The notes under the pieces are model-generated. The model had not been told where the DNA came from. It searched no databases and saw only the letters and a list, made by a program, of their open reading frames with translations. Both the position numbers and the translations under genes were made by a program. Below, piece by piece: positions 1-64,000 of a stretch of DNA of 64,000 bases. The DNA is from Thermaerobacter marianensis DSM 12885 (GTDB lineage: Bacteria; Bacillota; Sulfobacillia; Thermaerobacterales; Thermaerobacteraceae), in contig NC_014831.1 in NCBI RefSeq assembly GCF_000184705.1, positions 1,612,001-1,676,000 on the forward strand, in the 5' to 3' direction. The number at the start of each line of letters is the position of its first letter. Within the stretch, counting starts at the first letter, position 1.

Positions 1-611
1 CGGGCCCGGCGGAGCAGGGCCGCGGCCCGTTCCACCTCGGCGGGATCGGCGGGATGGGCCGGCCGGTCCGGCACCGGCGCCGGGAAGCGGACCGCATCCA
101 GCTGGACCTGGGCGAAGACCACGTCCAGCGGGATCTCCACGTACACCGGGCCGGGGACGCCGTGGAGGCTGCGCCGGAAGGCCAGGTTCAGGATCTCCGG
201 CAGGCGCCTGGCGTCCTGGACCTGCACCGCCCACTTGGTGATGGACCGCACCACCCCCAGGTGGTCCATCTCCTGCAGGCTGCCCCGGCCGGCGTGCTCC
301 AGCGGCCCCTGGCCGCCGAGGATGACCACCGGCGACTGGGCGCGGTGGGCGTTGGCGATGGCGGTGACGGCGTTCATCACGCCGGGACCGGCGGTGACGG
401 CGGCGACTCCGGGCCGCCGGGTGATGCGGGCGTAGGCGTCGGCGGCATAGACCGCCGCCTGCTCGTGGCGGACGTCGACCACCCGGATGCCCTCATCCAG
501 GCAACCGTCGTAGATGGGCATGATGTGCCCGCCGCACAGGGTGAAGAGCGCCCGGACCCCTTCCCGGGCCAGGGCCCGGGCGACGACGCGCCCGGCATGA
601 ACGTGGGCCAC
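1..611 (-). CDS. TPP-dependent enzyme, acetolactate synthase-like (N-terminal part, runs off the window)
   Basis: The first ~203 residues of a thiamine-pyrophosphate enzyme of the acetolactate synthase / pyruvate oxidase superfamily; the rest lies beyond the left edge. The visible part is the PYR domain: LCGGH near residues 25-29, RHEQAA with the glutamate (E50) that activates TPP, and TAGPGVMN at 73-80. E50 argues against glyoxylate carboligase, which has valine there. The GTG start at 609-611 sits 7 nt after a GGGGGG Shine-Dalgarno run. An acyl-CoA ligase gene lies ~300 bp upstream on the same strand. The substrate cannot be assigned without the C-terminal domain; acetolactate synthase large subunit or a decarboxylase of the family are the options. 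Confidence 0.8.
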   Translation of the reverse strand, partial: MAHVHAGRVVARALAREGVRALFTLCGGHIMPIYDGCLDEGIRVVDVRHEQAAVYAADAYARITRRPGVAAVTAGPGVMNAVTAIANAHRAQSPVVILGGQGPLEHAGRGSLQEMDHLGVVRSITKWAVQVQDARRLPEILNLAFRRSLHGVPGPVYVEIPLDVVFAQVQLDAVRFPAPVPDRPAHPADPAEVERAAALLRRA

Positions 612-911
612 GGCGATTCCCCCCGAGGTGGTGCATGAGCCCCGCAACCATGGGCCTCTTTCGCGGACCTTGACCAGATGGGTGACCAGATGGGAACCAG
701 GCGGCTTCGAACCGGTCCCGCAACCCGGACCCTGCGGGCATCCTGCGCGGGATCGGCCGGTGGAGGGCCGGCCGGGGCGGAGGACCATGGCCCGCAGGGC
801 CGCGTTCTTCCGGCGCCCGGACACCATGCGAGGTGCCGGCCCGCCCCGCCGCTGCCGACGGTCGCCGGGACGGAGCCTTGCCTCTGGGCCGCCGGTCGCC
901 CGTGAGGCCAG
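612..911. other. Intergenic stretch with a 12-bp tandem repeat
   Basis: No gene is seen in these 300 bases between the TPP-enzyme start (611) and the acyl-CoA ligase stop (912). It holds a perfect head-to-tail repeat of TGACCAGATGGG at 671-682 and 683-694, 60-85 bp upstream of the TPP-enzyme start. A small 7-bp hairpin at 754-774 could serve as a weak terminator for the ligase transcript. Confidence 0.5.
671..694. repeat. Perfect 12-bp tandem repeat, possible operator
   Basis: Two directly abutting copies of TGACCAGATGGG lie in the leader region of the TPP-enzyme gene. One helical turn per unit would put two protein-binding sites on the same DNA face. No known regulator motif was recognised. 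Confidence 0.5.
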
Positions 912-2555
912 TCAGCCTTGGGCACCGCCCCCCGCGGCCATGCGCGCCTTCTCCTCCTCGACCAGCACCCGGCGCAAGACCTTGCCCACGGCCGTCTTGG
1001 GCAGCTCGCTGCGGAACTCGACGAGCTTCGGCACCTTGTAGGCGGCCAGCCGCTGGCGGCAGAAGGCGACGATCTCGTCGGCGGTGGCGGTGGCGCCCGG
1101 CTTCGTCACGATGTACGCCTTCACCGTCTCGCCGCGGTAGGGATCGGGCACCCCCGCCACGCAGCACTCGGCCACGGCCGGGTGCTCGTACAGCACCTCT
1201 TCCACCTCGCGCGGGTAGACGTTGTACCCCGAGGCGATGATCATGTCCTTCTTGCGGTCGACGATGTAGAAGTATCCGTCCTCGTCCATCTTGGCGATGT
1301 CGCCGGTGTAGAGCCACCCGTCCCGCAGGGCCTCCGCCGTCTCCTCCGGCCGGTTCCAGTAGCCCTTCATCACCTGCGGGCCGCGGATGCGCAGCTCGCC
1401 CACCTCGCCCGGCCCCAGCACGCGGGTGCCCGTCTCCACGTCGACGATCTCGGCGTCGGTGTCGGGGTACGGGATGCCGATGCTGCCGGGCTTCCGCACG
1501 CCGTGCACGGGATTGCAGTGCGTGACCGGCGAGGCCTCGGACAGGCCGTAGCCCTCCAGCACCTGGGCGCCGAAGCGCCGTTCGAAGGCCTGCATGACCT
1601 CCACCGGCATCGCCGCGCCGCCCGAGTTGCAGAACTGGATGGAGCCCACCCCGTACGCCTCGGCGTTGGGGTAGTTGTTGACCGCCACGTACATGGTGGG
1701 CACGCCGGGGAAGAAGTTGGGCCGGGTCGCCTTGATGATCTCCATGACCTCGGGCAGCTCGAAGCGCGGCACCAGGATGAGCTCGTAGCCCGAGGCCAGG
1801 CCGTAGTTCATGCACACCGTCATGCCGTAGGAGTGGAAGAGGGGCAGGATCGTCAGGATGCGGCCCTCGCCGGGCTTCATCCGCTCCGCCGCGGGGAACC
1901 AGTGCTGTACCTGGATCGTGTTGGCCACCAGGTTGCGGTGGGTCAGCATGGCCCCCTTGGACCGGCCCGTGGTGCCGCCGGTGTACTGCAGCACGGCCAC
2001 GTCGTCCCGGGGGTCGATGGCCACCGCCGGCGGCTCGCCGCTCGCGCCGGCCAGCAGCTCCTCGAAGGACCTCGCCTCGGGTCCAGGCTGGACGTGGCCC
2101 AGCAGGCGGGCGACCAGGATGTGCTCCAGCGGAAGATCCGGCTGTGCGGCCTGCACCGTGGGATAGACGGCGTCCCCGACGATCAGCACCTTGGCCCCGC
2201 TGTCGTGGATCAGGTCGCGCAGCTCCCGCGGCGTGTACAGCGGGTTGACCTGGGCGACGATGGCGCCGAGGCGCAGGGTGGCGTAGTAGCCGATCACGTA
2301 CTGGGGGCAGTTGGGCAGCATGAGGGCCACCCGGTCGCCCTTCCCGACGCCCAGGGATGCCAGGGCCGCCGCGCAACGGTTGACCTGCGCCCACAGCTCG
2401 GCGTATGTCATGCGGACCATGTAGTACCGCAGGGCCGGCAGGTCGGGATGCGCGCGGGCCGTGGTGGCCAGCAGTTCGTACAGGGGCACCTCGGGATATT
2501 CCAGATGGGCCGGCACGTTGGCCGGATAGTGCTTGAGCCACGGCTTTCCCGCCAT
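912..2555 (-). CDS. fadD: Long-chain fatty-acid--CoA ligase (AMP-forming)
   Basis: A 547-residue acyl-CoA synthetase of the ANL superfamily, forming acyl-CoA from fatty acid, ATP and CoA through an acyl-adenylate. The adenylation motifs occur in order: the P-loop YTGGTTGRSKGAMLTH near residue 195, YGLSEASP near 330, YTGDIAKMDEDGY near 415, KKDMIIASGYNVYPREVEE near 435, and PKTAVGKVLRR with the catalytic C-terminal lysine near 520. No signal peptide is seen, so it acts in the cytoplasm or on the inner membrane face. The ATG at 2553-2555 follows GGGGGAG by 4 nt; a longer reading of 24 residues upstream lacks a ribosome site. Monocistronic or upstream of the TPP enzyme. Chain-length preference cannot be read from the sequence. 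Confidence 0.9.
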   Translation of the reverse strand: MAGKPWLKHYPANVPAHLEYPEVPLYELLATTARAHPDLPALRYYMVRMTYAELWAQVNRCAAALASLGVGKGDRVALMLPNCPQYVIGYYATLRLGAIVAQVNPLYTPRELRDLIHDSGAKVLIVGDAVYPTVQAAQPDLPLEHILVARLLGHVQPGPEARSFEELLAGASGEPPAVAIDPRDDVAVLQYTGGTTGRSKGAMLTHRNLVANTIQVQHWFPAAERMKPGEGRILTILPLFHSYGMTVCMNYGLASGYELILVPRFELPEVMEIIKATRPNFFPGVPTMYVAVNNYPNAEAYGVGSIQFCNSGGAAMPVEVMQAFERRFGAQVLEGYGLSEASPVTHCNPVHGVRKPGSIGIPYPDTDAEIVDVETGTRVLGPGEVGELRIRGPQVMKGYWNRPEETAEALRDGWLYTGDIAKMDEDGYFYIVDRKKDMIIASGYNVYPREVEEVLYEHPAVAECCVAGVPDPYRGETVKAYIVTKPGATATADEIVAFCRQRLAAYKVPKLVEFRSELPKTAVGKVLRRVLVEEEKARMAAGGGAQG

Positions 2556-2885
2556 GGTCACTCCCCCTCTCGCGATGTGACGCCCCCCAGTCGGCTCAAG
2601 TCCCATATTCGTGCAATGGGGCGTCAACCCTGTTGCGCCGTCGCCGGGTCGCCGCAGCGAAACGGCCCCGCCGGACGAACCGGCCGAGCGGGCCGGCGAG
2701 CCGGTGACCCGTGGGTCCCGTCGGCCACGGTAAGGCCTGTCGCCCTGGCCCGTCAGGGCGGGGATGACGCCCCCTGGGGGAGGCGGGCGCGGGCAAGGCC
2801 GGCCGGGCTCGCGGCGGGAGACGCCGGCTGGCCGGGCCGGGCGGCTCGGTGGGGCCGCAGCCGGATCGGGGGAGCCGGCCCGGGC
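2556..2885. other. Intergenic stretch with possible fadD promoter elements
   Basis: 330 bases without a gene. Reading toward fadD (minus strand) there is a TTGACG box (2622-2627) and a short interrupted palindrome CCCAT-N9-ATGGG (2602-2620) that could be an operator, but no good -10 at proper spacing. A 7-bp hairpin at 2741-2760 could end the CofE-like transcript. One copy of the dispersed GGACGAACCGG element lies at 2673-2683. Confidence 0.35.
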
Positions 2886-3617
2886 CTAGCCGGCCGGGGG
2901 CATGGCGCCGCCTCCGGTCGCCGCCGGGCCGCGTTCGTCCGACCGGGGCCGGAGGATGGCTAGCGGGGCCTGCTGGTCCGTGTTGCCCCACGGGTTCGAG
3001 CGCATGACCACGAGCACCGCCTGGCGGTCGACGCCTGGGCTTGCCCCCACCACCTCCGCCTTGCCGAGGTCGTTGGCGTCGACGATGCAGGCGCCGATGC
3101 CCGGTCCCAGGGCCCGCGCCAGGCTCGCGGCCACGCCGTCGGGGTCGGCCGGTGGCAAGACGATGTGCTTGTCGAAGGGGGCCAGGGTGCCCATGACGTC
3201 GTCGATCACCCGGGCGTAGTAGCCGGCGATGCGGTAGAAGTCGCCGCTGCGGCGCAGCAGGAGCCGGCTGGCGCCCCCCACCAGGAAGGCCAGCGCCACC
3301 CGCCACCGGCCGGTGTGCTCGATCACCGCCTGCAGCGAGTAGGGCGACGAGCAGCTCCCCTCCTGGTCGATGAACCGGCACACCAGGCGGGCCAGGGTGC
3401 CGGGACGGAGCTGCTCGGGCCGCAGCAGGCGGCCCTGGGTGATGGACACGATCTTGGTCGAGACCGCCACCACGTCGCCCGGCTGCAGCCGGCCGCGGGT
3501 GTAGCGGGCGACCACCTCCTCCAGGTCGTGGGCGGGGGTGATGATCTCGGTGCGGATGACCTCGACCTCGAAAGGGGGCTTGGAGGCCGGGCGGCCCAGC
3601 CGGTGGCCGGTGGCCAT
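2886..3617 (-). CDS. CofE-like coenzyme F420-0:L-glutamate ligase domain protein
   Basis: A 243-residue protein with the fold of coenzyme F420:gamma-glutamyl ligase (CofE, PF01996-like). Recognisable segments are the opening IRTEIITPAHDLEEVV, the GDVVAVSTKIVSITQGR stretch, and GACIVDANDLGKAEVVG followed by a Q-A-V-L-V segment toward the C-terminus. The family adds glutamate to F420-0 with GTP, but CofE-like proteins also occur in Firmicutes with no demonstrated F420, and no other cof gene is seen here, so the true substrate is open. The ATG at 3615-3617 follows GGAGGG; its start is 3 nt from the stop of the preceding membrane-protein gene, showing tight operon coupling. The C-terminus is Pro/Gly-rich. 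Confidence 0.75.
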   Translation of the reverse strand: MATGHRLGRPASKPPFEVEVIRTEIITPAHDLEEVVARYTRGRLQPGDVVAVSTKIVSITQGRLLRPEQLRPGTLARLVCRFIDQEGSCSSPYSLQAVIEHTGRWRVALAFLVGGASRLLLRRSGDFYRIAGYYARVIDDVMGTLAPFDKHIVLPPADPDGVAASLARALGPGIGACIVDANDLGKAEVVGASPGVDRQAVLVVMRSNPWGNTDQQAPLAILRPRSDERGPAATGGGAMPPAG

Positions 3618-3619
3618 GG

Positions 3620-4300
3620 CTAGACCCTCCCCCCGGAGCCGGCGGCCGGCCGGCGGAGCGGTTCGGTGGGGCGACCGGCGCCCGTCCCGCGCCCGCCGTC
3701 CCGAGCGCGCCCGGCCACGGTCCGCACCGGTCCCCGGCGAGGGGGTGAGCCGGTGCCGGTGGTGACGGACGAACCGGCCGCCGGCGGTGCAGGCCGGGCG
3801 GCCTTGCCGGCCTCCGCCAGCGGCAGGCGCACCTCCGTCAGAACCCACCGCAGGGGCGTCCGGCCGATTACCCCGTGCCGGACCACCAATCCCATTGCAT
3901 TGAGGGCGGCCAGCCGGTCCAGGGCGCCGGCGGGCCCGTAAGCCGCCAGCTCGACCTCCAGCGGCACCACCTGCCCGGGCTTTAGGAGGGTGGCGCTCCA
4001 GTAGCCCGTCTCCTGCACCCCGGGCCAGAAGAAGGCCACCGACCAGCGCAAGGGCGCCGCCCACCGTCCCAGGAATTCCGGCCGCACCAGGATCTCGTAG
4101 AGCATCCCCTTTTGCCGGCCGCGGTTGACCACGGGCAAGCGGAACCGGACCCGCCAACACCCCGGGCTCCGGTCGACCTCGAGGATCTCCACCGCCCCGG
4201 CGTCGCAACGCACGTCGGCGTCTCCCTGGCGGCGCACGTAAAGGGCCAGGGCCGCCGGGCCCGCGGCCAGGCCGGCGAGGGTCCAAGCCAGCCAGCGCAA
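3620..4300 (-). CDS. Conserved hypothetical membrane-anchored protein
   Basis: A 226-residue protein of unknown function. The TTG start at 4298-4300 follows GGGGAGG by 7 nt and begins one clear membrane segment (LRWLAWTLAGLAAGPAALAL), predicting an N-terminal anchor. The following ~150 residues look like a beta-rich extracytoplasmic domain (VEILEVDRSPGCWRVRFRLPVVN and similar strands), and the last ~50 are Pro/Gly/Arg-rich and probably disordered. The stop codon lies 3 nt before the CofE-like start, so the two are probably translated together. One copy of GGACGAACCGG (3767-3777) falls in the coding part for the disordered tail. Not recognised as a named family. Confidence 0.7.
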   Translation of the reverse strand: MRWLAWTLAGLAAGPAALALYVRRQGDADVRCDAGAVEILEVDRSPGCWRVRFRLPVVNRGRQKGMLYEILVRPEFLGRWAAPLRWSVAFFWPGVQETGYWSATLLKPGQVVPLEVELAAYGPAGALDRLAALNAMGLVVRHGVIGRTPLRWVLTEVRLPLAEAGKAARPAPPAAGSSVTTGTGSPPRRGPVRTVAGRARDGGRGTGAGRPTEPLRRPAAGSGGRV

Positions 4301-4575
4301 GGCGGTTCCTCCCCTGCGCCGCGCTCGGGCCAAGTCCGGGGCGACCCGTCGCCGGGGAGCCAAAAGCCGGCCCCTTGCGGCATGGAGCGCCGGCGAGCGC
4401 CCACGGCCCATGGGGCGGTGCCCCACCCATCCCGCTGCCCGGGGCCCGCCGGCCCCGACCGGACCGCAGCCCGGCCCGAAGGGGATGGTCGCCCATCCCG
4501 GCCGGTACGATGGCCCGGCGCGGCGCACCCGCACCATATGCACCAGCAGGAGGAACCGTCACGGCACCGCCCATC

Positions 4576-5490
4576 CTACCGGTCCCGGAGGTCCGGTGCC
4601 GGCTCGGGGCCCGCCTCGCCGCGGCGGTGGCGGATCACCCCGCGGACGATGGCCTCGGCCAGCTGGCGGCGCTTGCCGGCGTCGTGGAGGATGGCCCGGT
4701 CGTGGGGGCTGTCGACGAAGCCGAGTTCCACCAGCACGCCGGGCATGCGGGTCAGGCGGAGCACCCGGTAGCGGCCGGTCTGGATCTCGCGGTAGTTGTC
4801 CGGGTCGACCTTCTTGAGCTCGTCCTGCACCAGCAGCGCCAGCCGGCGGCTCTCCTCCCGGCCGGGGAAGTAGAAGGTCTGGGCGCCGAAGCAGGTGGGG
4901 TCGGGGAACCAGTTGACGTGGATGCTGAGGAAGTAGTCGGCGCCGTTGGCGTTGGCGATCTCGATGCGCGGATCCAGGTCCAGGTCCTCGTCGGTGGTGC
5001 GGGTCAGCAGCACCCGCGCCCCCTGGTCCCGCAGCAGCTTCCGCAGGAGGAACGAGAAATCCAGAGCGATCTCACTCTCGATGGTGTTGGAGGGCAAATG
5101 GCAGGCGCCGCGGTCGACGCCGCCGTGGCCGGGATCGACCACGATCAGGGTGCCGGCCAGGGGGCCCTGTTCGGGGGAGGCAGCCACGCCCGCCACCCGG
5201 CCCAGGGCCAGCAGCGCCAGGGCACCCAGGAGCAGCCACGGTGCCCAGCCCGGCCCGGCCGGGCCCCACCGGCCACGGTCCGGACCGCCCCCGTGCCCCT
5301 TCGCCGGCGCCGGGCCCCGCGATGCCCCGGACCCGCGGGCGGGCCGGCCGGCCTCCCAAGCCCCTCGGCGGAGAAAGGTCCCCCATGCCGGCTGGTTGCG
5401 CCACGAAAGCCAGCGCCCAAAAGCCCCGCCCTCCCGAACGGCAGCCGAGGGCGGGGTGCCCACGTCCTTGCCGGCGTCGCCGCGATTCAA
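4576..5490 (-). CDS. cwlD: N-acetylmuramoyl-L-alanine amidase (Amidase_3, CwlD-like)
   Basis: A zinc-dependent amidase cutting the bond between N-acetylmuramate and L-alanine of peptidoglycan. The Amidase_3 signatures are present: VVDPGHGGVDRGA with the first zinc histidine, TIESEIALDFSF with the glutamate ligand, LLTRTTDEDLDLDPRIEIAN, FLSIHVNW with the next histidine, and PGVLVELGFVDSPHD with the catalytic glutamate. A membrane segment (WLLLGALALLALGRVAGVAA) precedes the catalytic domain, as in CwlD, which prepares spore cortex muramic lactam. The start is uncertain: a TTG at 5490 behind GGGGGG (304 residues) is used here; GTG at 5463 is an alternative. Both give a longer, Arg/Gly-rich N-terminus than the usual ~240-residue CwlD. 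The specific CwlD assignment is inference. Confidence 0.8.
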   Translation of the reverse strand: MNRGDAGKDVGTPPSAAVREGGAFGRWLSWRNQPAWGTFLRRGAWEAGRPARGSGASRGPAPAKGHGGGPDRGRWGPAGPGWAPWLLLGALALLALGRVAGVAASPEQGPLAGTLIVVDPGHGGVDRGACHLPSNTIESEIALDFSFLLRKLLRDQGARVLLTRTTDEDLDLDPRIEIANANGADYFLSIHVNWFPDPTCFGAQTFYFPGREESRRLALLVQDELKKVDPDNYREIQTGRYRVLRLTRMPGVLVELGFVDSPHDRAILHDAGKRRQLAEAIVRGVIRHRRGEAGPEPAPDLRDR

Positions 5491-5589
5491 GCCCCATGTC
5501 CCCCCGCCGGGGGCGGCCCGTGCCCGTCCCTGGGAACCCTCCGGCGGCGTCCCGGCGCCCGGTACCGTAGGGCGCAGGCCGCCGGGTGG

Positions 5590-5700
5590 GCGGTCGCGCC
5601 ACCGGCGCCCCGGGGGCGGGTCGTCCCACCGGTGCGCCCGGCGCCGGCGGCCCCGCCGGCTCGCCGCGGCCGGTCGCCCCACCGGCGCCCCTGGAGCCGG
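5590..5700. repeat. GC-rich degenerate repeat, CCACCGG units
   Basis: Three imperfect copies of a unit beginning CCACCGGCGCCC or CCACCGGTGCGCCC occur near 5595, 5629 and 5679, in the gap between the amidase and the arginine decarboxylase. No coding frame here resembles a known protein. Confidence 0.35.
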
Positions 5701-5746
5701 CGGTCCCGCCCGCCGCCCGGGAACCGGTCACCCCGCGGGGCGCCGC

Positions 5747-6214
5747 TCACGGGCCGTACCAGAGCACGCACCCGGCGAAGACGCACCCGCACCGCTCCAC
5801 CACGTGCTCCACGGCGCGGACCAGGATCTCCCGCGGGCGGCCCCCGCGAATGGTGAAGCTCTCCTCCACCATGCGGCGGATGGCAGCTTCCACCTCGCTG
5901 GCACTGGCATATGCGGTGTGCTCCATGATCATGCCGAACCGGCCGGGGTCATCCCGGCCCACGGCCACGGCCGCCGCGATGCGGGTCCCCGGCTCGGCCG
6001 ATACCAGCCGCCCATAGGCGATGGGAACCAGGGCGCCGGGCGGAAGAACCAGCCGTTCCAGGGCCTTGGCACCCGGAGGCAGGATGCTGGAAACCTTCAC
6101 CAGGTTGACGTTGGCCACCCCGGCGTCGAGGAGCGCCGCATCGAAGGCCGTCAGGGGCGTCTCGCCTTCGGCCCGCCCCGTCACCAGGGCAAACCGGTTG
6201 GGAATCGGCAACAT
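5747..6214 (-). CDS. Pyruvoyl-dependent arginine decarboxylase
   Basis: A 155-residue proenzyme that cuts itself between two serines to form a beta chain and an alpha chain with an N-terminal pyruvoyl group, then converts arginine to agmatine. The processing site is the S42-S43 pair in NLVKVSSILPPG, matching the Ser52-Ser53 site of the Methanocaldococcus enzyme. The C-terminal part (MIMEHTAYASASEVEA... and the EESFTIRGG region) is typical of the family. The ATG at 6212-6214 follows GGAGGTG by 9 nt. Transcribed away from the unusual 6215-6665 region. The product would feed polyamine synthesis, important in thermophiles; no agmatine ureohydrolase gene is visible nearby. Confidence 0.9.
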   Translation of the reverse strand: MLPIPNRFALVTGRAEGETPLTAFDAALLDAGVANVNLVKVSSILPPGAKALERLVLPPGALVPIAYGRLVSAEPGTRIAAAVAVGRDDPGRFGMIMEHTAYASASEVEAAIRRMVEESFTIRGGRPREILVRAVEHVVERCGCVFAGCVLWYGP

Positions 6215-6395
6215 CGCCACCGGCACCTCCCGGCCGTCCTTGCCGGCGCTGCCCGGGCCCGGGTCCGCCGTAGGCGTTCGACTCGGCCCGAGGCCGGCGC
6301 GGTTCACGCCCCATGCTATGGCCGTGGCGCCGCGGGGGTGCAGTACGGGTCCGGGCGGCCGCCGGGGCGACCGCCCGTCACCGCCCGTCCAAGAC

Positions 6396-6499
6396 ATGTC
6401 CACAGCGGAACGCCGGTTCATCCCCAACCGGGGCCGATTTGTCCTCACCATACCCGCCCTTATCCCCAGCCATCGACGCTTGTCCACAGTTTGTCAACA
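6396..6499 (+). promoter_or_regulatory. Phased cluster of six DnaA-box-like 9-mers
   Basis: Six same-orientation 9-mers resembling the DnaA box (TTATCCACA, or TTGTCCACA in high-GC bacteria) start at 6396 (ATGTCCACA), 6418 (TCATCCCCA), 6439 (TTGTCCTCA), 6460 (TTATCCCCA), 6480 (TTGTCCACA, perfect to the high-GC form) and 6491 (TTGTCAACA). Start-to-start spacings are 22, 21, 21, 20 and 11 bp, i.e. two and then one helical turns. There is no dnaA, dnaN or rpmH next to it, so a DnaA-titration or DnaA-regulated site is likelier than oriC. Other proteins could bind it. Confidence 0.5.
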
Positions 6500-6550
6500 A
6501 GGAGCGACACGGTCTTCCAAGAAGGGACAAGGCGTCAGCGGCCTGTCGCG

Positions 6551-6601
6551 CCGGACCGGGGTCGCCCCGAAGGGGGAGGGCGGGGCGACCCGACGGTCCG
6601 G
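6551..6601 (+). promoter_or_regulatory. Large hairpin in the leader of the Spo0E-like gene
   Basis: The arms at 6551-6569 and 6581-6601 pair over 19 bp with only a 2-nt bulge (GA at 6592-6593). The 11-nt loop is purine-rich (AAGGGGGAGGG). It ends 64 nt before the GTG start of the Spo0E-like gene, with no U-tract, so it may stabilise or attenuate the leader rather than terminate. Confidence 0.5.
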
Positions 6602-6665
6602 CCTCTGCCGATTCGACCCCTGGCTTCCCCCTGCCCCGAGTTCCCCAAGGTTGGAGGTGGACGGC

Positions 6666-6902
6666 GTGGCGTCCCCAGTCCCGTCCGGCCGGCATCGCTG
6701 GCCCGGCCTGGTGGAGCACCGGGCCGAACAGGCCGAGATCGAGCGCCTGCGCAACCTGCTCTACCGGCTGGCCCGCCGGCGGGGCTACGCCGATCCCCAG
6801 GTGGTCGAACTCAGCCGCCAGCTGGACGACCTGATCACGGCCTGGTACCGCGCCCACGGAGCGCCCGGGCGCCTTGAGCCCCGTACCCTGACGGCCTCTT
6901 GA
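6666..6902 (+). CDS. Spo0E-like aspartyl-phosphate phosphatase
   Basis: A 78-residue small helical protein with the Spo0E-family signature: two helices, ERLRNLLYRLARRRG (26-40) and DPQVVELSRQLDDLI (43-57), the second holding the SxxLD motif (S50-R-Q-L-D54) that dephosphorylates response-regulator aspartates such as that of Spo0A. The GTG start at 6666 follows GGAGG by 8 nt; reading further upstream would run through the DnaA-box cluster and hairpin. The ~20 N-terminal residues are an extension. It would act as a brake on the sporulation phosphorelay. The location behind a DnaA-box-like array hints at replication-linked control (inference). Confidence 0.8.
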   Translation: MASPVPSGRHRWPGLVEHRAEQAEIERLRNLLYRLARRRGYADPQVVELSRQLDDLITAWYRAHGAPGRLEPRTLTAS

Positions 6903-6950
6903 CGGCGGCCGGAGCGCCCCGGCCCCACCCCGCCCCGCCCCGGCACCGCA

Positions 6951-6960
6951 GTGGTAAAAT
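6951..6960 (+). promoter_or_regulatory. Extended -10 promoter giving a near-leaderless start
   Basis: TGG followed by TAAAAT (6955-6960) fits an extended -10 element. Only 7 bases separate it from the ATG of the HAD gene (6968), so transcription would start at or next to the ATG. The HAD gene has no convincing Shine-Dalgarno sequence, which agrees with a leaderless mRNA. Confidence 0.45.
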
Positions 6961-6967
6961 CAACGGC

Positions 6968-8008
6968 ATGAGCGACCGCCAGAACGTTCCAGACCTGCCG
7001 GCCGACGTGGACTGGAGCGCCTTCGCGATCGTCGCCGTCGACCTGGACGGCACGGCCGCCGGGCCCGACGGCCGCGTAAGCCCTGAGGGACTCCGCGCCC
7101 TGCAGGCGGCGGAGCAGTCGGGGTTGCACCCGGTGATCGTGACGGGCCGTGCCCTGCCGGCTGCCATGGGTGTGTGGCTGCGGGCCGGGCTGAGCCGGCC
7201 GGTCATCGCCTGCGGCGGCGCACTGGTCACCTGGCCCACCGCCGGCCGGGCCCTCCGGGAGCGCCCGCTGGACCCGGCGGTGGTCGACCGCGCCCTGCAG
7301 TGTGCCCGGGATCTGGACCTGATCCCCTTCCTCTACGGCGCCAGCAGCATCGTCACCGACCGGCGCAGCACCTGGCGGGACCGGCTGGCGCACCTGAACG
7401 AGATCCCCATCGCTGTTCACCCCGCGGCGGAAAGGGACGCCGGCGCCGGTTTGCCACCCGGCGGCCCGGCTGCCGCCCCCGCCCCGGTCCCGGCCCCGGA
7501 AACCGCCCCGGCTTCCGCTCCGGCGGATCCCCCGGCGGGTGACCCGCCGGTCCCTGCCGTACCCGCAGAAGCCGGAGCGGGCCCCGGCGGGCTGGCCGCC
7601 TGGCATCGGGGCCACGTCTACAAGGTGGTCCTGGCCACGGACCCCGAACGGGCCGGCGCCGTGCGCCCCGCCGTCGAGGAAGGGCTTCGGGGGCTTGAGG
7701 CCTGTTGCGTGGCCACCCTGCCCGGATTGCTGGAGATCGTGCGTCCGGACGCCACCAAGGAGGCGGCCCTCGAGGATCTCTGCCGCATGCTGGGCGTGCC
7801 CCGCCAGCGGGTGATGGCCATCGGCGACGGGGAAAACGACCTGGGGATGATCCGGTGGGCCGGGTTCGGCGTGGCCATGGCCAATGCCCGGCCCGAGGTG
7901 CGGGCCGCCGCCCGCCTGGTCATCGGCCACCACGCCGAGGAGGGGGTCGCCCGGTTCCTCCAGGCGGTGGTGGCGCGGCGGGCAGAACGGCGAGGGGAGG
8001 GCGGCTGA
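6968..8008 (+). CDS. HAD-superfamily hydrolase, Cof type
   Basis: A 346-residue HAD phosphatase. Motif I is VDLDGTAAG with nucleophile D25 and acid D27; the lysine and motif III/IV are in the C-terminal part (ATKEAA, then GDGENDLGMIRWAGFGVAMANA), as in Cof/YidA sugar-phosphate or FMN/PLP phosphatases. The cap domain contains an unusual ~45-residue Ala/Pro-rich linker (about 165-205). The ATG at 6968 lies just after an extended -10 and lacks a ribosome site. The stop overlaps the start of the adenine-deaminase-like gene by one base (TGATG at 8006-8010), so the two are translationally coupled, perhaps a nucleotide-salvage pair. Confidence 0.85.
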   Translation: MSDRQNVPDLPADVDWSAFAIVAVDLDGTAAGPDGRVSPEGLRALQAAEQSGLHPVIVTGRALPAAMGVWLRAGLSRPVIACGGALVTWPTAGRALRERPLDPAVVDRALQCARDLDLIPFLYGASSIVTDRRSTWRDRLAHLNEIPIAVHPAAERDAGAGLPPGGPAAAPAPVPAPETAPASAPADPPAGDPPVPAVPAEAGAGPGGLAAWHRGHVYKVVLATDPERAGAVRPAVEEGLRGLEACCVATLPGLLEIVRPDATKEAALEDLCRMLGVPRQRVMAIGDGENDLGMIRWAGFGVAMANARPEVRAAARLVIGHHAEEGVARFLQAVVARRAERRGEGG

Positions 8009-10182
8009 TGCTGGAAACCCATTCGGCCCCCAATGCCCGCGGGGCCACCGCGACCCGGGACTGGCGGCATGAGACCCCTGCCTTGCGCCAGCTGGCCGTA
8101 CAGGTCGCCCTCGGCCTGCGGCCGCCCGACGTCTGGTTTCGCGGCGGGACGGTGCTCAACGTCTACACCGGCCAGTGGGAACGGGCCGAGGTCTGGGTCG
8201 CCGGCCCGCGGATTGCCTACGTCGGCCCCGACGAGCCCGTCCCCGGTCCCAACACCCGGGTGATCGACTGCAGCGGCCGCTACCTGGTTCCCGGCTACCT
8301 CGAGATCCACGCCCATCCCTTCCAGCTCTACTCTCCCCGGGCGCTGGGTGCGGCCATCGCCCCCCGGGGCACGACGACCCTGGTCAGCGACACGCTGCTG
8401 TTGGGGCAGATCCTGGGGCGCCGGCTGGTGGCGGCTCTCGATGCCGGTCTCGTCGCCCCCGTTCGCGACCTCTGGGGCCTGCGGGTGGCGCCGCAGACGG
8501 TGACGCGGGAGCGGGCCGCCTTCGCCCGCCCCAGCCCGGCCGTGCGCGCTGCCGCCGGCGGGCCCGGCGGAGCCGGCGCATCCGGGTCCGCCGGTGGCGG
8601 CCGTCGGGCGGCCGAAGCAGGCGATCCTGCGCAAGTTCCCCCGCCATCGTCGGCCCGCGGTGCAGCCGACGATGGCGCACCCGCACAAGACGCCGCGCCG
8701 GCCGGCGCCGTCGACTTTGCCGCCGCCTACGGCATGACGCCCGAAGAGGGCATCGCCCTCCTCCACCACCCGAGGGTGGTGGAGGTCTTCGAGTGGACCA
8801 GCTGGGCGGGCACCCTGCGCCGGGGAGAGCCCCTACCGGCCGTCCTGGCGGCGGGCCTGCGGCTCGGGCTCCCGGTCGACGGTCACGCCCCCGGGGCGTC
8901 GGCCCGCACCCTGGCCGCCCTGGCCGCCGCCGGGGTGGGCGACTGCCACGAGAGCATCCGGCCGGAGGAGGTCCTGGATCGGGTGCGGGCGGGGCTGTTC
9001 GCCATCCTGCGCCACAGTTCCCTGCGGCCCGACCTGCCGGAGCTGATCGCCGCGGCCCGCGAGGCCTTCGCCCGGGGGTTCGGCCACCGTCTGGCCCTGA
9101 CCACCGACGGGCCCACCCCGGCCATGGTGCAGGAGGGGTTCATCGACCTGGCACTGCGGATCGTCATGGACGGCGGCCTCGAACCCGCCCAGGCCTATCA
9201 AATGGTGACCGTCAACCCCGCCGCGTACCTGGGCCTCGACCGCTACCTGGGTGCCGTCGCCCCCGGGCGCCTGGCGGACCTCAACCTGCTGGCCCGGCCC
9301 GACGACCCCGTGCCCGTGGAGGTATGGATCGACGGGCGCCCCGTGGCCCGGGAAGGGCGCCTGCTGGAGGAACCGGCCCCCCTGGACTGGACGGCCCTGG
9401 GGATGGGCCCGCGGCGGCTGGAGGTGAGGGCGGAGGCGGTGGTCCGGGCGGTGCGGGTGCCCCACCGCGAACCCGGGGAACGGGAGCCCGGCCGGCGGGC
9501 CGCTGAAGAGCGGGATCTTGGAAAACAGAACCCTGGGGCCCTGCCCCCCGCGGTACGGCAGCCTGGCGGTCTCGGAACCGGTCACCGGGCGAGCCTGCCC
9601 GTCGTCCGGCTGCTCAACGCCGTGATCACCCGGCTGGAGATGCGGGAGGTGGAGCTGGACGCCACCGGGGTCCCGGTCCTGCCGCCGGGGGACGACCTGC
9701 TCATGGCGGCGCTGTTCGATCCCGGCAGCGGCACGGTGACCCGCGCCCTGGTGGCAGGGTTCGGAGCCGGGGTCCAGGGGCTGGCGTCGACTTACACCAT
9801 GTCGGGCGGGATGCTGGTCCTGGGCCGGGATCCGGAGGCCATGGCACGCGCGGCGCAGGGGGCGGCCGGCGGCGGCATCGTGCTGGTGGAGGGCGAGCGG
9901 GTGCTCTTCCACCTGCCCCTGCCCCTCGGCGGGTTCCTCTCCGACCTGGACGTGCCCCAGCTGGCCCGGCGCTGCCGGGAGCTGGCCGCCCTGCTCCGGG
10001 AGCGGGGCCACCCCTTCCACGACCCGATCTACACCCTGCTCTTCCTCTCCGCCGACCACCTGCCGGGGCCCCGCCTGACCCCGGCGGGCCTGTGGGACGT
10101 CAAGGGACACCGGCTGCTGGTGCCGGCGGAGAAGGTCGCAGGGATCGGGCCGGCGGCAGGGTGGCGGGACGCATCCGGCTGA
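8008..10182 (+). CDS. Adenine deaminase-like amidohydrolase, divergent
   Basis: A 724-residue member of the adenine deaminase group (adenine to hypoxanthine plus ammonia). The amidohydrolase core is visible: PGYLEIHAHP with the metal H-x-H pair, PVDGHAPG, GDCHESIRPEE in place of the usual SDHE segment, ALTTDGPTP in place of the TDD motif, and VTVNPAAYLGL. The C-terminal adenine-deaminase domain follows (DDLLMAALFDPGSG, GFGAGVQGLA), but the usual HDxHN residues are replaced by TYTMSG. A Gly/Ala-rich insert lies near 185-235 and a charged insert near 490-530. Start ATG 8008 overlaps the HAD stop; GAGGGGAGGG precedes it. The changes make the true substrate uncertain. Confidence 0.75.
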   Translation: MLETHSAPNARGATATRDWRHETPALRQLAVQVALGLRPPDVWFRGGTVLNVYTGQWERAEVWVAGPRIAYVGPDEPVPGPNTRVIDCSGRYLVPGYLEIHAHPFQLYSPRALGAAIAPRGTTTLVSDTLLLGQILGRRLVAALDAGLVAPVRDLWGLRVAPQTVTRERAAFARPSPAVRAAAGGPGGAGASGSAGGGRRAAEAGDPAQVPPPSSARGAADDGAPAQDAAPAGAVDFAAAYGMTPEEGIALLHHPRVVEVFEWTSWAGTLRRGEPLPAVLAAGLRLGLPVDGHAPGASARTLAALAAAGVGDCHESIRPEEVLDRVRAGLFAILRHSSLRPDLPELIAAAREAFARGFGHRLALTTDGPTPAMVQEGFIDLALRIVMDGGLEPAQAYQMVTVNPAAYLGLDRYLGAVAPGRLADLNLLARPDDPVPVEVWIDGRPVAREGRLLEEPAPLDWTALGMGPRRLEVRAEAVVRAVRVPHREPGEREPGRRAAEERDLGKQNPGALPPAVRQPGGLGTGHRASLPVVRLLNAVITRLEMREVELDATGVPVLPPGDDLLMAALFDPGSGTVTRALVAGFGAGVQGLASTYTMSGGMLVLGRDPEAMARAAQGAAGGGIVLVEGERVLFHLPLPLGGFLSDLDVPQLARRCRELAALLRERGHPFHDPIYTLLFLSADHLPGPRLTPAGLWDVKGHRLLVPAEKVAGIGPAAGWRDASG

Positions 10183-10288
10183 ACCGGCGCTCCGGGATGC
10201 GTTCCCGCGCCGCCCGCCCTGCCCGGCCGCCGGCCCGCGCCCTCCTTGGGCCTGACGGCCTCCGGCCTCCGCCGGAACCGGCGGGATC

Positions 10289-11266
10289 CTATCCCTCGCC
10301 CCCCGCCCGCAGGCGGATGGCGGCCGTGACAGCCTGTTGGCAGGGGGTGTCGACCCCGTACCGCTGCCCGTAGCGGACGACGGCGCCACAGAGGGCGTCG
10401 ACCTCCACCGGCCGGCGGGCGGCCAGATCCCGCTGCATGGACGACGTCATGGCGGGGTCCATTCCCAGGGTCGTGGCCATCACCTGGTCGACGGCATCCG
10501 GCGGCAGGTCGACCCCCGCCGCCCGGGCGACGGCCACCGCTTCCCGCACCATCCGCTCGTACACCTGGCGGCCGTCGGGGTCGCCCAGGACCGCGCCCAG
10601 GGGCCGGTTGGCGGCGGCGGTCAGGCCGCCCATGGCCGAGATGAAGATCAGCTTCATCCACATGTCGGCCAGGATGCGGTCCGACACCCGGTGCGGAATG
10701 CCGGCGGCGGCGAAGGCGGCGGCGATGCGCTCCACCCGCGGCGTCACGCGGCCGTCCAGCTCGCCGAAGGTGATGTCCCGGCGGGCGCTGGTCTGGCGGA
10801 TCTTGCCGGGTTCGACCAGGCTGGTCTGGATGTGGCACAGTCCCCCCAGCACCCGCTCGCCCCCGAACCGCTCCTTGAGCACCTCCAGGTGGTCGATGCC
10901 GTTCATCAGCGGCAGGATGGCCGTGGCGCCCCCCACCAGCGCCTCCATCTCCTCCAGCACGCCGGGCAGGCTGTAGGCCTTGACCGTCAGCAGGACCAGG
11001 TCCGCCCCCTGCCCCGGCGGGAGGGCGAGTTCTTCCGCCAGGCGGAGCCCGCGGTCGCTGGCCACGGGCTTGATGCTGAAGCGGCCGTGGACGCTCTCCA
11101 CCTGCAGCCCGTTGCGGCGCATGACCCGGAGGTGCCGCCCCCGGGCCAGGAAGCCCACGCGGGCCCCGTGCAGGGCGGTGCCCGGCTCCGCCCACTGGGC
11201 CGCCCGGGCCAGCAAGGCGCCGAAGTACCCGCCCACCCCTCCGGCACCGATCACGGCGATGCGCAT
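10289..11266 (-). CDS. panE: 2-dehydropantoate 2-reductase family protein
   Basis: A 325-residue NAD(P)-dependent reductase of the ApbA/PanE family, which in the canonical case reduces ketopantoate to pantoate for CoA synthesis. The N-terminus is a Rossmann fold (MRIAVIGAGGVGGYFGALLA). LLTVKAYSLPGVLEEM, LPLMNGIDHLEVL and the catalytic-lysine region DMWMKLIFISAMGGLTAA follow, then the C-terminal TSSMQRDLAARRPVEVDALCG segment. The ATG at 11264-11266 follows GGGAGGTGG by 4 nt. It runs convergent to the adenine deaminase gene and is followed upstream by the FAH-family gene on the same strand. Paralogous family members act on other 2-oxo acids, so panE is a family-level name. Confidence 0.8.
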   Translation of the reverse strand: MRIAVIGAGGVGGYFGALLARAAQWAEPGTALHGARVGFLARGRHLRVMRRNGLQVESVHGRFSIKPVASDRGLRLAEELALPPGQGADLVLLTVKAYSLPGVLEEMEALVGGATAILPLMNGIDHLEVLKERFGGERVLGGLCHIQTSLVEPGKIRQTSARRDITFGELDGRVTPRVERIAAAFAAAGIPHRVSDRILADMWMKLIFISAMGGLTAAANRPLGAVLGDPDGRQVYERMVREAVAVARAAGVDLPPDAVDQVMATTLGMDPAMTSSMQRDLAARRPVEVDALCGAVVRYGQRYGVDTPCQQAVTAAIRLRAGGEG

Positions 11267-11435
11267 GGTTCCACCTCCCACCGTCCAGCGCCGGCGGACG
11301 CCTCCTCTGCCCCGCCGGGGGATGAACCCGGCGGCGCCCGGCGACCGGGGCTGTGGCCGCCGCCCGTGGCCACAAGCCGTGGTCTCCGTCGCCGGCGGGA
11401 CCTTGGCGCTGCCCGGCAACCGGCGGGCGCGCCGC

Positions 11436-12443
11436 TCAGGCCGGCAGCCGGTCCACCACCGGATTCATCAACCGGCCCAGACCGGCGATCTCCACCTCCA
11501 CCACGTCGCCCGGGCGGAGGAACCGCGGCGGGTCGAAACCCATGCCCACGCCGCTGGGGGTGCCGGTGGCGATGACGTCGCCCGGCTCCAGGGTGATGCC
11601 CGCCGACAGGGTCGCCAGCAGGGTCGGGATGTCGAAGATGAGCTGGCGCGTATTGGCCTCCTGCCGCAGCTCGCCGTTGACCCAGGTGCGGACGTCCAGC
11701 TCCACGGGCCACCCCACCGCGTCCCGGTGCACCAGGTACGGCCCCGTGGGGCAGAAGGTGTCCAGGCTCTTGCCCAGGTGCCACTGGCTGGTGCGGCGCT
11801 GCAGGTCCCGGGCCGTCACGTCGTTGAGGATCATGTAGCCGAAGATGTACTCCCGGGCCCGTTCCGGCGCGATGCCGCGGCCCCGCCGTCCGATGACCAC
11901 CGCCAGCTCGCCCTCGTAGTCCACCGCGGCGGTGACCCCGGGGTGGGTATAGATGGGGTCGCCCGGCCCCGTGACCGCCGAGGCGGCCTTGGTGAAGACC
12001 ACCGGATGCTCGGGCACGTCGCGGCCGCTGATCTCGAAGACGTGGTCGCGGTAGTTCAGGCCGATGGCCATCACATTCTTGGGCGGGCGGGCGATGGGCG
12101 CCAGCAGCCGCACCGCGTCGGCCGGGTGCCAGAGGGGACGCGGACCGGTACCCGCCGTGCCGCCATCGCCGCCCGCCCCAGATCCGTCGCGGCCGGTGCC
12201 GCCGGCCCCGGCGCCCGCGCCGTCGTCACCGGCCGCCCGAGCCCGGTCCCACCACTGCCTGGCGGCGGCCACCGCCTCGTCCCCCAGGGCGATCCAGGCG
12301 ACCATGTCCTGAGGAACCGGCGGCCCGCCCCATCGGGCCTGGGCGGCGGCCAGATCCAGCACCCGCCGCAGCCGGCCGCGCTCGTCCACGTCGGCGAGGC
12401 CCAGGGCGACATGACCCGCCCGCTCGAACCGAACGAACCGCAA
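11436..12443 (-). CDS. Fumarylacetoacetate hydrolase (FAH) family protein
   Basis: A 335-residue FAH-family enzyme, a group that cleaves or decarboxylates 2-oxo acids such as acylpyruvates and 2-hydroxyhepta-dienedioate. The C-terminal catalytic domain begins at PPKNVMAIGLNYRDHVFE, with divalent-metal ligands in TAAVDYEGELAVVIGR and LNDVTARDLQ, and ends with DVIATGTPSGVGMGF. An acidic/Gly-rich linker near 75-100 joins it to a short N-terminal domain. The TTG start at 12441-12443 follows GGGAGGG by 6 nt. A duplicated 10-bp motif lies 35-54 bp upstream. Precise substrate not determinable. Confidence 0.85.
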   Translation of the reverse strand: MRFVRFERAGHVALGLADVDERGRLRRVLDLAAAQARWGGPPVPQDMVAWIALGDEAVAAARQWWDRARAAGDDGAGAGAGGTGRDGSGAGGDGGTAGTGPRPLWHPADAVRLLAPIARPPKNVMAIGLNYRDHVFEISGRDVPEHPVVFTKAASAVTGPGDPIYTHPGVTAAVDYEGELAVVIGRRGRGIAPERAREYIFGYMILNDVTARDLQRRTSQWHLGKSLDTFCPTGPYLVHRDAVGWPVELDVRTWVNGELRQEANTRQLIFDIPTLLATLSAGITLEPGDVIATGTPSGVGMGFDPPRFLRPGDVVEVEIAGLGRLMNPVVDRLPA

Positions 12444-12477
12444 TGGAATCCCTCCCGTGGGCGTCCCAGTGGCCGTC

Positions 12478-12497
12478 GAGGCAACTCGAGGTAACTC
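12478..12497 (-). promoter_or_regulatory. Duplicated 10-bp motif upstream of the FAH gene
   Basis: GAGGCAACTC and GAGGTAACTC abut at 12478-12487 and 12488-12497. Each unit is itself close to a palindrome. They sit just upstream of the FAH-family start, next to a TAGAGT box that could be a -10, as expected for an operator. Confidence 0.35.
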
Positions 12498-12580
12498 TAG
12501 GGAATTCCCGCTGGAAGACGCCAATCCTGCCGGGGCCGCGGTCGGGCGCACCGGCCATTCGAGTTTGCCAATCGGTTTGA

Positions 12581-12610
12581 TTGACTTTCCCGTCGGACCA
12601 CCGTTACCAT
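12581..12610 (+). promoter_or_regulatory. Sigma-A-type promoter of the tsuA-tusA pair
   Basis: TTGACT (12581-12586) and TACCAT (12605-12610) are separated by 18 bp, a good match to the housekeeping promoter. Transcription would begin near 12617, giving a leader of about 74 nt before the transporter ATG at 12691. Confidence 0.6.
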
Positions 12611-12690
12611 CGGGGTAAGTGCGCGGGGCGGGCGCCCCGCACCGGCGGGCGGAGCCGCCCGCTCCGATCCGACGGCGGGGAGGAGGAACC

Positions 12691-13899
12691 ATGGAACTCG
12701 GCTGGTCCACGCTTCTCGTGCTGGGCGCCGTGTTCGGCCTCATGTACGGTTTTCTGCTCCAGCGCGGGGACTTCTGCTTCACGTCGGCCTTCCGCGATCT
12801 CTACGCCTTCCGCCACACCCGCGTCCTGCAGGGCATCGTCACCGCCGTGGCCGTCACCACCCTGGGCTGGGGTCTGGCCATGACGGCGGGCTGGGCGACG
12901 CCCGACCGGCTGTGGGTGCCGCCGGTGGGATGGAACAGCTTCCTGGGCGGGTTCCTCTTCGGCGTCGCCATGTACGTGGCGGGCGGCTGCGCCTCGGGCA
13001 CCCTCTACCGGGCCGGCATGGGTTACGGCCAGTTCTGGCTCACCCTGCTGGGCATGGGCGCAGGGTACTACGCCTTCCTGCGCCTGTTCCCCGGCGTGCT
13101 GCAGCCCTACTTCTTCCAGCCCTTGCAGATCACCGGCCCCGTCACCCTATACCGCATCCTTCCCTGGCCGCCCCTGCTGACCGCCCTGCTGGCGGTGGCC
13201 GTGCTGCTGGCGGCGGTGGCCGTGGTGGCCGGGCCGCGGTCCCTGGCCCGTAGCGCGGTCGAGGTGGCCGCGTTCTTCCGGCAGGGACCGGCGGTGTTGT
13301 TGCGGCTGCGGTCTTGGGACACCCGGGCCGTGGGCCTGCTGCTGGGCATCGTCTCGACCGTCCAGTTCAGCCTGTGGACCATCTGGGGCATCACCGGCCC
13401 CGAGACCCGGCTGGTGGCGGCGGCCTGGGGCGCCCTGGACGATCCGGCCCGGGTCGCGGCCAACCCGTACGTGGCCAACCTCTTCCGCGGCTATCCCGGG
13501 CTGGTGCTGGGGCCCGAAGAGGTCCTGATCCTGGGCATCATCGCCGGGGCGGCCCTGTCGGCGCGGCTCAACGGCACCTTCCGCTGGCGCAAGCCGCGGC
13601 TGCAGCGGCTGCCCAACGCGCTGGCGGGCGGGTTCCTGCTGGCCTTCGCCTCGCGCCTGACGCCGGGCTGCAACATCGGCAACATCCTCAGCGGCCTGCC
13701 CGCCCTGTCGCTGCACAGCCTGCTGGCCACGGCGGGCATCGCCACGGGCATCTACGCCGCCTGGAAGGTGGCCCACCTGCGGCAGGCGGCGGTGCTGCAG
13801 TCGTGCCAGGTAGAACCGGCAGCCGCCGGCCGGTCGTTGCCGGCCACCCCCGCACCGGCCTCGCGGTCGCTGGCGGCGGGACCCACCGGGAGCCGGTAA
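12691..13899 (+). CDS. tsuA: YeeE/YedE (TsuA-like) thiosulfate transporter
   Basis: A 402-residue multi-spanning membrane protein of the YeeE/YedE family, the founding members of which import thiosulfate. The three conserved cysteine signatures are visible: RGDFCFTSAF (C29), AGGCASGTLYRAG and LTPGCNIGNIL, matching the cysteines that line the TsuA pore and relay thiosulfate by transient S-H-S contacts. About nine to ten hydrophobic segments are present. The ATG at 12691 follows GGGGAGGAGG. The TusA-like carrier gene follows 85 bp downstream, the same pairing as tsuA-tsuB elsewhere. The ~40-residue tail is Ala/Pro-rich. Confidence 0.85.
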   Translation: MELGWSTLLVLGAVFGLMYGFLLQRGDFCFTSAFRDLYAFRHTRVLQGIVTAVAVTTLGWGLAMTAGWATPDRLWVPPVGWNSFLGGFLFGVAMYVAGGCASGTLYRAGMGYGQFWLTLLGMGAGYYAFLRLFPGVLQPYFFQPLQITGPVTLYRILPWPPLLTALLAVAVLLAAVAVVAGPRSLARSAVEVAAFFRQGPAVLLRLRSWDTRAVGLLLGIVSTVQFSLWTIWGITGPETRLVAAAWGALDDPARVAANPYVANLFRGYPGLVLGPEEVLILGIIAGAALSARLNGTFRWRKPRLQRLPNALAGGFLLAFASRLTPGCNIGNILSGLPALSLHSLLATAGIATGIYAAWKVAHLRQAAVLQSCQVEPAAAGRSLPATPAPASRSLAAGPTGSR

Positions 13900-13984
13900 C
13901 CCGGTAGAGGCCCGCGGTAGAGGCCCGCGGTCCGATGCAGGACCACGCCCCCATGGAGGACCACGACAAGGAGGTATCGCCGGT

Positions 13985-14323
13985 ATGGCCCTGTTCAAGC
14001 GCTCCAAGCCCGATCTGGAGAAGGCGCGGCAGCGGCTGGCCGCCCTCGGTCAGGCCAACGTCCTCGATCGAGTGGGAACCGACGCGCCCGTGGCCGTGGA
14101 CCGGGAGATCGACGTCACCGGGGAGATCTGCCCGTATCCCGTGGATGCGGCGCTGGAGGCCCTGGCGGGCATGGCCCCGGGCCAGGTGCTGGCCGAACTG
14201 ACGGACCACACCATCTCGACCCATACCGTGCCCGCCGCCGTCGAGCGGTCGGGCCTGGGCGAGGTGCTGCGCATCGAGGAGAAGGAACCGGGGCTCTACC
14301 GCATCCTGATCCGGCGGAAGTGA
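13985..14323 (+). CDS. tsuB: TusA-family sulfur carrier protein
   Basis: A 112-residue TusA/SirA-like protein. Residues ~40-112 form the TusA domain with the CPxP signature ICPYPVDAAL, in which C49 would carry persulfide sulfur; THTVPAAVERSG and the final LYRILIRRK strand are family-typical. The 40-residue N-terminal extension (LEKARQRLAALGQANVLDR) is extra. AAGGAGGT lies 9 nt ahead of the ATG. It is next to the TsuA-like transporter, so it probably receives sulfur from imported thiosulfate. The stop is 9 bp from the end of the convergent histidine kinase gene, leaving no room for a separate terminator. Confidence 0.85.
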   Translation: MALFKRSKPDLEKARQRLAALGQANVLDRVGTDAPVAVDREIDVTGEICPYPVDAALEALAGMAPGQVLAELTDHTISTHTVPAAVERSGLGEVLRIEEKEPGLYRILIRRK

Positions 14324-14332
14324 GGGGACCCG

Positions 14333-15805
14333 TCACTCCGCCGGCCCGGCGGCCGCGACCCCTGCCGTGCCCGGCCCCGCCGTCCGGGGCAGGAAGAACC
14401 AGAACCGCGCCCCCCGGCCCGGCGCCGACGCCACACCCACCCGACCGCCATGGGCCTCGACCAGGGCGCGGACGATGCTGAGCCCGAGCCCCGCCCCGCG
14501 GCTGCGGGCGGCCTCGCGGCCGCGGTAGAAGGGTTCGAACACCCGCGGCAGGTCGGCGGGGTCGATGCCCGGACCGTCGTCGGCCACCTCCACCCGGACC
14601 CCGCCGGCGACCGCCGCCGCCGTCAGGGTGACGTGGCCGCCGGGGCCGGCGTGGCGGGCGGCGTTGTCCACCAGGTTGCCCAGCACCTGCGCCAGCCGGT
14701 GCGGGTCGGCCTCCAGCCACACCCCGCCCAGGGACGGGTCGATCCTGGCCGCCCAGTGGGCCCCCCGCTCCCGCACCAGGGTCTCCAGCGCCGTGGCCCG
14801 TTCCTCCAGCCAGGGACCGGCGGCAAAGCGGCCGAAGCGCAGGTCCAGCTGGCCGGTCTCGATCTGCGCCAGCTGGAACAGGTCGTCGATCAGGCGTCCC
14901 AGGCGCTCGGCCTCGGCCACGATCTGGCCGGCGTGGCGGGCGGCGCCAGGGCCCGCTTCGACCAGCCCGTCGCGCAGGGCCTCGCCCAGCCCCCGGATCA
15001 CCGTCACCGGCGTGCGCAGTTCGTGGGAGATGGTGGCCAGCATGGAGCGCCGCAAGGTCTGGGAGCGGCGCAGCTCCTCCACCAGCGCCTCGATGCGCTC
15101 CGCCATGTGGTTGAACCCGGCCGCCAGGCCGGCGATCTCGTCGCGGCCGGACACCTCCAGGCGCCGCGACAGGTTGCCGGCCGCCAGCGCCGCCGCGGCT
15201 TCCTGGATGGCGGCCAGACGCCGCACCATGCGGTACCCCGCCGCCCAGCCCGCCGCCAGGGCCACCGCCACGGCCACGCCCGCCCCCAGGGCGACCCAGG
15301 TCCCGATCTGCCGCCGCACCCCGGCCAGCTCCCGCAGCGGCCGGAAGACCACCACGGTGCCCAGGGTGCCATGGCCGCCCGGGGTGGGGATGGGCGCCAC
15401 GGCCACCACCGCCGGCTCGTTGGCCAGCACCTCCCGCACGCCGTATCCCGGCGCCCGGATGCCGCGGATCACCTCGGGCGCCAGCTGCCAGCCCCGCAGG
15501 TCGCCGACCAGGGTCGCCGAATTCCACCGGATCTCCCCGGCGGGGTCCACCACCAGGACCTCGCCGTCCACGTACAGGCGCGAGAGCCGTACGGCGGCCA
15601 GGTCGGCCAGGTACGTGGCCGGCCATCCCGGGAAGGCCTGGACATCCAGCAGCGCCACCACGCTGCGGGCCTGCCGCAGCAGCACCGGTCCCAGGGCGTC
15701 GACCATGGCCCGCTCCGCCACGGCCGGTGCGCCCACCAGCAGAAGCAGCGCCACCACCACCAGGATCGAGGCATAGATGGCCGCCATCCGCCACGCCAGC
15801 CGCAC
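14333..15805 (-). CDS. Sensor histidine kinase (HAMP-HisKA-HATPase)
   Basis: A 490-residue membrane histidine kinase. Two membrane segments (about 8-30 and 168-190) flank a ~135-residue extracytoplasmic sensor; then HAMP (191-245), HisKA with phospho-acceptor H261 in ATISHELRTP, and the HATPase domain with VLGNLVDNAARHA (N-box), VADDGPGI (G1) and GAGLGLSIVRALVEAHGG (G2). The GTG at 15805 follows GGGGAGG by 7 nt. It lies 75 bp after the OmpR-type regulator, its probable partner. The sensor domain was not recognised. Neighbouring sulfur and molybdoenzyme genes suggest, but do not show, a redox or sulfur signal. Confidence 0.9.
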   Translation of the reverse strand: MRLAWRMAAIYASILVVVALLLLVGAPAVAERAMVDALGPVLLRQARSVVALLDVQAFPGWPATYLADLAAVRLSRLYVDGEVLVVDPAGEIRWNSATLVGDLRGWQLAPEVIRGIRAPGYGVREVLANEPAVVAVAPIPTPGGHGTLGTVVVFRPLRELAGVRRQIGTWVALGAGVAVAVALAAGWAAGYRMVRRLAAIQEAAAALAAGNLSRRLEVSGRDEIAGLAAGFNHMAERIEALVEELRRSQTLRRSMLATISHELRTPVTVIRGLGEALRDGLVEAGPGAARHAGQIVAEAERLGRLIDDLFQLAQIETGQLDLRFGRFAAGPWLEERATALETLVRERGAHWAARIDPSLGGVWLEADPHRLAQVLGNLVDNAARHAGPGGHVTLTAAAVAGGVRVEVADDGPGIDPADLPRVFEPFYRGREAARSRGAGLGLSIVRALVEAHGGRVGVASAPGRGARFWFFLPRTAGPGTAGVAAAGPAE

Positions 15806-15880
15806 GCCCCAACCTCCCCGTCCCTGCGCGCCCTCAGCTCAATGCGCGAGCCCGGGAACCGTCCCGGTCCGCCCGCCGGA

Positions 15881-16579
15881 TCACACCGCCTCGCCCTCGG
15901 GGTCGAACCGGTACCCGACGCTCCAGACCGTCTTGAGGTACCGCGGCCGCTGGGGGTCGGGCTCGATCTTCCGGCGCAACCGCTGGACGTGGACGTCGAC
16001 GGTGCGGGTGTCGCCGGCGTAGGCGAAGTCCCAGACCTGCTCCAGCAGCTGCTGGCGGGTGAACACCCGGTGGGGATGGGTGACCAGAAGAGCCAGGAGG
16101 TCGAACTCCTTGGGTGTCAGGGGCACCTCGCGGTCGTCCACCAGCAGCCGGCGGGCCGCCAGATCCACGGCACACCGCCCGAAGCGCACCACCACCGGCG
16201 CCGCTGCCCGCGGCCCCCGGGCCCGCCGCAGGACCGCCCGCACCCGCGCCACCAGCTCCCGGGGACTGAAGGGCTTGGTGACGTAGTCGTCGGCACCCAG
16301 CTCCAGGCCGAGGACGCGGTCCGTCTCCTCCGCCCGGGCGGTCAGGCAGATCACCGGCACGCCCTGGTCGACCAGCTCCCGGCAGAGGTCCAGACCGTTA
16401 CCGTCGGGCAGCATCAGGTCGAGGACCACCAGCGCCGGCGACTCCCGCTGCAGGGCGGCGCGGGCGCCCGCGACGCTGGCCGCCTCCCGTACCGAAAACC
16501 CGTCCCGCTCCAGGTAGAGCCGGCAGATCTCCCGGATGCCCGGCTCGTCGTCCACCACCAGGATGCGCTCCCCGGCCAA
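15881..16579 (-). CDS. OmpR/PhoB-family response regulator
   Basis: A 232-residue regulator. The receiver domain has the acidic pair D10/D11, phospho-acceptor D54 (VVLDLMLPD), T80 and K102. The C-terminal winged-helix domain has the family stretch PLTPKEFDLLALLV, the recognition-helix region RTVDVHVQRLRRKI and the final YRFDP. The TTG start at 16577-16579 follows GGGAGGG by 8 nt; upstream residues are Arg/Gly-rich noise. It precedes the histidine kinase by 75 bp on the same strand and follows the molybdoenzyme gene by 115 bp, so the three may be one transcript. Confidence 0.9.
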   Translation of the reverse strand: MAGERILVVDDEPGIREICRLYLERDGFSVREAASVAGARAALQRESPALVVLDLMLPDGNGLDLCRELVDQGVPVICLTARAEETDRVLGLELGADDYVTKPFSPRELVARVRAVLRRARGPRAAAPVVVRFGRCAVDLAARRLLVDDREVPLTPKEFDLLALLVTHPHRVFTRQQLLEQVWDFAYAGDTRTVDVHVQRLRRKIEPDPQRPRYLKTVWSVGYRFDPEGEAV

Positions 16580-16661
16580 CCCCCCAGCCCTCCCCCGCCC
16601 CGGCCGGTGCGAAGCCGGGCCGCGGCATCCCTCCGGGCGGGGCGCCGCGGCGCCGGTTCGA

Positions 16662-16700
16662 CCGCCGGTTCCGATCAAAACCGCCGGTTCCGAATCAAAA
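16662..16700. repeat. ~20-bp tandem micro-duplication overlapping a stop codon
   Basis: CCGCCGGTTCCGATCAAAA (16662-16680) is followed directly by CCGCCGGTTCCGAATCAAAA (16681-16700), which differs by one extra A. The second copy includes the TGA stop of the molybdoenzyme gene (16695-16697 on the minus strand), so the gene end appears to have been duplicated outward. Confidence 0.6.
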
Positions 16701-17276
16701 GCTGTAGCGCTGTTCCTTCCACGGGTCGGCCTCGTTATGGTAGCCGCGGACCTCCCAGTATCCGGGCCGGTCCTCGCGTAAGACCTCGAAACCGCGCACC
16801 CACTTGGCGCTCTTCCAGAAGTAGCGGTGGGGCACCAGCAGGCGCACGGGATAACCGTGTTCGGGTGCCAGCGGCTCGCCTTCGTACTCGAAGGCCAGCA
16901 GCACGTCGTCCCGGTAGAGGTCGTCCAGCGGGACGTTGGTGGTGTAGTCGGGGTCGGCGTGGACCAGGACGAACCGGGCCTCCGGCCGCACGCCCGCCTC
17001 CTCCAGGACCCGGGCTGCCGGGACGCCGCGCCACCGCGTCCCCAGCTTGCTCCATCGCGTGACGCAGTGGATGTCCACCACCACCTCCCGTGTGGGCAGC
17101 CGGCGGAACGCCTCCCAGGTCAGGCTGACGGGCCGCTCCACCTCGCCGAAGACGCGGAAGTCCCAGTCGCTGAGATCGTCCCGGTAGCGGGGGATCTCGC
17201 CCGCGTGGAGGACGGGAAACTTGGTCGTCACCACCTGTCCGGGAGGAATCCGGTCCCGCCCGTTGGTCTCGCCCAT
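16695..17276 (-). CDS. Molybdopterin oxidoreductase, sulfite-oxidase/YedY fold
   Basis: A 193-residue single-domain protein of the oxidoreductase molybdopterin-binding family (PF00174). The Mo-ligand cysteine is C71 in VVDIHCVTRWSKLGTRWRG; ARVLEEAGV, HADPDYTTNVPLDD, LLAFEYEGEPLAPEHGYPVRL and the closing YFWKSAKWVRGFEVL are typical of YedY-like proteins. There is no Tat signal, so it is probably cytoplasmic, unlike periplasmic MsrP/YedY. The ATG at 17274-17276 follows GGAGGTGGCGGCG. It may reduce S- or N-oxides or oxidise sulfite; the neighbouring tsuA-tusA pair makes a sulfur role plausible, but the substrate is unproven. Confidence 0.85.
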   Translation of the reverse strand: MGETNGRDRIPPGQVVTTKFPVLHAGEIPRYRDDLSDWDFRVFGEVERPVSLTWEAFRRLPTREVVVDIHCVTRWSKLGTRWRGVPAARVLEEAGVRPEARFVLVHADPDYTTNVPLDDLYRDDVLLAFEYEGEPLAPEHGYPVRLLVPHRYFWKSAKWVRGFEVLREDRPGYWEVRGYHNEADPWKEQRYSF

Positions 17277-17425
17277 CGCCGCCACCTCCTTTGCCTCGCC
17301 ATCGCCTGCGCTAGTCTCCCCCGCCCGCCGGCCCCGCAGGGAAAGCCGGGCCGGCGGCCGTAACCGATGGGCTGAAGGAACCTGCGGCCCACCCTAGCCG
17401 TGGGACGCCAAGGAGGTCGACCACC

Positions 17426-18202
17426 ATGCCCCGCACCGTGTGGCATGCCGGGCGCATCGCTCGGCCGGCCGTCTACGCCCGCCCCCGGGACACCGTGGCC
17501 GCCGTTCTCGAGCGGTTGCGCGAGGCGGGCTACAGCCGCGCCCCCGTCTGGGACGGGCGGCAGGTCACCGGTTCCCTGACGGCCCGGACCTGGCAGCGCC
17601 TGCTGGCGGAGGGTACGGACCCCGCCCGGGTGACCGCCGCCGAGGTGCAGGAGCCGCCGCTGCCGGTGGTGGCGCCCACCGCCGGCCTGCTGGAGGTCCT
17701 GGACGGCCTGGAGCGGGCCCCGGCGGTGGTGGTAGCCGCGCCGGGCCGCGAACCCGGCCTGATCACCTACGTGGACGTGGTCCAGGAAGCGGCACCCTAC
17801 CTCTGGCTCCGGGAACTGGAGCAACTCCTGCGCGTCCTGCTGGACCGGGGGGAGGATGCCGGCCCGCCCGGCGGCTGGCTCGCCCTGCTCCCTCCCGCCC
17901 ACGCCCGCCGCGTGGAGGCGTACTGCCACCACGACGGCGGCACCGACCCGCTGGACTACGTGGACCTCTACGACCTGCGCCAGATGGTGGAGGCGGGGTG
18001 GGACCGCTGGTTCCGGCAGTGGCTGGCCCCGCTGGAGCGCCAGGCGGTCCTGGACCTGCTGGACCGGCTGCGCCGCATCCGCAACGACGTGGCCCACATG
18101 CGGGAACTGGAGCCCGGCCAGCGCGAGGCCCTGGCCCGGGCGGTCCGGCGGCTGCGGGACCCCTTGCGCCGCCGCCTGCTGGACGAGCCGGCCCCCGGTT
18201 AG
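17426..18202 (+). CDS. CBS-pair protein with C-terminal HEPN-like domain
   Basis: A 258-residue cytoplasmic protein. Residues ~5-120 form two CBS motifs (IARPAVYARPRDTVAAVLERL, then EVQEPPLPVVAPTAGLLEVLDGL), the module that senses adenosyl nucleotides. Residues ~125-245 are all-helical and contain LRRIRNDVAHMRELEPGQ; R219-N-D-V-A-H224 fits the R-x4-H catalytic or RNA-binding motif of HEPN (Swt1-type) domains. A nucleotide-gated RNA-binding or RNase activity is therefore possible, though many RNxxAH proteins are uncharacterised. AAGGAGG precedes the ATG. Divergent from the molybdoenzyme gene and convergent, 11 bp apart, with the UbiB-like gene. Confidence 0.75.
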   Translation: MPRTVWHAGRIARPAVYARPRDTVAAVLERLREAGYSRAPVWDGRQVTGSLTARTWQRLLAEGTDPARVTAAEVQEPPLPVVAPTAGLLEVLDGLERAPAVVVAAPGREPGLITYVDVVQEAAPYLWLRELEQLLRVLLDRGEDAGPPGGWLALLPPAHARRVEAYCHHDGGTDPLDYVDLYDLRQMVEAGWDRWFRQWLAPLERQAVLDLLDRLRRIRNDVAHMRELEPGQREALARAVRRLRDPLRRRLLDEPAPG

Positions 18203-18213
18203 GGCCGCCGCCC

Positions 18214-20214
18214 TCACAGGCGTCCCGACCGCACGATGGCCCACAAAAGCGCCGCCGTCGCCAGGGCCAGCACGGCCACGCCCACTTCCAGGAAGGGGAA
18301 GCGCAGCACGGGCTCGCTGCGCCCGACCAGGGCCCCGGCCACCACCAGCGCCGCCATCAGAATGGTAAAGGAAAGCAGCAGCACGCTGAAGGCCAGGCGG
18401 TTGACCAGGCGGCTCAGCCCCTGGTACAGCTCCTCCCGCCCCACCACCTCAACCTTGAAGACCGGCCGCCCGGCCCGCGCCTCCACCAGCAGGCCGTGGA
18501 GCTGGGCGGGCAGGTCCAGCAGCGGTTCCGCCCGTTCCTCCCACCGGTCCAGCCAGCGGCGGCCCACTTCTGCGGGCGACAGGTACTGGCGCAACAGGCG
18601 CCGGCCCATGGGCCGCGCCAGGTCCAGGACCGACAGGTCGGGATCGATGGCCCGGACCACGCCCTGCAGCGAGAGCAGGGTCTTGCCCACCAGCGCCAGG
18701 TCCGCGGGCACCCGCACCCGGTGGCGCCGCAACAGCTCGAAGAAGACGGGCAGCATCTCCGTGAGGTCCAGCTGGCTCAGGGGCACGTCGCCATACCGGT
18801 CCAGCAGCAGCTCCAGGTCCCGGCGCAACCGGCGGCGGTCGGTGCCGGGCGGCACCGTGGCCAGCCCCTCCACCGCCTGCAGCAGCGCCCCCGCATCCCC
18901 GCGCCACAGGGCGATCACCGCGCCCGCCAGCCGGCGTCGGGTGGTGCGGTCCAGCTGGCCGGTGATGCCGAAGTCCACCAGCCCCACCCGTCCCCCGGGC
19001 AGCAGCAGGATGTTGCCCGGGTGCGGGTCGGCGTGGAAGAACCCGGCCCGGAAGAGGGGATCCAGAACCGCGTCCACCAGGGTGCGGGCCAGGCGGCGGG
19101 CGGCGGCGGGCTCGAGGCCCCCCACCTCCGACAGTTTGGCCCCTTCCAGCCGCTCCAGGGTGAGGACCCGCGGCGTCGTGTACTCCCAGATCACCTGGGG
19201 CACGCGGACCTCGGGCCGTCCCGCCAGCAGCCGGGCCAGGCGCTGGGCGTTGCGCCCCTCACGAACGAAGTCCAGCTCCGCCCGGAGGCTGGCGGCCAGC
19301 TCGGCGGCGATGTCCCGGAAGGGGTAGAACGCCGCCCACGGGCTGTAGCGCTCGGCCAGCTCCGCCAGGTCCATGAGCAGCGCCAGGTCGGCCTCGATGG
19401 TGTGGCGGATGCCGGGCCGCTGGACCTTGACCACCACGGGGCGGCCGTCGGGCAGCTGGGCGGCGTGGACCTGGCCGATGGAGGCGGCGGCCAGCGGCCG
19501 GGGGTCGAACCGGGCGAACAGCTGGTGGACGGGCCGGCCCAGCTCCTGCTCGATCTGGGCGGCCGCCTCCTCGAAGGGGAAGGCCGGCACCCGGTCCTGC
19601 AGCCGCCCCAGTTCCCGCAGGACCTCAGGGGGCAGCAGGTCCGGCCGGGTGCTGAGCAGCTGGCCCAGCTTGACGAAGGTGGGCCCCAATTCTTCGAGGG
19701 CCTGGCGCAGGTGGACGCCGAGGGTGCCGAGACCGGCGGCGCCGCGATCCCGCATGCCGGCCGGCCGCCGGGGGGAGGGCGGGGGCGACGGCGCCTCCGC
19801 CGGGGTCGCCGCCTCCGGGGCCGGACCCGTTCCGGCAGCCTCCTCGGGACCGGCCTGGACGCCGTCCTGCCGGCGCGCCGCCTCCTCCGCGCCGTCCCTG
19901 CGTCCGGCGTCCGGACGGCCGGGCGTGGGCACCGCGGTCCGGGCGTCCGCCGGGCCCGGGGAGACCGCCGGTGGAGCCACGGCCTCGTCCCCCGGGTGGT
20001 CCGGGTGCAGCGGGGAGACCGGTTCCGGGAAGCGGTGGCGGTCCCCGCGCCGCCCCAGTCGGGGGCGGAGCCACCGCCAGAGGCGAGGTCGACCGAGGCG
20101 GGGAAGGCCCGCCTGTTCGACCAGCACCGTCAGGCCGTGGCGTGCCAGCACGGCCGCGATCTCCCGGTACCTCCTCAGGTGGCGCAAGCGCTGGTAACGG
20201 CTGGCCGCCGACAT
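18214..20214 (-). CDS. ABC1/UbiB-family protein kinase-like ATPase
   Basis: A 666-residue UbiB/COQ8-like protein. The family motifs appear in order: KxGQ (TFVKLGQLLSTR, about 179-190), the Ala-rich loop AAASIGQVHAAQ, VVVKVQRPG with the ATP-binding lysine, the catalytic FFHADPHPGN, and LVDFGITGQ. Two C-terminal membrane segments (about 600-655) anchor it. The stretch ~60-155 is an unusual Pro/Ala-rich, probably disordered insertion between the first helices and the KxGQ motif. In other bacteria UbiB supports quinone synthesis; here menaquinone or isoprenoid handling is the likely context. The ATG at 20214 has a G-rich ribosome site; TACAAT lies ~33 bp upstream. Confidence 0.85.
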   Translation of the reverse strand: MSAASRYQRLRHLRRYREIAAVLARHGLTVLVEQAGLPRLGRPRLWRWLRPRLGRRGDRHRFPEPVSPLHPDHPGDEAVAPPAVSPGPADARTAVPTPGRPDAGRRDGAEEAARRQDGVQAGPEEAAGTGPAPEAATPAEAPSPPPSPRRPAGMRDRGAAGLGTLGVHLRQALEELGPTFVKLGQLLSTRPDLLPPEVLRELGRLQDRVPAFPFEEAAAQIEQELGRPVHQLFARFDPRPLAAASIGQVHAAQLPDGRPVVVKVQRPGIRHTIEADLALLMDLAELAERYSPWAAFYPFRDIAAELAASLRAELDFVREGRNAQRLARLLAGRPEVRVPQVIWEYTTPRVLTLERLEGAKLSEVGGLEPAAARRLARTLVDAVLDPLFRAGFFHADPHPGNILLLPGGRVGLVDFGITGQLDRTTRRRLAGAVIALWRGDAGALLQAVEGLATVPPGTDRRRLRRDLELLLDRYGDVPLSQLDLTEMLPVFFELLRRHRVRVPADLALVGKTLLSLQGVVRAIDPDLSVLDLARPMGRRLLRQYLSPAEVGRRWLDRWEERAEPLLDLPAQLHGLLVEARAGRPVFKVEVVGREELYQGLSRLVNRLAFSVLLLSFTILMAALVVAGALVGRSEPVLRFPFLEVGVAVLALATAALLWAIVRSGRL

Positions 20215-20246
20215 ACCCCGCCCCCTTCCCCTCCCTTTCCCCGTCG

Positions 20247-20252
20247 ATTGTA
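20247..20252 (-). promoter_or_regulatory. -10 box (TACAAT) of the UbiB-like gene
   Basis: TACAAT on the minus strand within an AT-rich patch, 32 bp before the ATG at 20214. The same hexamer recurs ahead of several genes in this window. No convincing -35 is visible. Confidence 0.4.
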
Positions 20253-20293
20253 ATCTTGCGCCCGACGCTCCCGCTGTGGCTCCCCGTGGCCCG

Positions 20294-21100
20294 TCACGCC
20301 GGCACCAGGTCCAGGTACCAGAACCCGCCCCGCTGCACCCGCTGGCCGGTCCGGAAGGCCACGGGCGCGGCGAACCCGGGACCGTCGTAGACGAAGGTGT
20401 GGAATTCCCCCCGCTCGCCGCAGGGGTCCACGCCGGGGGGCAGATCGGCCAGGAACCGGCGATCGTACGCCCGCCCCAGCCACTCCGGCCCCAGGTGCCG
20501 CGGGTCGATGCAGACCACCACCGCCCGGACGCCCTCGGCCACCGCCCGCTCCGCCACGTCCCGGGTATCTTCCCCCCAGAGGGGGAACAGGACCGTCATG
20601 CCGGCCCGGGCCATCTGCGCCTCCCGGTAGGCACGGACGTCGGCGAGGAAGAGATCGCCAAAGGCCACGGCGTCGATGCCCCGGGCGGCCAGGGCCGCCA
20701 CGGCCCGGGCCATGCGGTCTTCGTATTCCGTGTTGGAGCACGGGTCGGGCAGGGGTACCGCCCACAGCGGCAACCCCAGGGCCCGTGCCTGGGCCTCGAT
20801 CAGTTCGCGGCGGACGCCGTGCATGCTGATGCGGCCGTTGCGCTCGTTGAACGTCGCCAGGAGACCCTCCACCCGGACGGTGGGATCCGCCGCCAGCCGC
20901 GCCAGCGCCAGGGTGGAGTCCTTGCCGCCGCTCCAGCTCAGGGCGACGGGACGAACCGGCGGTCCGGGCGCCGGTTCGTCCGGCCCCGCCGCCACAGGCG
21001 GTGCCGCGACATCCCGGGCTTGCAACCGGCCGAACCCGCCGCGCTCTTCCAAGCGCGGCGGCCGTTCCATGCTGCCGTCAGGCCGTTCCACCCTTCCCAT
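20294..21100 (-). CDS. Dph6-like ATP pyrophosphatase (diphthine--ammonia ligase family)
   Basis: About 268 residues. The core is an adenine-nucleotide alpha-hydrolase with the PP-loop ALSWSGGKDSTLALARL, FNERNGRISMHGVRRELIEAQARALGLPL, and FGDLFLADVRAYRE, followed by GVDPCGERGEFHTFVYDGP, the hallmark of the Dph6/YbgI-type amidation domain. In eukaryotes and archaea this family amidates diphthine on EF2, which bacteria lack, so the bacterial role is unknown. The N-terminal ~50 residues are a Pro-rich tail encoding two inverted copies of the GGACGAACCGG element. Start uncertain: ATG 21100 is used; an ATG 30 bp downstream is possible. Confidence 0.75.
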   Translation of the reverse strand: MGRVERPDGSMERPPRLEERGGFGRLQARDVAAPPVAAGPDEPAPGPPVRPVALSWSGGKDSTLALARLAADPTVRVEGLLATFNERNGRISMHGVRRELIEAQARALGLPLWAVPLPDPCSNTEYEDRMARAVAALAARGIDAVAFGDLFLADVRAYREAQMARAGMTVLFPLWGEDTRDVAERAVAEGVRAVVVCIDPRHLGPEWLGRAYDRRFLADLPPGVDPCGERGEFHTFVYDGPGFAAPVAFRTGQRVQRGGFWYLDLVPA

Positions 21101-21319
21101 CGCCAACCTGCGCCCCCTTCCCACCCGGCGAACCTTCAACGCTGCGGCACGCCTTGCCGGCGCACAAGGCGCCCAAGACCAGGGATCCTTGGAGTTCTGG
21201 CGCCGGGCGCCCACGGCGGGGCTGGCACGGGGTCCCGGCCGCAGGGGATCCGGCGGTGTCCCACGCCGCCGGTCCCACCCGCAGGCTGCCCCGGTCCGCC
21301 GGTCCTGGCGGCTCCCCGG

Positions 21320-22564
21320 CTATCGCCCGGTCCCCGCCACACCCAGCCACCCGGCGAAGGCGGTGGCGTACAGCAGGGCGCCCTGGGCCAGTTCCTCCAC
21401 GGCGATGAACTCGCCGGGTGCGTGGGCCAGATCCGGCCGTCCGGGCCCGAAGATCACCGCGGGCGTCCCCGCCGCCACCAGGTACCGCATGTCGGTCACC
21501 GCCACGGTGCCCGCCTCCGGCGGGTCCTCACCCGTCACCGCCCGGGCCGCGGCCTGCACCAGCCGGACCACGGCGGCATCCTCGGGCGTCTCCGCCGGTT
21601 CCGCCCAGCGCCAGCGGGTGATGGTCGCGGTGACGCCGGGATGCCGCCGCAGCACCTCGGCCACCACCGCCTCCACCTCCTGCCGGACGCCGGCCTCCGT
21701 CTCCCCCGGCACCGCCCGCCGGTCGACCACCAGCTCGCACCGTTCCGGCACCCGGTTGGGGTGATCCCCGCCGCGGATGCTGCCGACGCTGGCCGTGGGC
21801 GGCCCCAGCAGCGGGTGGAAGGCATCCCAGACCCGCTCCTCCAGGGCCAGCACCAGCCGGGCGGCGGCGGCCACGGCGCTGGCGCCCAGGTGGGGCACCG
21901 CGGCATGGGCGGTCCGGCCCTCAAGGCGCACGTGGAACCAGGCGGCGCCGCGCTGGGCCCGCACCAGGTGCAGGCGCGTGGGCTCGCCGACGATGGCCCC
22001 GTCGGCCCGGAGCAAGCCCTGGCGGGCCAGCCAGCCGGCGCCGTGACGGCCCATGGCCTCCTCGTCGGCCACCAGGGCCAGCACCAGGGTGCCCCGCCGG
22101 GGGCCGCCCAACCGGTCGAGGGCGGCGGCGGCCCCCAGGGCCGCGGCCACGGGCCCCTTCATGTCCACGGCCCCGCGGCCGTAAAGCCGGTCCCCGTCCA
22201 CCACCCCCGCAAAGGGCGGGTGGGGCCAGCGGCCGGGGTCGCCCGCCGCCACCACGTCCAGGTGCCCGCACCAGAGCAGGGTGGGGCCCGGCTCGGCACC
22301 CCGGCGGCGGGCCACCACGCTGGCCCGGCCCGGCCGCGGGGCATAGATCGTCACGTCAAAGCCGTGGCGCTGGAGCCAGGGCACCGCCACCGCGGCCGCC
22401 CGGTCCTCGTGACCCGGCGGGTTGACGGTCACGGCCCGGATCAGATCCCGCGCCAGCTCGACGGTCGCCTGGCGCGGGAGGGCCGCCGCCAGGCGGGGCA
22501 CCAGGTCCCGCAGCCCGCCGGGGTCGGGGGCCGGCCCGAAACGGGAGGCCCCTTGCCCGTTCAC
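21320..22564 (-). CDS. M20-family metallopeptidase (ArgE/DapE/CPG2 group)
   Basis: A 414-residue zinc amidohydrolase. The two-metal ligands are visible: TLLWCGHLDVVAAGD (H, D), YGRGAVDMKG (bridging D), ALVADEEAMG (catalytic/ligand EE), IVGEPT (E) and AHAPGEFI (final H). A dimerisation domain with EGRTAHAAVPHLGASA lies between. The GTG start at 22562-22564 follows GAGGTG by 7 nt; an in-frame GTG 6 nt earlier is too close to the ribosome site. Possible substrates are N-acyl amino acids or succinyl-diaminopimelate. It is divergent from bshB1, with a C12 tract in the shared upstream region. Confidence 0.85.
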   Translation of the reverse strand: MNGQGASRFGPAPDPGGLRDLVPRLAAALPRQATVELARDLIRAVTVNPPGHEDRAAAVAVPWLQRHGFDVTIYAPRPGRASVVARRRGAEPGPTLLWCGHLDVVAAGDPGRWPHPPFAGVVDGDRLYGRGAVDMKGPVAAALGAAAALDRLGGPRRGTLVLALVADEEAMGRHGAGWLARQGLLRADGAIVGEPTRLHLVRAQRGAAWFHVRLEGRTAHAAVPHLGASAVAAAARLVLALEERVWDAFHPLLGPPTASVGSIRGGDHPNRVPERCELVVDRRAVPGETEAGVRQEVEAVVAEVLRRHPGVTATITRWRWAEPAETPEDAAVVRLVQAAARAVTGEDPPEAGTVAVTDMRYLVAAGTPAVIFGPGRPDLAHAPGEFIAVEELAQGALLYATAFAGWLGVAGTGR

Positions 22565-22889
22565 CGTCACGCACCTCACCTGCCTGCTCCGACCTCGTTC
22601 TCGCTTCCCCGCCCCGGCCTTCCCCCTGCCTCCGCGGGGCGCCTTTCCCTGCACCGGCCTCGCCGCCGCCCGGTCCGGGTCCGGCCGGCCCGGTCCTGGA
22701 CCCGGCCGGCCCAACCCGCCTGCGGCTCCGGCCCCCCCCCCCCGCTGGCCGCAGCCGGACGCCTCGCCGCCGGATCGGCCGGCGGCAGCCGGCGCCACGC
22801 GGTGCCGCCCGCCGTGACCTCCGGCTGGTACAATGGTGGCCGGGACCCGGCCGCCGCGGCCGGGTCGTCCCTGGGAGAGGAGGACGCCC
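22565..22889. other. Divergent upstream region with a 12-C homopolymer and the bshB1 promoter
   Basis: No gene is seen between the M20 and bshB1 starts. A run of twelve C (22732-22743) is the longest homopolymer noticed in the window. An extended -10 (TG-G-TACAAT, 22826-22834) reads toward bshB1, 55 bp before its TTG. Confidence 0.5.
22826..22834 (+). promoter_or_regulatory. Extended -10 promoter of bshB1-bshA
   Basis: TG at 22826-22827, then TACAAT at 22829-22834. An extended -10 can work with a weak -35, and none is obvious here. Confidence 0.5.
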
Positions 22890-23696
22890 TTGCACCACGC
22901 TGGCGCACAGCCCGCCCTGCCGCCCTGGATCGAGGAGGCGGCGGCCGGCGAGCCCTTCACCCTGGTGGCCGTCGCTCCCCACCCCGACGACGCCGAACTG
23001 GGTGCGGGTGCCACCCTGGCCCTCCATGCCCGCATGGGCTGGCGGGTCGCCATCCTGGACCTCAGCCGCGGCGAGCTGGCCACCAACGGCACACCCGCCC
23101 GGCGCCAGGAGGAAGCCCGCCGGGCGGCGGAGATCCTGGGCCTGGCCGGCCGGTACAACTTGGCTCTTCCCGACGGGGGCCTCGATGCCCTGCCCGAGCA
23201 GGTGGCCGCCCTGGCGGCGGCCTTCCGCGCCCTGCGGCCGCGCCTGGTCCTCGCCCCCTACGGGACCGACCGCCACCCGGACCACGAGGGCGCGGCGCGG
23301 CTCGTCCACCGGGCCGCCTTCGCCGCCGGCCTGGCCCGCTTCCCCCTGCCCCTGCCGCCCCACCCGGTGGAGCGGGTGGCATCCTACTTCATCCACGATA
23401 CCGTGCCGCCGTCCTTCGTGGTCGACGTGTCGGCCACCTACGCCCTCAAGCAGGCCGCCCTGGACGCCTATGCCAGCCAGTTCGGCCCCGGCGGTACGCC
23501 GACCCTGCTCAACCGGCCCGCCTTCCGCGAGGTCCTGGCCGCCCGGGACCGTTACTTCGGCAGCCTGATCGGAGCGACCTACGGGGAAGGGTTCGTCCTG
23601 CGGAACCGGCCGCCGCGGCTGGCCAGCCTGGCGGACCTGCTGCCGGACGCCTCGCCGGCCGCAGCGGCCCGCCCGCTGGGAGGTGGCCCGTCGTGA
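22890..23696 (+). CDS. bshB1: N-acetylglucosaminyl-malate deacetylase, bacillithiol synthesis
   Basis: A 268-residue LmbE/PIG-L deacetylase that removes acetate from GlcNAc-malate, the second step of bacillithiol synthesis. The zinc site is AVAPHPDDAELGAG (H31, D33/D34), with ELATNGTPARRQEEARRAAEILG, GTDRHPDHEGAARLVHRAAF, and the BshB1-typical KQAALDAYASQF near the end. The TTG start at 22890 follows GGGAGAGGAGG by 6 nt. The stop overlaps the bshA GTG start by 4 bp (GTGA), so both are coupled. In Bacillus this gene follows mgsA; here mgsA lies ~4.2 kb downstream of the bshB1 start. Confidence 0.88.
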   Translation: MHHAGAQPALPPWIEEAAAGEPFTLVAVAPHPDDAELGAGATLALHARMGWRVAILDLSRGELATNGTPARRQEEARRAAEILGLAGRYNLALPDGGLDALPEQVAALAAAFRALRPRLVLAPYGTDRHPDHEGAARLVHRAAFAAGLARFPLPLPPHPVERVASYFIHDTVPPSFVVDVSATYALKQAALDAYASQFGPGGTPTLLNRPAFREVLAARDRYFGSLIGATYGEGFVLRNRPPRLASLADLLPDASPAAAARPLGGGPS

Positions 23697-24919
23697 CGGC
23701 CCACGGGGCCGCACCCGGCGCCGGTGCCCGGCCTTTGCGCATCGGCATCAGCTGCTACCCGTCCTCGGGGGGCAGCGGCGTGGTGGCTACCGAGCTCGGC
23801 CACCAGCTGGCCGCCCGCGGCCACCAGGTGCACTTCATCAGCCACGACGTGCCCTTCCGCCTGGATCTGACCCGGCCGGGGATCCACTTCCATCCCGTGG
23901 AGGTGCCGTCGTACCCGCTGTTCACCTACCCGCCCTACGACCTGGCCCTGGCCACCCAGATGGCTGCCGTGGCCGAGGAGTGGCAGCTGGACCTGCTCCA
24001 CGTCCACTACGCCATCCCCCACGCCACCGCCGCCTATCTGGCCCGGGCCATGCTGCGGCCCGGCCGCCCGCTGTGGGTGGTCACCACCCTGCACGGGACG
24101 GACATCACCCTTTTGGGAACCCACCCTTCTTTCCAGCGCATCGTCGAGTTCAGCATCAACCGGTCCGACGCGGTGACGGTGGTCTCCCGCTACCTGCGGG
24201 ACGCGACCCTGGCGGCCTTCCGGGTCGAGCGCCCCCTGGAGGTGATCCCCAACTTCGTCGACCCGGCGGTCTTCCACCCGCCGGCCCGCCGGGACGACCC
24301 GGCCCTGCGCCGCGGCCTGGCCGAGCCGGGGGAGCGGATCCTGTTGCACATCTCCAACTTCCGCCCGGCCAAGGACGCACCGGCGGTCATCGCCGTCTTC
24401 GCCCGGGTGTGCCGGCAGGTGCCGGCGCGCCTGCTGCTGGTCGGCCACGGCCCCGACGTGGACCGCTGTGCCCACATGGCCCGGCAGCTGGGCATCGCCG
24501 ACCGGGTGCGGTTCTTGGGCGAGCACACCGACGTGGCGCGGCTGCTGGCGGCGGCGGACCTGTTCCTCCTGCCGTCGCGCCAGGAGGCCTTCGGCCTGGC
24601 GGCCCTGGAGGCCATGGCCTGCGGCGTGCCGGTGATCGCCGCGCGGACGGGCGGCCTGCCCGAGGTGGTGGAACACGGCCGGACGGGCTACCTGGTGCCG
24701 GCCGGCGACGTGGAAGGCATGGCCCGCTGCGCCCTGGACCTGCTGCGGGATCCGGCGCGCCATGCGGCCTTCGCCCGGGCGGCGGTGGAGGTGGCCCACG
24801 GCCGGTTCGCGGCGGAGGCCATCGTCCCCCGCTACGAGGCGCTGTATCGCCGGTTGCTGGGCGGCGGCGGCCCCGCCGCCGCGGCGTCCCCTTCAGTTCC
24901 GGGCGGCGATGTGAGATAA
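23693..24919 (+). CDS. bshA: N-acetyl-alpha-D-glucosaminyl L-malate synthase, bacillithiol synthesis
   Basis: A 408-residue GT4 glycosyltransferase joining UDP-GlcNAc and L-malate, the first step of bacillithiol synthesis. BshA hallmarks include IGISCYPSSGGSGVVATELG at the N-terminus, SHDVPFRLD, HYAIPHATAAYLARAM, TTLHGTDITLLG, VIPNFVDPAVF, HISNFRPAKDAPAVI and the donor-binding LPSRQEAFGLAALEAMACG. The GTG start at 23693 overlaps the bshB1 stop and follows GGGAGGTGG. The third gene, bshC (cysteine ligase), is not in the window. The last ~20 residues are Gly/Ala-rich. Confidence 0.92.
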   Translation: MTAHGAAPGAGARPLRIGISCYPSSGGSGVVATELGHQLAARGHQVHFISHDVPFRLDLTRPGIHFHPVEVPSYPLFTYPPYDLALATQMAAVAEEWQLDLLHVHYAIPHATAAYLARAMLRPGRPLWVVTTLHGTDITLLGTHPSFQRIVEFSINRSDAVTVVSRYLRDATLAAFRVERPLEVIPNFVDPAVFHPPARRDDPALRRGLAEPGERILLHISNFRPAKDAPAVIAVFARVCRQVPARLLLVGHGPDVDRCAHMARQLGIADRVRFLGEHTDVARLLAAADLFLLPSRQEAFGLAALEAMACGVPVIAARTGGLPEVVEHGRTGYLVPAGDVEGMARCALDLLRDPARHAAFARAAVEVAHGRFAAEAIVPRYEALYRRLLGGGGPAAAASPSVPGGDVR

Positions 24920-24920
24920 T
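24915..24920 (+). promoter_or_regulatory. -10 box (GATAAT) of the S1-domain gene
   Basis: TGA-GATAAT overlaps the bshA stop codon and lies 30 bp before the ATG at 24951, which has its own GGAGG ribosome site. Confidence 0.4.
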
Positions 24921-24950
24921 AGCGTCATCCTGGCAGCTAGGAGGCTTGGC

Positions 24951-25313
24951 ATGGCGGAAGCATACACGGTGGGGGATATCGTCGAGGGCACGGTGGATGG
25001 CATCACCGGCTTCGGCGCCTTCGTCAAGTTGCCCGACGGGCGGACCGGCCTGGTCCACATCTCGGAGATCGCCCACGGATGGGTCGAGAACGTCAGCGAC
25101 CACCTGTCGGTGGGCGACACGGTGAAGGTCAAGGTCCTGCGCATCGACGAGGCCAACAACAAGATCGCCCTGTCCATCAAGGCCACCCAGCCGGCGCCGC
25201 CGGACGGCGGGCGCCGGCCGCGCCGCGACAACCGCGACTTCGAGCGCAAGCTGGCGGACTTCCTCAAGCAGTCGGAGAAGAAGCTGCGCGACGCCCGCCT
25301 CGAGCGCTGGTAA
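24951..25313 (+). CDS. S1 RNA-binding domain protein (YugI-like)
   Basis: A 120-residue protein. Residues 5-80 are one S1 domain: VGDIVEGTVDGITGFGAFVKLPDG, GLVHISEIAHGWVENVSDHL, GDTVKVKVLRIDEANNKIALSIK. The basic tail (RRPRRDNRDFERKLADFLKQ) is like that of the Bacillus general-stress protein YugI/GSP13, which associates with ribosomes. GGAGG lies 6 nt before the ATG. An intrinsic terminator follows at 25346-25371, so it is likely a single-gene transcript. In several Firmicutes a similar gene sits by the cell-division gene divIC; here it sits between bshA and a flippase. Confidence 0.85.
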   Translation: MAEAYTVGDIVEGTVDGITGFGAFVKLPDGRTGLVHISEIAHGWVENVSDHLSVGDTVKVKVLRIDEANNKIALSIKATQPAPPDGGRRPRRDNRDFERKLADFLKQSEKKLRDARLERW

Positions 25314-25345
25314 GCTCCCGACGACGAACACGCCGACCCGCACCC

Positions 25346-25371
25346 CGGCCGCCGGGCGAACCTGGCGGCCG
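25346..25371 (+). terminator. Intrinsic terminator after the S1-domain gene
   Basis: CGGCCGCC (25346-25353) pairs with GGCGGCCG (25364-25371) across a 10-nt loop, followed by TTTCGCATTGGTTTT. Confidence 0.7.
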
Positions 25372-25437
25372 TTTCGCATTGGTTTTGAGCCCGTCCGCCG
25401 CTGCATAGGCATGGTGGGGTGAGGGGACGGGATCGGC

Positions 25438-26970
25438 ATGGGGGGCATCATCCGCTCCACCCTGTGGCTCACCGCCGGGAATCTGGCCAACCGCGTGATC
25501 GGCCTCGGGTACCGGCTGCTCCTCGGACGGCTGCTGGATCCCGCCCGCCTGGGGCTCTTCCAGCTCGCCATGTCCCTCTACTTCTCCCTGCTCACGCCCG
25601 TGGTGGCCGGGCTGCCCGATGCGGTGGCCCGGGTGACGGCGCGCAGCCCGGTGCATCCGGCTCTGCCCCGGGTCATCGCCCGCACCGCCTGGGTCGCCGT
25701 GGCGGGCGTCGCCCTGCCCGCCGCCTGGTTGCTGGTGACGGGCTGGACGCCACCGGGTCCGGGCTGGGTCGAAGCGCGGCGCGCGGTTCCGCTGGCGTTG
25801 CTCCTGCCCGCCATCGCCCTGGCCGCGGCTTCGGCCGTGCTGCGCGGGCAATTCCTGGGCGACGGCCGCTCCGCCTGGATCGTCGTCGCCCAGTTGGTGG
25901 AGCAGCTGGTCCGGGTCGGCGCCCTGTTCCTGGCCGTCCACCCCGGGGTGGTCTTGCCCTGGCCGCCGCTGGTGTTCCTGGTGGGCCTGCTGATCGCCGG
26001 CGAAGCGGTCGGGTTCCTCATCACGCTGCTGGCCTACCGCGCCGTCCCGCCGGCACCCCCCGACGCGGCCCCCCGCGACCCGGGTGCCGGCGGGCCGCCG
26101 AGCCTGGGCGAGGTCCTGGCCCTGGCGGGCCCCGCCACCGTGGAGCGCATCCTGCTCTCCGCCGCCCGGCTGGTGGAGGCGACCCTGATTCCCACCCGGC
26201 TGGTCCAGGTGGGGCTGACCGTCACCCAGGCCCTGGCGGTCTACGGCGAGCTGGGCAGCCTGGCCGCCCCCCTGCTGCTGCTCCCCACCGTCTTCAGCGG
26301 CGCCCTGGCCGCCTCCATCGTGCCCGCGGTGGCCCAGGTCGAGCACGACCCGCGCCGCCTGCGCGAGCAGGTGCGGCGGGTGGTGGCCGTGGCGCTGCAC
26401 CTGGGCGTGCTGGCCGCCGTGCTGTTCCGCCGGGAGGGCGGCGCGCTGGCGGCCCTGCTGTTTCCGGATGCGGCAGGCGGCGACTATCCCGGTGCCGGCC
26501 GGCTCATCCACTGGGTGGCGCCGGCGGCGCTGCTCCTGTATACCGACCAGGTGGCGGCGGCGGTGATGCGGGGCCTGGGCCGGCCCCTGGAACCCATGCT
26601 GGTCGACCTGACCTCGGCGGCGGTCCGGGTGGCGGTGATCGCCTGGGGGATCCGGCCGGGCATGGACCCCGAGGCCGCCGTCCGGATGGTGTGTCTCTCC
26701 GTGGTGGTCGACGTGGCCGTGGCCGGGTGCGGCAACCTGACCTGCGCCCTCTGGCGCACGGGCACCCGGCCGGACCTGCTGGGGTGGCTGGTGCTGCCGG
26801 CCTGCGCCGGGCTGGCCGCGGAGGGCCTTCTGAACGGTCTCGGTGCGGTGCTGGGTCCCGGCCTGGCGGGGCGTCTGGCCAGCTGGACCGCCGCCGCGCT
26901 GGCCGTGGCCATCATCGCCTGGGTGGCCGCCATTCCGGCCCGCCGCTCCCGGCCGGCCCTGCCGGCGTGA
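25438..26970 (+). CDS. spoVB: Polysaccharide/lipid flippase, stage V sporulation protein B-like
   Basis: A 510-residue membrane protein of the MOP (MurJ/Wzx/SpoVB) superfamily with about 14 membrane segments. The N-terminus ([21 protein letters not shown]) and the arrangement of helix pairs, e.g. [20 protein letters not shown] and [19 protein letters not shown], fit SpoVB/MviN-type flippases of peptidoglycan or cortex precursors. A G-rich ribosome site precedes the ATG at 25438. Since the genome is from a spore former, a cortex role is plausible; MurJ-type lipid II transport or exopolysaccharide export are alternatives. Confidence 0.7.
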
Positions 26971-27097
26971 CCGTCGTCCGCCACGCCCCGCTCCCGGGCG
27001 GCATGAACCGCTGGCCCCCGTGGCGAAGTTACGGGCACCGGCCCGTCCCCAGCCCCGCGGGGACGCAGCCTGCGACCATCACGGGGAGGTGGAGTGG

Positions 27098-27544
27098 GTG
27101 CGCGTCGCGCTGATCGCCCACGACAAGAAGAAGCCCGACATGCTGGAATTCGTCCGCCGTTACCGGGACGTGCTGGCCCGCCACGAGCTGGTGGCCACGG
27201 GGACCACCGGGCGCATGATCGCCGAGGCCACGGGGCTTCCCGTCCAGTGCTACCTCTCGGGCCCGCTGGGCGGGGATCAGCAGATCGGCAGCGAGATCGC
27301 CGCCGGCCGCATCGACGTGGTGTTCTTCCTGCGCGACCCGCTGACGGCCCATCCCCACGAGCCCGACGTCAGCGCCCTCCTCCGCCTGTGCGACGTCCAC
27401 AACCTCCCCATCGCCACGAACCTGGGCACGGCCGAGGCCGTCATGGCGCACCTGGCGCGCCTGGACGGTTCCCGGGCGGACCCACGGGTCACCGGCACGG
27501 ACGGGCCGGCGGGCGGCGCGGGCGGCGCCGGCGGCGGACCTTGA
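27098..27544 (+). CDS. mgsA: Methylglyoxal synthase
   Basis: A 148-residue enzyme making methylglyoxal and phosphate from dihydroxyacetone phosphate. The MGS-like domain is complete: [17 protein letters not shown], the phosphate-binding [23 protein letters not shown] with the catalytic aspartate (D60), [24 protein letters not shown] with the catalytic histidine region, and [12 protein letters not shown]. The GTG start at 27098 follows GGGGAGGTGG; an earlier start is not supported. The last ~20 residues are a Gly/Ala tail. In Bacillus, mgsA is adjacent to bshB1-bshA; here it is on the same strand but separated by two genes. Bacillithiol helps detoxify methylglyoxal. Confidence 0.9.
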
Positions 27545-27961
27545 CCCGGCCGCGCCCATGACGCGGCGGCGGGCCGCGACGCGGCGCCCACCCGTGGCGC
27601 GGTGCCGCCGTGGCCTGCGGGAAGGGCGCCGGGAGCAGGACGGGATCGGGACGGGCCCGGGATGGGATGGACCCGGGCGCGGCGTCTGGCCCGCGGCCGG
27701 CCGCCGAGCGGCAGCCGCGGCGGGCGCGCGGGGCGGCGACGGAGCGCGGCGGAGCCGGCGGGGCATCGCGCCCGGCGGGCGGGACCCGGCGGCCGGCCAG
27801 CGGGTTGCTGGGGCAGGTGCGGGGCACAGGGCAGCGCGCGGGGCGCAACGGCAAGGAGGCGGGGACCGGAGCCCCCGCCTCGGGGTGTCCTGTGTGGCCG
27901 GGTGCCGGTGCGCGCGGCCGGCGCGGGCACCGGTACCCTGGTGGCACGTCAGGTCCGGCGC
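27545..27961. other. Long GC-rich intergenic stretch between convergent mgsA and ssp
   Basis: 417 bases of very GC-rich, low-complexity sequence. Frames are open only because of composition; no domain or good ribosome-site/start combination was seen. A hairpin at 27857-27880 probably ends the ssp transcript. Confidence 0.6.
27857..27880 (-). terminator. Probable terminator hairpin after ssp
   Basis: AGGCGGGG (27857-27864) pairs with CCCCGCCT (27873-27880) across an 8-nt loop, about 80 nt past the ssp stop. Only a weak U-tract (CCTTGCCGTTG) follows in the minus direction. Confidence 0.4.
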
Positions 27962-28222
27962 TTACCGGGTCTGCTGGCCGGGAATCTGCTGGCTGACCGG
28001 AGGCAGGGTGCCCTGCTGGGCGAGCTGCTGCTCGGCCAGCGCGATCATGCGCCGCACCATGTGACCGCCGACGGCGCCCGTCAGGCGGGTCGGCATGTCG
28101 CCCCAGTAACCGTCCTGCGGGACCTGAATGCCCAGCTCCTGCGCCACCTCGTACTTGAAGCGGTCCAGCGCCTGTTCCGCACCGCGGAAGAGGGCGCGGT
28201 TCCGCTGCTGACCCTGGGCCAT
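27962..28222 (-). CDS. ssp: Small acid-soluble spore protein, alpha/beta type
   Basis: An 86-residue DNA-binding spore protein. The SASP signatures are clear: FKYEVAQELG, where E25 marks the GPR protease cleavage region, and GYWGDMPTRLTGAVGGHMVRRMIALAEQQL, the DNA-binding C-terminal block. In spores such proteins coat DNA in an A-like form and protect it from UV and heat. The ATG at 28220-28222 follows AAAGGAGGTG by 5 nt. A sigma-G-like promoter lies ~50 bp upstream. It is strong evidence that the organism forms endospores. Confidence 0.92.
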   Translation of the reverse strand: MAQGQQRNRALFRGAEQALDRFKYEVAQELGIQVPQDGYWGDMPTRLTGAVGGHMVRRMIALAEQQLAQQGTLPPVSQQIPGQQTR

Positions 28223-28274
28223 TGTCGCACCTCCTTTGCGCATCGCGAAGGCCGTCGTTGCCCGAGGCAGTCAT

Positions 28275-28304
28275 AGCATGAGGACGCCCTGATCCCTTCA
28301 TGCT
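28275..28304 (-). promoter_or_regulatory. Sigma-G-like forespore promoter of ssp
   Basis: On the minus strand GCATGA (28299-28304) and CATGCTA (28275-28281) are 17 bp apart. CATGCTA matches the sigma-G -10 consensus CATWMTA at six of seven positions. The predicted transcript starts ~46 nt before the ssp ATG. Confidence 0.55.
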
Positions 28305-28418
28305 GCCAAGCTCAGGGTGCTTCACCGGCATTCGGGTTCCGCCCCGAATCCCGCGACAAGGGCGGCTTTCCCCGCACCGGGCCCAGTTCGGCGCCTACGG
28401 CCGGGCCATGCCCATGGA

Positions 28419-28440
28419 ACGAATTGTCAACGAATTGTCA
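28419..28440 (+). repeat. Perfect 11-bp tandem repeat upstream of korAB
   Basis: ACGAATTGTCA occurs twice with no gap (28419-28429, 28430-28440) in an AT-rich island ~65-85 bp before the kor -10 box. Nearby (28467-28479) lies a small palindrome TGCAA-AG-TTGCA. These are likely transcription-factor sites; the factor is unknown. Confidence 0.55.
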
Positions 28441-28502
28441 GACCTGCAGGAATCGTTGCGGGTCCCTGCAAAGTTGCATGGGCGATTGCGAAGCCGGCGT
28501 AG

Positions 28503-28508
28503 TACAAT
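28503..28508 (+). promoter_or_regulatory. -10 box (TACAAT) of korAB
   Basis: TACAAT in the AT-rich leader, 60 bp before the korA GTG. The -35 region is poor, which together with upstream repeats suggests an activator. Confidence 0.5.
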
Positions 28509-28568
28509 ACCTTTGCAACCGAAAGCGGATGGCGGCTTCCGCCGAATCCTTCTAAGGAGGCAGCGTCC

Positions 28569-30344
28569 GTGAGCAATGAGCTCACCTGGGTGGTAGGCGG
28601 CCAGCAGGGCGAGGGGATCGACACGACGGGTGAGATCCTGGCGTCGGCGCTGAACCGCCTTGGTTATCATATCTACGGTTATCGGACCTTCGGGTCCCGC
28701 ATCAAAGGCGGCCACACCAACTACCGGATCCGCATCGCCCAGCGACCGGTATATGGCATCGCCCCCAAGATCGACGTGCTCATCGCGTTCGATCAGGACA
28801 GCATCAACCGCCTCGCCGGCGAGATGGCCCCGGGAGGCGTCATTGTTTTTAACGGCAAGGGCGGGCGCGGCAAGCTGCCGGCCGCCGTGGAAGGCGTGCG
28901 GCTGGTGGAGGTCCCGATGCTGGACCTGGCCCGGGAACTGGGCAACCCCATCATGAAGAACATGGTGGGCGTCGGCGTCTCCGCGGCGCTGCTGGGCCTG
29001 GCTCCGGAAGACATCGAGCCGGTCATCGACGAGCGCTTCGCCGGCAAGGGCGGCAAACTGGCGGATGCCAACAAGGCGGCCCTGCGCAGGGGTTATGAGG
29101 CCGCGATGGCGGCCCTGGGCGAGGTGGACGGGCGCCTGCAGCTGGAGCCCGCCGATGGCCGTCGCCGTTACCTCATGACCGGCGACGAGGCCGCCGCCTT
29201 CGGCGCGCTGGTGGCGGGCTGCCGGCTGGTGGCGGCCTACCCCATCACCCCGGCGTCGGAGATCATGCACTGGCTCGTCAAGAAGCTGCCCCGCTACGGC
29301 GGCGTCGTCGTGCAGGCGGAGGACGAGATCGCGGCCATCAGCACGGTGATCGGTGCCGGCTACGCCGGGGTGCGCGCGCTGACGTCCACTTCCGGCCCGG
29401 GCTTCTCCCTGATGCAGGAGGCCCTGGGGTACGCCGGCATGATCGAGGCGCCGTGCGTGATCGTCAACGTGCAGCGCGCGGGCCCCAGCACGGGCATGCC
29501 CACCAAGCACGAGCAGTCCGACCTGTTCGAGATGGTCATGGGCTCCCACGGCGACCTGCCGCGCATCGTCCTGGCGCCCATCACCATCGAGGACTGCTTC
29601 TACGGTGCCGTCGACGCGTTCAACCTGGCGGACCGGTACCAGACGCCGGTCATCTTGGCCATGGACCTGGCCCTGGGACTGGGCAAGCAGACGGTCGACG
29701 ATATCGACTTCAGCCGGGTCCGCATCGACCGCGGCGAGGTCGCCCTGCCCGACGACCTGAACTGGGATGGCGGCGACTTCAAGCGCTACCGGTTCACCGA
29801 CAGCGGCATCTCGCCCCGGTCGCTGCCCGGCATGCCCGGCGGCCTGCACCTGGCCACGGGCCTGGAGCACGACGAGACCGGCCACATCACCGAGGACCGC
29901 GGCAACCGCGTGCGCATGATGCAGAAGCGCCTGCGCAAGTTCGCCGCGGTGGAGGGCGTGGAGGCCGTGCGTTACGAGGGCCCCGAGCAGGCCGACGTTC
30001 TGCTGGTCGGCTGGGGGGCGAGCTACGGTGCCCTGCGCGAGGCGCGGGAGGCACTGGCTGCCCGCGGCATCGCCGCCGGCCACGCCCACATCCGGTTGCT
30101 GGCGCCCTTCCCGGCGGCGCCGGTGGAGGAACTGGTGGGCCGGGCCAAGCACGTGTTCGTGGCGGAGAACAACGCCCAGGGCCAGCTGGCGGCCCTGATG
30201 CGCCAGCACCTGGACAGCGCCGACAAGGCGCGGCTGAAGACCATCAACAAGTATGACGGCACCTTGTTCCTCCCGGCGGAGATCGTGGAGCCGGTGCTGG
30301 CCGCGGTGTCCCCCATGGCCGCGGCGGCCAAGGAGGTCGGCTGA
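28569..30344 (+). CDS. korA: 2-oxoacid:ferredoxin oxidoreductase, fused gamma-alpha subunit
   Basis: A 591-residue subunit of a 2-oxoacid (probably 2-oxoglutarate) ferredoxin oxidoreductase. Residues ~1-190 are the gamma domain (WVVGGQQGEGIDTTGEILA, YRTFGSRIKGGHTNYRIRIA), and ~195-590 the alpha domain (GDEAAAFGALVAGCRLVAAYPITPASE, LTSTSGPGFSLMQEALGYAG, RAGPSTGMPTKHEQSDL). The gamma-alpha fusion with a separate beta subunit is the two-subunit KorAB type. GTG start at 28569 follows AAGGAGG. korB begins 3 nt after the stop. It would interconvert 2-oxoacid + CoA and acyl-CoA + CO2 with reduced ferredoxin. Confidence 0.9.
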   Translation: MSNELTWVVGGQQGEGIDTTGEILASALNRLGYHIYGYRTFGSRIKGGHTNYRIRIAQRPVYGIAPKIDVLIAFDQDSINRLAGEMAPGGVIVFNGKGGRGKLPAAVEGVRLVEVPMLDLARELGNPIMKNMVGVGVSAALLGLAPEDIEPVIDERFAGKGGKLADANKAALRRGYEAAMAALGEVDGRLQLEPADGRRRYLMTGDEAAAFGALVAGCRLVAAYPITPASEIMHWLVKKLPRYGGVVVQAEDEIAAISTVIGAGYAGVRALTSTSGPGFSLMQEALGYAGMIEAPCVIVNVQRAGPSTGMPTKHEQSDLFEMVMGSHGDLPRIVLAPITIEDCFYGAVDAFNLADRYQTPVILAMDLALGLGKQTVDDIDFSRVRIDRGEVALPDDLNWDGGDFKRYRFTDSGISPRSLPGMPGGLHLATGLEHDETGHITEDRGNRVRMMQKRLRKFAAVEGVEAVRYEGPEQADVLLVGWGASYGALREAREALAARGIAAGHAHIRLLAPFPAAPVEELVGRAKHVFVAENNAQGQLAALMRQHLDSADKARLKTINKYDGTLFLPAEIVEPVLAAVSPMAAAAKEVG

Positions 30345-30347
30345 GCT

Positions 30348-31226
30348 ATGGCGACAGTCACCCGTACTCCCAAGGACTACCGGACCAACGCGGCACCCTG
30401 GTGGTGCCCGGGGTGCGGCGACTTCGGCGTGCTGCGCGCGCTGCAGGAGGCCGCGGCCAAGCTGAACCTGGCGCCGGAGAACGTGGTCCTGGTGGCCGGC
30501 ATCGGCTGCTCGGGCAAGATCGGCGACTACTTCCGGTCCTACAGCGTCCACACGGTCCACGGGCGCACCATGCCCGTGGCCATGGGCATCAAGCTGGCCA
30601 ACCGGAACCTGACGGTGATCGCCGCCGGCGGCGACGGCGACGGCTACGGCATCGGCCTGAACCACTTCATCCACGCCGTGCGGCGCAACATCGACATCAC
30701 GTACATCGTGATGGACAACCACATTTACGGGCTGACCAAGGGCCAGTTCTCGCCCACCAGCGCCCAGGGATTCAAGACCACGTCGTCGCCCGCGGGTACC
30801 GCGGACCGGCCCGTCAAGCCCCTGCAGCTGGCCCTCGCGGCGGGGGTCACGTACCTGGCCCAGGCCTTCTCCTCCTATCCGGAGCACATGGCCGAGATCA
30901 TCGCCGAGGCCATCCAGCACAAGGGCTTCTCGCTGGTCAACTGCATCAGCCCGTGCGTGACGTACAACAAGGTCAACACCTACGACTTCTACAAGGAGCA
31001 CCTGGTCAACCTGGACGAGGACCCGGGCTACGATCCGCGCAACTACGACCTGGCCGTGGAGACGGTGCGCAAGCACGACGAGCTGGTCATCGGCCGGATC
31101 TACATCAACGACAGCCAGCCGTCGTACCAGGACTTGCTGCCGGGCTACGCGGAGGAGCCGCTGGTCCAGGCGAAGCTGGACTACGAGCCCGAGCACTGGC
31201 AGGAGATCCTGAAGGAGTTCGCGTGA
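30348..31226 (+). CDS. korB: 2-oxoacid:ferredoxin oxidoreductase, beta subunit
   Basis: A 292-residue TPP-binding beta subunit. WWCPGCGDFGVLRALQEA with the CxxC of the FeS/TPP region, VLVAGIGCSGKIGDYF, the Mg-TPP motif GGDGDGYGIGLNHFIHAVRRN, and DNHIYGLTKGQFSPTS are typical of KorB. LVNCISPCVTYN supplies another conserved cysteine pair. The ribosome site AAGGAGGTCGG lies inside the end of korA. A strong hairpin (31346-31380) ends the operon. It forms the active heterodimer with KorA and needs a ferredoxin, which is not encoded here. Confidence 0.92.
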   Translation: MATVTRTPKDYRTNAAPWWCPGCGDFGVLRALQEAAAKLNLAPENVVLVAGIGCSGKIGDYFRSYSVHTVHGRTMPVAMGIKLANRNLTVIAAGGDGDGYGIGLNHFIHAVRRNIDITYIVMDNHIYGLTKGQFSPTSAQGFKTTSSPAGTADRPVKPLQLALAAGVTYLAQAFSSYPEHMAEIIAEAIQHKGFSLVNCISPCVTYNKVNTYDFYKEHLVNLDEDPGYDPRNYDLAVETVRKHDELVIGRIYINDSQPSYQDLLPGYAEEPLVQAKLDYEPEHWQEILKEFA

Positions 31227-31345
31227 CGGGCCCCGCCCGGCGGCCCGCACCGCGGAGGAACCCGGACCGCGGACGGGCCCGCACCGCCCGGGCCCCCATC
31301 CCCCAGGTCACCGCTCCGCGGGTTGGTCAGGACATGGGGAGGAAC

Positions 31346-31380
31346 GCGGCACCCGGCGCCGGCCAGGCGCCGGGTGCCGC
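31346..31380 (+). terminator. Terminator hairpin of korAB (15-bp perfect stem)
   Basis: The arms at 31346-31360 and 31366-31380 pair perfectly over 15 bp with a 5-nt loop, followed by ATCTTT. It lies 120 nt past the korB stop. Confidence 0.6.
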
Positions 31381-31440
31381 ATCTTTGGCGCCCGCCGGCT
31401 GCGCTCCCCCACCGCCCCGTCTGCTCGCCGGGTCCACCGC

Positions 31441-31500
31441 CGCGGGGCGGCCGGCGGCGGCCGGCGGCACCGTGCACCGGCCGCCGCCGGCCGCCCCGCG
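31441..31500. repeat. Perfect 24-bp inverted repeat
   Basis: The arm at 31441-31464 is the exact reverse complement of 31477-31500, with a 12-nt centre. It follows the kor terminator hairpin by 60 bp in the 425-bp non-coding stretch before the DinB-like gene. It could be a second terminator or a cruciform-forming element; no flanking target-site duplication was noticed. Confidence 0.55.
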
Positions 31501-31610
31501 GGCCATGGGGCCGGTCCCGTCGCGCGGGCCGCCACCCGCTGCCACCTGGCGACGGCTCACCCGGTCGGGGCCGCCGCTGGCCGGTCCCCCCGAGCGTGAC
31601 TCCCAGGCAT

Positions 31611-31620
31611 TGGGTACAAT
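31611..31620 (+). promoter_or_regulatory. Extended -10 promoter of the DinB-like gene
   Basis: TG-GG-TACAAT with TACAAT at 31615-31620, 31 bp before the ATG at 31652, which is preceded by GGGAGGTGG. Confidence 0.5.
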
Positions 31621-31651
31621 ACGAACAAACCCGCCGCGGGAGGTGGCGGCC

Positions 31652-32308
31652 ATGCCGGTCCACACCCTGGACGATCTCCAGAGCTACATCGCCCACGCGC
31701 GCCGCAAGGTCCTGCGCCTGGCCGGCCAGGTCCCGCGGGAGCTGTGGACCCGGCGCCCGGCTCCGGACCGGTGGTCGGTGCTGGACAACCTGGAGCATCT
31801 GGTGCTGACCGAGCGGTTCTGCGGCGATCTTCTGGAGCGGATGCTGGAGCGGGCCCGCCAGGAAGGCCGGATGAGCCGCGGTTTGCCCGTCCAGTGGATC
31901 GATGCCCGCCCCGTCATGCTGGATGCCGAGGGCAAGACCTACAGCGCCCCCGTCTGGGCCGAACCCCGCGGCCGCTGGGACGACCAGGAGGTGGCAGCGG
32001 AACTGGCCACCTCGCGACGGCGGCTGGAGGCCATCCTTCAGGACCTTCCCCGTTACGACGTGGAGCGGATCATCGAACCCCACCCCGTCTACGGGTGGCC
32101 CTTCAACGCCGCCCAGTGGATCCACTTCGTTGGCCTGCACGAGAACGTCCACGCCCGGCAATTGGAGCGCATCGCGCGGCACTGGATCCAGCAGGGCGCC
32201 ATCCCCGACCTTGCCTCCCTGGCCGGCCCGGAGGACCCGGACTCGCCCGGCGGCAGGGGCGACGGCCGTGCCGGGACGCCCGGATTCCGCCGCGGCAGGC
32301 CCCGGTGA
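31652..32308 (+). CDS. DinB-family protein
   Basis: A 218-residue protein of the DinB/YfiT four-helix-bundle family. ELWTRRPAPDRWSVLDNLEHLVLTE carries the first metal-histidine helix and WIHFVGLHENVHARQLERI the second, with histidines positioned for the usual three-His metal site. Family members include bacillithiol- or mycothiol-dependent transferases and uncharacterised stress proteins; with bsh genes present, a bacillithiol-S-transferase role is possible but unproven. Promoter and ribosome site are clear. The C-terminal ~30 residues are Gly/Arg-rich. Convergent with the DUF84 gene, 5 bp apart. Confidence 0.75.
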   Translation: MPVHTLDDLQSYIAHARRKVLRLAGQVPRELWTRRPAPDRWSVLDNLEHLVLTERFCGDLLERMLERARQEGRMSRGLPVQWIDARPVMLDAEGKTYSAPVWAEPRGRWDDQEVAAELATSRRRLEAILQDLPRYDVERIIEPHPVYGWPFNAAQWIHFVGLHENVHARQLERIARHWIQQGAIPDLASLAGPEDPDSPGGRGDGRAGTPGFRRGRPR

Positions 32309-32313
32309 TCGTC

Positions 32314-32895
32314 CTAGGTGGAACGCCGGCCGCTGGCAGGCGCCGGTTCGTCCCGGAGGAACCAGCCCCATTGCGGGGTGAGCCATGGCGCCAGGGCACC
32401 GGCCACGGCCATCTCCCAGAGCCGGGTGCGGTCGACCAGGCCCCGGGTGAACAGGCCCACCGCGCCCGGCCCGCGACCGATGCCTTCGATGCCGCTTAAG
32501 CGTTCCAGCAGGGGGCCCAGCTCCTCCCCGGCCAGCACGCCCCGCACCACCTCCGGCGGCAGGGGCATGCGCAAGCTCCAGGCCACGTTCTCCCGCCCGC
32601 GGCCGTCCAGGGCGCAGGCGGCGCTGAGCAGGTACCCCGCCGGGTCCACGCCCCCTTCGAGGCCCACGGCCAGGTCGGCTCCAGGCACGGCGGCCAGAGC
32701 GTGGCGGGCCCGCTGCCGCGCGCCGGCTTCCGTCTCGGCGGCGCCCACGGGCTGGACGGACACCCCGCTGGGCACGTCCCGGGCGATCACTTCGACCCCC
32801 GGCCACGCGGCCCCGGCGATGCGCCGCACGGCCTCCACCTTGGTCGGGTTGGTGGAGCCCACCGCCACCCGGCGCGGCGTGGCCGGTTCATCCAA
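32314..32895 (-). CDS. DUF84 / inosine-xanthosine triphosphatase-like protein
   Basis: A 193-residue homologue of YjjX-type non-canonical purine NTPases. VAVGSTNPTKVEAVRRIA at the N-terminus, GVSVQPVGAAETEAGARQRA, ADLAVGLEGGVD and GAVGLFTRGLVDRTRLWEMAV are the family blocks. It would hydrolyse ITP/XTP and keep deaminated purines out of nucleic acids. The TTG at 32893-32895 follows GGGGAGGG by 7 nt; an earlier TTG is too close to the ribosome site. It follows the LuxR-type regulator by 25 bp on the same strand. The C-terminus (RDEPAPASGRRST) is encoded by a copy of the GGACGAACCGGCGCC element. Confidence 0.82.
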   Translation of the reverse strand: MDEPATPRRVAVGSTNPTKVEAVRRIAGAAWPGVEVIARDVPSGVSVQPVGAAETEAGARQRARHALAAVPGADLAVGLEGGVDPAGYLLSAACALDGRGRENVAWSLRMPLPPEVVRGVLAGEELGPLLERLSGIEGIGRGPGAVGLFTRGLVDRTRLWEMAVAGALAPWLTPQWGWFLRDEPAPASGRRST

Positions 32896-32920
32896 GGGCA
32901 ATCCCTCCCCTTCCCCGCCT

Positions 32921-33763
32921 TCAGTCGTCCAGGGAGATCAGGCCGTGGCGGATGGCGTACTTGGTCAGCTCCACGGCGTCGTGCAGGTCCAGCTTCTCCA
33001 TGATGTTGGAGCGGTGGGCCTGGACCGTCTTGATGCTGATGAACAGGCGGTCGGCGATCTCCTGGTTCGTCAGCCCCTGGGCGATCAGGGTCAGGACCTC
33101 CGTCTCGCGCTCCGTCAGGCCGTCGACCCGGCGCGGCACGCCCTCCTGCGGCCCGCCGCCCTTCTGACGCCGCGCGGCGCCGCTGACCACCTTGGCCGCC
33201 ACGTCGGGATGCAGGATGGTGTGCCCCTGGACCACGGCCCGCAGGGCGGAGACCAGCTCCGTGGCGGCGGAGCGCTTGAGCACGTAACCCGCCGCCCCGG
33301 CCTCCAGGATGGGGAAGATGTACTCCTCGTTGTCGTGCATGGACAGGATCAGCACCCGGGTCTCGGGTCGCTCCTTGAGGATGGCCCGGGTCGCCTCGAT
33401 GCCGTTCATCCCCGGCATGCCGATGTCCAGCAGGACCACGTCGGGCCGCAGGCGGCGGGCCAGCTCCACCGCCTCCCGCCCGTCGGCCGCCTCCCCCACC
33501 ACGGCGATGTCGGGCTGGGCTTCCAGCAGGGTGCGGATGCCGTCCCGCAGGATGGCGTGGTCGTCGGCCACCAGGACGCGGATGGGCCGGAGCCCGTCGT
33601 CGTCGCCTCGACCCGGGCCGGTGCGGGCCGCCACCGGGGGTCCGGAGCCGGCCGCGCCGGCCGCCTCGCGCCCCGCGGCGGGACGCCCGCCCACCGGTTC
33701 ACCGCCCGCCGGGGCCACCGGGCGCGCAGCCTCCCCTGCCCGGGTCCCTTGGATCTCACCCAT
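32921..33763 (-). CDS. NarL/LuxR-family response regulator
   Basis: A 280-residue response regulator. A ~58-residue Gly/Pro/Ala-rich N-terminal extension is unusual. The receiver domain follows: ADDHA acidic pair, D113 in VVLLDIGMPGMNG as phospho-acceptor, LSMHD and K163. The LuxR-type HTH occupies ~213-275 (LTERETEVLTLIAQGLTNQEIADRL, TVQAHRSNIMEKL). The ATG at 33763 lies within the end of the kinase gene (8-nt overlap), so both are co-translated. The pair resembles DegSU, LiaSR or NarXL systems. Confidence 0.9.
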   Translation of the reverse strand: MGEIQGTRAGEAARPVAPAGGEPVGGRPAAGREAAGAAGSGPPVAARTGPGRGDDDGLRPIRVLVADDHAILRDGIRTLLEAQPDIAVVGEAADGREAVELARRLRPDVVLLDIGMPGMNGIEATRAILKERPETRVLILSMHDNEEYIFPILEAGAAGYVLKRSAATELVSALRAVVQGHTILHPDVAAKVVSGAARRQKGGGPQEGVPRRVDGLTERETEVLTLIAQGLTNQEIADRLFISIKTVQAHRSNIMEKLDLHDAVELTKYAIRHGLISLDD

Positions 33764-34883
33764 GGCCGATGGCCACCTCCTTCCCCGCGCCGCCCTCGTC
33801 CGCCGGCGCCGCCGGGCCGTCCAGGGGGATCCACACCCGCAGCCGCGTCCCCTGGCCGGGCCGGGAGTGCAACTCGATGCGACCGCCCACCAGGGCGGCC
33901 CGCTCCCGCATGCCGAACAGGCCCAGTCCCCGGCCCGGGTCGGGCCCGACGCCGGGGATCGCCTGGCGCGGATTGAACCCGACGCCGTTGTCCCGGATCT
34001 CCGCCGACACCCCGCCGGGTTCCCGGCGCAGCAGCACCTGGGCGCGGGTGGCGCGAGAGTGCTTGAGGATGTTGGTCAGCGCCTCCTGGACGATGCGGAA
34101 GAGGGCCGTCTCGATCTCGTCCCGCAGGCGGCCGTTGAACCCGTCGGCCACCAGTTCCACGTCGATCCCCGCCGGCTCCAGCACGTTCTGCACGTACCAG
34201 CGCACCGCCGGCACCAGGCCGAGGTCGTCCAGGATGGTGGGCCGCAGGTCGAAGGTCAGCCGGCGGATCTCTTCCAGGGTGTCACTGGTCAGGTGGCGGA
34301 TGAACGCCAGCTTGCGGGTCACGTCCTCGGGGGCGTCGTCCCCCAGCCGCTCCTTCAGCAGGTCGAGATGGATCAGCAGGGAGGTCAGCACCTGGCTGGT
34401 CTGGTCGTGAAGCTCCCGGGCGATGCGCTTGCGCTCCTCTTCGAGGGCACGCAGGACCTGGGAGGCCGTGGCGCGCCGGTATTCGTCCAGGCGGTCCAGC
34501 ATCTCGTTGAAGATGGACCCCATGGCCGCCACGTCGGGATCGCCGACGATGGCCGGCGCCCGCGCGTGGAACTGGCCGGCCCGGACGTCGTCCATGATCT
34601 CGCGCAGGCGGAACAGGGGCAAGAACGCCACCCGCAGGATGACCCAGTTGATCCCCAGGCTCACCGCCAGCCCGGCCGCCAGGAAGGCCATCAGCACCAC
34701 GGTCAACGCCTGGTCGTGGAGCCACCGCTCCACCAGCGACAGCTGGCGCACGTGGACGGCCAGGACGGCAGCGCCCACGCCGGTGACCACCAGCAGCACG
34801 GCGTTGGCGATGAGCACCTTCTGAAAGATGTTGAGCCGGTTGTGGATGGCGTAGATCCACCGCATGCGCGCAGCCTCGCCCAT
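33756..34883 (-). CDS. Sensor histidine kinase, HisKA_3 (DegS/LiaS/NarX type)
   Basis: A 375-residue kinase. Two membrane segments (about 20-43 and 58-83) leave only a very short external loop, so it senses the membrane or an intramembrane partner, as LiaS does. A HAMP-like linker is followed by HisKA_3 with the phospho-histidine in ERKRIARELHDQTSQVL, RLTFDLRPTILDDLGL, and the HATPase (VQEALTNILKHSRA, DNGVGFNP, GLGLFGMRERAALVGG). ATG 34883 lies 9 nt downstream of a TATCAT -10, implying a near-leaderless mRNA; ATG 34865 with a GCGAGG site is the alternative. Confidence 0.85.
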   Translation of the reverse strand: MGEAARMRWIYAIHNRLNIFQKVLIANAVLLVVTGVGAAVLAVHVRQLSLVERWLHDQALTVVLMAFLAAGLAVSLGINWVILRVAFLPLFRLREIMDDVRAGQFHARAPAIVGDPDVAAMGSIFNEMLDRLDEYRRATASQVLRALEEERKRIARELHDQTSQVLTSLLIHLDLLKERLGDDAPEDVTRKLAFIRHLTSDTLEEIRRLTFDLRPTILDDLGLVPAVRWYVQNVLEPAGIDVELVADGFNGRLRDEIETALFRIVQEALTNILKHSRATRAQVLLRREPGGVSAEIRDNGVGFNPRQAIPGVGPDPGRGLGLFGMRERAALVGGRIELHSRPGQGTRLRVWIPLDGPAAPADEGGAGKEVAIGHG

Positions 34884-34892
34884 GGCGGGGGT

Positions 34893-34898
34893 ATGATA
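34893..34898 (-). promoter_or_regulatory. -10 box (TATCAT) of the LuxR-type two-component operon
   Basis: TATCAT on the minus strand, 9 bases before the first possible ATG (34883). Transcription would start 2-3 nt before that codon. Confidence 0.35.
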
Positions 34899-35079
34899 CG
34901 CGCCATGGCGGCGCCCGTCCATCGGGTCTGGGGCCGGGCCGGCCCGGTCTCGAACCGGCAGCGCCGGTTCTTCACCCGATCCCGCCACCGCCAGCATACG
35001 GCCGGCCGGGGATTCCCGCAAGGCAACCCGAGGAACGGGCCGGGTGCCGCCGGCTCCCCGGCCCCGGCACCAGGCCGCC

Positions 35080-35403
35080 TTACCCGGCGAGGCCGCGCAG
35101 AAGCAGCGCGTAGGCCGCGACGCCCACCACCACCGTCAGCGCCATGTTCCGGGTGGCCAGGGCCACCCCCGCCGCCGGCAGGGCGGCCGCCAGGCGAGGG
35201 CCCAGACCCCACGGCGGCTGGCCCCAGGTGGCCGCCAGGTCCGGCGCCACCAGCGCCGCCATGACGGCGATGCCCACGTAGCGCAGCGCCTCTTCCAGAA
35301 GGCGCGGCAGGCGCACCCGGCTCAGCCCCACCAGGGGCAGGCATCGGGGCAGATAGGTGACCAGTCCCATCAGGACGAACGCCGCAACCAGCTCCCCGCG
35401 CAC
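35080..35403 (-). CDS. azlD: Branched-chain amino acid exporter, AzlD-like small subunit
   Basis: A 107-residue membrane protein with three to four helices (LVAAFVLMGLVTYLPRCLP, YVGIAVMAALVAPDLA, MALTVVVGVAAYALLL). The TYLPRCLPLV block is the AzlD signature. The GTG start at 35401-35403 lies inside the azlC coding end (34-bp overlap), so translation is coupled. AzlC and AzlD together form a branched-chain amino acid efflux pump. Confidence 0.85.
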   Translation of the reverse strand: MRGELVAAFVLMGLVTYLPRCLPLVGLSRVRLPRLLEEALRYVGIAVMAALVAPDLAATWGQPPWGLGPRLAAALPAAGVALATRNMALTVVVGVAAYALLLRGLAG

Positions 35404-36137
35404 CGTTCCACCCCCACCCCCACCGCGCTGCCGGCCAGGGCGGCACCCAGCACCTGCCAGTGCCTCCAGCCCAAAGCCCCGAGAGCCAGGGAAACCCCTG
35501 CCGCCACCGCCGCCACCAGCAGGCCGCGGGCCGGCCGGCCGCCCAGCTGCAGGGCGATCAGGGCCAGGAACATGGCGGGCAGCGCATAGTCGAGCCCCCA
35601 GCCCGCCAAGCCTTCCAGGGCATCGCCGATGACGGCGCCCAGCCATGAGGCGCCGCACCAGGACGCGTACGCGGCCACCTCAAGACCCAGCAGGTAGGGC
35701 CAGGGCTGCGCCACCCCGCCCAGGGTCGCCTGGGCGACGGCGAAGACCTCGTCGGTCAGGCCGAACGCCACCAGGGCCAGCCGGCCCCAGCGCCGCTCGC
35801 CCAGCCGCGGCGCCAGGGCGGCGCCGAACAGCACGTGGCGCAGGTTGATCAGCAGGGTGGTGGCCACCAGGGTCCCCGTGGCCGCCCCCGCGGCCAGCAT
35901 CCCCGCGGCCGCGAACTGGGCCGACCCCGCGAAGACCAGGAGCGACATCGCCAGCGCCTCCGAGGGCGTCAGGCCCGCCTGCACCGCCACCACACCGTAG
36001 GCCAGCCCGATGGGCAGGTACCCCGCCACGATGGGCAGCCCCGCCAGCAGCCCGCGGCCGAAGGCGCTGCCTGCCCCGGTTCCCGCCCAGGCCGGCCGGA
36101 CCAGAAGACTCCGGTTCATATTGCATAGGGGTACCAC
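35370..36137 (-). CDS. azlC: Branched-chain amino acid exporter, AzlC-like large subunit
   Basis: A 255-residue membrane protein of the AzlC family. The signature GLLAGLPIVAGYLPIGLAYGVVAVQAGL, FAGSAQFAAAGMLAAG, LINLRHVLFGAALAPRL and FGLTDEVFAVAQA are all present, with about seven membrane segments. The GTG at 36137 behind AAGGAAGG is used; an ATG 18 nt further in is possible. azlD overlaps the 3' end. No Lrp-type regulator gene is adjacent. It exports leucine, isoleucine and valine in characterised cases. Confidence 0.88.
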   Translation of the reverse strand: MVPLCNMNRSLLVRPAWAGTGAGSAFGRGLLAGLPIVAGYLPIGLAYGVVAVQAGLTPSEALAMSLLVFAGSAQFAAAGMLAAGAATGTLVATTLLINLRHVLFGAALAPRLGERRWGRLALVAFGLTDEVFAVAQATLGGVAQPWPYLLGLEVAAYASWCGASWLGAVIGDALEGLAGWGLDYALPAMFLALIALQLGGRPARGLLVAAVAAGVSLALGALGWRHWQVLGAALAGSAVGVGVERCAGSWLRRSS

Positions 36138-36285
36138 GCCCGCCGCCGCCTTCCTTCCCGCCAGGATCCGGCAGCCGCCAGATGCCCACCAGGTGCCGGC
36201 AGCACGGGGCCGCTGGGGGGAGACGGCACCGTCCCCCCCCGGGGTGACCCCGCCGCTTTCCGGACGGGCGGTCAGGCGGCGGTGC

Positions 36286-36291
36286 TATACT
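36286..36291 (+). promoter_or_regulatory. Extended -10 (TGC-TATACT) of the NUDIX gene
   Basis: TATACT preceded by TGC, 62 bp before the NUDIX ATG at 36353. No clear -35. Confidence 0.4.
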
Positions 36292-36352
36292 GGAACCGGA
36301 CCCCACCGCGCGATCTGCGCGCGGGCCTGCCGTGGGAGAGGAGCCCGTGGCC

Positions 36353-36958
36353 ATGGACTGTCCCGACTTCCCCGCGGAGGAACTGGCGGCCGTGGAGGCC
36401 CTCCTCGGCCGGCCCCGCTGCATGGAATGGCAGGGCGAGGTGGGCCCGGAGGAGCTGGCCCTGGTCCGCTCCAGCACCCGCCGCGGGCGCCACCACGACC
36501 TGACCTTCTTCGCCTTCGACCCGGAGGGACGGGTGGCGGCGATCCGCAAGCCCACCTTCCCGCCGGGGATCTACCGGGCTCCCAGCGGCGGCGCCCGCCC
36601 CGGCGAACCGCTCCTCGACGGCCTGCGCCGCGAGGCGTGGGAGGAGACGGGGCTGGAGATCGAGCCCACCCGCTATGTGCTCCGCATTCGCGCCCGCTTC
36701 ACCTTCGGCGACCAGTGGGAGGACTGGGTCAGTCACGTCTTCGCCGCCCGCACCGCGTCCACGCGGCTCGCCCCCCAGGACCGCCGCGAGATCGCCGAGG
36801 CCCGGTTCGTCACCGTGGAAGAACTGGCCGGCCCCATCCGCCAGCGGATGCTGGCCACGGGGCGGGGCCTCTTCCGTTACCGGGTGGCCCTGACCGACGC
36901 CACGCTGGCCGCCCTGGCCGCCCTGGGCTGCACCGGCCAACCGCCGACAGGAGGGTGA
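36353..36958 (+). CDS. NUDIX hydrolase
   Basis: A 201-residue NUDIX-fold pyrophosphohydrolase. The Nudix box is complete: G-x5-E-x7-REAWEETGLEI, with the glutamates that bind Mg2+. The N-terminal ~60 residues (AEELAAVEALLGRP...HHDLTFFAFD) are an extra domain of unknown type. The ATG at 36353 follows GGAGAGGAG by 9 nt; GTG 36347 is possible. The M20 peptidase gene starts 9 bp after the stop, so they are an operon. The substrate (nucleotide sugar, ADP-ribose, dinucleotide) cannot be told from sequence. Confidence 0.85.
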   Translation: MDCPDFPAEELAAVEALLGRPRCMEWQGEVGPEELALVRSSTRRGRHHDLTFFAFDPEGRVAAIRKPTFPPGIYRAPSGGARPGEPLLDGLRREAWEETGLEIEPTRYVLRIRARFTFGDQWEDWVSHVFAARTASTRLAPQDRREIAEARFVTVEELAGPIRQRMLATGRGLFRYRVALTDATLAALAALGCTGQPPTGG

Positions 36959-36967
36959 TCCCGCCCG

Positions 36968-38341
36968 GTGCCCGTGCCGCCCCCGCGTTCCGGCCGCGCC
37001 GCGGCCGGCGCCGCCGATCCCGAGGCCCTGGTCCGCCAGGTGCTCCGCGATCCTGCCTGGCGCGACGCCTGGCATTTCCTCCGGCGCCACCTGGACCGGT
37101 ATGTGGAGGAGATCGTCGCCGTCACCCAGGTTCCCGCCCCCACCTTCGCCGAGGAGCCCCGCGCCCGGTACGTGGCCTCGCGTCTTGAAGCCCTCGGCCT
37201 GGCGGTGCAGCGGGACGGGGCCGGCAATGTCTGGGCCCCCTGGCCCGCCCCGGCGCCGGCGCCCGGTCCCGCGGCAGCCGGACCGGTGGTGATCTCCGCC
37301 CACCTGGACACCGTCTTCCCTGCCAGCACCCCGCTGGCCGTGCGCCGCCAGGGGCGGCGGCTCTACGCCCCCGGGATCGGCGACAACTCCGCATCGGTGG
37401 CGTGCCTCCTGCTGCTGGCCGGCGCCCTCCGCGACGCGGCCTGGACGCCGCGGGTGCCGGTGGTCTGGCTGTTCAACACCGGCGAGGAGGGCCTGGGCAA
37501 CCTGCGGGGCATGCGGGCCTTCCTGGACGCCTGCCCGGTGCCGCCCGCGGCCATGCTGGTGCTGGACGGCGGCCTGGGAATGCTGTGCTACCGCGGGGTG
37601 GGCAGCCGCCGGCTGCGGGTGACCTTCACAGGCCCCGGCGGCCACAGCTGGAAGGACTTCGGCCAGCCCAGCGCCATCGTGGCCGCCGGCTGTGCCCTGG
37701 CCCGCCTGGCGGCGCTGGAGGTCCCCGCCACCCCTCGCACCACGTGGAACGCCGGCCGCATCGAGGGGGGAACGTCGGTCAACACCATCGCCCCCTCCTG
37801 CCGGCTGGAGCTGGACTTGCGCTCGGAGGACGCGGGCGCCCTGGCCGAGCTGGAACGGGCGGCCCGCGGCGCCCTGGAGGCCGCCGCCCGGGAGGAAGGG
37901 GTCGCGGTCCACGTCGAGGTGGTGGGCGACCGCCCCCAGGGCGCCCTGCCTGCCGGCCATCCCCTGGTGGAGCTGCTGCGGGCGGCCATGCGCGCCTGCG
38001 GCGTGCCGGCCCACGACCTGCCGGCCAGCACCGACGCCAACCTGCCCTTGAGCCGGGGCATCCCCGCCGTCACCTTCGGCATCCGCCACGGCGACGGCGC
38101 CCACACCCTGGACGAGTACATCGAGCAGGCCGGCCTCGATCGCGGCCTGCGCCTCGCCCTGCTGGCGCTGCTGGCCACGGTGCGCTGGGCGGAAGCCGGG
38201 GCGGGCGCCGGGCCGGTGGCGGGGCCGGCCGCAGAGGCGGCGCCCGCCGCCGTGGCGGGAGCGCCGCCGCCTACCTCTGCCGGTAGGGTGCCCCCGCGCC
38301 CTGCCCGGGATGGTGAAGCCGCGCCCCCGGGGGAAGACTAG
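36968..38341 (+). CDS. M20-family metallopeptidase (PepT-like)
   Basis: A 457-residue zinc peptidase. Metal ligands: VVISAHLDTVFP (H, D), APGIGDNSASVA (bridging D), FNTGEEGLGNLRG (EE), LDGG and GAHTLDEYIE (final H), with the dimerisation domain marked by FTGPGGHSWKDFGQPSAI. The pattern is nearest to tripeptidase PepT and PepT-like peptidases. GTG start at 36968 follows AGGAGGGTGATC. The last ~60 residues are an Ala/Pro-rich tail. Second M20 member in this window (the other at 21320-22564). Confidence 0.85.
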   Translation: MPVPPPRSGRAAAGAADPEALVRQVLRDPAWRDAWHFLRRHLDRYVEEIVAVTQVPAPTFAEEPRARYVASRLEALGLAVQRDGAGNVWAPWPAPAPAPGPAAAGPVVISAHLDTVFPASTPLAVRRQGRRLYAPGIGDNSASVACLLLLAGALRDAAWTPRVPVVWLFNTGEEGLGNLRGMRAFLDACPVPPAAMLVLDGGLGMLCYRGVGSRRLRVTFTGPGGHSWKDFGQPSAIVAAGCALARLAALEVPATPRTTWNAGRIEGGTSVNTIAPSCRLELDLRSEDAGALAELERAARGALEAAAREEGVAVHVEVVGDRPQGALPAGHPLVELLRAAMRACGVPAHDLPASTDANLPLSRGIPAVTFGIRHGDGAHTLDEYIEQAGLDRGLRLALLALLATVRWAEAGAGAGPVAGPAAEAAPAAVAGAPPPTSAGRVPPRPARDGEAAPPGED

Positions 38342-38397
38342 GGCCGAGACGGCGGGGCCCACCGCGAGGCGACCCCGCCCGGGAGGGGGCCTGGACG

Positions 38398-39108
38398 GTG
38401 ACGCGGTTCCTCCTGCAACCGGTGCCTTACGTCCTGCTCGCCATCCTGGGCCTTGGGGCGCTGGCGGGCATGGTCGCCGGGGTCACGGCCATCGTCACGG
38501 GGCGGAGCAGCCTGTTCCGCCTGCGCAGCCACGCGGCCGGATGGGCCGCCGCCACCCTCTCCCTGGCGGTGCTGTCGGTGTCGATCTGGATCGGGTGGGA
38601 GCCCGGAGCGGCCGGCCGTGCGGCGGTCTTCACCAAGCCGCGGTGGAACCAGGGGCCGCTGCTCGGCGCCGACCTGCAGGCGGCGGTGACCCCCTCCAAC
38701 CGCGGGGAGAAGCGCAAGGTATTGGTCCAGCAGGGCCCGGAAGAACACCGCGGTTCCCAGGCGGCCAGCACGACCCTGCTGGTGACGCTGCGCGCCGACC
38801 GGGCGGCCACCAAGGACGACCTCAAGGCCCGCATCCTGGAGGACAGCCGCCGCATCATGGACGTGGTCTTCGGGCGGCCCGAGTACGGGAAGTGGCAGGC
38901 GGTATCGGTCGGAGCCACCTACCCCACCACCCGCGCCAGCGAGCAGATGGTGGCGTCGGTCACCATGACCCGGGACGCGTACCGGCGGGCCACCCGGGAC
39001 GGTCGCCTGGACCGGGACGAACTGGTCCGCCTGGGTACGGTCACGTGGCTGCCGCCCTTGGGACCGGGCGACACCCGGGGCGTGGGTGAACTGCGGCTGG
39101 GTCGGTAA
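38398..39108 (+). CDS. Hypothetical membrane protein
   Basis: A 236-residue protein with two N-terminal membrane segments (about 10-35 and 45-67) followed by a soluble domain with the blocks QAASTTLLVTLRADRAATKDDLKARIL, RRIMDVVFGRPEYGKWQAVSVGATYP and QMVASVTMTRDAYRRATRDG. The domain looks like an alpha/beta sensor fold but no family was recognised. The GTG start at 38398 follows GGGAGGGGG. It lies 56 bp after the M20 peptidase on the same strand. Function unknown. Confidence 0.65.
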   Translation: MTRFLLQPVPYVLLAILGLGALAGMVAGVTAIVTGRSSLFRLRSHAAGWAAATLSLAVLSVSIWIGWEPGAAGRAAVFTKPRWNQGPLLGADLQAAVTPSNRGEKRKVLVQQGPEEHRGSQAASTTLLVTLRADRAATKDDLKARILEDSRRIMDVVFGRPEYGKWQAVSVGATYPTTRASEQMVASVTMTRDAYRRATRDGRLDRDELVRLGTVTWLPPLGPGDTRGVGELRLGR

Positions 39109-39280
39109 GGGTCGCCTGGGTACGTGGTGATCCCACGCCGCACCCGACCCACCGGCCGCGGCCCCGTCCCCTCACCAGGGCCCGCCGTGGCAAGGCGTGC
39201 CTCCGCAGCCGGGGCCCAGGTGGCCCGGGGCGTTGCCGCATCCGCAGGGGCCCCCGGGCCGGCGGCGAGGGTCCCAACCC

Positions 39281-39808
39281 TTAGAGCCGGTCGAGGTAGC
39301 GGGCCACCAGTTCCTCGAACTCGCGCTGGGTTTCCTCGACCACCTCGGCGCGCCGGCCCGCATAGTGGGGTCCTTCCATGGCCTTGACCTCGACGTTGCT
39401 GAGGATCACGGCCTCCAGCTGCCGCAGGAAGTCCACGACGGCCTCCGGCGCCACGGGCCCCCACTCGCCGGCGTCCAGCCGGTCGAGAAAGCGCCGCAGG
39501 TCCACACCCTCCATGGAGACTTCGTAATACAGGTCCATCAGCGCGTCGGGGTCCGTGATGCCGGCGCCCTCATCCGCCGGCGCCGGGCTCGTACCGTGGT
39601 CCGCGGCCCGGGCCGTGTCGTGCCCTTGGCGGGCGGCGGCACCGGACCCGCCGGCCGCATCCCGGTCCTTCGCGGGCGGCGGGCCGGCAACGCCCGCTTC
39701 CGGGCTGCCGGCGCCCTTCCCGGCCGCACCGCCCTCCGCCCTCTCGTTCGCGCCCACCCCGTCCGCGCCTGCGCCGTCGCGGGCCTTGTCCTTGCCCTCG
39801 ACCCCCAC
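39281..39808 (-). CDS. Hypothetical protein, disordered N-half and helical C-half
   Basis: A 175-residue protein. Residues 1-85 are Gly/Ala/Asp-rich and probably disordered. Residues ~86-175 are strongly helical and charged (DPDALMDLYYEVSMEGVD, FLRQLEAVILSNVEVKAM, VVEETQREFEELVARYLDRL) and look like a compact bundle. GTG start at 39806-39808 with GGGGGT upstream. It lies 124 bp after the PIG-L gene on the same strand, so it may belong to the tat operon. No family recognised. Confidence 0.6.
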   Translation of the reverse strand: MGVEGKDKARDGAGADGVGANERAEGGAAGKGAGSPEAGVAGPPPAKDRDAAGGSGAAARQGHDTARAADHGTSPAPADEGAGITDPDALMDLYYEVSMEGVDLRRFLDRLDAGEWGPVAPEAVVDFLRQLEAVILSNVEVKAMEGPHYAGRRAEVVEETQREFEELVARYLDRL

Positions 39809-39932
39809 GGCTCCGTACCCCCTTTGGTGGATAGGGCCCGGCCTCCGGCCCCACGCCGGCGGCCGGGTCCCCGGGGCGGCCGCGCTCGCCGTCCGCCCCC
39901 CTGCCGGCGACCTCAAGACGCCCTTTCGCCCT

Positions 39933-40859
39933 TCACGAGGATCCCGCACCTGAACCCTCGTTCGCTGCCGTGCGGGCGGCCGCCCTGTCCGATCCGGCCA
40001 CGCCGCCCTGATCCGGGCGATCCGCTGCGCCGCCGAACAGGCCGAACTCCACAGCCCGGGCCACGGCCTCCCGCACCTCGGCGGGGGCTTCCGCGGCCGC
40101 GGCCACCGCCCGGGGATGGGGCGGCAGGCCGGGCGGCAGCGCCGGCCACGCCCGGTAGAAGAATTCCCATCCCAGCCGGGGCGAAGGTGGCGGCGGGAAG
40201 CCGCCGAAGGCCCGTTCCACCGACCGGTGCTGGGTCCGGTGCCGGGCCAGGGCGGCCCGCTTGCGGCCGGCCCAGGGCCGGGCGTCGACCACCGTGGTCA
40301 CGGCGGCGTCGAGAGGATGGGGCGGCGCACCCAGCCCGTTCAGCCGGTACACGGCCGCGGGGAGGGTGAAGTAGTACAGCCGGGCACGGCCCGCCGGGGC
40401 CAGGACCTGGTGGAACGCCCGTTCTACCGCCCTGGACAGCACCTGGTGATCGCGGTGACCGGAGATGCCACCCGGGGGGAAGGTCAGCACCACGTCGGGG
40501 TCGACCCGTTCCATCCACCCCGCCAGATCGGCCTCCAGGTGCCCGGCCGGGATGCGGTCCAGCCGGCCGTCCTCGTAATCCAGCACGTAGACCCGGGCGA
40601 CGCCCAGCTCGCGGCAAGCCGCCCGCAGCTCCGCCTCCCGGACCTGCGGCAGCTCCTGGCGGGAGCAGAGGGGCGGGTCGCCGGGCTTGCCCGCCTGACC
40701 CCGGGTGGCGCAGACCACCGTGACCTCCACGCCTTCCGACGCGTAGCGGGCCAGGGAAGCGCCCGGGCTGAAGGATTCGTCGTCGGGATGGGCGGTCAGG
40801 CAGAGCAGGCGGCGCCGCCGCCCGGCGCCTGCTTCCGCTCCCCCGCCGGGTTCCGGCAT
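39933..40859 (-). CDS. LmbE/PIG-L-family deacetylase
   Basis: A 308-residue zinc-dependent N-acetylglucosaminyl deacetylase-like protein. The site is LCLTAHPDDESFSPGASLAR (H24, D26, D27) with ISGHRDHQVLSRAVERAF as the third-ligand region. It is the second LmbE member in the window and, by HPDDESF and its length, resembles the BshB2/MshB-like or Mca-like branch more than BshB1. The ATG at 40857-40859 overlaps the tatC stop by one base (TGATG), so it is coupled to tatC. The ~60-residue C-terminal end is Ala-rich. It could back up BshB1 or cleave bacillithiol S-conjugates. Confidence 0.78.
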   Translation of the reverse strand: MPEPGGGAEAGAGRRRRLLCLTAHPDDESFSPGASLARYASEGVEVTVVCATRGQAGKPGDPPLCSRQELPQVREAELRAACRELGVARVYVLDYEDGRLDRIPAGHLEADLAGWMERVDPDVVLTFPPGGISGHRDHQVLSRAVERAFHQVLAPAGRARLYYFTLPAAVYRLNGLGAPPHPLDAAVTTVVDARPWAGRKRAALARHRTQHRSVERAFGGFPPPPSPRLGWEFFYRAWPALPPGLPPHPRAVAAAAEAPAEVREAVARAVEFGLFGGAADRPDQGGVAGSDRAAARTAANEGSGAGSS

Positions 40860-41791
40860 CACGCACTCCCCTCCCCGTTCCGTGGCGCCACCGTCTCCCC
40901 GTTCCGGGCACCGGCCGTCACCGCCGGCGCTGCGGTGTCCGGACCGGCGGTGGCGGCCACCGCCGGTCCGGGTTCCGCCGGGTCCGCCCCGGCGCCGGCC
41001 ACCTTGCCGGCTCCCGCCGGCGCCGCTGCACCGGCCGCCCCGGCGGCGGTGCGCCCGCGCCGCCGCCGGTGAATGAGCCAGCAGAGGACGTAGCCCACCT
41101 CGTACAGGCCGGCCAGCGGGGCCGTGAAGATCAGCAGGGTGATCGCGTCGGTGGTGGGGGTGAGGAACGCCGCCGCCACCAGCGCCACCAGCAGGGCATA
41201 CTTGCGCAGGTGGGCCATGAAGGGCGGGGTCAGGAGGCCGATCTCCGTCAGCAGCCCCACCACCACGGGCAATTCGAAGATGAAGCCGAACGGCCAGACC
41301 ATGCCGGTGACGAAGTCGACGTACGCCTGCACCGACAGGGTCCGCTGGATGGGCCCCGCGTTGAAGCCCAGCAAGAAGTTCAGGGCCATGGGCACGGCGA
41401 CCAGCAAGCCGAAGGCCAGCCCCGCGGCGAAGAGCACCAGCGCCGGAAGGGCGTACCAGCGCACGTACCGCCGTTCGGTCTCCGTCAGGCCCGGCCAGAT
41501 GAAGCGCAGGGCCTGGTAGACCAGCACCGGGGAAGCCAACCCCAGCCCCAGCAGCACGGCGATGCGCAGGGTGACGAGGAACGCCTCGGCCGGCGCCAGG
41601 GCCACCAGGCGCACGTCGGGCCCGCGCTGGATGAGCCAGGTCATCACGGGCTGGGCGTAGACGAAGCCGACCGCCGTGCCCGCGGCCACCGCCAGGCCGG
41701 AGTAGATGATGCGCAGCCGCAGCTCGCTCAGGTGCTCGGCCAGGGACGGCCAGATGCCGCCCCCGGCTTCCTCTCCCGGATCCTGGACCAT
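40859..41791 (-). CDS. tatC: Sec-independent protein translocase TatC
   Basis: A 310-residue Tat receptor subunit with six membrane segments. The N-terminal cytoplasmic SLAEHLSELRLRIIYS motif, the FVTLRIAVLLGLGLASPVLVYQALRFIWPGLTETERRY region (shown here only by its features: the conserved LTETERRYVR and FxxGxxF loops) and PFGFIFELPVVVGLL identify the family. The last ~75 residues form an Ala/Pro-rich tail absent from typical TatC (~250 residues). The ATG is 3 nt beyond the tatA stop. With TatA it exports folded, twin-arginine proteins. Confidence 0.92.
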   Translation of the reverse strand: MVQDPGEEAGGGIWPSLAEHLSELRLRIIYSGLAVAAGTAVGFVYAQPVMTWLIQRGPDVRLVALAPAEAFLVTLRIAVLLGLGLASPVLVYQALRFIWPGLTETERRYVRWYALPALVLFAAGLAFGLLVAVPMALNFLLGFNAGPIQRTLSVQAYVDFVTGMVWPFGFIFELPVVVGLLTEIGLLTPPFMAHLRKYALLVALVAAAFLTPTTDAITLLIFTAPLAGLYEVGYVLCWLIHRRRRGRTAAGAAGAAAPAGAGKVAGAGADPAEPGPAVAATAGPDTAAPAVTAGARNGETVAPRNGEGSA

Positions 41792-41794
41792 CCT

Positions 41795-42130
41795 TCAACC
41801 GGCCGGTTCCTCGCGCCGGACCTCGCCGGCCCCGGGAGCACCGGCCGTGCCTGCGCCCTCCGGTGTCGTACCACCCGCCGCCGGTCCCGTCCCGCCGTTC
41901 TGGGCCCTCGCCGCCCCGGCGCCGCTGCCTGCCGCCGCGGCATCTTGGCGGGCCGCGGTGCCGGAGCCAGCCGGCGGCACCTCGCCCTCATCCAGCGAAC
42001 GCACGGCGGCGCGGAACTCCCGCATGGCGCGGCCCAGGGACCGGCCCAGTTCCGGAAGCCGCGCCGGCCCGAAGATCACCAGGGCCACGAGCCCGATGAT
42101 CAGGATCTCCGGCAAACCGATCTGCCCCAC
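41795..42130 (-). CDS. tatA: Sec-independent protein translocase TatA/E-like
   Basis: A 111-residue pore-forming Tat subunit. The single membrane helix and hinge are canonical: IGLPEILIIGLVALVIFGPARLPELG, then the amphipathic SLGRAMREFRAAV. The remainder is an Ala/Gly-rich disordered tail. The GTG start at 42128-42130 follows GGAGGT by 6 nt. tatC follows directly. A TACAAT box at 42314-42319 lies 184 bp upstream. In the minimal Gram-positive system one TatA serves as both TatA and TatB. Confidence 0.92.
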   Translation of the reverse strand: MGQIGLPEILIIGLVALVIFGPARLPELGRSLGRAMREFRAAVRSLDEGEVPPAGSGTAARQDAAAAGSGAGAARAQNGGTGPAAGGTTPEGAGTAGAPGAGEVRREEPAG

Positions 42131-42313
42131 AACGGCACCTCCTCGGGCGAGCCCCCTTGTTGCCGCCGGAGCGCCGCCCCCGGCGGCCGGGCCGGCCGCC
42201 GGTTCTTCCCGGGCGGTGGCGTCCCGGGCGGCTCCGCGCAGGGGGCGGGCACCGCCGGCGAGGCAGCCGGGCCCCGGCCGGCCCGGCCCCGTAGCGCGGA
42301 GCACTTCGCCGCT

Positions 42314-42319
42314 ATTGTA
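42314..42319 (-). promoter_or_regulatory. -10 box (TACAAT) upstream of tatA
   Basis: TACAAT on the minus strand, 184 bp from the tatA start and ~100 bp from the end of the preceding membrane-protein gene. Context (GCTACAATAGCGG) closely matches that of rpsD. Confidence 0.35.
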
Positions 42320-42420
42320 GCGCACCGGGCGGGCGCCGGGGGGCCCGGCCCCACCGCCGGTCGGAGGATCCCGGCGCCGGCGGGCGGTGGCCGCCGCCCG
42401 CCGGCCACCGCCCGGCCTCC

Positions 42421-42861
42421 TCATCCGCCGAGGAAGAGCCACAGGACAAACAGGGTGGCGCCCGCCAGGATCAACTGGACGAACAGGGCGTCGCGCCGCG
42501 CCAGTTCTTCCGGCGGGGGCTGGGGCTGGGCCGTCACCAATTCCAGGAAGGTGCGCCGGCCCCACAGGAAGCCCGAGTAATTCAGGGCCGACAGCAGGAC
42601 CAGGACCGCCTCGAGGGCCAGCGCCTGGCCCAGGGCCTCCGGGCGGAAGGGGCCGGGCCAGAGGGCGACGACCACCGCCGTGACCGCGGCCACGGCCAGG
42701 GCGACGGCCACGGGGACGAGCCACCGGCCCCACCCGCTCCGGTCCCCGGGCATACCCGGCCCCGGCGGGTCGCCCGCGGGAGCGCCGGGTTCGCCGCGGT
42801 CGTCCGGTGCGGCCGCTGCCCGATGCGCCCTCCACCCCATACCGGCCTCGCGGCCCGTCAC
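42421..42861 (-). CDS. Hypothetical membrane protein
   Basis: A 146-residue protein. A ~50-residue Pro/Gly-rich N-terminus is followed by two or three membrane segments (WLVPVAVALAVAAVTAVVVALW, LALEAVLVLLSALNYSGFL, LFVQLILAGATLFVLWLFL). The GTG start at 42859-42861 is 5 nt after GGAGGCGGAG. It lies between the M16 peptidase gene and tatA on the same strand. Not recognised. Confidence 0.6.
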   Translation of the reverse strand: MTGREAGMGWRAHRAAAAPDDRGEPGAPAGDPPGPGMPGDRSGWGRWLVPVAVALAVAAVTAVVVALWPGPFRPEALGQALALEAVLVLLSALNYSGFLWGRRTFLELVTAQPQPPPEELARRDALFVQLILAGATLFVLWLFLGG

Positions 42862-42919
42862 GGTCGCTCCGCCTCCCCCATCACGCCCCGTGGCCGGCCC
42901 GCCCGCCGGCCGGGCCGGC

Positions 42920-44308
42920 TCATCCGGACGACCCGCCGCCGGGCGCCGCGCCGCCCTCCCCCCGCCCTGCCGCTCCAACCTGCTCCCCATCGCCGGCGGC
43001 CGCCCCGCCGTGGAGGAAGTAGACGGTATCCAGGCCCACTTGCCGGGCCACCTCCTGCACCTCCGCCCGGCCGATGGCCTGCAGCGCGGCGATGGCGGCC
43101 TCCGGATCCTCGGGATGGCCGTAGACCACCGACTCCAGCGCTCCGCGGATCATCGCCCCCGGCCGGTCCAGGTCCGAGCGGATCCGGTCGACCAGCGAGC
43201 GGCGCGTGGCCTCCAGCTCGTCGTCGCTGATCCGCCCCGCGGCCATGTCCTCGATCTGCCGCAGCATGATGGCCTCGGCGTCGGCCCGCCGGCGGGGGTC
43301 GATGCCCGCCATGGCCATGATCAGCCCCTTGCCCCGCACCAGGCGCGACCAGGCGGTATAGGCCAGGCTGGCCCGCTCCCGCACGTTGAGGAACAGCTTG
43401 GAGTGGACGAACCCGCCCAGGATGCCGTTGTACATCTCCAGGGCGGGCCGCAGGGGATGGTCGAACCCGACGGGCGCCCGCAGCCCCAGGATCAGCCACC
43501 CCTGCTCCATGGGCAGCGTTTCCTCCACCCGCTTGGGTTCGGGCCGGGGCCCGCGGATCACGGCCGGCGGCAGGTTCATGACCTCCCGCGCCCCGCCGCC
43601 CACCGCTTCCCACGCCTGGGCCACCGCCTCCATCAGGCGGTCCGGGTCCACCGGACCGGTGACGAACAGGTCCAGGGGCGCCACGGCCCGCACCCGGCGG
43701 TGCAGCCGGGCCACCGCGTCGCCGTCCAAGGCGGCCAGGCGCTGGGGATCGCCCAGCTCGCTGATGCCGTAGGGCTCGCCCGCGCACAGGTGCTCCAGGC
43801 AGTGGCGCAGAGCGTAGGTCGCCTTGTCGTTGACCAGGGCGCGGATGCGCTGGATCTGGGCCTCCCGCTCCTCGGCCACCCGGCCGGCGGGGAAGGCGTC
43901 GCCCTCCAGGTAAGGCGCCGCGAAGACCTCCATCAGGAGCCCCATGGCCCGGGCGGCCAGGTCCTCCCCACCGCCCCCCTGCCCCGGGACGAACCGGCCC
44001 GCCGGCCAGGTCAGGCTCAGGGTCGCCAGGTGGCGGTCGCCCATCTTCTCCACGCCCGCCCCCAGGCTGGCGCCGTACAGTTCGGCCAGGGCGCGTTCCA
44101 AGGAGGGCAGGTCGGGGTGGCGGCGCGTGCCCCGCCGCAGGAGGCGGGGCAACAGGGCGAAGGGGCTTGCCGTGTCGGCGGCCAGCGGCATTTGCCAGGC
44201 GAGGACGGCCGTGACCCGCTTGAAGCGCGGGTCGGGGCGCACGTGGACCCGCAGTCCGGGCAGGTCGTGGCGGGCGAAGCCCGCCACGCGGGTTTCCGGC
44301 GCGGCCAT
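42920..44308 (-). CDS. M16-family peptidase homologue lacking the zinc site (YmfF-like)
   Basis: A 462-residue M16-fold protein. The overall pattern (LPGLRVHVRPDPRFKRVTAVLAW, ERALAELYGASLGAGVEK, MYNGILGGFVHSKLFLNVRERASLAYTAWSRL) matches the partner subunit of the Bacillus YmfF/YmfH (AlbE/AlbF-like) pair. The HxxEH zinc motif is absent: the equivalent site reads FALLPRLLRRGTRRH. It is therefore likely the non-catalytic half of a heterodimer. The ATG at 44306-44308 overlaps the stop of the catalytic gene by one base (TGATG). Substrate unknown; peptide maturation or degradation is expected. Confidence 0.82.
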   Translation of the reverse strand: MAAPETRVAGFARHDLPGLRVHVRPDPRFKRVTAVLAWQMPLAADTASPFALLPRLLRRGTRRHPDLPSLERALAELYGASLGAGVEKMGDRHLATLSLTWPAGRFVPGQGGGGEDLAARAMGLLMEVFAAPYLEGDAFPAGRVAEEREAQIQRIRALVNDKATYALRHCLEHLCAGEPYGISELGDPQRLAALDGDAVARLHRRVRAVAPLDLFVTGPVDPDRLMEAVAQAWEAVGGGAREVMNLPPAVIRGPRPEPKRVEETLPMEQGWLILGLRAPVGFDHPLRPALEMYNGILGGFVHSKLFLNVRERASLAYTAWSRLVRGKGLIMAMAGIDPRRRADAEAIMLRQIEDMAAGRISDDELEATRRSLVDRIRSDLDRPGAMIRGALESVVYGHPEDPEAAIAALQAIGRAEVQEVARQVGLDTVYFLHGGAAAGDGEQVGAAGRGEGGAAPGGGSSG

Positions 44309-45606
44309 CACGCCACCTCCTCCCGGGGCAGCACGGCCGCCCGGACGGTGCGCCGCGGGTCGGCGTGCTCCCGCAGCCAGCGGGTCGCCGTCTCGGCGTC
44401 CAGCGCCTCCAGGACGTCGAGCCGCCGGTAGAAGTCCCAGCCCAGGAAGCGGTCGGTCAGGAAGCCGTGGGCCAGCTCCTCGGGCGAGTCCAGCACGGCC
44501 AGGAACTCGCCCAGGGCCTTGCGCCGCACGGCCTCGAACACGCCGGGGTCGAGCCCCTCCGAGAGGGCCTCGCCCAGGCGCTGCTCGCAGGCGGCGGTGA
44601 AGGCCTCCGGATCGCCGGTCTCGCCGCCCACCTCCCAGTGGGCCGCCCCGGGCACCACGGACAGGCCGAACCAGTAGCGATCGGTGATCACGTGGCGGCG
44701 GTACTGCTCCTCGTACCAGGGGGTGAGCCGGCCGAACAGCGCCTCCGCCACCACATCGCCCAGCACCGCCGCGCGCAAGCCGCTTTCATCGGGCGGGAAG
44801 GCGCCGAACTTCACGCCCCACTGCACGAAAGGGCGGGAGACGGCCATGCGCCGCTCCACCGCGGGCCGCGCCAGGTCCGGGCCCTCGGCGGGCAGGCGGC
44901 GCTCCGGCCGCGGCCGCGGGGCGAGATGGCGCCGCGCCAGGTCCTCGGCCACCATGGCCACCACCCGCTCCGGGTCCACGTCGCCCACCACGCAGACCGT
45001 CATGTTCGCTGGATGGTAGAAGGTGCGGTGGATCGTCTCCAGCAGCTCCGGCGTCAGGGTGGCGATGGATTCGGGGGAGCCCAGGATCCAGTCGCGCACC
45101 GGGTGGTGGCGGTACATCGCCTCCAGGAAATCATAGTACAGCCGCTGGGTGGGGTGGTCGTAGGCCGTGGCGATCTCCTGGCCGATGATGCCCTGTTCCT
45201 TCTCCACGCTCTCCGGGGTGAAGCGCGGATCCTGGACGTAGTCGAGCAGCAGCTGGAAGCAGGGCTCGAAGGGCTCCACCACCGAGAAGAGGTAGACGGT
45301 GTAGAAGTGCCCGGTGTAGGCGTTCATGCTGGCGCCCAGCTGGGCGAAGCGCTCCAGGATGCTGCCCTCCGGCTTGTCGAACATCTTGTGCTCGAGGAAG
45401 TGGGCCGCGCCGGGCGGCACCTCCACCTCCCGACCCGTGGCCGGGTCCACCAGCACCCGGTCGATGCTGCCGTACCGCGTGGCATAGGTCGCGTACCTCT
45501 TGCGGAAGCCGGGCTTGCGGATCACCACGACCTCCGCGCCCGGTTCCACCCGCGCTTCGAACACCTGCTCGTCCAGGGCGGGAACCTTCCGCTCCACCAG
45601 GTTCAA
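44308..45606 (-). CDS. M16-family zinc peptidase (YmfH-like)
   Basis: A 432-residue processing-peptidase-like protein with an intact site: GAAHFLEHKMFDKPEG (H69, E72, H73) and the distal glutamate in EQGIIGQEIATAYDHP. YTVYLFSVVEPFEPCFQLLLDYVQ and NMTVCVVGDVDPERV are typical. The TTG at 45606 follows AAGGAGG by 10 nt. It is coupled to the YmfF-like gene and divergent from a DUF3243 gene, matching the Bacillus ymfF-ymfH-ymfI-ymfJ neighbourhood except that ymfI is missing here. Confidence 0.88.
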   Translation of the reverse strand: MNLVERKVPALDEQVFEARVEPGAEVVVIRKPGFRKRYATYATRYGSIDRVLVDPATGREVEVPPGAAHFLEHKMFDKPEGSILERFAQLGASMNAYTGHFYTVYLFSVVEPFEPCFQLLLDYVQDPRFTPESVEKEQGIIGQEIATAYDHPTQRLYYDFLEAMYRHHPVRDWILGSPESIATLTPELLETIHRTFYHPANMTVCVVGDVDPERVVAMVAEDLARRHLAPRPRPERRLPAEGPDLARPAVERRMAVSRPFVQWGVKFGAFPPDESGLRAAVLGDVVAEALFGRLTPWYEEQYRRHVITDRYWFGLSVVPGAAHWEVGGETGDPEAFTAACEQRLGEALSEGLDPGVFEAVRRKALGEFLAVLDSPEELAHGFLTDRFLGWDFYRRLDVLEALDAETATRWLREHADPRRTVRAAVLPREEVA

Positions 45607-45770
45607 GGCCGCTCCGCCTCCTTCGCATCTCCGCAGATAGGAATACCGCCCCTCGCGGGCGCGGATACTACGCCCGACCCAGCGGGGAACCGTCGATCGT
45701 CGCCCGGGCGTCCGCCAGCGGCGCCCGGCGCCCGGCCCAAGGGCCCGACCAACGGGAAGGAGGAAACCCC

Positions 45771-46034
45771 ATGCCTGTGACCGACCAATTCCAGCAGTTC
45801 ACCCAGGAACTTGCCCAGCGCATCCAGGCCGCCCGGCAGGCGGGCATGTCCCAGCAGGACATCAAGGCGCGCGCCCAGCAGATCGGAGACTGGCTGGCCC
45901 AGGAGGTGGCCCCCCGCACCCCGGAGCAGCGGCTGCTCAAGGAGATGTGGCAGGTGGCCAACCCGCACGAGCAGGAGGCCATCGCCAGCTCGCTGGTCAA
46001 GCTGCTGCAGCGCCAGCCGACGGTCAGCGGGTGA
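45771..46034 (+). CDS. DUF3243 family protein (YmfJ-like)
   Basis: An 87-residue helical protein (QFQQFTQELAQRIQAARQAG, IGDWLAQEVAPRTPEQRLLKEMW, ANPHEQEAIASSLVKLL). The composition and end-to-end length match DUF3243/YmfJ. AAGGAGG precedes the ATG by 8 nt. Divergent from the M16 pair. In B. subtilis the corresponding gene sits in the same neighbourhood; function is unknown. Confidence 0.82.
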   Translation: MPVTDQFQQFTQELAQRIQAARQAGMSQQDIKARAQQIGDWLAQEVAPRTPEQRLLKEMWQVANPHEQEAIASSLVKLLQRQPTVSG

Positions 46035-46191
46035 AGCGACGTCCCTTGGCTGGCTGCCCCGGCGCAGGGACGCACCAGCCGGTTCAAAGGAGGGCGCCGT
46101 CGCAGGCCGAGGCGCCATGGTTCCGGCGGCCCGGGCGGCGCGGGCGTAAGCCGTGCCGCGCCGGGCCCTCCGCTGGTTCGCCGTCCCCCCA

Positions 46192-47037
46192 TCATCCCGC
46201 CCGCATTCCACAGGACTGCCGGATGACCAGCCGGGGTGCCAGCCGGACCGGCTCGGCCCGCCGCTCCCCAGCCCGCCGGCCCGCCGCCGCCAGCTCAGCC
46301 AGGCCCGCCGCCGCTTGCCGGGCCAGCTCGTCCAGCGGCGGCACCACGGCCGTCAGCCGCGGGCGCAGCGCCCGGGCCAGCGGGCCGTCGCCATACCCCA
46401 CCAGCGCCACCTGATCCGGCACCCGCCGCCCCATGGCCTCCAGGGCCTCCAGCGCCCACGCCGCCAGCCGCGGCGAGGCGGCGAAGAGGGCCGTCGGGGC
46501 GGGTTCTTCCGACCACCACCGGCGGCACGCTTCGGCCACGGCCGCGGGATCGGGCCGGACCTCGGCCACGCGGTGCTCCGGCAACTGGCGGCCGTTATGG
46601 ACCAGGGCCTGGCGGAACCCGCGCAGCCGCTCGCCCGCCGCCGGCGAGCCGCCGGCCGGGCCCAGGTAGGCGACGTCCCGGTGCTTCAGGTTGACCAGGT
46701 GCTTGCCCGCCAGGTACCCGGCGCGGTAGTTCTCCACCACCCACGTATCCAGACGGCTTCCCGGAAGAACCCGGCCCGCCGCCACGGCCACGCGCCCGGC
46801 CACCCGGGCCGCCAGTTCCTCCCCCGTGTCCCGGGCGGGAACGAGCAACACCGGTTGGTCGGCGGGCAAGGCGGCCAGGCAGGCGGCCTGTTCCGAGGCG
46901 TCGTCGGCCACGGGCCACACGGCCACCCGCGCGCCCAGGCGCCGCAGCGCGGCGACCAGCACCGCCGGCAGCTCTTCTTCCTCACCCTCCAGGGGTGGCG
47001 TGACGAGGTGGACCACCCCCGCCGTCCATTCCGCCAA
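46192..47037 (-). CDS. LacI-type ligand-binding domain protein without HTH
   Basis: A 281-residue protein that matches the periplasmic-binding-protein-like sensor half of LacI/GalR regulators: WVVENYRAGYLAGKHLVNLKHRDVAYLGP, ERLRGFRQALVHNG, APTALFAASPRLAAWALEALEAMGRRVPDQVALVGYGDG, RPRLTAVVPPLDELARQAAAGLAEL and the closing APRLVIRQSC. The usual N-terminal LacI HTH (about 50 residues) is absent; upstream sequence in all frames lacks one. The TTG at 47035-47037 follows GGAGG by 8 nt. No signal peptide is seen. It may be a split regulator, an accessory sensor or a remnant. Confidence 0.75.
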   Translation of the reverse strand: MAEWTAGVVHLVTPPLEGEEEELPAVLVAALRRLGARVAVWPVADDASEQAACLAALPADQPVLLVPARDTGEELAARVAGRVAVAAGRVLPGSRLDTWVVENYRAGYLAGKHLVNLKHRDVAYLGPAGGSPAAGERLRGFRQALVHNGRQLPEHRVAEVRPDPAAVAEACRRWWSEEPAPTALFAASPRLAAWALEALEAMGRRVPDQVALVGYGDGPLARALRPRLTAVVPPLDELARQAAAGLAELAAAGRRAGERRAEPVRLAPRLVIRQSCGMRAG

Positions 47038-47337
47038 GCGACCACCCTCCGCGATCCGATCCCGCTCCGCGCCGGTACGGGCAGGGCGCCGGTCCCTGCC
47101 TCCCCGCGGTCCGTGCCTCCCGGGAGCCTGGCGGCCTTTCCGGCGATGCCGCTGGCGCGCGGGATCGGGGTCCATGGGGGCGCCGGAACCGGCGGCCCTG
47201 GGCCGGTAGAGGCCGCCACCAGCCCCAGGTTAGCCCACGGCGCCGGCCGGGACAACGGGGCGGCCGGCGGGGCTGGACGGGCGGAATAATCGCCGCCAGC
47301 CCCCCATATTCCTGTAGCACGAGAGGAGGGTGCGGGT
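47038..47337. other. Intergenic stretch between divergent genes
   Basis: 300 bases with no recognised gene. The HTH missing from the LacI-type gene was looked for here and not found. A weak AATAAT box (47285-47290) is the only promoter-like element toward the SH3b gene. Confidence 0.4.
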
Positions 47338-47844
47338 ATGGAGCGACTCAATCGCCTCTGGGTCGTGGTCGCCGTCCTGGTGGTCGCGTTCATGGCGTAC
47401 AGCGTCGGGGGCTGGCTCAACAACGTGCAGCAAGCCATGACCACCGTCGACGACCTGATGGTGCGCATGACCCAGCTCGAGGCCCAGCAGGCGGAGATCT
47501 CCGCCGCCCTGGCGGGCAGCGGCGACCTGGCTTCCGGCTGGGACGACCAGAGCACCGCCGCCGGGGAGCAGCCCGCCGCCGGCGAAGAGCCGAATTCCCC
47601 CAGCACCGCCGAGCCGGTGCAGCCCGCCGAGCCCCAGGCCGGCGCCGCCCAGACGGCCACCGTCACCACCCAGTACCTGAACGTCCGGGCCGAGCCCACC
47701 CAGGATTCCACCCGGGTTGGCACCCTGGCCAGGGGCAGCACCGTCCAGGTGCTGGAGGAGCAGAACGGCTGGGTCCGGGTGCGCTACCAGGCCAACGGCC
47801 GCACCTACGAGGGTTGGGTCGACGCCCGTTACCTTCAGCGGTAG
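47338..47844 (+). CDS. SH3b-domain membrane-anchored protein
   Basis: A 168-residue protein. Residues 7-27 are a membrane anchor (WVVVAVLVVAFMAYSVGGW); 30-60 a coiled helix (TVDDLMVRMTQLEAQQAEIS); 65-105 an acidic Pro/Ala linker; and 106-168 a bacterial SH3 domain (TVTTQYLNVRAEPTQDSTRV, GSTVQVLEEQNGWVRVRYQ, YEGWVDARYLQR), which usually binds cell-wall peptides. GAGAGGAGG precedes the ATG by 7 nt. A strong hairpin follows at 47984-48027. It would sit outside the cell membrane facing the wall. Confidence 0.85.
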   Translation: MERLNRLWVVVAVLVVAFMAYSVGGWLNNVQQAMTTVDDLMVRMTQLEAQQAEISAALAGSGDLASGWDDQSTAAGEQPAAGEEPNSPSTAEPVQPAEPQAGAAQTATVTTQYLNVRAEPTQDSTRVGTLARGSTVQVLEEQNGWVRVRYQANGRTYEGWVDARYLQR

Positions 47845-47983
47845 CGGCGCCGGCCGGCGCGGCCGCTTGCGATGGGCGCGCCGGCAGCCTCCGGTACCCG
47901 GCCCCAGCACCTGCCCGTCTCCCGCGGCCTCGCCAGGAGGCCGCCATCTCTTTGTCGGGGCCGTGCTGGGGCCGAGAAAGGGC

Positions 47984-48027
47984 CGCGGGGGCGGTGGCGG
48001 CCTCCGCCGGCCGCCACCGCCCCCGCG
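47984..48027. terminator. Bidirectional terminator-like hairpin (18-bp stem)
   Basis: The arms at 47984-48001 and 48010-48027 pair perfectly with an 8-nt loop. It lies between the ends of the convergent SH3b and receiver genes; there is no U-tract on either side. Confidence 0.5.
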
Positions 48028-48060
48028 CTCGCCACGCCGCGCCGCTGCGCCCCTGGGCCC

Positions 48061-48555
48061 TCAAGGGCAGGCGGCCCTGGGCACCACGTCGGGTTTCGGC
48101 GCCACCTTCGCATCGGGCTTGGGAGACATCGCAGGCGTCCCCCGCCGGGTCGCGGGCGGCTCCGCAGCCGGGGCGGCGGCCAGGGCGTCTTCGAGGGCCA
48201 TCAACAGGTCGGCGATCCCGAAAGGCTTTTCCAAAACCCAGCGAACCCCGAACTCGGAGACGAGCTCGTCGACCCCGACACTGCCCGTCATCAGCACCAC
48301 GGGCACCTGCCGCAGCTGGGGATCACGCCGGAGGACCCGCAGCACCTGGGCCCCGTTCATCCGCGGCATCATCCAGTCCAGCAGGATCAGGTGCGGGCGG
48401 AACTCCCGCGCCAGCTGCAGGCCGGCCCGGCCATCGCCGGCCAGGGCTACCTCGTAGCCCTGCTCGGCCAGGGCCAGTTGCAGAAATGCGCGCACGGCGG
48501 GCACGTCGTCCACCACCAGGACGCGGTGCCCGCCCTTTACGTCTTCAGGCGGCAC
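48061..48555 (-). CDS. Single-domain response regulator receiver protein
   Basis: A 164-residue protein with one CheY-like receiver: acidic pair D16/D17, phospho-acceptor D60 in LILLDWMMPRMNG, T90 and K110. No output domain follows; the last ~40 residues are Ala/Pro/Lys-rich. The GTG start at 48553-48555 follows GGGGAGG by 8 nt; an ATG 102 nt upstream is possible. It lies downstream of the carboxyltransferase gene on the same strand. No kinase gene is adjacent, so it may serve a phosphorelay (Spo0F-like) or motility; the partner is unknown. Confidence 0.8.
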   Translation of the reverse strand: MPPEDVKGGHRVLVVDDVPAVRAFLQLALAEQGYEVALAGDGRAGLQLAREFRPHLILLDWMMPRMNGAQVLRVLRRDPQLRQVPVVLMTGSVGVDELVSEFGVRWVLEKPFGIADLLMALEDALAAAPAAEPPATRRGTPAMSPKPDAKVAPKPDVVPRAACP

Positions 48556-48814
48556 CCCCTCAACCTCCCCATCCGGCCCACCCTGGGATTGACGGCTCCG
48601 GCCTGCCGCCGGGGGCTCGTCCGCCTCCGCTCTACGGGCCGGGATGCGTTCGTCCATGACAATGGGATACCGTCCGGTGCTTCCGTTTCCTGCCGGTGTC
48701 GAAAGAAAGACAGGATTCGACACCGCGGCGCCTGTGCCACCATGACCCGCCGCACCCGTCCACCGCCGGGGCGCGGGCCCTGGGGCCGGGAGGGAGCGCC
48801 TGGACGGCCGGCCC

Positions 48815-50356
48815 TCAGACCGGGTGAACCGGGCTGTGCCGCGCCGGCCACTGGCGCCGGCGGTTCTCGTACAGCGCGAAGCGGCGGGCCAGTTCGTCCC
48901 GCAGGCGATGGCCCGGGACCACCTCGTCGACCACCAGGTCGGACGCCATGCGGTAGATGTCGATGTCCTGCGCGTACTCCTGGCGCTTCTCCTCGACGAA
49001 GCGCTGCCGCTCCTCGCCCTCCAGCCGGGCGATGTGGTGATAGTAGACGGCGTTGACCGCCGCCTCGGGCCCCATGACGGCGATCTGGGCCGTGGGCAGG
49101 GCCAGGCAAGCGTCGGGGCCGAAGGCCGGACCCGCCATGGCGTAAAGGCCGGCGCCGTACGCCTTGCGCACGATGACGGAGATCTTCGGCACCTCGGCCT
49201 CGGCGACGGCGGCGATCATCTTGGCACCGTGGCGGATGATGCCCTGGCGCTCCACCGCCGACCCGATCATGAAGCCCGGCACGTCGGCCAGGAACAGCAG
49301 GGGGATGTTGAAGGCGTTGCAGAGCCAGACGAACCGCGCCGCCTTGTCCGCCGAGTCGACGAAAAGCACCCCGCCCCGCACCCGCGGCTGGTTGGCCACC
49401 ACACCGACGACCCGGCCCTCGATCCGCGCCAGGCCGGTGATGATCTCCGGCGCGAAGAGGCGCTTGATCTCGAAGAAGGAGTCCTCGTCCACCAGCCGCT
49501 GGATCAGGCGGTACATGTCGAAGGGGACGTTGGCGTTGGCCGGGACGATCTGGTCCACGTCCGGCCCCGGCGCCGGCGGGCGCGGCTGGCCCCGGGGCGG
49601 GCGCTCCTCCCAGTGGCTGGGGAAGTAGGAGAGGTAGGTGCGGGCGGCGGCGATGGCCTCCTCCTCGGTGGAGACCAGCACGTCGCCACAACCGGAGACC
49701 GTGCAGTGCATGCGGGCGCCGCCCATCTCCTCCAGCGTGACCTTCTCGCCGATGACCATCTCCGCCATCCGCGGCGAGCCCAGGTACATGCTGGCGTTGC
49801 CCTCGACCATGATGACCACGTCGCAGAAGGCGGGGATGTAGGCCCCGCCGGCCGCCGACGGACCGAAAAGCAGGCATACCTGGGGCACCACGCCCGACAT
49901 GCGGACCTGGTTGTAGAAGATCCGCCCCGCGCCCCGCCGGCCGGGGAACATCTCCACCTGGTCGGTGATCCGCGCCCCGGCGCTGTCCACCAGGTACAGC
50001 ATCGGCACCCGCTGGCGCAGGGCCTGTTCCTGGATGCGGAGGATCTTCTCCACGGTGCGGGCGCCCCAGGAACCCGCCTTGACCGTGGAGTCGTTGGCCA
50101 TCACCGCCACCGTCCGGCCGCCGATGCGCCCCAGGCCCGTGATCACGCCGTCGGCGGGCAGGTCGCCCGCCAGCACGTTGGCCAGGGTGCCGTCCTCCAC
50201 GAAGCTGCCCGGATCCAGCAGCCGCTCCAGCCGCTCCCGGGCGAAGAGCTTGCCCTGCTGACGGTTCTTCTCGTGGTAGCGCTCCGGGCCGCCCCGCCGC
50301 ACCGTGGCCAGGCGCTCCAGGAGCTGCCGGTCCAGCTCCGCGGTGCCGCCGCTCAT
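48815..50356 (-). CDS. Acyl-CoA carboxylase carboxyltransferase subunit (propionyl/methylmalonyl type)
   Basis: A 513-residue biotin-dependent carboxyltransferase. The N-terminal LLDPGSFVEDGTLANVLAGDLPADGVITGLGRIGGR, YLVDSAGARITDQVEMFPG, LFGPSAAGGAYIPAFCD, and the C-terminal PGFMIGSAVERQGIIRHGAKMIAAVAEAEVPKISVIVRKAYG and GPEAAVNAVYY (features named by their key positions) are diagnostic. It transfers CO2 from carboxybiotin to propionyl-CoA or methylmalonyl-CoA's reverse. The ATG at 50356 follows GGGAGGGGAG. The BCCP gene is just upstream; no biotin carboxylase gene is in the window. Confidence 0.92.
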   Translation of the reverse strand: MSGGTAELDRQLLERLATVRRGGPERYHEKNRQQGKLFARERLERLLDPGSFVEDGTLANVLAGDLPADGVITGLGRIGGRTVAVMANDSTVKAGSWGARTVEKILRIQEQALRQRVPMLYLVDSAGARITDQVEMFPGRRGAGRIFYNQVRMSGVVPQVCLLFGPSAAGGAYIPAFCDVVIMVEGNASMYLGSPRMAEMVIGEKVTLEEMGGARMHCTVSGCGDVLVSTEEEAIAAARTYLSYFPSHWEERPPRGQPRPPAPGPDVDQIVPANANVPFDMYRLIQRLVDEDSFFEIKRLFAPEIITGLARIEGRVVGVVANQPRVRGGVLFVDSADKAARFVWLCNAFNIPLLFLADVPGFMIGSAVERQGIIRHGAKMIAAVAEAEVPKISVIVRKAYGAGLYAMAGPAFGPDACLALPTAQIAVMGPEAAVNAVYYHHIARLEGEERQRFVEEKRQEYAQDIDIYRMASDLVVDEVVPGHRLRDELARRFALYENRRRQWPARHSPVHPV

Positions 50357-50507
50357 GGACTCCCCTCCCGTGACCGGCCGTGTCGGTACCGCCGGGCCAT
50401 TGCCCCTGGCCCGGCAGCGGGCACCCGGCCGGGCTCCCGTGCCCGGCCAGGCGCTCCCGCCCCCGCAGCGCCCACCGGCCGGGCCCCCGTCCCCGGCCGG
50501 GCGCCCC

Positions 50508-50720
50508 TCAGGTATCCAGTTCCAGCAGCACGTCCCCCTGGTTGACGAAGTCGCCCGGCTTGACCCGGACCGCGCGCACCGTCCCGCCCGCCGGGCTGGC
50601 CACGGGGATCTGCATCTTCATGGACTCGAGGACCACCACGTCCTGCCCGGCCTCCACCGCCTGGCCCTCGGACACCAGGACCGCCTGGACGATGCCGGCC
50701 ATCTCCGCCTGAATCTCCAC
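50508..50720 (-). CDS. Biotin carboxyl carrier protein (short)
   Basis: A 70-residue biotinyl-lipoyl domain. The biotin lysine is K35 in VVLESMKMQIPVASPAGG. The fold is complete (QAEMAGIVQAVLVSEGQAVEAGQDV to KPGDFVNQGDVLLELDT), so it is a minimal stand-alone carrier. The GTG start at 50718-50720 follows GGGGAGG. It sits 151 bp before the carboxyltransferase gene and after rpsD on the same strand. Confidence 0.9.
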   Translation of the reverse strand: MEIQAEMAGIVQAVLVSEGQAVEAGQDVVVLESMKMQIPVASPAGGTVRAVRVKPGDFVNQGDVLLELDT

Positions 50721-50764
50721 GGGCCCACCCCTCCCCTGGGCTCGCCGGGGCGCAAAGAGACAGG

Positions 50765-50790
50765 AAGGCCGGTGCCAGGGCACCGGCCTT
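50765..50790 (-). terminator. Intrinsic terminator of rpsD
   Basis: AAGGCCGGTGCC (50765-50776) and GGCACCGGCCTT (50779-50790) pair; in the minus direction TCCTGTCTCTTTG follows. Confidence 0.7.
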
Positions 50791-50797
50791 GCCGTGC

Positions 50798-51403
50798 TTA
50801 TCGCGAGTAGAACTCGACGATCAGCGACTCTTCGATGTCGATGGGGATCTCGTCGCGGCTGGGCACCCGCAGCAGCGTGCCCTGGAACCGCTCGGGTTCC
50901 ACGCTGAGGTAGTCCGGCGCCCGCTGCGCGTTCGCCAGGCTCTCCTGGATCAGCGGGATGCGCCGGCTCTTCTCGCGCACGGCGATGACGTCGCCCGGCC
51001 GCACCTGGTAGGACGGGCGGTCCACCTTGCGCCCGTTGACCTGGATGTGGCCGTGGACCACCAGCTGACGCGCGGCCCAGATGGAAGGTGCGAAGCCCAT
51101 GCGGTACACCAGGTTGTCCAGGCGCGTCTCCAGCAGCTGCAGGAGCCGCTCGCCGGTGTTCCCCTTGGACCGCTGGGCGCGCTCGAAGTAGCGCCGGAAC
51201 TGGCGCTCCAGCACGCCGTACATGAAGCGAAGCTTTTGCTTCTCCAGCAAGCGGCGGCCGTACTCGCTCAGCTTCTGCCGCCGGCCCGGCCCGTGCTGTC
51301 CGGGCGGGTAAGGCCGCTTCAGGGCGGGGCACTTGGGCGACCCACAGAGCGGCCGGCCCACACGCCGGCACATGGCGTGCTTCGGGCCCGTGTAGCGTGC
51401 CAT
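50798..51403 (-). CDS. rpsD: 30S ribosomal protein S4
   Basis: A 201-residue S4 protein that nucleates 16S rRNA folding. RPYPPGQHGPGRRQKLSEYGRRLLEKQKLR and the S4 RNA-binding domain (LDNLVYRMGFAPSIWAARQLVVHGHI, VNGRKVDRPSYQVRPGDVI) are canonical. The N-terminal zinc ribbon carries H9, C12, C20 and C25, where the common form has four cysteines, so a His-Cys3 site is likely. The ATG at 51401-51403 follows GGGAGGT. The gene stands alone, away from the ribosomal-protein cluster, as in Bacillus, where S4 represses its own translation. Confidence 0.95.
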   Translation of the reverse strand: MARYTGPKHAMCRRVGRPLCGSPKCPALKRPYPPGQHGPGRRQKLSEYGRRLLEKQKLRFMYGVLERQFRRYFERAQRSKGNTGERLLQLLETRLDNLVYRMGFAPSIWAARQLVVHGHIQVNGRKVDRPSYQVRPGDVIAVREKSRRIPLIQESLANAQRAPDYLSVEPERFQGTLLRVPSRDEIPIDIEESLIVEFYSR

Positions 51404-51439
51404 CCAACCGACCTCCCGAGTTGCCAGCAGCCAACCGCT

Positions 51440-51445
51440 ATTGTA
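51440..51445 (-). promoter_or_regulatory. -10 box (TACAAT) of rpsD
   Basis: TACAAT on the minus strand, 36 bp before the rpsD ATG. Confidence 0.5.
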
Positions 51446-51508
51446 ACCCATCCTGCCGGCAAAGAAAGGGGTGAATTGGACTGCTCCGCGACGGAACGCC
51501 GCCGCCCG

Positions 51509-53356
<1,848 letters not shown>

Positions 53357-53392
53357 TCAAGCCGCGGATTCCTGCCGGTACCGGGTCTCGGC

Positions 53393-53453
53393 GGACGAAC
53401 CGGCGCCGGGTCTCATCGCAAGAAGCGGCACCGGGTCTTCCGGGACGAACCGG
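53393..53453. repeat. Pair of GGACGAACCGG elements, 50 bp apart
   Basis: Copies at 53393-53403 and 53443-53453 are each preceded by a CCGGGTCT-like stretch, so a ~50-bp unit seems duplicated. They lie in the 242-bp gap between folE and metY and belong to a family found at several other places in the window. Confidence 0.5.
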
Positions 53454-53559
53454 CCCGATGGGCCCGGCGTGGCGACCGCCGCCGCGGCCGGCCGCCGTAG
53501 CGACCACCGGGGGCCGCCCGCCGCGACAGCCAGCATCGCCCGCGGGCCGTCCCGCGCCA

Positions 53560-54150
53560 TCAGGGCCGCAGGTCGCTGCGGATCAGGGCGAAGACCTCGT
53601 GGCGGCTGGCCACGTTCTCCCGGAAGAGGCCGCGGACCGCCGAGGTGACGGCGTAGGAGCCGGGCTTCTGGATGCCCCGCATCGTCATGCAGAGGTGCTC
53701 CGCCTCGATGACCACCACCACGCCCCGCGGGTTGAGGCGCTGTTCGATGGCGTCGGCGATCTGGACGGTGAGCCGCTCTTGCAGCTGGGGCCGGCGCGAG
53801 GCGACCTCCACCGCCCGGGCCAGCTTGCTCAGGCCGGTGATGCGGCCGTTGCGCGGCAGGTAGGCCACGTGGGCGCGGCCGTGGAAGGGCAGCAGGTGGT
53901 GCTCGCAGATGGAATAGAACGGGATGTCCTTGACCAGGACCACCTCGTCGTGGTCCGTCGAGAAGAACACGCTGAGCTCGTCGGCGGGGTCGCGGCCGAG
54001 GCCGCTGAAGAGCTCCTGGTACGCCTCCGCCACGCGGCGGGGCGTGTCCACCAGCCCTTCACGGGTCGGGTCTTCCCCCACGGCCTCCAGGATGTCGAGA
54101 ACCGCTCGCTGGATCCTTTCCAGGTCGAACTCTTCGGCGCGTCGCGGCAT
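53560..54150 (-). CDS. folE: GTP cyclohydrolase I
   Basis: A 196-residue enzyme converting GTP to dihydroneopterin triphosphate, the first step of tetrahydrofolate synthesis. The zinc ligands are C82 and H85 in [12 protein letters not shown] and C154 in [58 protein letters not shown] and TSAVRGLF are conserved. The ATG at 54148-54150 follows AAAGGAGA by 6 nt. TACAAT at 54222-54227 is a likely -10. No other folate genes are adjacent. Confidence 0.93.
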
Positions 54151-54221
54151 GGGGGCTCTCCTTTCCACAACCAGGTCCGCCCGGCCGCGCCCGGCCGGCC
54201 CGGCCGCAGCGGTTCGCCCCC

Positions 54222-54227
54222 ATTGTA
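54222..54227 (-). promoter_or_regulatory. -10 box (TACAAT) of folE
   Basis: TACAAT on the minus strand, 71 bp before the folE ATG, in an otherwise GC-rich stretch. Confidence 0.45.
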
Positions 54228-54238
54228 GCCGAACCGGT

Positions 54239-54706
54239 TCATCCGCCGTGGATCCGCGCCACGCACCAGAGGACCAGGGCGCCCAGGGCCGCCTCCAGCA
54301 CCAGCAGCGCCACCAGCCACCGGGCGGCGGCCGGGAATCGCTCCATGCCGCCGGGGTCCCGCAGCATCGCCGTCACGCCGTAGGCGATGGCACCGCCGGT
54401 GATCAGCATGCCGGCGGCGCCCGCCATCTTGGCCAGCAGCAGGCGCCCGTAAAGGGTGCCGGGCAGGCGGTCGACGGGCCAGGGCAGCGCCAGCACCCGG
54501 ACGATGCCGCTGGCCACCACGGCGGTGGCGGCCGCTACGGCGAAGGCATGGAACCGGCCCACCAGCTGCAGCCAGAGGCGCCGCCGGAGCAAGGGCGGCT
54601 GGCCCGCCAGGACGGGCGCCACCACCAGCAGCTGGTAGAAGACGCTGCCGAGCCAGAGGACGGCACCCAGGTCGTGGACCCAGACCCACCACGCCTTCGG
54701 CGCCAC
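54239..54706 (-). CDS. CopD-like / DUF-type integral membrane protein
   Basis: A 155-residue protein with four membrane helices ([85 protein letters not shown]; segments named by their cores). The helix-1 [10 protein letters not shown] pattern resembles heme- or copper-related CopD/DUF2269 proteins, with a conserved histidine. The GTG start at 54704-54706 follows GGGGGGT. It precedes folE on the same strand. Function uncertain. Confidence 0.6.
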
Positions 54707-54866
54707 GGCGGGACACCCCCCGTAGCACCCTACGAGGGGCTGCGAGGGGGTAGAACAAGCCCGGCGCGCCCTGGGTGGCGGATCCCCCCGCCGGCCACGG
54801 CCCACGGTCCCGGCGCCCGGCCGCCTCCCTTCCCTTACAGGAGGAGAACCGGAGCGGGCCGGTGGA

Positions 54867-55367
54867 TCAGGGGCGGCCGTCGCCGGTGGCGGCCGCCGGC
54901 TCCGGGGGCCAGGGCCGGACGGTCAGCTCCTCCCGGCCGGGGTACCGCACCAGGTCGATGCGCAGCACGGCCTGCTCCGCCCGGTCCCGGTCCTCCTCCC
55001 CGTACCAGTCGCGGACGAAGTCCGCCACCAGGGGGTCGACATAGACCTCCACCGCCGGGACCGTGGCGCCCTCCTCCAGCGCTGCCGGTGCGGCGGCGCC
55101 TGGCCCGCTGCCCCCGCCGGCCCCGTCGGGCCTGCCACCACCGTCCCCGCCGGCCCGGCCCGCGCCGCCGGCCGCCGCCAGGGGCACCGTCACCGCCTGG
55201 AAGTCGCCCTGTGGCGGCAGGCCCAGATGGACTTCCGGCGGCAGGTTGGGCGAGCAGCAACCGGAAACGAGGAACGCCTCCACGGTCAGGGTGTGGTTGA
55301 GTTCCGGCCGCCGCGCCAGCTCGCGGGCGGCGAAGGCGGCAGCTTCCGGGGTGAGTTCGACGCGCAA
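54867..55367 (-). CDS. HesB-like CC-motif protein
   Basis: A 166-residue protein. The N-terminal half reads like an IscA/HesB-type domain (VELTPEAAAFAARELARRPEL, LTVEAFLVSGCCSPNLPPEVHLG) with a C37-C38 pair at the position used as CC or C-selenocysteine in the CC/Se-motif proteins. A ~35-residue Gly/Ala insert splits it from the C-terminal part (VPAVEVYVDPLVADFVRDWYGEEDRDRAEQAVLRIDLV). The TTG at 55365-55367 follows GGGAGGT. It is divergent from the thioredoxin-fold gene. Iron-sulfur or redox sensing is a guess. Confidence 0.55.
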   Translation of the reverse strand: MRVELTPEAAAFAARELARRPELNHTLTVEAFLVSGCCSPNLPPEVHLGLPPQGDFQAVTVPLAAAGGAGRAGGDGGGRPDGAGGGSGPGAAAPAALEEGATVPAVEVYVDPLVADFVRDWYGEEDRDRAEQAVLRIDLVRYPGREELTVRPWPPEPAAATGDGRP

Positions 55368-55425
55368 TCCGGGCACCTCCCGTGGGCGCCGGTCCGCGCG
55401 GCACGAACCGGCCCTATCCTTGTAG

Positions 55426-55431
55426 TACAAT
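55426..55431 (+). promoter_or_regulatory. -10 box (TACAAT) of the thioredoxin-fold gene
   Basis: TGTAG-TACAAT; TACAAT ends 50 bp before the ATG at 55482. Confidence 0.45.
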
Positions 55432-55481
55432 GTTTCCTGGCAGTCATGTCGATTGTCCGGGACGAAGGAGCGTGCAGGGCG

Positions 55482-56444
55482 ATGGCAACAGCGACGGCAA
55501 CCCCCACCCGGCCCCAGGAGGTTCCCCGCGACCGCTTCGAGCAAGAGGTGCTGAAGCACCAGGGCCAGGTGCTGGTGGAACTGTGGCGGCCTGGGAAGAA
55601 TACGGAGTTCTTCACCCGGGCCCTGGCGGAACAGGCTCAGCGGCATCCCGACGTCAAGCTGGTCCGCATCAACGTGGACGAGTACCGCGACCTGATCGAC
55701 GAGTACCACCGGCGCCGGGCCATCAACGAGACCTACGACCTGGGCCACGTGCCGGGCGTTGCCCTGTTCCGCAACGGCAAGCTCATCACCACGATGAAGC
55801 CGCTGATGGTCAACTCCGATCCCGACCTCATCGCGTACAACGTCCGCCGGCAGCTGGACGTGTTCCTGGCCAAGTTCGTCGAGGACGTCAAGACCTCGGT
55901 GCCGACCGACGAGTCCGACGCGCCGGGCGGCGCCGGCGAGGCGGCCGCCGGCGACAAGGACAAGGACGCCAAGATCAAGGCGGCCCTCGAGAAGGCGGCC
56001 AAGCTCAAGGCGGAGCGGGCCAAGCAGAAGGCCGCCGCCGGTGAGGGCGGTGCCGCCGCGGCGGCCGGGGCGGCAGGCGCGGGCGCCGGCGGAGCGGCGG
56101 CCAAGCCCAAGGCGGCCACCGGGGCGGCGGACAAGGACGCCCGCGTGCAGGCCGCGCTGGAGAAGGCGGCGCGGCTCAAGGCCGAACGGGCGAAGCAGCA
56201 AGCGGCCGCAGCGGCCGGCGAGGCCGCGCCCCAGGGTCCGGCCGCCCAGGGCCAGGCTGAGGGCCAGGCGGAGGGCCCGGCGGGCCAGGGCGAGGCCACG
56301 CGGGCGGAAGCGCCCGCCCCGGCCGCTACGGCGACCCCGGACAGCATGGCACGGGACGACGCGGCACCGGCGGACCGGACGGCCGGCGACGCGACCGGTG
56401 CGACCGGCGAGGCCGGCCAGGCAGCCCAGCCCAAGCAGTCCTGA
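55482..56444 (+). CDS. Thioredoxin-fold protein without CxxC, with duplicated Lys/Ala helical repeats
   Basis: A 320-residue protein. Residues ~18-135 have a thioredoxin fold (QGQVLVELWRPGKNTEFFTRALAEQAQRH, VKLVRINVDEY, HVPGVALFRNGKLITT with the cis-proline P91), but the active-site CxxC is replaced by RPGKNTEFF, so no disulfide chemistry is expected. Two related segments follow: DKDAKIKAALEKAAKLKAER (161-180 within a 28-residue unit) and DKDARVQAALEKAARLKAER (217-236), both helix-forming and Lys/Ala-rich, linked by Ala/Gly runs. The Ala/Pro/Glu tail is disordered. AAGGAG lies 11 nt before the ATG; an earlier ATG (55446) exists. Function unknown. Confidence 0.75.
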   Translation: MATATATPTRPQEVPRDRFEQEVLKHQGQVLVELWRPGKNTEFFTRALAEQAQRHPDVKLVRINVDEYRDLIDEYHRRRAINETYDLGHVPGVALFRNGKLITTMKPLMVNSDPDLIAYNVRRQLDVFLAKFVEDVKTSVPTDESDAPGGAGEAAAGDKDKDAKIKAALEKAAKLKAERAKQKAAAGEGGAAAAAGAAGAGAGGAAAKPKAATGAADKDARVQAALEKAARLKAERAKQQAAAAAGEAAPQGPAAQGQAEGQAEGPAGQGEATRAEAPAPAATATPDSMARDDAAPADRTAGDATGATGEAGQAAQPKQS

Positions 56445-56471
56445 CACCCCGGACCTTCGCCAGCCCACAGC

Positions 56472-56509
56472 GCGGTGGGGCGGGGATCCTCGGATCCCCG
56501 CCCCACCGC
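56472..56509. terminator. Bidirectional terminator hairpin (18-bp arms)
   Basis: The arms at 56472-56489 and 56492-56509 are perfect inverted copies, centred on GGATCC halves, and are followed by CCGTTCTT. It lies between the convergent thioredoxin-fold and aceB genes and would serve both. Confidence 0.65.
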
Positions 56510-56565
56510 CCGTTCTTCCGGGGACGCGCCCCGCCCGTCCCTGCCCTCGCCAACCAGGCCGGCCG

Positions 56566-58161
56566 TCAGTCGATGCGCTCGTAGGCCGGCAGGGTCAGGA
56601 ATTCCACGAAGTCGCGGCTCAGCGCCACCAGCTCGAAGAGCTCCCGCGCCTCGTCGAACCGGCCGCTGCGGAAGAAGGCGTCGCCCACGGCCTGGCGGAT
56701 GGCCTCCATCTCCTCGTCCGCCACCTTTCGGACCAGCTCGGCCGTGACCGCCGGGCCGCCGTCCAGGCTGGCGCCGTGATAGGTCCACTGCCAGACCTGG
56801 GCCCGGGCGATCTCGGCGGTGGCGGCATCCTCCATCAAGTTGAAGATGGCCGCCGCCCCGTTGCCCCGCAGCCACGACGCCAGGTACTGGATGCCCACGC
56901 TGACGTTGTTGCGCAGGCCCGCCTCGGTGATGCGCCCGCCCGGCACCCGCACGTCCAGAAGGTCCCGGGCGGTCACGTGGACGTCGTCCCGCTGCCGCTC
57001 CACCTGGTTGGGCCGCGCGCCCAGCACCCCGTCGAAGACCTCCGTGGCCACGGGCACCAGGTCGGGGTGGGCCACCCAGGTGCCGTCGAAGCCGTCGTTG
57101 GCCTCGCGGATCTTGTCTTCCCGCACCTTGGCCAGGGCCACCTCGTTGACCTGGGGATCCTTGCGGCTGGGGATGAACGCGGCCATGCCGCCGATGGCGT
57201 GGGCCCCGCGCCGGTGGCAGGTCTTGACCAGCAGCTCCGTGTAGGCCCGCATGAAGGGCACGGTCATGGTCACCTGGGCGCGGTCGGGCAGCAGGAAGGC
57301 CGGGTCGTGGCGGAACTTCTTGACCACGCTGAAGATGTAGTCCCACCGCCCCGCGTTAAGCCCCGCGGCGTGGTCCCGCAGCTCGTACAGGATCTCGTCC
57401 ATCTCGAAGGCGGCCAGGATCGTCTCGATCAGCACCGTCGCCTTGATGGTGCCGCGCGGGATGCCCAGCGCATCCTGGGCCAGGTTGAACACGTCGTTCC
57501 ACAGCCGCGCCTCCAGGTGACTCTCCATCTTGGGCAGGTAGAAGTAGGGCCCGGAGCCCTTCTCCAGGAGCCGGCGGGCGTTGTGGAAGAAGTAGAGGCC
57601 GAAGTCGAAGAGGCTTGCCGAAACCGGCTCACCGTCGACCAGGACGTGCTTCTCCACCAGGTGCCAGCCCCGGGGCCGCACCACCAGGGTGGCCACCTTC
57701 TCCCCCAGCCGGTAGACCCGGCCGTCGGGGCTGGTGTATTCGATGGTGCCCTCCACCGCGTCGATCAGGTTGATCTGGCCCTGGATGCAGTTGTCCCAGG
57801 TGGGGGTGTTGGCGTCCTCGAAGTCCGCCATGAACACCCGGGCTCCGGAGTTGAGGGCGTTGATCATCATCTTGCGGTCGACGGGGCCGGTGATCTCCAC
57901 CCGCCGGTCCTGCAGGTCGGCCGGTACCGGAGCCACCCGCCAGTCCCCCTCCCGGATGGCCCGGGTCGAGGCCAGGAAGTCGGGACGAGCCCCCGCAGCC
58001 AACTCCTGCTGCCGCTCGGCCCGCCGCTCCAGCAGCTGCTTGCGCACCGGGTTGAACTCCCGCTGCAAGCGGGCGACGAAGGCCAGCGCCTCCGGCGTCA
58101 GGACTTGTTCGTACCGCTCCCGCAGCGGACCTCGCACCTCGATGCCGTCCAGGGTCGCCAT
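56566..58161 (-). CDS. aceB: Malate synthase A
   Basis: A 531-residue enzyme condensing glyoxylate and acetyl-CoA to malate. [76 protein letters not shown] (with the catalytic arginine and glutamate), [10 protein letters not shown] and [17 protein letters not shown] are conserved; the catalytic aspartate lies in the C-terminal [19 protein letters not shown] region. Length equals the family norm. AGGAGGAGG precedes the ATG. It is the last gene of the glycolate operon, receiving glyoxylate from GlcDEF. No aceA (isocitrate lyase) is adjacent. Confidence 0.94.
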
Positions 58162-58231
58162 GGCCTGTACCTCCTCCTGGGTGGTCGACTGCCGGCCACC
58201 TCACCCGCCCGTCGCATCCCCCGTCATCCTT

Positions 58232-58270
58232 CGCGGTAAAGGGAGTGGATGTTTTTTACAGTCTTCGCCA
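58232..58270 (-). promoter_or_regulatory. AT-rich element upstream of aceB, possible promoter/operator
   Basis: In this GC-rich region the minus strand reads GACTGTAAAAAACATCC; TGT-A5-ACA is a small palindrome of the type bound by GntR-family regulators. It lies ~90 bp before the aceB start. A -10/-35 pair is not obvious. Confidence 0.3.
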
Positions 58271-58353
58271 CCGCCGTCCGCCGTCCCTGCCGGATCCCGC
58301 CAGCGGGCGGTCCGCGGCGGTGGATGGCGCTCCCGGTGGGGCCAGCGGCGGCC

Positions 58354-58381
58354 GGCGGCGCGGCCGCTGGGCCGCGCCGCC
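58354..58381 (-). terminator. Hairpin after the transporter gene
   Basis: GGCGGCGCGGCC (58354-58365) and GGCCGCGCCGCC (58370-58381) pair with a 4-nt loop, ~75 nt past the transporter stop. There is no U-tract. Confidence 0.4.
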
Positions 58382-58456
58382 GCCATTTCCTCTCCACCTG
58401 CCGGCCATCCCCCCTCACCGGCCGTACGGGGCGGGCCAGCCGGCACGGGAGTCCGG

Positions 58457-59929
58457 TCACACACCCTGCAGCTGCCGCAGCACCTGCACCGCCGTCTGGT
58501 ACACGAAGAACGCGTAGAAGGCAGAGATCGCCACCAGGCCCACCCGCGACAGCCAGCCCGGGCGCAGCTCCGGAGGCAGGATGCGGGTGTTGAGCCACAG
58601 CAGCGTCAGGCCGCCCACCACGAAGGCCACGCCCGCCATGTTGGCCACCAGCAGGACCAGGGTGAGGGGGTTGTACGCGAAGAGGAAGGCCAGCCAGACG
58701 GTGACGACGGCCAGGATGATGTAGTAGACGACCCGGATGTCGTCCCGCGTCCACCGCCCCAGGCCCGCCGACCACAGCAGGTCCGTCAGGTGCCGGACGA
58801 CGGCGTCGGTGGCGTTGATCTGGGTCCCCCAGAGCACCCAGAATCCGATGAGCAGCACCCAGACCCAGCCGAGCCCGCCGATGAACTGGGAGACCGCGTG
58901 GGCCTGGATGGCCGCGATGTCGTAGTTCCCCGGAAGCGGCGTGCCCGGGGCGATCAGCCCCACGGCCAGCAGCACGCAGAGGTACATGCCCAGCAGGCAG
59001 CCGCCGAAGTACAGGGTCCACTGCTCCCAGCGGCAGTACCGCAGCCACTGGCGGAACCGCGCCAGACTCTCGGCCGTCAGGTCGAAGATCTTGCCGGTGG
59101 TGGAGACCTCCACCTTGCGGCCGCCGATCAGGGCCGGGATGTACCCCACCTGGCTGCCCATGCCCCAGCCGCGGTCGCGCATCCAGTTGGAGGCCGCCAT
59201 GTTGAGCACGCCCCCGGTGGCGGCGTAGGCGGCGAACCCGCCGATCAGGGTCCAGTTGACGCTGCCGCCCTCACCCGACGGCAGGTAGCCGAATTGGAAG
59301 AACCCGGCCGCGACCCGGCCCCACCACTCCCAGGGGACCAGCCAGAGGTCGAGGATGACCAGGCTCGCGAAGATGAAGACCACCGCGATGGTCGAGACCC
59401 GCGTCAGGGTGCGCTCGACCCGGGTCCCGAAGGCCACCACCAGCATGACCAGCAGCATCGCCAGGATGCCGTAGACCAGGACCAGCCCGCGGTCGGCGTC
59501 GCCGGGCAGGCGCCCCAGGTGCAGGGCCGCCAGGGCGGTGGCCGACGAGGCCGCCCAGCCGGGGGAGACGGAGAGGATGCAGATCAGCGCCCACACCGGC
59601 CCCCAGAACCACCGGCCGGGCCACAGCCGCATGAGACCGGGGATGACCGACTCGCCCGTGGCCAGCGTGTACCGCTGGCACTCCAGGTTGAACACCGTCT
59701 GCAGCACCGTGGCCACGGTGGCGATCCAGAGCAGGGCGGGGCCGTACTGGATCACCGACCGCGGGCCCAGCAGCCACTCGCCGCTGCCGATGGAGATGCT
59801 GATCAGGATGGCACTGACGCCGACCATCTGCATGAAATTGCGGAACGTAAAGGGTGGCGGTGCCGGGAGCTCGCCGACCTCCATGGCCGGGCCGAGCCCC
59901 ATGGGCACCGTGCGCACGGCTTTCGTCAC
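58457..59929 (-). CDS. Nramp-superfamily-like transporter
   Basis: A 490-residue membrane protein with ~11-12 helices. The first core helix reads VGVSAILISISIGSGEWLLGPRSV, a variant of the Nramp helix-1 region in which the DPGN metal motif is absent; CQRYTLATGESVIPGLMRL and AASNWMRDRGWGMG are further conserved-looking blocks. The lack of DPGN argues against classical Mn/Fe import, so an organic substrate (for instance glycolate) is worth considering given its place between glcD and aceB. GTG start at 59929 follows GGGAGGGGTG. Confidence 0.7.
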   Translation of the reverse strand: MTKAVRTVPMGLGPAMEVGELPAPPPFTFRNFMQMVGVSAILISISIGSGEWLLGPRSVIQYGPALLWIATVATVLQTVFNLECQRYTLATGESVIPGLMRLWPGRWFWGPVWALICILSVSPGWAASSATALAALHLGRLPGDADRGLVLVYGILAMLLVMLVVAFGTRVERTLTRVSTIAVVFIFASLVILDLWLVPWEWWGRVAAGFFQFGYLPSGEGGSVNWTLIGGFAAYAATGGVLNMAASNWMRDRGWGMGSQVGYIPALIGGRKVEVSTTGKIFDLTAESLARFRQWLRYCRWEQWTLYFGGCLLGMYLCVLLAVGLIAPGTPLPGNYDIAAIQAHAVSQFIGGLGWVWVLLIGFWVLWGTQINATDAVVRHLTDLLWSAGLGRWTRDDIRVVYYIILAVVTVWLAFLFAYNPLTLVLLVANMAGVAFVVGGLTLLWLNTRILPPELRPGWLSRVGLVAISAFYAFFVYQTAVQVLRQLQGV

Positions 59930-60179
59930 GGTTCACCCCTCCCGTGAGCGGGGCCCACGTACCCCGCGCTGTGCTGCCGGAACGGCTGCGCCGCGTTCCG
60001 TCCCCCGCGACCGGTTCCCCCAGAACCGGATCCCGTGGCGGATGGCCCAGCGGGTCGACCGGTCCCTTGGGCCGGCCGTCCGCCCGGCTTGACCTGTGAT
60101 ACCGGCTTCCTCGACCCGATCCCGCCCTCGGCCCGGGCCGGCCGGCCCGTCCGGGGCCCGCATCCCCCCTCTCCCACTC

Positions 60180-61592
60180 CTATGAGGCGGCCGGCGGCGC
60201 CACCACCTTGCCGGGGTTGAGGATCCCCAGCGGGTCCAGCATCGCCTTGATGGACCGCATCAGCGCCATCGCCTCGTCCCCATGTTCGGCGGCTAGATAC
60301 TTGACCTTCCCCATGCCCACCCCGTGCTCGCCGGTGCAGGTGCCGCCCCGGGCCAGGGCGTCGCGGACGATGCGCTCGTTGACCGCCGCGGCCCGGGCCA
60401 CCTCTTGGGGATCCTCGGGGTCGACCATGAAGATCACGTGGTAGTTGCCGTCGCCCACGTGGCCGAGGACGGCGGCCTCCAGGCCGTGTTCTTCCGCCAC
60501 CTGGCGGGCGAACTGGATGCTGGCGGGCAGCTGGGAGATGGGCACGCACACGTCGGTCGACATCATGCGCCGTCCCGGCGAGGCGGCGGCGATGGCCAGG
60601 GCCGCCTGGTGGCGGGCCTCCCAGAGCTTCTCCCGGGCGGCGGCATCGGTCTCGAAGGTGAAGTCGACCCCTTCCTCCAGGGCCGCCAGTTCCTGGGCCA
60701 GGGCCACCTCCTCCCGCACCGCGGGCTCCGTCCCGGCGAACTCCAGGAAGAGGGTGGGCCGCTCGGGATACCGGGTCCCCTTATAGCCGTTGACGGCGCG
60801 GATGGTGGCGGCGTCGACCAGCTCCACCCGGGCCACGGGCACCCCGGCCCGGATCAGGGCCGCCGCCGTCCGGGCCGCCGCTTCCACGCTGGGGAAGCTG
60901 GCCCGGGCCGCCAGCACGAACTCGGGCAGGGGGTACACCCGCAGGATCGCCTCGGTGATCACCCCCAGCGTCCCCTCCGAGCCCACGAAGAGGGCCGTCA
61001 GGTTGTACCCCGCCGACGACTTCACCGCCCGGCTCCCCGTGCGGATCACCCGGCCGCCGGCCAGCACCACCTCCAGGCCCAGCACCTGGTGCTTCATCGC
61101 CCCGTAGCGGACGGCGTTGGTGCCGCTGGCGTTGTTGGCGATCATGCCGCCGATGGTGGCGTCGGCCCCGGGGTCGACGGGGAAGAACAGGCCGTCCCGG
61201 GCCAGCCGCTGGTTGAGCCGCGAGCGGGTCAGCCCGGGCTGCACCCGGACCAGGAAGTCCTCGGGGCGGACCTCCAGGATCTCGTCCATGCGGGTCATGT
61301 CCAGGCTGATGCCGCCCGCCAGCGGCACCGTGTGGCCCTCCAGGCTGCTGCCCACCCCGAAGGGCACGACCGCCACCCGGTGGCGGGTCGCCCACTCCAG
61401 TACGGCCTGCACGTCGGCGGTGGACTCGGGGTACACCACGGCCTCGGGCAAGCGGGGCGGGTGGTAGCTGAAATCGTGGCTGTGGTGCTCGCGGGTCGCC
61501 TGGCCGGTGACGACCTTGCGCGGGTCGCCCAGCAGCGACCGCAGCTCCTCCAGTTGCTCCGGCGTCGGTTGCGATAGCGATGGGGTGGACAC
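60180..61592 (-). CDS. glcD: Glycolate oxidase FAD-linked subunit
   Basis: A 470-residue FAD enzyme. FAD_binding_4 motifs: VVPFGVGSSLEGHTVPLAGG, the DPGADATIGGMIANNASG stretch, SSAGYNLTALFVGSEGTLGVITEAIL; the C-terminal FAD-oxidase domain ends with GHVGDGNYHVIF and GTCTGEHGVGMGKVKYL, then AMLDPLGILNPGKV. It oxidises glycolate (or D-lactate) to glyoxylate. The GTG start at 61590-61592 follows GGGAGGAAGG. It is preceded by glcF and followed by the transporter and aceB; that aceB is present favours glycolate over lactate. Confidence 0.88.
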   Translation of the reverse strand: MSTPSLSQPTPEQLEELRSLLGDPRKVVTGQATREHHSHDFSYHPPRLPEAVVYPESTADVQAVLEWATRHRVAVVPFGVGSSLEGHTVPLAGGISLDMTRMDEILEVRPEDFLVRVQPGLTRSRLNQRLARDGLFFPVDPGADATIGGMIANNASGTNAVRYGAMKHQVLGLEVVLAGGRVIRTGSRAVKSSAGYNLTALFVGSEGTLGVITEAILRVYPLPEFVLAARASFPSVEAAARTAAALIRAGVPVARVELVDAATIRAVNGYKGTRYPERPTLFLEFAGTEPAVREEVALAQELAALEEGVDFTFETDAAAREKLWEARHQAALAIAAASPGRRMMSTDVCVPISQLPASIQFARQVAEEHGLEAAVLGHVGDGNYHVIFMVDPEDPQEVARAAAVNERIVRDALARGGTCTGEHGVGMGKVKYLAAEHGDEAMALMRSIKAMLDPLGILNPGKVVAPPAAS

Positions 61593-61750
61593 GCCCCTTC
61601 CTCCCTTCCTCGTGGCATGCGCGTCGCCGCCGCCATCGTCGCCCCAAGGCCGGATCGCCGCCGGCCGGGGTGGGCGGTGGCGGCGCTGGACCGGCGGGCA
61701 TGCGGGCAAGGGATCCGGGCGGAACCGGCGGAGCACCGCCCGGCCGGCAC

Positions 61751-63208
61751 CTACGCCGGTCCCGCCGGGCGGTACGCCTCGGCGAGGATCTCGACGGTAT
61801 GCACGACGGGCACCGGCAACCCCTCCCGCTCCAGCCCCTGGCGGATCTGCACCATGCAGCCGATGTTGCCCGTGGCGACGGCGTCGGCACCGCTGCGACG
61901 GATGCTGGCCACCTTGCGCTCCTGGAGGATCCGGGCGATCTCGGGGTGCTCCAGGTTGTACGTCCCCGCCGACCCGCAGCAGAGGTCGGGTTCGTCCAGC
62001 TCGACCAGCTCCAGGTTGGGGATGGCGCCCAGCAGGCGCCGCGGTGCCTCCCGGATCCCCTGGCCGTGGGCCAGGTGGCAGGCGTCGTGGTAGGCGACGC
62101 GGCGGCGTGCCGGCAGCGGCCCCGGCTCCAGCGGGCCCAGTTCGTCCAAGAACTCCGCCACGTCCCGCACGCGGGCCGCCAAGGCCCGGGCCCGGTCCTC
62201 CTCCGGGAAGCCGGCGAAGAGGTGGCCGTACTCCTTCATGGCCGAGCCGCAGCCGGCCGCGTTGACCACCACGGCGTCCACGTCCCCGGGGAAGGCGGCC
62301 AGGTTGCGGGCGGCCAGCCGGCGGGCGCGGTCCAGGTCGCCGGCGTGCATGGGCAGGGCGCCGCAGCAGCCCTGCTCCGGCGGGACCACCACCTCGACCC
62401 CGTTGGCCGCCAGGACCTCTGCCGTCGCCCGGTTGATCCCCGGGGCCAGCACCTGCTGCACGCAGCCGGCCAGCAGGGCGACCCGGGCCCGGCGGCGCCC
62501 CCGGGCCGGGATCACCCGGGGCAGGGGGTCGGGCGGAGGAACGCGGCCGGGCGCCAGGTCCAGCATGGCGGCCAGCCGGCGGAACAGGTCCCGCACGGTC
62601 GAGGGCTCCCCGTCCCCGCCGGCGACGGCCGCGGCGCGAGGAACCCCGCTCTGCACCGGCTGCACCGGTACGGCACCGGGATCCGCGCCGGCCGGCGCTG
62701 CCACCGGGCCGTCCGGCCCGCCGGGAAGGAACTCGGCGGAGGGGGACCCGGTTCCGGCCAGCCGCCGGACCAGCCTCCGCGCGGTGGGGCCAAGGGCCGC
62801 CGCCAGCCGGGCGGCGCGGCGGAAGCGGGCGGGATCGGTCAGGGTCGCCAGGAGCAGGGACCGCAGCCACCGCTGGGTCCGGGGCCGCGGCGCCCGTTCT
62901 TCCCGCAAGGCGCGGAACGGGGTGAGGAGCTCGCCGTACCGGACGCCCGAAGGGCAGGCCGAGACGCAGGCCAGGCAGCCCAGGCACCGGTCGACGTGCT
63001 CCGCCACGCTGCCCGCCAGGGGGATGCCCCCCTCCAGGGCCTCCTTCAGCAGGTAGATCCGGCCGCGGGGCGAGTCCATCTCCTCCCCCAGCACGAGATA
63101 GGTGGGGCAGGCACTGAGACAGAAGCCGCAATGGACGCAGCCGTCCACGGCAGCGGCCATGGCCGGGCCGGCCGGCCCCAGCTGGTCGACGGGAATCCGG
63201 TGCTGCAA
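61751..63208 (-). CDS. glcF: Glycolate oxidase iron-sulfur subunit
   Basis: A 485-residue protein with two ferredoxin-type [4Fe-4S] sites, [14 protein letters not shown] (C24, C27, C30, C34) and [14 protein letters not shown], followed by two CCG domains ([15 protein letters not shown]...[12 protein letters not shown], and [17 protein letters not shown]...[11 protein letters not shown]). It carries electrons from GlcD to the respiratory chain. The TTG at 63206-63208 follows GAGGGGGG by 7 nt. A Pro/Ala-rich linker near 225-290 is extra. It follows glcE (partial) by ~274 bp and precedes glcD by 158 bp. Confidence 0.9.
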
Positions 63209-63482
63209 CGGTTCGCCCCCCTCGCAAGCGGCAGTTCCCTGTGACGCTTCCCCCGGAGCGAGCCCGACGCCATGGCGGGCCCGGCCCCGCCCTCCGTTCT
63301 TCCGGACGTGGCCCTCCTCCGGACCCGGCCCGTCCCCGATCACGAACCGGGATCCGCATCGTGAAGCGCCCTCCCGCCACCAGGCGCCACGCCGTGAACC
63401 GGGCGCATGAAGGGTCACCACCGCCGAACCGGCCAACGGCAGGCTGAAGCGTGGCCGAGTCCCCGCCGGGGCGGCACCCCGT

Positions 63483-64000
63483 CTACGCACCGTCCGCCCA
63501 GGGAAGCGGCAGGAACCGCCCCCGGGGATCGAAGACCTGCTTCAGCGCCCGGGCGACGGCGGTGCCGGCGGGCGGGACCACGAACCCCCCGGGCAGGGGG
63601 CCGGGTCCTTGCCACTGCAGGGCCGGCACGCCCAGAGCCTGAAGGGCCGGCAGCAGCCGGTCCCAGGCCGGTTCGTCGGGGAAGAACGCCCAGGCCGCCG
63701 TGGCCGCCTGGCTGTGCAGCCGCAGGGCACCGTGGCCGTCGAGCAGGGCATCCAGCTCGGCCAGCAAGCTCGGCCGGCTGTAGAGCCGGAGCAGGACGCC
63801 GCCCGAAAGCGGCGCCGGTGCCCTGGGCGCCCGGACGGAGTCCCCACCGGTCCAGGCGCCCGCCGCCCCGCCCGGCCGGTCGGGCCCGCCCGGCACCCAC
63901 GCCAGCTCGCTGAGGGCCCGCCAGAGCGCCCCCTCGGCCTCGCCGCCCAGCACCTCGGCGGGAACGGCCATCCCCAGCGCCTCGCGAACACGGCGGATCA
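63483..64000 (-). CDS. glcE: Glycolate oxidase GlcE-like subunit (C-terminal part, runs off the window)
   Basis: The last ~172 residues of an FAD-binding-type protein whose start is beyond 64000. The ending [17 protein letters not shown] is the closing motif of GlcE/FAD-oxidase C-terminal domains; the preceding [22 protein letters not shown] and [22 protein letters not shown] match the GlcE cap region. It shares the strand and operon with glcF and glcD. Only the C-terminal domain can be judged. Confidence 0.78.

Follow-up and report, generated by a model that had tools for sequence, protein, structure and literature searches.

A conserved, helically phased cluster of DnaA-box-like sequences upstream of a Spo0E-like gene in Thermaerobacter

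The intergenic region between pvlArgDC and spo0E

The genome of Thermaerobacter marianensis comprised one contig of 2,844,696 bp with a GC content of 72.5%, and the window, i.e., the whole stretch of 64,000 nucleotides that was analysed, covered positions 1,612,001–1,676,000. T. marianensis 7p75a was described as a thermophile with 72.5% GC in which terminal spores were seldom seen (PMC3035304). Six DnaA-box-like 9-mers on the same strand were found within 104 bp at positions 6396–6499 of the window (genome 1,618,396–1,618,499; Table 1). An earlier sequence-only reading had given their starts as 6396, 6418, 6439, 6460, 6480, and 6491 on one strand, and all six were recovered there. The two neighbours that it had named, an arginine decarboxylase gene on the minus strand and a Spo0E-like gene on the plus strand, were confirmed by PF01862 and PF09388, respectively.

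Table 1. Coordinates of the array and its flanking features, counted from the first position of the window.
Feature	Position	Strand	Description
Pyruvoyl-dependent arginine decarboxylase gene (pvlArgDC)	5750..6214	-	PF01862, E 2e-44; divergent from spo0E
DnaA box 1	6396..6404	+	ATGTCCACA; 1 mismatch to TTRTCCMCA; CTATCCACA / TCGTCCACA in relatives; position kept in 4 genomes
DnaA box 2	6418..6426	+	TCATCCCCA; same in 4/4 genomes
DnaA box 3	6439..6447	+	TTGTCCTCA; TTATCCCCA in the three relatives
DnaA box 4	6460..6468	+	TTATCCCCA; exact TTRTCCMCA, one of 20 genome-wide; rank 3 in window by the oriC-trained matrix
DnaA box 5	6480..6488	+	TTGTCCACA; exact TTRTCCMCA; TTGCCCACA in relatives; rank 2 in window by the oriC-trained matrix
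DnaA box 6	6491..6499	+	TTGTCAACA; invariant in 4/4 genomes; adjoins -35 element
Putative SigH-type promoter	6500..6524	+	-35 AGGA 6500-6503, 17-nt spacer, -10 GAAG 6521-6524; conserved in 4 genomes
Leader hairpin	6545..6605	+	GC-rich; in presumed spo0E mRNA 5' leader
Spo0E-like gene (spo0E)	6666..6902	+	78 aa; GTG start after GGAGGTGG; PF09388, E 5e-11

The product of the Spo0E-like gene carried the SxxxD signature of the Spo0E family (PMC11115286) in the form SRQLD, which placed it among the Spo0E-like phosphatases. One Spo0E-family gene each was found in T. marianensis (G000), G001, and G002, and two were found in G003. Spo0A was present in all four Thermaerobacter genomes. A search for Sda (PF08970) gave no match in these four genomes and detected the B. 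subtilis control.

The pvlArgDC gene of the window was 94% identical in the three relatives, and a second pyruvoyl-dependent arginine decarboxylase gene at genome positions 2,811,071–2,811,529 shared 53% identity with the window copy. Upstream of pvlArgDC, at ~6308–6345 on the minus strand, a CATACCAT/CATAGCAT-like element and GCACCCCC were common to the four genomes and may represent its promoter, with a -10-like part that resembles those of sporulation sigma factors.

The boxes differed from the pattern TTRTCCMCA at no more than one position and from TTATNCACA, the consensus published for B. subtilis, at no more than two. Their spacings of 22, 21, 21, 20, and 11 bp had been taken to place them on one DNA face, and this helical phase was borne out (R = 0.964 at a period of 10.5 bp; P ~0.002 against random placement over an equal span). 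Spacings of 11 and 21 bp were also present among the oriC boxes of the genus. The A at position 6 of box 6 recurred in an invariant box, TTATCAACA, of the cluster upstream of hpf and in CTATCAACA beside oriC.

The location away from dnaA was likewise verified: dnaA lies at genome ~500–900 (879) and the array starts at 1,618,396, 57% of the way round the chromosome, and the array is thus far from oriC. A second oriC at this site was rejected; the GC skew of the window did not switch lastingly at 6400, and dnaA and the boxes belonging to it occupied genome positions 1–2150.

Conservation and rarity of the array

The array was found at the same place in all four Thermaerobacter genomes compared, with all six boxes kept. 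Conservation of the spacing had been set beforehand as a check, and it held to ±1 bp in the four genomes while the linkers diverged; the spacings in the other three were 21-22-21-20-11 or 22-21-22-20-11. Invariant columns made up 41 of 54 box positions versus 16 of 50 linker positions (P = 1e-5); restricting the comparison to the first four boxes gave 24 of 36 versus 9 of 38 (P = 4e-4). Across the array the four genomes represent three independent sequences, because two of them are nearly identical here. No array was found at the 26 Spo0E loci from other genera among the 30 listed in a sample of 121 genomes of the class, those of the sister genus included. Arrays were not found at pvlArgDC genes outside the genus. 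The conserved core had no match in a wider contig search, which may leave out the genome itself and its near relatives.

In principle, such 9-mers could cluster by chance in a GC-rich genome, and several of the boxes do differ from the consensus. The genome-wide statistics, which came from pattern searches, spoke strongly against this. TTRTCCMCA at ≤1 mismatch occurred 347 times on the forward and 379 times on the reverse strand (726 in the 2.84-Mb genome), and the number of same-strand clusters of six boxes within 104 bp expected in the whole genome was ~2e-8 for this pattern, which was picked after the array had been seen. The number remained as low as ~4e-4 when TTATNCACA, the published consensus, was used with ≤2 mismatches. 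In 200 Markov sequences of 100 kb (20 Mb), 104 bp never held more than two boxes. A matrix built only from the boxes around dnaA in three genomes of the genus ranked the six boxes 2, 3, 17, 33, 45, and 47 among 127,984 9-mer positions of the window; these ranks are rough, because the matrix rests on seven distinct sequences. The array was therefore not ascribed to chance, since ~2e-8 such clusters were expected and all six boxes stood high on the oriC-trained matrix. With its conservation in four genomes and the scarcity of box chains described below, an origin by chance was refuted and can be considered extremely improbable.

Clusters were sought in the four genomes as two same-strand boxes with starts ≤39 bp apart. 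Chains of at least three boxes recurred at three places only, in all four genomes: oriC, upstream of hpf, and the spo0E array. The array is thus one of very few clusters in the genus, and equally good clusters at random sites, which would have spoken against the sequence-only reading, were not scattered over the genomes. The hpf cluster (genome 223,452–223,571) consisted of TTATCCCCA, TTATCAACA, TCATCCACA, TTGTCCACA, and CTATCCACA, was conserved in all four genomes, and lay upstream of a gene for a ribosome-hibernation factor (PF02482 and PF16321). Two further boxes, TTGTCCACA and, inverted on the opposite strand, TTATCCACA, lay at genome positions 107,954–107,985. This pair kept its 23-bp offset in 4/4 genomes and preceded a small protein that contains a helix-turn-helix resembling sigma-70 region 4. 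Two extra weak matches to DnaA-family ATPases, perhaps of mobile elements, were present in each of G001–G003 and absent in T. marianensis.

On every sequence criterion tested, the array is a non-oriC DnaA-box cluster, and binding of DnaA to it is well supported at this level. Spo0A boxes resemble DnaA boxes, with which they overlap at the B. subtilis oriC (PMC5295017), and the array might accordingly bind another regulator such as Spo0A and merely resemble DnaA boxes. One TGTCGAT (1 mismatch to TGTCGAA) occurred within the array of the three relatives, and TTTGTCAAC overlapped box 6. However, T. marianensis had no 0A box there at ≤1 mismatch, and boxes 1–5 misfit the 0A consensus and fit the oriC boxes of the genus, which makes this alternative very unlikely. 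No LexA-type palindrome was conserved, and neither Spo0A nor LexA boxes were accepted as the identity of the array.

Promoter-like element and leader of spo0E

In the conserved block, box 6 ran directly into AAGGAGCGACA-N10-CAAGAA(T/G)GGACA. The SigH motif consists of AGGA and GAAT with a spacer of 17–18 nt (PMC12456013). In the putative promoter of spo0E, the -10 was an exact GAAT in G001 and G002 and GAAG, one base off, in T. marianensis and G003. Searches for AAGGA...GAAT with spacers of 13–21 in two genomes gave 16 of 63 and 15 of 53 matches at spacer 17, ~3 times as many as the other spacers had on average. Neither SigA-type promoters nor intrinsic terminators were found in 6150–6720, and a search for riboswitches or other Rfam RNAs found none, the best match being far below the cut-off.

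The hairpin in the presumed leader had a folding energy of -45 kcal/mol (z -2.3) and a purine loop, GGGGGAGGG; <1% of the 66-nt stretches of the window folded as well. It is not an ordinary terminator because it has no T-run. The relatives carried similar leader hairpins with altered stem sequences.

Possible control of spo0E by DnaA

The boxes, the promoter-like element directly behind them, and a gene for a predicted inhibitor of the Spo0A pathway followed each other in a layout of the sda type. Activation of sda by DnaA at upstream boxes delays sporulation in B. subtilis; Sda blocks KinA/KinB and hence Spo0A~P, by which replicating cells are kept from sporulating (PMC4447404, PMC5295017). 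The array resembled the yqeG-sda cluster, which has 7–8 boxes, in that its boxes lay upstream of a gene for a small protein that blocks, or in Thermaerobacter is predicted to block, Spo0A activation, and both were intergenic between two gene starts and far from oriC. However, the target in Thermaerobacter was Spo0E-like and would act on Spo0A~P, whereas Sda inhibits KinA/KinB, and, unlike in the sda region, the boxes were all on one strand with ~21-bp phasing at a promoter that looked to be of the SigH type. The array stands outside the sda system despite the similar logic, because the gene is a PF09388 Spo0E-like gene and not sda.

On balance, we consider it probable that the array is a true non-oriC DnaA-box cluster that serves as the upstream control region of spo0E, from which DnaA raises transcription and delays sporulation. 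DnaA, most likely in its ATP form, would bind in vivo and assemble cooperatively on one DNA face over ~100 bp, where it could contact RNA polymerase at the adjoining SigH-type promoter. Transcription of spo0E would then rise when active DnaA is plentiful, near initiation or when replication is blocked, and Spo0E, if it acts on Spo0A in this genus, would inactivate Spo0A~P, so that sporulation is delayed until replication is finished. By analogy with sda, DnaA probably activates spo0E, and replicating cells would therefore delay sporulation. The sequence-only reading had raised a possible link between replication and sporulation through a DnaA cluster at a brake gene. This reading was supported by the conserved spacing and by the rarity of such clusters, and the promoter-like SigH-type element, which abuts the last box and points toward spo0E, strengthens the proposed link. 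On the other side, T. marianensis has a weak box 1, a weak box 3 (TTGTCCTCA), and a -10 of GAAG instead of GAAT. In addition, a SigH promoter would already couple spo0E to the onset of sporulation, and replication may thus only modulate spo0E.

The sign of the regulation could be the opposite, because most of the named B. subtilis operons controlled by DnaA (ywlC, vpr, trmE-noc, yyzF-yydD, and ywcI-sacT) are repressed. Bound DnaA might thus repress spo0E and lower the brake, since box 6 touches the -35 element and its occupancy could block polymerase; or, given that the array sits between divergent genes and hence also upstream of pvlArgDC, DnaA might act on that gene and govern polyamine synthesis. 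However, five of the six boxes lay entirely upstream of the promoter, where activator sites would be expected, and the array was most strongly conserved toward spo0E, most of the sequence on the pvlArgDC side having diverged. Repression of spo0E or an action on pvlArgDC is therefore regarded as quite unlikely.

If DnaA does activate spo0E, the arrangement suggests that replication may hold back spore formation via a previously undescribed wiring. It is tentatively proposed, at somewhat short of even chances, that Thermaerobacter independently wired DnaA to Spo0E, a different sporulation brake, and that the coupling of replication to sporulation hence arose on two or more occasions through different output proteins. 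The logic of DnaA acting on a brake may thus recur with different proteins. In the literature found, the separation of replication and sporulation in spore-formers outside the Bacilli is little worked out, and a conserved array on the spo0E promoter, in a genus with no detectable Sda, offers a concrete and testable answer for one deep-branching lineage. By titles and abstracts, the literature naming DnaA and Spo0E together did not have such a link as its topic.

The main rival of spo0E control is that the array titrates DnaA or serves as a nucleotide-switch site that tunes free DnaA, in the manner of the B. subtilis clusters or of datA/DARS in E. coli, its adjacency to spo0E being incidental. 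In B. subtilis, joint deletion of all six non-oriC clusters led to early initiation (PMC5295017). The genus likewise has only few clusters, and the array lies ~55–57% of the way round from dnaA, similarly in three genomes. However, the conserved block continues through box 6 into the promoter-like element of spo0E, and neither the abutment on a promoter nor the 21-bp phasing is needed for titration alone. Titration by itself is thus unlikely; it is possible alongside regulation of spo0E, with which it is compatible, and the two are not exclusive.

Like the B. subtilis clusters at ywlC, ywcI/vpr, gcp/ydiF, trmE, and yydA, the clusters of Thermaerobacter were few, intergenic, multi-box, and outside oriC; unlike there, the neighbour genes were different. 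The array also resembled datA and DARS1/2 of E. coli, where clustered DnaA boxes on the chromosome, at a distance from oriC, modulate the activity of DnaA, DARS1/2 working with IHF or Fis. E. coli datA works with IHF (PMC5295017). Unlike datA and DARS, the array in Thermaerobacter was tied to a promoter.
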